Virus record (IMG/VR): IMGVR_UViG_3300047560_000700
Coordinates: 1 to 22,075 of that record
DNA: 22,075 bases
Source: a virus
Direction: 5' to 3' (one strand)
Positions 1 to 22,075 of the stretch are shown here, piece after piece (position 1 is the stretch's first letter; the number at the start of each line of letters is the position of its first letter). The translations under genes were made by a program, and so were the position numbers. The notes beneath the pieces were generated by a model. That model searched no databases. It was not told the origin of the DNA and saw nothing but the letters and a program-made list of their open reading frames with translations.

Positions 1-83
1 AACCCCACCCCCTTCATACAGGAAACACCCCCCGTCAAAAATAAAACACACACTGCGAAAAATTACAGTACACTTTCTACTAG

Positions 84-159
84 GTTGGTGGGGGTGCACT
101 AGCGAAGCACAGCCCGACAAGGGAAGGCAATCGGGTGCAAATCCCGGACACCAACGCCA
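84..159 (+). ncRNA. Candidate structured RNA with tRNA-like closing helix and T-loop, in the terS leader
   Basis: Seen: GTTGGTG (84-90) pairs perfectly with CACCAAC (149-155) and is followed by G and CCA (156-159), like a tRNA acceptor end. Inside are a hairpin GTGC/GCAC (94-97 with 107-110, extendable by GGG 91-93 with CCC 113-115 across a 2-nt bulge) and a second hairpin 131-135 with 143-147 carrying the 7-nt loop TGCAAAT, which resembles a T-loop. CCCGA (113-117) could instead pair with TCGGG (131-135), so two folds compete. It is not a normal tRNA: no convincing anticodon arm, no GG in the D-loop, and one extra base (A148) between T-stem and acceptor. GGGAA plus GGTGCAAATCC recalls the core of cobalamin riboswitches, but the rest of that consensus is missing. 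The role is unknown; its place in the leader suggests control of terS or a packaging-related RNA. Confidence 0.4.
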
Positions 160-182
160 AACCCAGGAGTGCGATTCCCTCC

Positions 183-737
183 ATGTACACACCGCTTATT
201 GAGCACGACATTCCGTACGCGGAATTTGACCCTACCTTCGAGGATCTCGAAGCGCGCGTGAACGCTGCCATGGCCAGCATGGCGGATGTTGGTCTTACGC
301 CACAAGAAAACCCCAAAGCCAAAGCGATTGCAATGAGCATCTTCCAAGGTGCCGGGGCTACTGATGAGGAATTGTCGGATCCAGGTGTGGTGATAGAGGT
401 CAATGCCATCCTGGATGACTACGCCAAGCAAGTCGTGAAGTCCGCAGTGGACCTGCGGCACCTGGTAACCAACAAACTCCTCCTGCTATCCAACAATCGG
501 GACCCCCGCATCCAGCTAAAAGCGCTTGAGATGCTGGGCAAGATCTCTGATGTGGGCCTCTTTACCGAGAAAACCGAGATTACTTTGCGTCATCGGCCGA
601 CCGAAGAGCTGGAACAGCTGCTAAGAGAGCGCCTCACCAAGATTGTTGAGGGGGAAGTGATCGACAGGACGGTGCCACAGCGTGCGTTAGAGATGGACAT
701 CGAGGACATCACAGGGAAAGAGCCCGATGCAGCTTGA
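183..737 (+). CDS. terS: Terminase small subunit
   Basis: Probable DNA-recognition subunit of the packaging motor, which binds the phage genome and delivers it to the large subunit. The product is 184 residues and mainly helical: an acidic N-terminus, a central helical region (about residues 65-125), and a C-terminal segment of the type 'LKALEMLGKISDVGLFTEK' common in small terminases, followed by a charged tail. Its stop overlaps the start of the large terminase gene by 11 bases, which is the strongest support. The start at ATG 183 is chosen because AGGAG lies at 165-169. The spacing of 13 is long, and an in-frame GTG at 135 would add 16 residues but lies inside the candidate structured RNA. 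The call rests on position and general pattern, not on a diagnostic motif. Confidence 0.78.
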   Translation: MYTPLIEHDIPYAEFDPTFEDLEARVNAAMASMADVGLTPQENPKAKAIAMSIFQGAGATDEELSDPGVVIEVNAILDDYAKQVVKSAVDLRHLVTNKLLLLSNNRDPRIQLKALEMLGKISDVGLFTEKTEITLRHRPTEELEQLLRERLTKIVEGEVIDRTVPQRALEMDIEDITGKEPDAA

Positions 738-2265
738 CGAGCTTGACCAACAGGGCATGGAGAGGCTGCTAAAAGTCACGCCTGACAGCGAAAAAGCGTT
801 TTTGATCTCCCTATTTGACGAATTGAACGAGCGAAAGCGCGTGCGGCTGTGCGAAGATGACTTTTTTACGTTCATTGCAGCCATAGATCTCAACTACAAG
901 TTCGGAAAACACCTGCAAAGGCTCGGTAGCCTACTGATGGACGTGGAAAAAGGGTACAAGGACCGCATCGCGGTCTCGATGGCGCCCCGTATGGGTAAAT
1001 CCCAAATGATTTCCATCTACTATCCGGCCTGGTACCTCGGAAAACACCCGGATCACAAGGTGATTGTGGCCTCCCACACTGCAGATTTGGCGGTTGTGAT
1101 GGCGAGAAAGGTGCGAAACCTCATCTCTACCCCGGAATACCAAAAAATCTTCCCAGGAACACGCATTGCTGCAGACGCCAAGGCGGCAGGACAGTGGAAC
1201 ACCACCAAGGGTGGCGAGTATTTCTCTATCGGTGTGGGCGGTGCCTTGGCTGGACGGGGTGCTCACCTAATCATTGCAGACGATCCGCTCTCAGAACAGG
1301 ATATCAAGGCAGGGAACACGTCTTCCCTGGACTCTACGTACGAATGGTTCAGTGCGGGCTTGCGTACTCGTCTGATGCCAGACGGGAAGATCTGTGTTCT
1401 CCATACAAGGTGGCACCAGCGGGACCTGATCGGGCGACTTCTCAAAGACTCGGCCATGAACGAGGGTGGGGACTCGTACGAGGCGTTTGAATTCCCGGCT
1501 ATCTTGAACGAGGGCACGGAGAACGAGAAGTCAATCTGGCCTGAGCAGTGGACACTGGAGAGCCTGCAGCAAACCCGGGCGTCAATGCACCACATCATGT
1601 GGCAGTGGTACGCGCAGTACCAGCAGAACCCGACGGCATCAGAAGCTGCCATTATCAAACGCGAGTGGATCAAGTGGTGGGACAAGGAAGATCCGCCCCA
1701 GATCGAGTTCATCATCCAGTCGTACGATACGGCCCTGACCACCAAAGAACGCAGTGACTTCTCAGTGTGCCATACATGGGGGGTGTTCAAACACCGTGCC
1801 GACCACAGCGCGCCCATCACGGACAACCTGATCCTGCTCAACAAGGTCAAGGGCAAGTACGAGTTTCCCGAGCTCAAGAAGATGGCGCATGAGCAGTACG
1901 AGGAGTGGGAGCCCGACTCGGTCGTGGTGGAAGCTAAAGCCAGCGGCCAGCCGCTCATTGACGAGATGCGTAGAAGCGGTATATTCGTGCAAGACTTCAG
2001 CCCGGGTAAGGGCCAGGACAAGATCGCGCGGCTAAATGCGGTGTCTGATATGTTCGCGTCAGGTCAGGTATGGTTCCCGGAGAACGCATGGGCGAGTGCC
2101 ACGGTTGAGGAGATCTTGGCCTTCCCGGCAGGGGAACATGATGACGAGGTGGACGCGATGACGCTAGCACTGATGCGCGCTCGCAAGGGGGGCCTGTTGC
2201 GTCTGACCACAGACCAGACCGATGACGAAAGTTTTATGCCCGCAAGGCGCCCCGCGTATTACTAA
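727..2265 (+). CDS. terL: Terminase large subunit (packaging ATPase and nuclease)
   Basis: ATP-driven motor that pumps DNA through the portal and cuts the concatemer. At 512 residues it has full family length. ATPase domain: Walker A APRMGKS (86-92), Walker B LIIADDP (181-187), and coupling motif LHTRWHQRD (225-233). RNase H-like nuclease domain: SYDTAL with Asp334, VVEAKASG with Glu402, and HDDEVDAM with Asp472/473 near the C-terminus, giving the expected acidic metal-binding set. The pattern is that of the Terminase_6 group. ATG 727 overlaps the terS stop, and an AGGGAAAG stretch just upstream serves as ribosome-binding site. Translation is probably coupled to terS. No truncation or frameshift is visible. 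Confidence 0.95.
   Translation: MQLDELDQQGMERLLKVTPDSEKAFLISLFDELNERKRVRLCEDDFFTFIAAIDLNYKFGKHLQRLGSLLMDVEKGYKDRIAVSMAPRMGKSQMISIYYPAWYLGKHPDHKVIVASHTADLAVVMARKVRNLISTPEYQKIFPGTRIAADAKAAGQWNTTKGGEYFSIGVGGALAGRGAHLIIADDPLSEQDIKAGNTSSLDSTYEWFSAGLRTRLMPDGKICVLHTRWHQRDLIGRLLKDSAMNEGGDSYEAFEFPAILNEGTENEKSIWPEQWTLESLQQTRASMHHIMWQWYAQYQQNPTASEAAIIKREWIKWWDKEDPPQIEFIIQSYDTALTTKERSDFSVCHTWGVFKHRADHSAPITDNLILLNKVKGKYEFPELKKMAHEQYEEWEPDSVVVEAKASGQPLIDEMRRSGIFVQDFSPGKGQDKIARLNAVSDMFASGQVWFPENAWASATVEEILAFPAGEHDDEVDAMTLALMRARKGGLLRLTTDQTDDESFMPARRPAYY
1958..1985 (+). promoter_or_regulatory. Candidate sigma70-type promoter inside terL
   Basis: TTGACG (1958-1963, 5 of 6 consensus) is followed after 16 bases by TATATT (1980-1985, 5 of 6). 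It lies within terL about 290 bases before the exported-protein gene at 2275 and could give that gene and the portal an extra start of transcription. Matches inside coding sequence arise by chance, so this stays tentative. Confidence 0.3.
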
Positions 2266-2274
2266 GGAGATAGC

Positions 2275-2955
2275 ATGAAGAGACGTACATTTATCTTGGG
2301 GATGTTGGCAGGTACAACGGTACCGTTGTTGCCAGCTGCTGTGCCCGCAGTAGAGAATAAAGAATGGACCGTAGCGCGCTTAATCGGCGAGATGGACAAG
2401 ATGTTCCGTTGCCGAGATGGGGATCCGCGCTCGTTCATGGAGCTGCACAAAGGCACGCATGGTGTACGTTGGGTTGAGCTGGCAGAGGAATACGGAGAGT
2501 ACGGCGACATTTTGCGGGTCCATTACGCCACTTATGCCATGGGCATCGAGGGCGGGGACGCCAAGGAAGCGGAAAGCTGCCTGGCCAAGTATTTCTACGA
2601 TAACTTCAAAGAATACGCAGCGGGTAGCCCCCTGCTGTACTGGCGCACGAAGCCTGAGTTCCGTAGCGACGAGATCGTGCGGTATGGCGAGACGTGGATG
2701 ACGGCCGAGGAAATTGAGGACGGGGCGTGGAAAAGAACGCCTGTTGTGGGCACAAAACGGTGGCATTACGACCCTAACAAGCCCCTTGAGATCCCCGAGG
2801 GAGTCGCGCACGATATTGACACCGGCGCCTACCGATACGTGACTGAACGGGTACAACTACATACAATCCGCATGAGGCTGGCAATTCCCAAGTGTGCGCG
2901 GGAGGAGCTGCAACGCATTGAGAAAGCCGAAGGCGCACCTGTACCAAGGATTTAA
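2275..2955 (+). CDS. Putative exported protein with twin-arginine-like signal peptide, unknown function
   Basis: The 226-residue protein begins MKRRTFILGMLAG: an Arg pair followed by x-Phe, close to the Tat motif (S/T-R-R-x-F-L-K). A hydrophobic stretch then runs to about residue 24 and a likely signal peptidase site lies near Val-Pro-Ala (about 24-26). The rest is soluble, charged and rich in Trp/Tyr, with three Cys and no domain I recognise. AAGGAG lies 6 bases before ATG 2275. The gene sits between terL and portal, where a structural or packaging gene is expected, and an exported protein is unusual there. It could be an accessory (moron-type) gene acting on the host envelope, or a virion protein whose N-terminus only mimics a signal. 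The function is not known; the signal-like N-terminus is seen directly, export is inferred. Confidence 0.6.
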   Translation: MKRRTFILGMLAGTTVPLLPAAVPAVENKEWTVARLIGEMDKMFRCRDGDPRSFMELHKGTHGVRWVELAEEYGEYGDILRVHYATYAMGIEGGDAKEAESCLAKYFYDNFKEYAAGSPLLYWRTKPEFRSDEIVRYGETWMTAEEIEDGAWKRTPVVGTKRWHYDPNKPLEIPEGVAHDIDTGAYRYVTERVQLHTIRMRLAIPKCAREELQRIEKAEGAPVPRI

Positions 2956-2956
2956 T

Positions 2957-5557
2957 ATGGCTACAAGCAGCATGGTTCCCGGTATCGGAGGGGCCCCTAT
3001 GGGTCTTGACCTGGCAGACATCCCACTGGACGACACCCCGGCGGTTGAGATCGAGATTGAGAACCCAGAAGGGGTAAAAATCGGTGTGGATGGCATGGAG
3101 ATTGACCTGATGCCAGATGCTAACGCTGGCACTGCGGACGTCCCCTTCGATGCCAACCTGGCCGAGCACATCGACCAAGGCGCACTCCAGAAACTGGCTA
3201 GTGAAGTACTGGACCTCGTGGATGCCGATATCGCGTCCCGCAAAGACTGGGTGGAGATGTACGTCAAGGGCCTTGAGGTCCTGGGGATGAAGTATGAAGA
3301 ACGCACAGAACCGTGGAACGGGGCATGTGGTGTGTTCAGCACCCTGCTAACTGAAGCAGCTGTTAGGTTCCAGTCCGAGACAATTATCGAGACGTTCCCC
3401 GCTGCGGGCCCTGTCAAGACCGAGATTATTGGAGCAATCGATAAACTCAAAGAGGATGCGGCTGCGCGAGTCCGGGAGGACATGAACTACCAGCTCACCG
3501 AGGTGATGAGCGAGTACCGCCCCGAGCATGAGCGCATGCTGTTTAACCTGGGCTTGGCTGGAGCCGCGTTCAAAAAGGTGTATTACGACCCGAGCCTGGA
3601 CCGCCAAGTGGCAGTGTTTGTGCCGGCTGAAGAGATCATCATCCCCTACGGTAGCTCCGACATCCGTAGCGCCCCGCGCGTGGCTCAACTCATGCGCAAG
3701 ACCGAGAATGACATCAAGAAGCTGCAAGTGGCAGGGTTCTACCGCGACGTGGACCTGGGCGAGCCGCTGTCATTCCACACAGACATCGAGAAGAAAAAGG
3801 CTGAGGACCAAGGGTATTCCCTTACTGACGACGATCGGTACCACATCTACGAGGTGCACCTGGACTGGGACCTGGAGGGGTACGAGGACCCGGACGGCAT
3901 CGCGCTGCCATACGTCATCACCATCGACAAAGGTACGCAAGAAGTTCTAGCTATTCGCCGTAACTGGGAACCTAACGATAAGAAAAAACTCAAACGGCAA
4001 CACTTCGTTCAATATGATTACATACCTGGCTTTGGTGCTTATGGCTTTGGCTACATTCACCTCATTGGTGGTTATGCCCGTGCGGGCACCATGCTTATTC
4101 GACAGCTGGTCGACGCAGGCACCCTCTCTAATCTGCCTGGTGGCCTGAAGTCCCGTGGTTTGCGCGTGAAGGGTGACGATACCCCGATCGCCCCCGGTGA
4201 GTTCCGCGACGTGGATGTGCCGTCTGGCAGCATCAAAGACAACATCATGGCGCTCCCGTACAAGGAGCCCTCACAAGTACTGGCCGGTCTGCTGGACAAG
4301 ATCACGGATGAAGGCCGCCGTCTAGGCTCTATCGCTGACATGAACGTGTCGGACATGAGTGCCAACGCTCCGGTGGGTACGACGCTAGCTCTCTTGGAGC
4401 GCCAGCTCAAGACCATGTCGGCCGTGCAAGCCCGTGTGCACTACTCGATGAAGCAGGAGTTCAAGCTCCTCAAAGGCATCATCCGCGACTACGCGCCGAC
4501 CGAGTACGAGTTTGTGCCCGATAGTGGCACGCGCATGGCCAAGCAAAGCGACTACGACATGGTGGACGTGATCCCCGTGTCCGATCCCAACAGTGCCACA
4601 ATGGCACAACGGATCATGCAGTACCAAGCGGTCATTCAGTTGGCCCAAGGCGCTCCGCAGATCTACGACTTGCCCGTGTTGCACCGCCAGATGATCGAGG
4701 TGCTGGGCATCAAGAACGCAGACAAGCTGGTCCCCATCGACGACGACATGAAGCCGCGCGACCCGATCAGCGAGAACATGGCGTTCCTGACGGGCAAGCC
4801 GACCAAAGCGTTTATTTTCCAGGACCACGATGCGCACATCGCCGTGCACATGAGCATGCTGCAGGACCCCATGGTGATGGGGCAGATCGGGCAGTCCCCC
4901 ATGGCACAACAGATGCAGGGTGCCATCATGGCCCACGTTGCCGAGCACGTGGCGTTCCAGTACCGCGCACAAATCGAGAAGCGCCTGGGCGCGACGCTCC
5001 CGGCTCCCAACGCCGAGCTGCCGCCCGAGGTCGAGGCTCAACTGGCCAAGCTGGTGGCCCAAGCCGCTACGCAGCTCACCCAGATGCACCAAGGCCAGCA
5101 AGCCCAGCAACAAGCTCAGCAGCAGATGCAGGATCCGATCATCCAGATGCAGCAACAAGAGCTGCAGATCAAAGCCCAAGAGGCCCAGATCAAGGCGCAG
5201 AAGGTCCAGGGCGACTTGCAGATCAAGCAGCAAGAGCTGGCACTCAAGGCCCAGGAGCTGCACGCCAAGGAAGGACTCGACAACCCCATGTTAATCCAGC
5301 AACGGCATGAGATGGAGATGGCAGCCCTCCAGGCCCAGCAGCAGCGCGAGATGCAGGCCCACCAGATGCAGATGGCCATGCAAGCGCAACAGGCTCAGGC
5401 ACAGCAAGCCATGCAGGCGCAGCAGAACGCCCAACAACTGGCCCATGGCGGGGAAGTCCATAGCCAGAAGATCCGGCACGCAGAACAAGAGGCTCACTTG
5501 AAGGCGATCCAGGCCCTCAATGCGATGAAGAACCAGAAGACCAATAAAGGAGAGTAA
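2957..5557 (+). CDS. Portal protein with long Gln/Ala-rich C-terminal extension
   Basis: Forms the dodecameric ring at one capsid vertex through which DNA passes. Its place directly after terminase, its size (866 residues) and its central conserved region (about 355-396, containing PGFGAYGFGYIHLIGG and RQLVDAGTLSNLPGG) fit the large portals of podovirus-like phages. Residues about 708-835 are an almost uninterrupted Gln/Ala/Met/Lys helical or coiled-coil stretch, reminiscent of the C-terminal barrel of P22 portal, and the end carries an AHGGEVHSQ motif. Start ATG 2957 is chosen over an upstream in-frame GTG (2894) because AAGGA (2946-2950) is 6 bases away and the upstream gene ends at 2955. 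Codon use between about 3921 and 4090 is visibly more A/T-rich than on either side. Confidence 0.87.
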   Translation: MATSSMVPGIGGAPMGLDLADIPLDDTPAVEIEIENPEGVKIGVDGMEIDLMPDANAGTADVPFDANLAEHIDQGALQKLASEVLDLVDADIASRKDWVEMYVKGLEVLGMKYEERTEPWNGACGVFSTLLTEAAVRFQSETIIETFPAAGPVKTEIIGAIDKLKEDAAARVREDMNYQLTEVMSEYRPEHERMLFNLGLAGAAFKKVYYDPSLDRQVAVFVPAEEIIIPYGSSDIRSAPRVAQLMRKTENDIKKLQVAGFYRDVDLGEPLSFHTDIEKKKAEDQGYSLTDDDRYHIYEVHLDWDLEGYEDPDGIALPYVITIDKGTQEVLAIRRNWEPNDKKKLKRQHFVQYDYIPGFGAYGFGYIHLIGGYARAGTMLIRQLVDAGTLSNLPGGLKSRGLRVKGDDTPIAPGEFRDVDVPSGSIKDNIMALPYKEPSQVLAGLLDKITDEGRRLGSIADMNVSDMSANAPVGTTLALLERQLKTMSAVQARVHYSMKQEFKLLKGIIRDYAPTEYEFVPDSGTRMAKQSDYDMVDVIPVSDPNSATMAQRIMQYQAVIQLAQGAPQIYDLPVLHRQMIEVLGIKNADKLVPIDDDMKPRDPISENMAFLTGKPTKAFIFQDHDAHIAVHMSMLQDPMVMGQIGQSPMAQQMQGAIMAHVAEHVAFQYRAQIEKRLGATLPAPNAELPPEVEAQLAKLVAQAATQLTQMHQGQQAQQQAQQQMQDPIIQMQQQELQIKAQEAQIKAQKVQGDLQIKQQELALKAQELHAKEGLDNPMLIQQRHEMEMAALQAQQQREMQAHQMQMAMQAQQAQAQQAMQAQQNAQQLAHGGEVHSQKIRHAEQEAHLKAIQALNAMKNQKTNKGE

Positions 5558-5754
5558 TGGACCGAAAAGCGCTCAACTACGTCAACTCTAAGTTAGAGGA
5601 ACGACGTGTAGAACTTCTTGAATTCTTGGGAGAGGGTGGAGCTAAAGACTACGCCCACTACAAGGAGGTGTGCGGGGTAATCCGAGGTCTCCAGACCGCA
5701 CAATCTGAACTTGGTGACCTCGTGCGTAAGCTAAAGGAGTTTGAAGATGAGTGA
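5557..5754 (+). CDS. Small helical protein of unknown function
   Basis: A 65-residue acidic, highly helical protein with heptad-like spacing of Leu, Val and Ile (for example VELLEFL and LGDLVRKLKEF), so a short coiled coil or helical hairpin is likely. It starts at ATG 5557, sharing one base with the portal stop (TAATG), after a good AAAGGAG site, so it is translated with the portal. It has one Cys and no membrane segment. Small genes at this position recur in related phage genomes without an assigned function. A role in portal or head assembly is only an inference from position. Confidence 0.7.
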   Translation: MDRKALNYVNSKLEERRVELLEFLGEGGAKDYAHYKEVCGVIRGLQTAQSELGDLVRKLKEFEDE

Positions 5755-6160
5755 CATCCTGATCGGGCAATCGCTTGATCCTCAGGGGCCCGTGTCGGTG
5801 CTGCCTGGCACGCCAGAGGAGAAAGCGCGTCAAGTGCCGGACCCCTCGACGTTCCACCTGCTGTGCGTCCTGCCTGAGATTGACGAAGAGTATGGCGATA
5901 GCGGCCTGGTGAAATCTGGGCAAACCATCCACTACGAGGAGCTTTTGTCCCCCGTATTGTTCGTGGTTAAGATGGGGCCTGATGCGTACAAAGACGCGTC
6001 CAGATTCCCAAGCGGCCCCTCCTGTAAGGTGGGTGATTTCGTGTTGGTCCGCCCCAACACTGGCACGCGTATCAAGATCCATGGCAAAGAGTTCCGCATC
6101 ATCAATGATGATTCGGTCGAGGCTGTGGTCCAGGATCCGCGCGGCATTACCCGGGCATAA
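5747..6160 (+). CDS. GroES/Cpn10-like co-chaperonin
   Basis: A 137-residue protein whose C-terminal half follows the Cpn10 pattern: a first strand STFHLLCVLPEI (35-46), a flexible acidic loop with Gly-Leu-Val (about 48-60) where the GroEL-binding mobile loop should be, then SPVLFVVKMGPDA (68-80), CKVGDFVLVRPNTGTRIKI (93-111), and HGKEFRIINDDSVEAVVQD (112-130). GroES has the same order (GEVLAVG, VKVGDIVIF, EEVLIMSESDILAIVE). Phage co-chaperonins such as T4 gp31 replace GroES so that host GroEL can fold the capsid protein, and placement just before scaffold and capsid fits that role. Start ATG 5747 is chosen with AAAGGAG at 5733-5739; a TTG two codons upstream is possible. It overlaps the previous gene by 8 bases. 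About 30 N-terminal residues are extra relative to GroES. Confidence 0.72.
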   Translation: MSDILIGQSLDPQGPVSVLPGTPEEKARQVPDPSTFHLLCVLPEIDEEYGDSGLVKSGQTIHYEELLSPVLFVVKMGPDAYKDASRFPSGPSCKVGDFVLVRPNTGTRIKIHGKEFRIINDDSVEAVVQDPRGITRA

Positions 6161-6169
6161 GGAGCCGCT

Positions 6170-7138
6170 ATGGAAAAAGTAGAGTTTGAATTCCCCGATG
6201 AGGCAGCCTCCAACCCCCGTAAGGGCGGTGCGGTAGTCAAGGCCGAGGACGAAGCCCCCGAGATTAAAGTCGAGGAGGAGTCTGGCGTTGAGATTGTTGA
6301 CGATACTCCCCCAGAGGATCGCAACCGCAAGCCCATGGCTGAGCCCCCTAAAGAGCTCACTGACGAAGAACTTAATAAGTACGACGAAAGTGTCAAAAAG
6401 CGCATCCAGCACTTCACCAAGGGCTATCACGAGGAGCGCCGGGCCAAAGAGGCGGCATTGCGCGAGCGGGAAGAGGCCATTCGGGCGGCCCAAGCTATCG
6501 CTGAGGAGAACAAGCGGCTCAAGGGCTCGCTGTCTCAAGGCCAGACGGCCCTACTAGAGCAGGCCAAGAAAGTGGTCAGTAATGAACTGGAAGAAGCCAA
6601 GCGCAGTTACAAACTAGCCTATGAGTCCGGTGATGCTGATGCCCTTGTGGCTGCCCAGGAGGCGCTTACCACTGCCAAGATGAAAGCGGAGCGGATTGAA
6701 AACTTTCGGCCTGCCCCTTTACAACAACCTCAAACTGAGGTACAAACCCCACATCAACCGGCCCCGGCCCCTCGTCAGGACCCCAAACTGCTTGCATGGC
6801 AAGAGAAAAATCAGTGGTTTGGGAACAACAAGCGGATGACGGCTTATGCCCTTGGTCTGCACGAGGATCTGGTGTCGGAAGGAATTTCTCCTGGAAGTGA
6901 CGAGTACTATCAACGTATCGACGCTGACATGAGAGACCGTTTCTCGGATGCGTTTGAGTCCGAGAAGCCCGCTGATGCGCCAACTCAGCGGCAAAAATCA
7001 AACGTTGTCTCACCGGCAACACGTAGTACTGCGCCTAAGAAAGTCGTACTTACCAAATCGCAGGTGGAAATCGCCAAACGGCTTGGAGTCCCTTTGGAAC
7101 TCTACGCACGTAAGGTTGCGGATGAAATGAGGAAATGA
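6170..7138 (+). CDS. Capsid scaffolding protein (probable)
   Basis: Probable internal scaffold on which the capsid protein assembles before DNA entry. The 322-residue product has the expected build: a very acidic, disordered N-terminus (1-65), a long charged coiled coil (about 66-178), a Pro/Gln linker (180-205), a small conserved-looking segment around WFGNNKRMTAYALGLHEDL (216-234), a second disordered linker, and a basic terminal helix LTKSQVEIAKRLGVPLELYA (294-313 of 322), suited to binding the capsid protein. It lies two genes upstream of the major capsid gene. GGAG lies just before ATG 6170. No protease motif is seen, so any scaffold processing would need another enzyme. Confidence 0.72.
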   Translation: MEKVEFEFPDEAASNPRKGGAVVKAEDEAPEIKVEEESGVEIVDDTPPEDRNRKPMAEPPKELTDEELNKYDESVKKRIQHFTKGYHEERRAKEAALREREEAIRAAQAIAEENKRLKGSLSQGQTALLEQAKKVVSNELEEAKRSYKLAYESGDADALVAAQEALTTAKMKAERIENFRPAPLQQPQTEVQTPHQPAPAPRQDPKLLAWQEKNQWFGNNKRMTAYALGLHEDLVSEGISPGSDEYYQRIDADMRDRFSDAFESEKPADAPTQRQKSNVVSPATRSTAPKKVVLTKSQVEIAKRLGVPLELYARKVADEMRK

Positions 7139-7140
7139 AC

Positions 7141-7593
7141 ATGACAGCACAAAACCGTGAAAAGCGTGAACTTGATACCCGCGAACGTGCGGAGCGCCCC
7201 AAAAAGTGGAAGCCCCCGCAGCTGCTGCCAGACCCCAACCCGGAGCCTGGTTTCGCGTTTCGTTGGATTCGAATCAGCACGCTGAACTCGCCTGATGCGT
7301 CTAACATCTCCACAAAATTCCGCGAGGGTTGGGAACCGGTCAAGGCATCGGAGCACCCCGAAGTGGTAGTCCTGGGCGGCACGCAAGCGCGTTTCCCTGA
7401 CTCCATTGAGATTGGTGGTCTGGTTCTTTGCAAAATCCCAGTTGAGTTTACTGAGGATCGTGACGCGTACTACCTGGATCAGGCAAATGCGCAGATGAAC
7501 TCGGTAGATAACAACTTCATGCGTGAGAGTGATCCTCGGATGCCTATGTTCAAAGAGCGTAGCACCAAGGTTACTTTCGGTAAAGGTATGTAA
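7141..7593 (+). CDS. Conserved-type head-region protein, unknown function
   Basis: About 150 residues: a highly charged Arg/Lys/Glu N-terminus (1-35) and a folded region with FAFRWIRIST, VVVLGGTQARFPDSIEIGGL and a C-terminal part ending in STKVTFGKGM. It lies between scaffold and the capsid genes, so it is probably a head component or assembly factor, but I cannot assign a role. The start is uncertain: ATG 7135 overlaps the scaffold stop, yet the GAGGA-type site at 7129-7133 is better placed for ATG 7141, which is used here. The two differ by two residues. Confidence 0.65.
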   Translation: MTAQNREKRELDTRERAERPKKWKPPQLLPDPNPEPGFAFRWIRISTLNSPDASNISTKFREGWEPVKASEHPEVVVLGGTQARFPDSIEIGGLVLCKIPVEFTEDRDAYYLDQANAQMNSVDNNFMRESDPRMPMFKERSTKVTFGKGM

Positions 7594-7610
7594 TTTTTAG
7601 GAGCTTCAAC

Positions 7611-8216
7611 ATGGCTTATCCCACTGTTAGCGCCCCTTACGGTCTAAAGCCTATCAACCGAGTTGATGGCATGCCGTACGCCGGTGCTATCCGCCAGATT
7701 CCCATTGCCGCAGGCTACGCAACCGCCATTCTGAATGGCGCGACCGTAAAACTGAGCGGTGGTTATCTCGTCGCTGACACCAGCACCAACGCTGCTACTC
7801 CCTGTGGCGTGTTGGTTGGTTGCCAGTATGTCAACTCCAGCGGTCAGACCGTGCAGGGCCAGTACTATCCGGCCGCTCTGTCGACCTCCACCAACCCGGC
7901 TTATGCCTACGTTGTGGATGATCCGAACGCTCTGTTCAAAGTGGCCGTTGTGTCTTCTGGCACCACGATCACCTACACCGATCGTACGGTTGTTGGTTCT
8001 AACCTGCCCCTGGTTCAAAACGGTGGTTCGACCGTCACTGGCGACTCGACCATTGGTGTGACCGCAACGGGCGGCGGCACGACCGCTACCATCCCCCTGC
8101 GTGTGATTGATGTTGTTCCTGACACCTCGGTTGTCGTTAGCGGTACCACGTACTACTACGAGCTGTTGGTTAAGATCAACACGCACCAGTACAACAACAC
8201 CACTGGCGTGTCTTGA
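7611..8216 (+). CDS. Virion structural protein, possible capsid decoration protein
   Basis: A 201-residue protein rich in Thr, Val, Gly and Ser with almost no charge clusters, which predicts a beta-sheet virion protein. It begins MAYPTVSAPYGLKPINRVDG, a start typical of abundant head-associated proteins placed next to the capsid gene in uncultured phages. It has a strong AGGAG site before ATG 7611 and is followed after 14 bases by the major capsid gene, so both are probably made at high levels. A decoration or minor capsid role is the most likely reading; a head fibre is possible. The codons are notably C/G-ending and uniform, as in the capsid gene. Confidence 0.65.
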   Translation: MAYPTVSAPYGLKPINRVDGMPYAGAIRQIPIAAGYATAILNGATVKLSGGYLVADTSTNAATPCGVLVGCQYVNSSGQTVQGQYYPAALSTSTNPAYAYVVDDPNALFKVAVVSSGTTITYTDRTVVGSNLPLVQNGGSTVTGDSTIGVTATGGGTTATIPLRVIDVVPDTSVVVSGTTYYYELLVKINTHQYNNTTGVS

Positions 8217-8230
8217 TAAGGAGCTAAATC

Positions 8231-9142
8231 ATGGCTATTTCACGCGCACAACTACTTAAGGAACTGCTCCCTGGCTTGAACGCCCTGTTCGGTCTGGAGT
8301 ACGCCACGTATGGTCAGGAACATAAAGAGATTTATGAGACCGAGACCTCCGAGCGTTCGTTCGAAGAAGAAACCAAGCTGTCTGGCTTCTCCGCCGCCCC
8401 GGTGAAGAACGAAGGCTCCGCCGTTGCTTATGACAACGCGCAGGAAGCCTGGACGGCTCGTTACACCCACGAGACCATTGCCATGGGCTTCTCGATCACC
8501 GAAGAGGCGATCGAAGATAACCTGTACGACAGCCTGTCTGCTCGCTACACCAAGGCTCTGGCCCGTGCTATGGCATACACCAAGCAAGTCAAGGCCGCTA
8601 ACGTGCTGAACAACGCGTTCAACACGGGTGTGACCTATGGCGACGGTGTGTCTCTGTGTAACACGGCTCACCCCCTGGTGTCTGGTGGCACCAATAGCAA
8701 CCGCCCCGCTACCGCTGCTGACTTGAATGAAACGTCGTTGGAAAACGCCGTGATTCAGATCGCTGCGTGGACGGACGAACGCGGCCTGCTGATCGCTGCC
8801 AAGCCCAAGAAGCTGGTTGTTCCCCCGGCACTGATGTTCGTCGCTACCCGTCTGCTCGAAACCGAGCTGCGCGTTGGTACCACCGACAACGACATCAACG
8901 CCCTGAAGAACAACGGTTCCATCCCCGATGGCTACACCGTGAACCACTTCTTGACCGACACCAACGCCTGGTTCCTGACCACGGACGTTCCTAACGGTCT
9001 GAAGCACTTCGTGCGTACGCCCCTGCAGAACTCCATGGACGGAGACTTCGATACGGGGAACGTGCGTTACAAGGCGCGAGAGCGCTACAGTTTCGGGGTC
9101 AGCGATCCTCTGGGTATCTTCGGATCCCCCGGTTCGTCCTGA
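8231..9142 (+). CDS. Major capsid protein (Mu gpT-like)
   Basis: Main shell subunit, presumably with the HK97 fold. At 303 residues it resembles the Mu-like major head subunit family: an N-terminal ETETSERSFEEETKLSG segment, then AWTARYTHETIAMGFSITEEA (written in two parts: AWTARYTHETIA and MGFSITEEA), a central helix with YTKALARAMAYTKQVKAANVLN, and a C-terminal part ending RYKARERYSFGVSDPLGIFG. No N-terminal protease-processed extension is evident. It has a strong ribosome-binding site (AAGGAG) and highly biased codons, consistent with very high expression. It is the last gene before the intrinsic terminator at 9165-9189, so it ends the head transcription unit. Confidence 0.9.
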   Translation: MAISRAQLLKELLPGLNALFGLEYATYGQEHKEIYETETSERSFEEETKLSGFSAAPVKNEGSAVAYDNAQEAWTARYTHETIAMGFSITEEAIEDNLYDSLSARYTKALARAMAYTKQVKAANVLNNAFNTGVTYGDGVSLCNTAHPLVSGGTNSNRPATAADLNETSLENAVIQIAAWTDERGLLIAAKPKKLVVPPALMFVATRLLETELRVGTTDNDINALKNNGSIPDGYTVNHFLTDTNAWFLTTDVPNGLKHFVRTPLQNSMDGDFDTGNVRYKARERYSFGVSDPLGIFGSPGSS

Positions 9143-9164
9143 AATTAGTACTAAAAGTACTACT

Positions 9165-9189
9165 AAAGGGCCCTTCGGGGCCCTTTTTT
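9165..9189 (+). terminator. Strong intrinsic (Rho-independent) terminator after the capsid gene
   Basis: AAAGGGCCC (9165-9173) pairs perfectly with GGGCCCTTT (9178-9186) around a TTCG tetraloop, followed by a T run to 9189. A smaller hairpin, TAGTAC/GTACTA (9146-9151 with 9157-9162), precedes it directly. The pair would stop transcripts 20-45 bases after the capsid stop codon. Confidence 0.93.
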
Positions 9190-9276
9190 CTTTGCCCGCG
9201 ATGCGCCCACACAACGCTACCTAGATTACCTGTATCAAAGTCCGTTTGGCGTATTTTCTGAAAACTTAGAAAAACA

Positions 9277-9304
9277 TTTCCAATTCTCCGTCCATTGTGA
9301 TACA
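9277..9304 (+). promoter_or_regulatory. Weak candidate promoter upstream of the first GIY-YIG gene
   Basis: TTTCCA (9277-9282) and an extended -10 element TGT-GATACA (9296-9304) are separated by 16 bases. The match is poor (4 of 6 and 3 of 6), but a start is needed here if the terminator at 9165-9189 is efficient. Read-through is the alternative. Confidence 0.2.
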
Positions 9305-9307
9305 GTT

Positions 9308-9331
9308 GAGGCTCAACTTCATAGGAGCCTC
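9308..9331 (+). promoter_or_regulatory. Hairpin that hides the ribosome-binding site of the GIY-YIG gene
   Basis: GAGGCTC (9308-9314) pairs perfectly with GAGCCTC (9325-9331) around a 10-base loop. The Shine-Dalgarno AGGAG (9323-9327) of the gene starting at 9334 is mostly inside the 3' arm, so a full-length read-through message should be poorly translated. T4 homing-endonuclease genes such as I-TevI are known to be controlled by the same device. Confidence 0.65.
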
Positions 9332-9333
9332 TC

Positions 9334-10092
9334 ATGTTCTACGTTTATGTGTATCGGGACCCTCGCCCCGCCAAGAACAACCAACCTGTATATGTCGGCA
9401 AAGGCACCGGAGATCGTGACCTATCGCATTGGTCACGCAAGTCCCATAACAAGCCCTTCCAGGACTTTATTGCGCACCTCAAGGCAAAGGGCCTAGTTGC
9501 CCCATGCGAACGCGTATTTGAGACAGAGGATGAGGCAGCCGCCTTTGCTAAGGAGATCGAGCTCATTGCCCTATATGGGCGCCGCAATCTAAATACCGGC
9601 ACGCTGTTCAACCTGACTGATGGGGGCGAAGGGGGCAGCGGTACCGTTCGAACGGCGGAACATCGCGCTATGGACAGTAAATTCTCTAAAGAGCATTGGC
9701 AGCAGCCGGAATATCGTGCCAAGATAATCGCCTCGCAGAAAGCCGTGCAAAGTACCCCGGAGGCGCGGGCGTTGAAGTCAGAAAACAGCACGGCCGGCTG
9801 GGAGGACCCTGAGGTGCGACGTAAGCGCAGTGAGGGTATTGCCAAAGCTAGAGCCGCTGCGGAGTCCAAAGCAAAGACCAGTGCGCAGGCTAAGGCGCAA
9901 TGGAGCGATCCTGAGTATGCTGCGCAGCAGGCCGCAAACAACAAAGAAATTGCCAATAGGGCAGAGGTAAAGGCAGCCAAGTCTGCTGCCACCAAGGCTA
10001 TGTGGGCGGATCCAGTCTGGAAAGCCAAGATGCTAGCAGCACGGGCTGCAAGAAAAGCTGCTAAATCCGTTGACACTACCCCCACCGCATGA
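9334..10092 (+). CDS. GIY-YIG homing-type endonuclease with four 34-residue C-terminal repeats
   Basis: Free-standing GIY-YIG nuclease of 252 residues. Nuclease domain (1-103): MFYVYVYRDP and PVYVGKGTGDR give the paired Tyr motifs and the Arg of the active site, with an acidic helix AKEIELIALYGRRNL (72-86) supplying the metal-binding Glu and a closing NLTDGGEGG (93-101). The C-terminal part is Ala/Lys-rich with four W-x-(D/Q)-P motifs whose Trp residues are at 122, 156, 190 and 224, exactly 34 apart. Each is followed by a basic helix, so it looks like a tandem DNA-binding array of the NUMOD kind. The gene stands alone between a terminator and a promoter, as expected for a mobile intruder. AGGAG lies 6 bases before ATG 9334, inside a hairpin. 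Confidence 0.85.
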   Translation: MFYVYVYRDPRPAKNNQPVYVGKGTGDRDLSHWSRKSHNKPFQDFIAHLKAKGLVAPCERVFETEDEAAAFAKEIELIALYGRRNLNTGTLFNLTDGGEGGSGTVRTAEHRAMDSKFSKEHWQQPEYRAKIIASQKAVQSTPEARALKSENSTAGWEDPEVRRKRSEGIAKARAAAESKAKTSAQAKAQWSDPEYAAQQAANNKEIANRAEVKAAKSAATKAMWADPVWKAKMLAARAARKAAKSVDTTPTA

Positions 10093-10098
10093 TACAAA
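10070..10098 (+). promoter_or_regulatory. Near-consensus sigma70 promoter driving the downstream structural genes
   Basis: TTGACA (10070-10075, 6 of 6) is followed after exactly 17 bases by TACAAA (10093-10098, 4 of 6), with the extended -10 TG supplied by 10090-10091, which are also part of the TGA stop codon of the endonuclease. Transcription should begin near 10104-10106, right at a strong hairpin, and run into the structural gene at 10187 and beyond. Lying after the terminator at 9165-9189, it explains how the downstream genes are transcribed. Confidence 0.65.
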
Positions 10099-10101
10099 CG
10101 A

Positions 10102-10126
10102 GGCACTCCGGGCTTTCCGGTGTGCC
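10102..10126 (+). promoter_or_regulatory. Stable hairpin at the predicted 5' end of the second structural transcript
   Basis: GGCAC (10102-10106) pairs with GTGCC (10122-10126) and CCGG (10108-10111) with CCGG (10117-10120), with one T-T mismatch and a 5-base loop. There is no T run, so it is not a typical terminator. At the predicted start of transcription it could protect the message 5' end; it may also be a remnant of an older terminator. Confidence 0.45.
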
Positions 10127-10186
10127 AGACGGTCCCGGCCGACATCATGCAGATTGGCACACTACAACGCATGAAAGGAACCCATC

Positions 10187-10669
10187 ATGGGATTCGCAAC
10201 TCACCTGGGCCCCTGGTTGCTGGGCACCACCAAAGACACCACTGGCACGACCGCTGCCACCACCCGCAATACCGGCTCAACCATCGTCTGCCAGACCAAA
10301 GCAGTTACGTATGCTGAGACCACTGCGACCAACCTGGCTGCTCTGCCTGCCGGTTCTTTGATTACCGCTGTGCAGCTGTATGTTGATGCCACTGCATTCA
10401 ACGGCACGTCGCCCACGCTGACGATCAAAGTTGGCTCGACCACGATCGGTACGATCACCCCCACCAGCGGCACTGCTGGCCTGTACACCATGACTGCCAC
10501 GACCACGGCTGCTAACTTGGCTTTGATGACCAACGTCGGTACTTCTGATGTGTTTGTGACCTACACGGTGAGCGGCACGACGGTTACGACTGGTGCTGGT
10601 ACTCTGTTGATCGCATACACGGTTCGCGGTTCTGACGGCGTTGGCTATCCTGTTGGCAACCAGAACTAA
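10187..10669 (+). CDS. Thr-rich beta-structured virion protein, unknown role
   Basis: A 160-residue protein with about a quarter Thr and many Ala, Gly and Val, nearly no charge, and alternating hydrophobic/Thr stretches such as SPTLTIKVGSTTIGTITPTSG, here broken as SPTLTIKVG and STTIGTITP. It opens with MGFATHLGPWLLGTTKDT, as if anchoring to another virion part, and probably forms a beta-sandwich. AAAGGAA lies before ATG 10187. It is the first gene after the promoter at 10070-10098. Its codon bias matches the capsid and decoration genes, which suggests high expression. It could be a head fibre, decoration or tail protein; the sequence does not decide. Confidence 0.6.
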   Translation: MGFATHLGPWLLGTTKDTTGTTAATTRNTGSTIVCQTKAVTYAETTATNLAALPAGSLITAVQLYVDATAFNGTSPTLTIKVGSTTIGTITPTSGTAGLYTMTATTTAANLALMTNVGTSDVFVTYTVSGTTVTTGAGTLLIAYTVRGSDGVGYPVGNQN

Positions 10670-10677
10670 TTAACCTT

Positions 10678-10693
10678 GGGGGCTACGGCCCCC
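10678..10693 (+). terminator. Hairpin, possible weak terminator or attenuator
   Basis: GGGGGC (10678-10683) pairs with GCCCCC (10688-10693) around a TACG tetraloop (a stable UNCG-type loop), followed only by GTTTAA. Without a proper T run it is more likely a message-stabilising or partial-termination element after the abundant structural gene. Confidence 0.4.
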
Positions 10694-10712
10694 GTTTAAC
10701 AGGAGATTAGTG

Positions 10713-11009
10713 ATGGCAATGCAAACCGATGTCCAGTCAGCGCACCTTAGTGCTGCTGGTTCCTATTACGCTGGTCGTACTCGACTGCGCGGTATTGTCG
10801 TAACGCCTAAGGCCACGACAGCTGCAACGTTTGAGATCCGGGATGGCGGCGCATCAGGCGCTGTGCTATACACGATGGATATCCCAAGTCTTGGGACTCC
10901 AAACTCGTTTTACATTCTGGTTCCCGGTGAAGGTATTCTTGCCTCCAATGGTTTGTACCTGACGTTGAGTGTTGGATCTGTTACAGGAATCACGGTGTTC
11001 TATGGTTGA
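10713..11009 (+). CDS. Small beta-rich structural protein, unknown function
   Basis: A 98-residue protein with short beta-prone segments (LRGIVVTP, ATFEIRDG, SFYILVPG, LYLTLSVG) separated by Gly and turns, ending in GITVFYG, like a small beta-sandwich or decoration protein. ATG 10713 has AGGAG (10701-10705) 7 bases upstream; an overlapping GTG at 10710 is less likely. Its stop overlaps the start of the glycosyltransferase-like gene. A virion role is inferred from its neighbours. Confidence 0.6.
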   Translation: MAMQTDVQSAHLSAAGSYYAGRTRLRGIVVTPKATTAATFEIRDGGASGAVLYTMDIPSLGTPNSFYILVPGEGILASNGLYLTLSVGSVTGITVFYG

Positions 11010-11754
11010 AGAAAAGCGTCCCGTCGACCTAAACGGTCGTAAGTTGATGATTGCTATCCCGGCGTATGACGGGCGAGTGAACATCAAGACGGCTATTGCC
11101 TTGGCAAAACTAACGCCCGAGACAAATAAGTTCGGCGTGACGCTTTATATCAGCCATATCTCTGGCTGTTCTTTGATTACCAAGGCTCGCAATGCCTTGG
11201 TTGCGGACTTCCTAGAGACCGATGCGGACACTCTGCTGTTTGTGGACTCCGATGTCATCATTACCCCCGAGGCTGTTTTGCGTCTGCTGGCTGTGAGCCA
11301 GGGCAAGGACATTACGGCAGGCGTGTACCCGCGCCGTGGGGCGGACCGTTGCTTCTTCATGGACATCCATGTGGATGAGGATACCGACCAGCTGGTGTTT
11401 GATGAGAACGGGATGCTGCAGATTCGCCGTATTGGTACTGGGTTCATGATGATCCAGCGGCATGTGTTGGAGACGATGGTCAAGAACCACCCCGAGTGGC
11501 GGTATATCAACGATACCAAGAACCGGGACGAGTACGCGATCTTCGACTTTGGGGTGTACAACGGCAAGTATTACGGCGAGGACTATCTGTTCTGTGACCG
11601 TGCGACTGCCGAGGGGTTCACCGTGTTTCTAGATCCGACTATCAGCTTGCCGCACGTAGGGACTCAGGAGTTCGAGCGTAACTTTGAGGAAGACGCCTTG
11701 AAGCCGCTCATTGAAGAGTACTGCACCCCCAAGTTGAAAGTCGCATATGGCTAA
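11002..11754 (+). CDS. GT-A-fold glycosyltransferase-like protein
   Basis: A 250-residue protein that starts with MIAIPAYDGRVNIKTAIAL (residues 16-34), a nucleotide-sugar-binding-like first strand and loop, followed by TLLFVDSDVIITPEA (77-91). The DSD at 82-84 is in the place of the DxD metal/sugar-nucleotide motif of GT-A enzymes. Further family-like parts are AGVYPRRG (106-113), GTGFMMIQRHVLE (145-157), and YGEDYLFCDRA (191-201). It probably transfers a sugar from a nucleotide donor to a virion protein or to a host target; the acceptor is unknown. No signal or membrane segment is seen. The start at ATG 11002, overlapping the previous stop, is preferred to an in-frame start at 10969; AGGAA lies 12 bases upstream. 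Confidence 0.7.
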   Translation: MVEEKRPVDLNGRKLMIAIPAYDGRVNIKTAIALAKLTPETNKFGVTLYISHISGCSLITKARNALVADFLETDADTLLFVDSDVIITPEAVLRLLAVSQGKDITAGVYPRRGADRCFFMDIHVDEDTDQLVFDENGMLQIRRIGTGFMMIQRHVLETMVKNHPEWRYINDTKNRDEYAIFDFGVYNGKYYGEDYLFCDRATAEGFTVFLDPTISLPHVGTQEFERNFEEDALKPLIEEYCTPKLKVAYG

Positions 11755-11992
11755 GACACCAGCATGGCAACGCAAGGAAGGCAAGAATCCCAACGGCGGC
11801 TTGAACGCCAAGGGGCGCGCCTCTGCCAAAAAGCAAGGGATGAATTTGAAACCTCCCCAGCCGGAAGGCGGCAAACGCCGCGACTCTTTCTGCGCGCGTA
11901 TGGAGGGGATGAAGAAAAAGCTGACTGGGGAAAAGGCCAAGAAGGACCCCAACAGCCGTATCAACAAGAGCCTGAGGGCATGGAACTGCTGA
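11747..11992 (+). CDS. Small basic protein, DUF6321-like
   Basis: An 81-residue basic protein (MAKTPAWQRKEGKNPNGGLN start, FCARMEGMKKKLTG centre, DPNSRINKSLRAWNC end). This pattern matches, from memory, the phage DUF6321 family, whose function is unknown. It overlaps the end of the glycosyltransferase-like gene by 8 bases. Two Cys and many Lys/Arg are present. Binding to nucleic acid is possible but not shown. It opens a run of tiny basic genes that continues to 13588. Confidence 0.7.
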   Translation: MAKTPAWQRKEGKNPNGGLNAKGRASAKKQGMNLKPPQPEGGKRRDSFCARMEGMKKKLTGEKAKKDPNSRINKSLRAWNC

Positions 11993-12000
11993 GGTGATGT

Positions 12001-12375
12001 ATGCGTGACCCAAAATACCTGCAGAATATTCGTAGATACGGCCCTCGTTTGCGCGATGAGGCCGCTACTCTGGATCAAGCCGCTGCTCTAGCTAACGCTC
12101 GTAGCCCCAGCGCTGACGCCCGCGAAATGAACATGAGGGCTATTGCTGGTAACGCTGCTGCTCGCAAGCAGAATGCGCAACTCCAGCAAGAGCTGCAAGA
12201 ATTGGGCGACCAGTACAAGCGTGAAGCTCGTGGGATGGAAGCTCCCGAAGAAGATAGCATTATCAGCCGCGTGAAGTCTGCTGCCGGTATGAAGAAGGGC
12301 GGCAAAGTGTCGTCTGCCTCCAAGCGTGCCGACGGTATTGCTCAACGGGGTAAAACTCGTGGTCGGATGGTGTGA
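12001..12375 (+). CDS. Helical protein with basic KKGGKV tail, unknown function
   Basis: A 124-residue protein. The N-terminal 80 residues are helical with a Gln/Glu coiled-coil stretch (QNAQLQQELQELGDQYKREA). A linker follows, then a strongly basic tail with GMKKGGKVSSASKRADGIAQ and RGKTRGRMV. The tail resembles short tails that recur on several small proteins of this phage type. GAGGTGAT precedes ATG 12001. The function is unknown; assembly or DNA contact is possible given the basic tail. Confidence 0.65.
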   Translation: MRDPKYLQNIRRYGPRLRDEAATLDQAAALANARSPSADAREMNMRAIAGNAAARKQNAQLQQELQELGDQYKREARGMEAPEEDSIISRVKSAAGMKKGGKVSSASKRADGIAQRGKTRGRMV

Positions 12376-12376
12376 C

Positions 12377-12628
12377 ATGACTGTTCAGGAGTTGTTACTT
12401 GGCGCGTTGTATCTGGGAACTGGCGTGATTGGCTGGTTCCTAAAAGACGCATTGGACTCGTCCAAGGCCACTAAAGATTCCCTGGCGGACTTCAAAACTG
12501 AGGTGGCCAAGGAGTATGTGCCGCGCATGGATCTGAAAGAGCTGCAGCTTGAAGTGGGCCGTAGGTTCGACCGTCTGGAGGACAAGATTGATGCGTTCAT
12601 GAAGGAGCAGCGCAGTGCCCTCGGTTAG
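12377..12628 (+). CDS. Single-pass membrane protein with coiled coil, possible holin-like protein
   Basis: An 83-residue protein with an N-terminal hydrophobic segment (about residues 5-22, ELLLGALYLGTGVIGWFL) followed by a charged amphipathic helix to the end (LKELQLEVGRRFDRLEDKID). One membrane span plus a coiled coil is seen in some small phage holins and in membrane-anchored accessory proteins, but no lysis enzyme lies beside it here, so the lysis role is a guess. ATG 12377 is one base after the previous stop, with no strong ribosome-binding site, so translation is probably coupled. Confidence 0.6.
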   Translation: MTVQELLLGALYLGTGVIGWFLKDALDSSKATKDSLADFKTEVAKEYVPRMDLKELQLEVGRRFDRLEDKIDAFMKEQRSALG

Positions 12629-12938
12629 TAAAAAACAACACAACTTCATGGAGGCCGTGGCCAATAACCCGGCATTTGCGAAGAAAGCAGGTGTCCCGCA
12701 GTCTGTGGGGCAAGAGTTCAGTAAAGCGGACAAAGGCCGCACATTTTCAAAAGGTGGTGAAACTATGGCTACGAAAAAAGCAGTGGGCAAAGGCCCGATG
12801 GAGCGTGAGGGCATGACGACTGCCAAGATGGGCAAGGTCGTTGCTGGGGGCAAGCGCCCGCATGGTGAGCACACCGTGCAGCAAAAGGGCCACACCCGGG
12901 GCAAACAGATTGTGATGAAGCGCGGCGGCAAGTGCTGA
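12615..12938 (+). CDS. Basic two-part small protein, DUF3008-like N-terminus, GTG start
   Basis: A 107-residue protein starting at GTG 12615 with AAGGAG (12602-12607) 7 bases upstream, inside the end of the previous gene. Its first part, PSVSKKQHNFMEAVANNPAF followed by AKKAGVPQSVGQEF, resembles the short SKKQ-type proteins (DUF3008-like) seen in phages. A second basic part starts at Met51 (ATG 12765), which has its own AGGTGG-like site, and ends MKRGGKC. It may be a fusion of two small proteins or yield two products. The function is unknown; Lys/Arg/Gly richness suggests nucleic-acid contact. Confidence 0.65.
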   Translation: MPSVSKKQHNFMEAVANNPAFAKKAGVPQSVGQEFSKADKGRTFSKGGETMATKKAVGKGPMEREGMTTAKMGKVVAGGKRPHGEHTVQQKGHTRGKQIVMKRGGKC

Positions 12939-12952
12939 CCTAGGAGCTAGCC

Positions 12953-13153
12953 ATGACTGACAAACTTGTTAAAGAGCCCATGGAGCCGATGTCTGGCCCC
13001 GATATGAAGCGTCATGACGATTTCATTTCTCAACATGAAGCTAATGGATTCAAGCATCACAAGCATGAGTTCAAGAAACACGCTGCTGGCCACGAACACC
13101 ACATGGATCAAGTGGTGAAAATGTGTGGTGGCGGCTACATGAAGAAGAAATAA
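12953..13153 (+). CDS. Histidine-rich small protein, unknown function
   Basis: A 66-residue protein with nine His, seven of them between residues 35 and 50 (HHKHEFKKHAAGHEHH), followed by a Cys-Gly-Gly-Gly segment and a Lys tail. The His spacing would allow metal binding, but this is inference. It has a strong AGGAG site before ATG 12953 and is one of the run of tiny basic genes. No family function is known to me. Confidence 0.65.
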   Translation: MTDKLVKEPMEPMSGPDMKRHDDFISQHEANGFKHHKHEFKKHAAGHEHHMDQVVKMCGGGYMKKK

Positions 13154-13155
13154 TC

Positions 13156-13410
13156 ATGATGGCCAGTCGCGGTATGGGGGCCATCGCCCCCTCTAAGATG
13201 CCCAAAGGCGTGCGTAAAGCACGTCGAGACGATACCGACTTCACCGAATACGCTGAGGGTGGGGAAGTGTGGAGCAAGCCGCGTCCTGAGAGCCTAGGTG
13301 CGCCCAAGAAACTGAGCCCCGCCAAGAAGGCTAAAGCCAAGGCAGCGGCAAAATCTGCCGGTCGCCCGTATCCCAACATGATCGACAACATCCGCGCTGC
13401 AAGGGGCTAA
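13156..13410 (+). CDS. Lys/Ala-rich small basic protein, unknown function
   Basis: An 84-residue protein with a basic N-terminus (ASRGMGAIAPSKMPKGVRKA), an acidic spacer ending in YAEGGEV, a Lys/Ala-rich helix (LSPAKKAKAKAAAKSAG), and the end RPYPNMIDNIRAARG. The Lys/Ala helix resembles histone-tail-like DNA-binding segments. ATG 13156 and ATG 13159 are both possible starts. The ribosome-binding site is weak (AAGAAG), so coupling to the gene ending at 13153 is likely. Confidence 0.62.
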   Translation: MMASRGMGAIAPSKMPKGVRKARRDDTDFTEYAEGGEVWSKPRPESLGAPKKLSPAKKAKAKAAAKSAGRPYPNMIDNIRAARG

Positions 13411-13411
13411 T

Positions 13412-13588
13412 ATGGCTGAGAAATGGATCCAGAAGGCGGTGAAGAAGCCTGGCGCCCTGCGCGAGGCCCTGGGTGTCAAGAAGGGCGAGAAGATCCCCGC
13501 TGGCAAACTGGCTGCCGCTGCCAAGAAACCTGGCAAGATGGGCCAGCGCGCACGCCTGGCTGAGACGCTAAAAGGCTTGAAGAAATGA
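13412..13588 (+). CDS. 58-residue basic KKPG-repeat protein, unknown function
   Basis: A short gene: MAEKWIQKAVKKPGALREAL at the start, a middle GVKKGEKIPAGKLAAAAKK, and an end PGKMGQRARLAETLKGLKK. The two KKPG motifs (residues 11-14 and 39-42) each precede a basic amphipathic helix, giving an internal near-repeat. Similar proteins of about this size occur widely in phage genomes without a known role. It starts two bases after the previous stop and its own stop overlaps the next start (ATGA), so it is part of one translational chain. Confidence 0.7.
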   Translation: MAEKWIQKAVKKPGALREALGVKKGEKIPAGKLAAAAKKPGKMGQRARLAETLKGLKK

Positions 13589-14520
13589 GCTACACGACTG
13601 GCACAACCCTATTTAACCTGGACTTCGCGGAATTAGCCGAGGAAGCATGGGAGCGTGCCGGTCGTGAAATGCGTACTGGTTATGACCTGCGGACCGCCCG
13701 CCGGTCCATGAATTTGATGACCATTGAGTGGGCCAACCGTGGCCTGAATATGTGGACCATCGAGGAGGGCTCGATCGACCTGGTGCCGGGCCTGAACACC
13801 TATCCGCTGCCGCTGGATACGATTGACCTGCTGGATCATGTGATTCGCACTGGGGCCAACGTATCCTCAACTCAGGCGGATCTGACGATCTCGCGTATTA
13901 GTGTTTCTACCTATGCGACGATCCCGAACAAAATTACCCAGGCCCGGCCTATCCAGGTGTGGATTCAGCGTTTGTCTGGCGAAACCAACCCGACCGATCT
14001 GACTTTGGATGGGGATTTGGGCTTGACTGAGACCACTATTCCCTTGAGTTCTACGGTGGGCCTAGCGGCCGCTGGCTACATCAAGCTGGACTCAGAGATC
14101 ATTTATTACGGATACATCGACGGCAACTCGCTGGGCGGGTGTTTCCGTGGCCAGAACAACACGACGGCGGCTCTGCACTCGAACCAGACCGCTGTGTATG
14201 TCCCTCAGCTCCCGGCCATCACGTTGTGGCCAACGCCCGATAGCTCCACACCCTACCAGTTTGTGTACTGGCGCATGCGCCGCATCCAGGATGCTGGAAC
14301 CGGTGTGCAGGTTGGGGACATGAACTTCCGCTTTCTGCCAGCCGTTGCGGCGGGCCTGGCGTACTACATCGCCATGAAGCAGCCCGAGTTGATGCAGCGT
14401 GTGGAGATGCTAAAAGCGGCTTATGACGAGCAGTTTATGCTGGCTGCTGGTGAGGATCATGAGAAAGCGCCGATCCGGTTTGTGCCGCGTCAGCAGTTCA
14501 TCGGGGGGAGTACTCCGTAA
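13585..14520 (+). CDS. Head-tail adaptor / P22 gp4-like tail accessory protein with inserted beta domain
   Basis: A 311-residue protein. The helical N-terminus (FNLDFAELAEEAWERAGREM and a TARRSMNLMTIEWANRGLN helix) and the C-terminal helices (AVAAGLAYYIAMKQPELMQR) match connector proteins that bind beneath the portal, as P22 gp4 or T7 gp11 do. Between them lies an inserted beta module (about 138-206) with the signature IKLDSEIIYYG, then LGGCFRGQNNTTAALHS, a small domain found in many unrelated phage tail proteins. The insertion explains why the protein is longer than the 166 residues of P22 gp4. The start overlaps the previous stop (ATGA). A connector role is likely but the exact equivalence is inferred. 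Confidence 0.68.
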   Translation: MSYTTGTTLFNLDFAELAEEAWERAGREMRTGYDLRTARRSMNLMTIEWANRGLNMWTIEEGSIDLVPGLNTYPLPLDTIDLLDHVIRTGANVSSTQADLTISRISVSTYATIPNKITQARPIQVWIQRLSGETNPTDLTLDGDLGLTETTIPLSSTVGLAAAGYIKLDSEIIYYGYIDGNSLGGCFRGQNNTTAALHSNQTAVYVPQLPAITLWPTPDSSTPYQFVYWRMRRIQDAGTGVQVGDMNFRFLPAVAAGLAYYIAMKQPELMQRVEMLKAAYDEQFMLAAGEDHEKAPIRFVPRQQFIGGSTP

Positions 14521-14903
14521 TGGGCGAGAGGTTCTCATCCGGCAAATTTGCGATCTCCCAGTGCGATCGCTGTGGCTTTCGTTTCAAGTTGAAGCAGCTC
14601 AAGTTTGAGGTCATCAAGACCAAGCTGTACCAGTTGAAAGTCTGCCCGGAGTGCTGGGATCCTGACCAACCACAACTCCAACTTGGAATGTTCCCGGTCG
14701 ATGATCCGCAGGCCGTGCGCCAGCCAAGACCCGATACGACGTACTACACTTCTGGATTGGATGCCAATGGGTACCCGTCTGGTGGTTCCCGTGATATTCA
14801 GTGGGGTTGGGCACCGGTTGGGGGGTCTAGCTTTTTTGACGTCGCGCTCACACAAAACTACTTGGTGGCGACGACAAGTGTTGGTACAGTGTCAGTATCT
14901 TAA
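14520..14903 (+). CDS. Zinc-ribbon virion-region protein, unknown function
   Basis: A 127-residue protein with two Cys pairs, C15-x2-C18 and C42-x2-C45, separated by 23 residues, the layout of a zinc ribbon. The rest is not Cys-rich: a Pro/Gln linker, then RDIQWGWAPVGGSSFFD and a Thr/Val-rich end (VATTSVGTVSVS). The start shares one base with the adaptor stop (TAATG). Zinc binding is inferred from spacing. A structural role beside the connector is more likely than transcription control, since nothing else here suggests DNA regulation, but the ribbon could contact DNA. Confidence 0.65.
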   Translation: MGERFSSGKFAISQCDRCGFRFKLKQLKFEVIKTKLYQLKVCPECWDPDQPQLQLGMFPVDDPQAVRQPRPDTTYYTSGLDANGYPSGGSRDIQWGWAPVGGSSFFDVALTQNYLVATTSVGTVSVS

Positions 14904-14914
14904 AGGAGCCAGAA

Positions 14915-15112
14915 ATGGACAAGAAAGACCTAGCGCAAGACAAGGCCCTCATCAAGAAGGCTTTCAAGCAGCATGATGCCCAGGAGCATAAAGGCAGCAA
15001 GGGCACCGTCCTGAAGCTGAAAAAAGGCGGAGTTACTTCCATGGAGATGCGGAAGTACGGACGCAACCTGGCCCGTGCCATGAACCAGAAATCCAGCTCT
15101 CGCGGAGGCTAA
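14915..15112 (+). CDS. Small Lys-rich protein, unknown function
   Basis: A 65-residue basic protein: a helical N-terminus (DKKDLAQDKALIKKAFKQHD), a LKKGGVTSMEMRKYGRNLA core, and a Ser/Gly end. The KKGG element is shared with other tiny proteins of the cluster. AAAGGAG precedes ATG 14915. The function is unknown. Confidence 0.65.
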   Translation: MDKKDLAQDKALIKKAFKQHDAQEHKGSKGTVLKLKKGGVTSMEMRKYGRNLARAMNQKSSSRGG

Positions 15113-15113
15113 T

Positions 15114-15356
15114 ATGGCAAAGAACAACAAGCCGGCTACCGCTTACGCGAAGCCGCACACCATGAGCGGTAAGACCGTGAAAGTGGAAGATAACCCTGGC
15201 AAAAAGCCCAACCGTAGCAAGCTGGATACGTATGACGTGTCTGTTGGCGCGATCAGCAAGTCTGCTGGGGATGAGCCTGTCAAGACCACCGGCATCAAGA
15301 TGCGCGGCGCTGGCGCTGCTACCAAAGGCTTCATGTGCAGAGGGCCAATGGCCTGA
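15114..15356 (+). CDS. Small basic protein ending RGPMA, unknown function
   Basis: An 80-residue basic, low-complexity, probably disordered protein (KPATAYAKPHTMSGKTVKVE near the start; KTTGIKMRGAGAATKGFMCR and GPMA at the end). The end motif recurs in phages of this type, as far as I recall, without a known role. GGAGG (15104-15108) precedes ATG 15114 by 5 bases. Confidence 0.63.
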   Translation: MAKNNKPATAYAKPHTMSGKTVKVEDNPGKKPNRSKLDTYDVSVGAISKSAGDEPVKTTGIKMRGAGAATKGFMCRGPMA

Positions 15357-15363
15357 GGTTAAT

Positions 15364-16023
15364 ATGACCTACGACGAGCTTGTGACTGCGGTTAATGATT
15401 ATGTAGAGAACTCGTTTCCTACAGACGTCATTAACACCATGATTAAACAATCGGAGCAAAGGATATACAACACGGTGCAGCTGGCGTCGCTGCGCAAGAA
15501 CGTGACGGGTACCGCGACCGTAGGGAATAAGTATCTTCAGTGCCCCACGGACTTCCTATCTGTGTATTCGATTGCCGTTATCTCTGATAGCGAGTATCTG
15601 TACCTGCTCAACAAGGACGTGAACTTCATCCGTGAAGCCTATCCGAGCACGGCGGTTGCGTTCCGTGGCAAGCCCAAGCACTACGCGATCTTTGGCCCCC
15701 GGTCAGACAATGAGGATGAGTTGAGTTTCATCCTTGGCCCCACGCCAGATCTGTCTTACGAGATTGAGCTGCACTACTTCTACCTGCCGGTGTCTATTGT
15801 GGATGCGCCCGATCAGCAGACCTGGCTGGGGGATAACTTTGATTCTGCGCTGTTGTATGGCACCCTGATGGAAGCCGCTACCTATACCAAGGCAGAACAG
15901 GACATGGTCAAGCTGTATAGCGATCGGTATGTACAGTCGATTGCTCTGTTGAAGAACCTGGGTGACGGGAAGCAGAGGGCCGATGCGTACCGCGATGGCC
16001 AAGTTAGGGTGCCGGTGTCATGA
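15364..16023 (+). CDS. Second adaptor / tail-completion protein (probable)
   Basis: A 219-residue protein: an N-terminal helical region (YDELVTAVNDYVENSFPTDV, then INTMIKQSEQRIYN), a central beta region (YLQCPTDFLSVYSIAV, ELHYFYLPVSIV) and C-terminal helices (LYGTLMEAATYTKAEQDMVK). This helix-beta-helix plan is that of stopper and tubular-A type proteins that seal the head and join the tail. The start at ATG 15364 is supported by GAGG upstream; a longer in-frame reading from 15232 would run through the previous gene. Its stop overlaps the next start (ATGA). Exact position in the virion is inferred. Confidence 0.65.
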   Translation: MTYDELVTAVNDYVENSFPTDVINTMIKQSEQRIYNTVQLASLRKNVTGTATVGNKYLQCPTDFLSVYSIAVISDSEYLYLLNKDVNFIREAYPSTAVAFRGKPKHYAIFGPRSDNEDELSFILGPTPDLSYEIELHYFYLPVSIVDAPDQQTWLGDNFDSALLYGTLMEAATYTKAEQDMVKLYSDRYVQSIALLKNLGDGKQRADAYRDGQVRVPVS

Positions 16024-16433
16024 GCATTGTTCAAACACAGACCACCAGCTTCAAAAAAGAACTCTACGAGGGGGTGCACAACCTTCTCGTGGACGATATT
16101 TACATGGCGCTGTACACGGCCAATGCGACTCTAGACGCAGATACGACCGTGTATTCCTCTACTAACGAGGTGACTGGTACGGGCTATGTGGCTGGCGGCG
16201 TCCAGATGACGGGCGTGACTATCCAGACTTCTGGTTACACGGTCTATGTCAACTTTAACAATGTTGCGTTCAATGCCAGCGTGACGGCGCGGTGTGCGTT
16301 GATTTACAACGCTTCCAAGGGCAACAAATCGATTGCCGTGCTGGACTTTGGGTCTGACAAGACATCCACCAACTTCACGGTCACGATGCCGCAGAACACG
16401 GCAACGTCGGCTTTAATACGTTCATCTAACTAA
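16020..16433 (+). CDS. Small virion structural protein
   Basis: A 137-residue protein, beta-rich, with few charges after a short helical start (SFKKELYEGVHNLLVDDIYM) and a segment ALYTANATLDADTTVYSSTN followed by Gly/Thr/Val strands ending in PQNTATSALIRSSN. Similar proteins occur before fibre genes in uncultured phages. The start overlaps the adaptor stop. It could be a tail or decoration protein; no catalytic motif is seen. Confidence 0.62.
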   Translation: MSIVQTQTTSFKKELYEGVHNLLVDDIYMALYTANATLDADTTVYSSTNEVTGTGYVAGGVQMTGVTIQTSGYTVYVNFNNVAFNASVTARCALIYNASKGNKSIAVLDFGSDKTSTNFTVTMPQNTATSALIRSSN

Positions 16434-16443
16434 GGAGCGGTCC

Positions 16444-17013
16444 ATGACCACCGAATTCTTGAAAGCCACAGACAATTTCGAAGGCGGCATGATTGCCAAC
16501 ACCGGCTCGGGCGAGACCGCCAAGGCCACGGGCCAGTACTTCATCGAGTGCTTTGACAAAGACGGCAACCTCAAGTGGCGTGACGAGACCCACAACCTGG
16601 TTGTGAACGTCGGCCTGCAGTACATGGCTGGTGTGGCTCTGACCTCGACCACCCAGATCACGGCTTGGTATATTGGTTTGTACGGCGCTGCGGCCTCTAA
16701 CAACCCTGCGGCAACGGACACCCTGGCAACCCACGGCGGCTGGACTGAGATCACCCCCTACTCTGGCTCACGCCCTGCGGCCACGTTTGCTTCGGCAACC
16801 AACGCCAACCCGTCTGTGGTGACCAACTCGGCTTCCAAGGCTAGCTTCAGTATCAACGCCACGGCAACGGTGGGTGGGGCTTTCCTGTGCTCGGCAGCTT
16901 CTGGTACGACTGGCACGCTGTTCTCGGCTGCTGACTTTTCTTCTCCTGGCGACCGCTCTGTTGTGTCTGGTGATGTCCTTACAGTTACCTATACTTTCTC
17001 TCTTGCTGGTTGA
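16444..17013 (+). CDS. Virion structural protein, possible tail or fibre-base component
   Basis: A 189-residue protein, rich in Thr/Ala/Ser/Gly. The N-terminal half has GQYFIECFDKDGNLKWRDET and NLVVNVGLQYMAGVAL, with ITAWYIGLYGAA following; the C-terminal half is beta-rich and ends GDRSVVSGDVLTVTYTFSLA. This arrangement is familiar from structural proteins near tail-fibre genes across many tailed phages. AAGGAG precedes ATG 16444. The exact role is not known; no enzyme motif is present. Confidence 0.65.
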   Translation: MTTEFLKATDNFEGGMIANTGSGETAKATGQYFIECFDKDGNLKWRDETHNLVVNVGLQYMAGVALTSTTQITAWYIGLYGAAASNNPAATDTLATHGGWTEITPYSGSRPAATFASATNANPSVVTNSASKASFSINATATVGGAFLCSAASGTTGTLFSAADFSSPGDRSVVSGDVLTVTYTFSLAG

Positions 17014-17043
17014 TTTAATGGCGACGTACTCACGAGATGAATA

Positions 17044-18195
17044 ATGGCAGAAGGCGGCTGGGGGTCCGGTACATGGGGTCAAGCTGGCTGGGGTGATTCG
17101 GTTTATGACCGGACCTTGGCCGAGACTGCCACGGGCGCTGATAGCACATCTGCCAACCAGACGCATTCGTCTGTAATTGCTGAGACCGCCACGGGGGCTG
17201 ATACTGTATCGGCCCTGGCTTCGTTTGAATCTAGCATTGCTGAGACGGCGACTGGCGCGGATTCAATAGCTGGGAATGTCAATTTCCAGTCTGCGGTCTC
17301 AGAAACAGCCACAGGATCCGACGCTATCTCAGCTGCCCAGAACTTTGGAGTGGCGGTAGATGAGACTGCCAGCGGGGCAGATAGCGTAGCGGCCGCTCAA
17401 ACCTTTGCAACAACCATTGCAGAAACAGCCACAGGCACGGACAGCATAGATACCCAGGCGGCATTTGGATCCTCGGTTAGCGAGACTGCCACTGGCACGG
17501 ACTCGGTTTCTTCCAATGTCTCTGTTTTTGCCGCTGTCTCTGAGGCGGCAACCGGGTCTGACGCAATCTCCTCCAATGCCAATTTCGGGGTGGGTATCAG
17601 CGAGAGTGCGTCTGGATCTGATACGGATTCCTCGACACCCACATACCCAGCCACGACTTCAGATACAGCAACTGGTACGGACGCAGTCAGTGCAAGCCCA
17701 ACATACTCCAGGAGCGTGTCTGAAACGGCTACTGCAACAGACCAGACCGCCTCCCAGTTTGAGTTTATTGGGACTATCCTTGAGACCGCCACGGCCACGG
17801 ATACGGTGTCTGCCAATGTAAGCGTCCAAAGCTCGGTGAGTGAGACGGCCACGGGCACAGATTCTGACGTTGGATTCTTGGTTTTGATGGCCGAGGTTTT
17901 GGAGACGGCCACGGCGGCAGCTCAGTTTGTGGCGGCTGTGAACTACATGGCTGCTATATCCGAGGCAGCGACGGCGGCAGATTACATTTATGCCAGCTAT
18001 TTGTGGAACCCAATTGACGACACCCAGACGGCCAACTGGGGGGATATCAATAACGAACAGACGCCTGGCTGGACCCAGGTCACGGATACGCAGTCGCCGG
18101 GGTGGACGGCTGTGGGGACAACTCAATCGCCGGGGTGGGCTAATGTGGATGACACGCAGGCTCCTAACTGGCAAAATATCAACACGAACTCGTAA
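17044..18195 (+). CDS. Tandem-repeat fibre-like protein (fifteen 20-residue and five 11-residue repeats)
   Basis: A 383-residue protein. The N-terminus is Gly/Trp-rich (GGWGSGTWGQAGWGDS). Residues 21-320 are fifteen consecutive units of exactly 20 residues, each with a core like SETATGTDSVS (ETAT or a variant at 27, 47, 67 and so on to 307), with no insertion or deletion. Residues 326-380 are five units of exactly 11 residues of the type DTQSPGWTAVG, Trp at 332, 343, 354, 365 and 376. A fixed period suggests a repetitive beta fold, for example a solenoid or fibre shaft. It lies in the tail/fibre region and is probably a virion fibre or adhesin. There is no clear ribosome-binding site; the start overlaps the stop of an eight-codon frame (17018-17044), so coupling is possible. 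Confidence 0.7.
   Translation: MAEGGWGSGTWGQAGWGDSVYDRTLAETATGADSTSANQTHSSVIAETATGADTVSALASFESSIAETATGADSIAGNVNFQSAVSETATGSDAISAAQNFGVAVDETASGADSVAAAQTFATTIAETATGTDSIDTQAAFGSSVSETATGTDSVSSNVSVFAAVSEAATGSDAISSNANFGVGISESASGSDTDSSTPTYPATTSDTATGTDAVSASPTYSRSVSETATATDQTASQFEFIGTILETATATDTVSANVSVQSSVSETATGTDSDVGFLVLMAEVLETATAAAQFVAAVNYMAAISEAATAADYIYASYLWNPIDDTQTANWGDINNEQTPGWTQVTDTQSPGWTAVGTTQSPGWANVDDTQAPNWQNINTNS
17104..18003 (+). repeat. Fifteen tandem 60-bp coding repeats
   Basis: Each unit encodes 20 residues centred on ETATG-x-D. All spacings are exactly 60 bp. Units have diverged at DNA level (third-base differences are frequent), so the protein period is kept while identity is lost, which argues for selection on repeat length. 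Confidence 0.9.
18019..18183 (+). repeat. Five tandem 33-bp coding repeats
   Basis: Units of 11 residues with a DTQ-x-PGW pattern, Trp exactly 11 apart, lying directly after the 60-bp array and running to the protein end. Confidence 0.88.
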
Positions 18196-18202
18196 GGATC
18201 CC

Positions 18203-18994
18203 ATGCTGGCCTACATGATCACCAACAACGTCAACGGGCACCGGTACATAGGTATCACGGTTTGCTCGTTGGAAAAGCGTTGGCGGGAGCATCGTAGTGC
18301 AGCCAATACAGGAAGCCAGAAGCGCCTGTACAAGGCTATGAGGAAGTATGGACTAGAGAATTTTGCGGTTGAGAAGATCTACGACGCCACGTCCTTTGAT
18401 GATTTGCAAGAGGCGGAGAAGCGCTTTATTGCCCAGTATGAGACCCATGCAAGCCTGAACAAAGGATACAACTTGACCTCAGGCGGGGAAGGGCGAGATC
18501 GTGTGGATCAGCTGTATGGGGAGCAGTTGCCATCTGTACTGACCAATGACGTGATTGCGTTTATCCGAAGTCCAGATCGTGCGGGTATGTCAAACCAGTT
18601 ATTGCTTGACGAGGTTGCGTCCAAATTTGGGATTAAATGTTCTCGTGACACAATCCGTGATGCGCGGCGAGGAGACACTTGGACGCATCTTAATGAACAG
18701 TATCCGCCAATCAAATCTGGACAGGGAAATAACAAGGCACCTGCAACAGAAGAGCATAAAGCAAAGGCGCGGGCTATCTTAGATTTGCATCGAACAGAAG
18801 CTCTCAAGAAGCTGGCCGAGTCTAAGAAGGGTAAGCGCGGACCCAATGCCAGATTATCAGAAGACACGGTACGGGATATTTTCTACAATCAAGACTCGCT
18901 GTTAAAAACAGCGCACAAATTTGGGGTCAGCAAGAAAATGGTTTTGTTGATCAAGCAGCGCAAGGCGCATGTGTATTTAACGCAAGGACTTTAA
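18203..18994 (+). CDS. GIY-YIG homing-type endonuclease with two helix-turn-helix-like segments
   Basis: A 263-residue protein. Nuclease domain (1-98): AYMITNNVNGHRYIGIT gives Tyr4 and the YIG at 15-17; EKRWREH gives Arg26 and His30; QEAEKRFI gives the metal-binding Glu72; and GYNLTSGGEG gives Asn90. All expected residues are present, so it should be active. C-terminal DNA-binding part: a segment about 113-162 (VASKFGIKCSRDTIRDARRG) and another at 215-260 (TAHKFGVSKKMVLLIKQR), both helix-turn-helix-like as in NUMOD modules. The ATG at 18203 follows AAGGA by 4 bases. Its codons look less optimised than those of the flanking structural genes, fitting recent arrival. It lies exactly between two fibre genes. 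Confidence 0.88.
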   Translation: MLAYMITNNVNGHRYIGITVCSLEKRWREHRSAANTGSQKRLYKAMRKYGLENFAVEKIYDATSFDDLQEAEKRFIAQYETHASLNKGYNLTSGGEGRDRVDQLYGEQLPSVLTNDVIAFIRSPDRAGMSNQLLLDEVASKFGIKCSRDTIRDARRGDTWTHLNEQYPPIKSGQGNNKAPATEEHKAKARAILDLHRTEALKKLAESKKGKRGPNARLSEDTVRDIFYNQDSLLKTAHKFGVSKKMVLLIKQRKAHVYLTQGL

Positions 18995-18995
18995 T

Positions 18996-21908
18996 ATGAC
19001 AACAGCAGCAACTTCATTGCTTGGTCTGGCTCTTCCAGTTACTGGTGAACTTTCAGGAGTTTGGGGCCAAACTGTTAACGATTCCATTACAACCTTGCTT
19101 GATTCAGCCGTTGCCGGTACGACCACGCTCAGCACGGACGCTGACGTTACGCTGACTACTACGACTTTGGCATCTAACCAGGCTCGTCAGGCTATTTTGC
19201 TGTGTTCAGGCGCACGCACGGCGCTACGTACCATCACGGCCCCGGCCCAGTCCAAGATCTACACGATCATCAATGCGACGACTGGCGGGTTTTCTGTCAA
19301 GCTGGTGGGTGTTGGTCCTACGACGGGTCTGACGATCCCTAACGGCGCTTCGGCTGTTGTGGCTTGGAACGGCTCTGACTTTATTGAGATTGGCTCTTCT
19401 ACCGTTGGTAACCTGACGGTTAACGGGAACCTGACGGTAACCGGGACCACGACCCTAACGGGGGCAGCAACCCTTACTGCCAACCCAACTCTCTCAGCAG
19501 GCACAGCCAACGGAGTAGCGTATCTCAACGGCTCCAAGGTACTGACCACGGGAAGCGCGGTTACTTATAACGGTACGACTTTTTCTACCACGGCTGATGC
19601 CTCCATCTCTGGCTTGACTGTGGGTAAAGGTGCAGGTGCTGTGTCCAGCAACACTGCGGTTGGTTCTAGTGCTTTGGTGGCTAACACCACCGGGACTGGG
19701 AATTCCGCTTTTGGCCTAAATACTTTGGCCTCAACAACTACTGGCAACTACAACACTGCTATTGGTAGGTCTGTGTTGTATTTGAATACTGGCACAAGCA
19801 ATACGGCTGTTGGCTATGTTGCCATGTACAACAATACGTCAGGTAGCAACAATACCGCAGTTGGTGATAACGCCTTAGTAAGCAACTCCACCGCCTCCAA
19901 CAACACGGCTGTGGGGTATCAGGCTGCGTATACGAACACCACTGGTGATCTGCTTACAGCTATTGGTCGTTTTGCTTTGTATAGCAACACCACTGGCACA
20001 CGAAACGTATCTGTTGGCGACAACTCGTTGGGGCTGAACACCACAGGTAACTACAACGTAGCGCAAGGCTATCAAGCTCTTTATTCCAACACCACCGCCT
20101 CCAATAACACTGCTGTGGGGTATCAAGCGGGGTACAGCAATACTACCGGGGCGTATTCCACTTTGGTGGGCATGACTGCTGGGTACACGAATACTACAGG
20201 TCAACTTACGGGTGTAGGTGCCCAGGCGCTCAAGAGCAACACCACCGGCACAAGCAATGTGGGCGTGGGCGTCAATGCGTTGTTTTCCAACACCACAGGT
20301 GGGTATAACTCGGCTATCGGTGATAACGTCCTGTTCTCCAACACCACCGCATCCAACAACACTGCTGTTGGTTATCAAGCCTCGTATTCAAACCAAACTG
20401 GAACGCGCACCGTTGCGGTTGGAACTTTGGCTCTTTATTCCAACACCGCAAACGACAACATCGGTATTGGTCACTATTCGCTGTATGCCAACACCACAGG
20501 TTCGTCAAATACGGCTGTTGGTGGCACGGATGGGACTTACCCGCCGCTTCGTTCCAACACCACAGGCTCTAACAACACGGCTTATGGTGCGGCAGCATTG
20601 GCGCTGAACACCACCGCCTCTAACAACACTGCTGTAGGGTACCAATCGCTTTATGCAAGCACAGCCACTGAATTGACAGCGCTCGGTTATCGCGCTGGAT
20701 CCACGGTAACTACCGGGGTGCGAAACACTCTCATCGGCTCTAACGCAGGTGACATCGGATCGTTTACTGGTGCAGGCAACGTTGGTATCGGTGCTTATGT
20801 GTTGCGTAATAACTCTAGCGGTACTGCAAACACTGCGGTTGGCAGCAACGATGGATCAACTAACGGTGCGCTGAACTCCAACACTACCGGCTCCTACAAC
20901 GTTGCAATTGGTACGTCTGCTCTTGCATCCAACACCACAGCCTCTAACAACACTGCTGTTGGGTATCAGGCTGGGTATAGCACTACAACAGGAGCATATA
21001 ACTGTTACTTCGGTTGGACAGCCGCAAAATTTGCTACTGGTTCGGCAAATACTGTAATGGGTCATGCAGCTGCGGTTTCTGCAAGTTTCTCTGGAAATGC
21101 AAACACGATTATTGGAACTGGAGCAGGCGAATTGCTCACGACAGGTTCTTCCAATACGTTTGTTGGTGGCGGCATATATGGTGTTTCAAGTGGTTCGGGT
21201 TCTGTAATGACCACAGGCTCAAAGAACACCATCATCGGCAACTACACCGGCAACCAAGGTGGCCTCGACATCCGCACTGCCAGCAACTACATCGTGCTGT
21301 CGGATGGGGATGGGAATCCGAGGGCTGTTTGGGACAACAGTGGCAATCTATCAGTTGGGGCTACCAGTGCAGGCGGTAGAAGGCTTTGGGTTGAAAACGC
21401 AGTCGATGGGGTTACCTCGACTATTTACAACTCTTATGCAACTTTTGGGCAGGTTGTGCTTCGTGCCGATGCCGCCAGAGCTGCCACTTCTGGTTATGAC
21501 TTTATTGGTTGCGCCGCAAATAGCGTTCAGCAGTTTAAGGTGCAGGGCAATGGCGTAATTTACGCGCAAAACACGACTGTCCAATCTATTTCCGACCAAC
21601 GACTCAAAGAAAACATCAAAGATGCTTCTGAGGGTCTAAGCGTTATACAGGCCTTGCGTCCTGTTAGATACGATTGGAAATCAGGTTTTGGTAACGACTT
21701 AAAAAATCAACTTGGCTTTATTGCGCAAGAAGTCGAGGCCGTATTCCCAGAGGCCGTCAGCGAATGGAAAATGGGGGATACCGTTGAAGATGTTTACAAA
21801 ACTGTTGGCCCCGGCGCTTTTATTCCTGTGTTAGTCAAAGCCATTCAAGAACTTAAATCTGAACTCGACTCGGTGAAAGCCGAACTTGCAACCCTGAAAG
21901 GAAACTGA
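18996..21908 (+). CDS. Tail fibre/spike with YadA-head-like repeats and self-cleaving S74 chaperone
   Basis: A 970-residue probable receptor-binding trimer. N-terminal region (1-150): opens MTTAATSLLGLALPVTGELS, a virion-attachment-like domain. A linker with NLTVNGNLTVTGTTTLTG follows (about 135-165). Residues 219-759 hold about 31 units of roughly 17 residues (NTAVGYQALYSNTTGSN type), the pattern of YadA/Hep_Hag trimeric beta-rolls. Residues about 760-865 are a non-repeat beta domain. The C-terminal 105 residues are a Peptidase_S74 intramolecular chaperone: SDQRLKENIK carries Ser866 and Lys871, the Ser-Lys dyad that cleaves just before the Ser after trimerisation. LGFIAQEVEAVFPEAV and a terminal coiled coil complete it. 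Start ATG 18996 is one base after the nuclease stop. Confidence 0.9.
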   Translation: MTTAATSLLGLALPVTGELSGVWGQTVNDSITTLLDSAVAGTTTLSTDADVTLTTTTLASNQARQAILLCSGARTALRTITAPAQSKIYTIINATTGGFSVKLVGVGPTTGLTIPNGASAVVAWNGSDFIEIGSSTVGNLTVNGNLTVTGTTTLTGAATLTANPTLSAGTANGVAYLNGSKVLTTGSAVTYNGTTFSTTADASISGLTVGKGAGAVSSNTAVGSSALVANTTGTGNSAFGLNTLASTTTGNYNTAIGRSVLYLNTGTSNTAVGYVAMYNNTSGSNNTAVGDNALVSNSTASNNTAVGYQAAYTNTTGDLLTAIGRFALYSNTTGTRNVSVGDNSLGLNTTGNYNVAQGYQALYSNTTASNNTAVGYQAGYSNTTGAYSTLVGMTAGYTNTTGQLTGVGAQALKSNTTGTSNVGVGVNALFSNTTGGYNSAIGDNVLFSNTTASNNTAVGYQASYSNQTGTRTVAVGTLALYSNTANDNIGIGHYSLYANTTGSSNTAVGGTDGTYPPLRSNTTGSNNTAYGAAALALNTTASNNTAVGYQSLYASTATELTALGYRAGSTVTTGVRNTLIGSNAGDIGSFTGAGNVGIGAYVLRNNSSGTANTAVGSNDGSTNGALNSNTTGSYNVAIGTSALASNTTASNNTAVGYQAGYSTTTGAYNCYFGWTAAKFATGSANTVMGHAAAVSASFSGNANTIIGTGAGELLTTGSSNTFVGGGIYGVSSGSGSVMTTGSKNTIIGNYTGNQGGLDIRTASNYIVLSDGDGNPRAVWDNSGNLSVGATSAGGRRLWVENAVDGVTSTIYNSYATFGQVVLRADAARAATSGYDFIGCAANSVQQFKVQGNGVIYAQNTTVQSISDQRLKENIKDASEGLSVIQALRPVRYDWKSGFGNDLKNQLGFIAQEVEAVFPEAVSEWKMGDTVEDVYKTVGPGAFIPVLVKAIQELKSELDSVKAELATLKGN
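19650..21272 (+). repeat. About 31 degenerate ~51-bp coding repeats in the tail fibre
   Basis: Each unit encodes about 17 residues with an N-x-A-x-G core. Within them a longer element encoding NNTAVGYQ preceded by an (S/T)TAS linker occurs five times (near 19886, 20088, 20341, 20609 and 20933) with very similar DNA, which makes recombination between copies easy. Confidence 0.85.
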
Positions 21909-21910
21909 AA

Positions 21911-22075
21911 ATGACTGAAGTCGCAACCCCCGTGGAACAACCCACCGCAGAAGAGATCGCACGGCATCTAAGCGCCGCCATGGACAGCGTGAACCTGCTG
22001 AACGCCGGTAAACCTGAAGGCATGGAAGACGCTGACTGGGCTGATTGCGTGGCTCGTAATGTGGCACACTTAGAG
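21911..22075 (+). CDS. 5' part of a small gene after the tail fibre, unknown function
   Basis: Open from ATG 21911 to the window edge (55 codons, no stop). The protein is acidic and helical: MTEVATPVEQPTAEEIARHL at the start, then MDSVNLLNAGKPEGMED, and CVARNVAHLE at the edge. It begins two bases after the fibre stop. Position after a fibre gene would allow a fibre-assembly or short accessory role, but the part seen does not decide. Confidence 0.6.
   Translation, partial: MTEVATPVEQPTAEEIARHLSAAMDSVNLLNAGKPEGMEDADWADCVARNVAHLE

Follow-up and report, generated by a model that had tools for sequence, protein, structure and literature searches.

Several described RNAs resemble in part the leader RNA reported here. 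mascRNA/menRNA (RF01684) is part of a human nuclear lncRNA and is processed by RNase P. It resembles a tRNA, but its anticodon part is degenerate and it is located inside a long non-tRNA transcript. Bacterial tRNA-Sec (RF01852) has an acceptor/T stack of 8+5 bp, and cobalamin riboswitches carry a GGGAA ... GGTGCAAATCC stretch with a T-loop. GNRA-like pentaloops are common in RNA and need not imply an N-type partner. Among phage leader RNAs, putL of phage HK022 is an RNA of ~70 nt made just after the promoter, in which pairing extends from residue 3 to 72 and which forms two stem-loops (PMC9378689). The pentaloop of P22 boxB is GACAA, and its looped-out C touches the N peptide (PMC12550061).

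This work describes a conserved structured RNA of 72 nt on the plus strand (positions 84-155) of the window, i.e. the whole 22,075-nt stretch of DNA that was analyzed, a 22-kb IMG/VR virus record that carries terS, terL, portal, capsid and tail genes on that strand. A preliminary description had proposed that the terS leader contains a compact structured RNA with a perfect 7-bp closing helix, two hairpins and a 7-nt T-loop; all of these are seen, and the relatives show covariation. It is near certain that 84-155 is a member of a genuine RNA family that Rfam 15 lacks; the proof comes from covariation among relatives and not from the folding energy of a single sequence. A well-supported family with a tRNA-like scaffold, in which the decoding arm is swapped for an invariant hairpin, is thus missing from Rfam 15.

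Collection of related sequences

TerL/TerS searches and DNA-pattern scans of viral contigs turned up complete elements, of 16 distinct sequences, in about 35 IMG/VR phage records; the 16 are the window, L071 and its copies, L154, L157, L158, L159, L163, L164, L187, L189, L190, L192, L194, L271, L273 and L276. The first, exact DNA-pattern scan of viral contigs gave no match, and most of the 75 matches of one pattern scan were chance matches in coding sequence. The comparison also covered about 80 distinct terS leaders of relatives. Members score 84-98 bits on model R1 (window: 93.9 bits, E 3.7e-21, itself a training sequence); the E-values of this model are rough, training members match by construction, and its sole independent finds are the cousins described below. 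As the member sequences are related, p-values are optimistic.

In prokaryote genomes, 14 pattern matches were found, none of them followed by the T-arm, and these were taken as chance. Searching isolated phages and plasmids by DNA similarity gave no real match. Judged by TerL, Pelagibacter phages HTVC027P and HTVC023P and lake phage DSL-LC04 come closest among isolated phages (43-45% identity), and the leaders of HTVC027P and DSL-LC04 do not match model R1. Outside the L071 group, TerL identity of the member phages is only 45-52%. No phage tRNA-like or terminase-leader RNA of this kind was found in the literature searched.

Structure and covariation

The element consists of four helices. The acceptor-like P1 pairs 84-91 with 148-155. 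Its first seven pairs (84-90/149-155) are perfect in the window, reading GTTGGTG/CACCAAC. At the eighth position (91/148) the window and other members have a G.A mismatch, and about half of the relatives have U-A, C-G, G-C or U-G. P2 (94-110) is a D-arm-like hairpin, GTGC-ACTAGCGAA-GCAC, with its stem at 94-97/107-110. P3 (113-123) is a mini-hairpin, CCC-GACAA-GGG, that takes the place of the anticodon arm (stem 113-115/121-123). It is followed by a conserved single-stranded joining segment, NNGGYRA (124-130), and by the T-arm P4 (131-147), whose 5-bp stem (131-135/143-147) closes the 7-nt T-loop TGCAAAT (136-142).

In alignment A2 this P1(8)+P2(4)+P3(3)+P4(5) layout is paired in 97.2% of cells. 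Compensatory changes, for which the preliminary description had proposed a check, turned out to be abundant in P1 and the T-arm: 62 double-change cells are still paired versus 19.2 ± 3.9 in shuffles, and none of 500 shuffles reaches 62. When partners are slid by 1-3 columns, pairing falls to 35-42%. The four helices also come out of RNAalifold run without a given structure, which marks 11 pairs as covarying. Both sides have changed with pairing kept in seven of the eight P1 pairs (93% of cells paired) and in four of the five P4 pairs (100% paired). P2 is likewise paired in every cell, and in the L157/L163/L164 type one C-G pair is replaced by U-A. P3 (CCY/GGG, 100% paired) is nearly invariant, a C-G to U-G change being the only one seen, and its predicted pairing is supported by consistency, not by covariation.

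Conservation is concentrated in the center. The 39-nt core (alignment columns 9-47) is identical to the window at 34-38 of 39 positions in 12 of the 15 other sequences and at 29-30 in the L157/L163/L164 type, while the 5' arm of the closing helix shares as few as one of seven letters with the window. A decayed or chance tRNA-like sequence without function could be suspected from the tRNA arrays that lie near the element in some relatives. That reading is refuted by the covariation, goes against the invariant non-tRNA core, and has a probability close to nil.

Folded on its own, the window sequence reaches a minimum free energy (MFE) of -31.7, compared with -23.4 ± 2.9 for shuffles (z -2.85; 2 of 200 shuffles as good). 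This is modest evidence and insufficient alone. Its MFE fold is rod-like and unlike the family fold (rod -30.0, consensus -23.3). The rod was rejected as a conserved fold, as it is not the MFE in L157, L158, L187, L190 and L194, and an alternative GCC/GGY pairing (112-114/126-128) is broken in L273/L276. The preliminary description had further suggested a switch in which CCCGA (113-117) pairs with TCGGG (131-135). The two strands can pair in the window, but this does not extend to the relatives, whose second strand reads TCAGG, CTGGG, CTCGG, CTCAG, CTTGG or GTTGG.

Comparison with tRNAs and cobalamin riboswitches

The arms follow each other as in tRNA (acceptor, D-arm, third arm, T-arm), and the acceptor and T-arm can stack up to 8+5 bp, as in bacterial tRNA-Sec. 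The likeness to tRNA and tRNA-Sec (RF00005, RF01852) extends to the loops in L187 and L194, which combine a TGG D-loop with a TTCAAAT T-loop; the 14 others combine TAG with TGCAAAT (once TGCGAAT). The letters at tRNA positions 18 and 55 thus change together, G with U in 2 rows and A with G in 14 (Fisher p 0.008, 16 related rows). This co-change fits the 18:55 contact of tRNA, and with two TGG sequences only it is suggestive. The differences are a 3-bp GACAA hairpin instead of the anticodon arm, a G-rich linker, a CCA end that is not conserved, and scores of the main family below the cut-off.

ARAGORN predicts no tRNA in the window. At the gathering threshold, Rfam 15 gives no family there. Relaxing the limit to E<=10 adds chance matches elsewhere in the sequence only, and no tRNA or cobalamin match. 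A 5-bp anticodon stem with a 7-nt loop is absent. On their predicted structure the family members are not tRNAs, because the third arm is an invariant CCY-GACAA-GGG and there is no anticodon arm. The element had been described beforehand as failing as a normal tRNA for want of an anticodon arm and a D-loop GG; the first reason stands, whereas the second is variable, the window having TAG and two relatives TGG. The G-CCA that had been read as the 3' end of the RNA fared less well. The GCCA at 156-159 varies among members, L071 having TTAA in its place, and the element-free sister phage L002/L082 has it too, reading GCCACAACC there. CCA-like ends occur in part of the members only, so far as the aligned leaders go; a CCA end is not a family trait, and GCCA is assigned to the flanking leader.

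For L187, an unguided plus-strand comparison with Rfam ranks mascRNA/menRNA (second-best) and tRNA-Sec highest among the matches below threshold. Like the family RNA, mascRNA/menRNA is tRNA-like, has a degenerate anticodon part and is embedded in a long transcript that is not a tRNA; the family RNA differs in that it probably lies at a phage mRNA 5' end and has an unrelated core. Model R1 also found distant cousins in other phages (L191:4297-4369, L198:7251-7322, L181:1858-1937 and L237:2529-2601), with a 7-bp acceptor, a U8-A9-like linker and the family's GACAAGGG core. The L198 cousin just reaches the tRNA cut-off (29.0 bits), has mascRNA/menRNA as its second-best sub-threshold match as well, and, like L191 and L181, shares the core GCCYGACAAGGGAAGG with the family. 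The L181 cousin adjoins a tRNA-Arg gene. Gene finders can misread the family as tRNA: in L273 (1713-1802), an ARAGORN tRNA-Ala(AGC) overlaps the element with a wrong 5' half.

A partial resemblance to cobalamin riboswitches had also been noted. The likeness is confined to the GGGAA...GGTGCAAATCC stretch with its T-loop, no other riboswitch part occurs in the family, and Rfam gives no match. A cobalamin riboswitch was rejected: there is no B12 box, and the core runs into the P1 3' arm instead. Via the same T-loop stretch, model R1 picked up three cobalamin riboswitch-like sequences at 18-22 bits (L323-L325). These lie in 'Bacteriophage sp.' faecal records (MT837887, MT838468 and MT835897), which are probably mislabelled bacterial contigs with apparent cobalamin riboswitches.

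Insertion site

Alignment with the sister L002/L082, whose TerS and TerL are 92% and 93% identical, shows one clean gap equal to window 79-155, a discrete 77-nt insertion with near-identical DNA on both sides. It sits between the -10-like hexamer TACACT (69-74), 9 nt upstream of the RNA, and the terS ribosome-binding sequence AGGAG (165-169), where AGGAGTGCG is kept in most related leaders. The gene downstream is terS (183-737), a small terminase gene by position as its homologues lie directly before terL; its product has no PHROG or Pfam match above cut-off. The large terminase gene terL (727-2265) matches phrog_38 (E 5.8e-96). Most related leaders are short, with 12-14 nt from the -10 box to the ribosome site in L002, L015 and L070.

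Other folded inserts, unrelated to the family, occupy the same site. Their closing helices read CGTTGATGG/CCATCAACG in L076 (249-353), GTTGGC/GCCAAC in L051 (1617-1693), GTTGGG/CCCAAC in L007 (1986-2089), GTTGGTGG/CCACCAAC in L124 (31-130) and GTTGGCG/CGCCAAC in L077 (1991-2080), the last enclosing two T-loop hairpins. Further inserts are found in L013 (557-611), L081 (2338-2437) and L145 (959-1104), and the insert of L135 is a plain hairpin. In the window, L071, L076, L051, L077, L013, L007 and L124, the closing helix begins about 6-9 nt downstream of the -10 box, and 5'-GTTGG...CCAAC-3' recurs across many otherwise different inserts. An inner motif GGATTGGGGGTACCCGGTCG or a near-variant occurs in L005, L013, L051 and L194, and another, CCCTGCTTTATGGG, in L141 and L190 (cf. 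L124). None of these other inserts is in Rfam, and those of L005, L066 and L081 fold no better than shuffles on their own. This wider pattern is an observation, not proof.

The compared leaders show the predicted RNA to be an exchangeable cassette in a group of lake phages, placed after the promoter and before the first ribosome site. It offers a concrete testable case of a folded RNA heading a phage late operon, at a site that is empty or filled with unrelated folded RNAs in relatives. A packaging role, as a phi29-type pRNA-like RNA or a pac-site structure, is suggested by the position directly before terS in the window and others. It is disfavored because the RNA is dispensable in close relatives, being absent from the sister and from most related leaders, and heads a non-terminase (helicase) operon in L187, L190 and L192; we regard such a role as very improbable.

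Genomic context and transcription start

The element occurs once per record (records up to 62 kb). In 13 of the 16 distinct members it is followed by a co-oriented terminase-portal-capsid late operon, and the three others are those that head helicase operons. The first gene follows anywhere from <30 to about 1000 nt after the element. tRNA genes lie between element and operon in L189, L199, L273 and L276, and in these and in L284 the element sits in or before tRNA arrays. The variable distance and the intervening tRNA genes speak against an action on terS translation. An SD-like reading of AAGGGAAGG is broken in L271, and an in-frame terS extension from GTG135 inside the RNA was rejected as the frame is lost in L071. 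In L273, L154, L158 and L271, a long second hairpin (..ACGCATGRGGATTG ... CARTCYYC..GTGTT) lies directly downstream of the element; it is absent from the window.

A TAxxxT -10-like hexamer lies 5-9 nt upstream of the closing helix at 11/100 positions versus 47/4670 elsewhere upstream (odds ratio 12, p 2e-8, relatedness not corrected). In the window no good -35 was found upstream of TACACT. Full promoters are present at that spacing in L159 (TTGACA-N18-TACACT) and L187 (TTGACA-N17-TACATT), and for this reason the RNA probably begins at P1, the start being placed from -10 spacing only. In L189, L199, L190 and L192, another folded module precedes the RNA.

A ligand-sensing riboswitch for the terminase operon would account for an invariant core with free helices, as is typical of aptamers, and about half of the lineages have the rod-like alternative as their MFE fold. 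No expression platform is seen, however; the element does not include the terS ribosome site and may be followed by tRNA genes or by hundreds of nt, helicase operons are headed too, and the rod fails in the five lineages named above. We consider this reading improbable.

Alternatively, a tRNA-like small RNA could be released from the leader and act in trans, either as a decoy for a host factor that cuts or modifies tRNAs or in a mascRNA-like role, the leader serving as a strong promoter. The predicted tRNA-like elbow, the 18/55 co-change, the location in or before tRNA arrays and the CCA-like end of several members are in line with such a role. Against it, CCA and discriminator are not conserved (CCA being flank in the window), the acceptor sequence varies freely, no terminator follows the RNA, and the element is always co-oriented at an operon head. 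We find an action in trans doubtful; if true, it would mean a phage-made tRNA mimic.

Proposed action on the transcribing polymerase

We favor a cis-acting leader RNA that acts on the transcribing polymerase in a put- or nut/boxB-like manner, with a probability of roughly 0.35. Transcription would start on the first P1 base or no more than a few bases away, making the RNA the 5' end of the late transcript. A D-loop/T-loop contact would fold it into an L-shaped elbow displaying the invariant GACAA hairpin and the NNGGYRA strand. The RNA would then act in cis on the elongation complex that just made it, binding polymerase directly (as HK022 put does) or via an arginine-rich phage peptide (as P22 boxB does), and polymerase would pass terminators and pauses in the long downstream operon. 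If true, this would be a new, protein-light control of late transcription.

The comparisons with put and boxB are analogies, not homology. Like put, the RNA is about 70 nt long and would form at the very start of a phage operon transcript, its start here being set by the -10 spacing. put has two stem-loops and is V-shaped, in contrast to the four-helix tRNA-like junction of the family, and there is no sequence or secondary-structure likeness. With P22/lambda boxB (nut) it has in common the loop sequence GACAA, here invariant and in a predicted hairpin of a phage operon leader; it differs in that the hairpin is a 3-bp stem inside a larger fold and in that there is no boxA. A boxA in P2 was considered and rejected: the candidate TGCTCT-like stretch falls within the paired P2 and lacks conservation, reading TGCACT in the window and having no counterpart in the L157 type.

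The same position at the start of the transcript would suit a 5'-end shield, i.e. a helix from the first transcribed base that guards the late mRNA from RppH/RNase E 5'-end-dependent decay. As many folds can shield, this would explain the exchangeable inserts, including the plain hairpin of L135, whose closing helices begin at a similar distance from the -10 box; the default leaders with only 12-14 nt there agree with it. A plain hairpin would suffice for shielding, though, and the identity of the 39-nt core far exceeds that need. In four members, moreover, another folded module sits 5' of the RNA. A shield is possible, if on the unlikely side; the conserved core and the use as second module favor an action on polymerase over simple shielding.

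For the polymerase reading we count the cis position at the operon head, the single copy per record, the GACAA loop of P22 boxB and an intrinsic-terminator-like hairpin after the major capsid gene (9165-9186, plus strand), the best terminator-like site found in the window. Relatives retain this hairpin, with other letters in the stem, whether or not they carry the RNA. That the RNA-free sister has the same post-capsid terminator counts against the reading: readthrough cannot strictly depend on the RNA, and any effect would be a boost, not a need. More broadly, and tentatively, tailed DNA phages may carry a family of tRNA-like leader RNAs that serve as interchangeable cassettes at one fixed position just behind the late promoter. 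Each would be a self-contained device that reprograms polymerase or protects the late transcript, in the present case a tRNA elbow holding out a boxB-like GACAA hairpin, and would be swapped, gained and lost like protein morons.

Two further genes in the window concern its structural gene block. The gene at 17990-18991 has a GIY-YIG nuclease domain (PF01541, E 1.2e-9), and that at 9334-10089 has a weak GIY-YIG match below cut-off; both are likely homing endonucleases.
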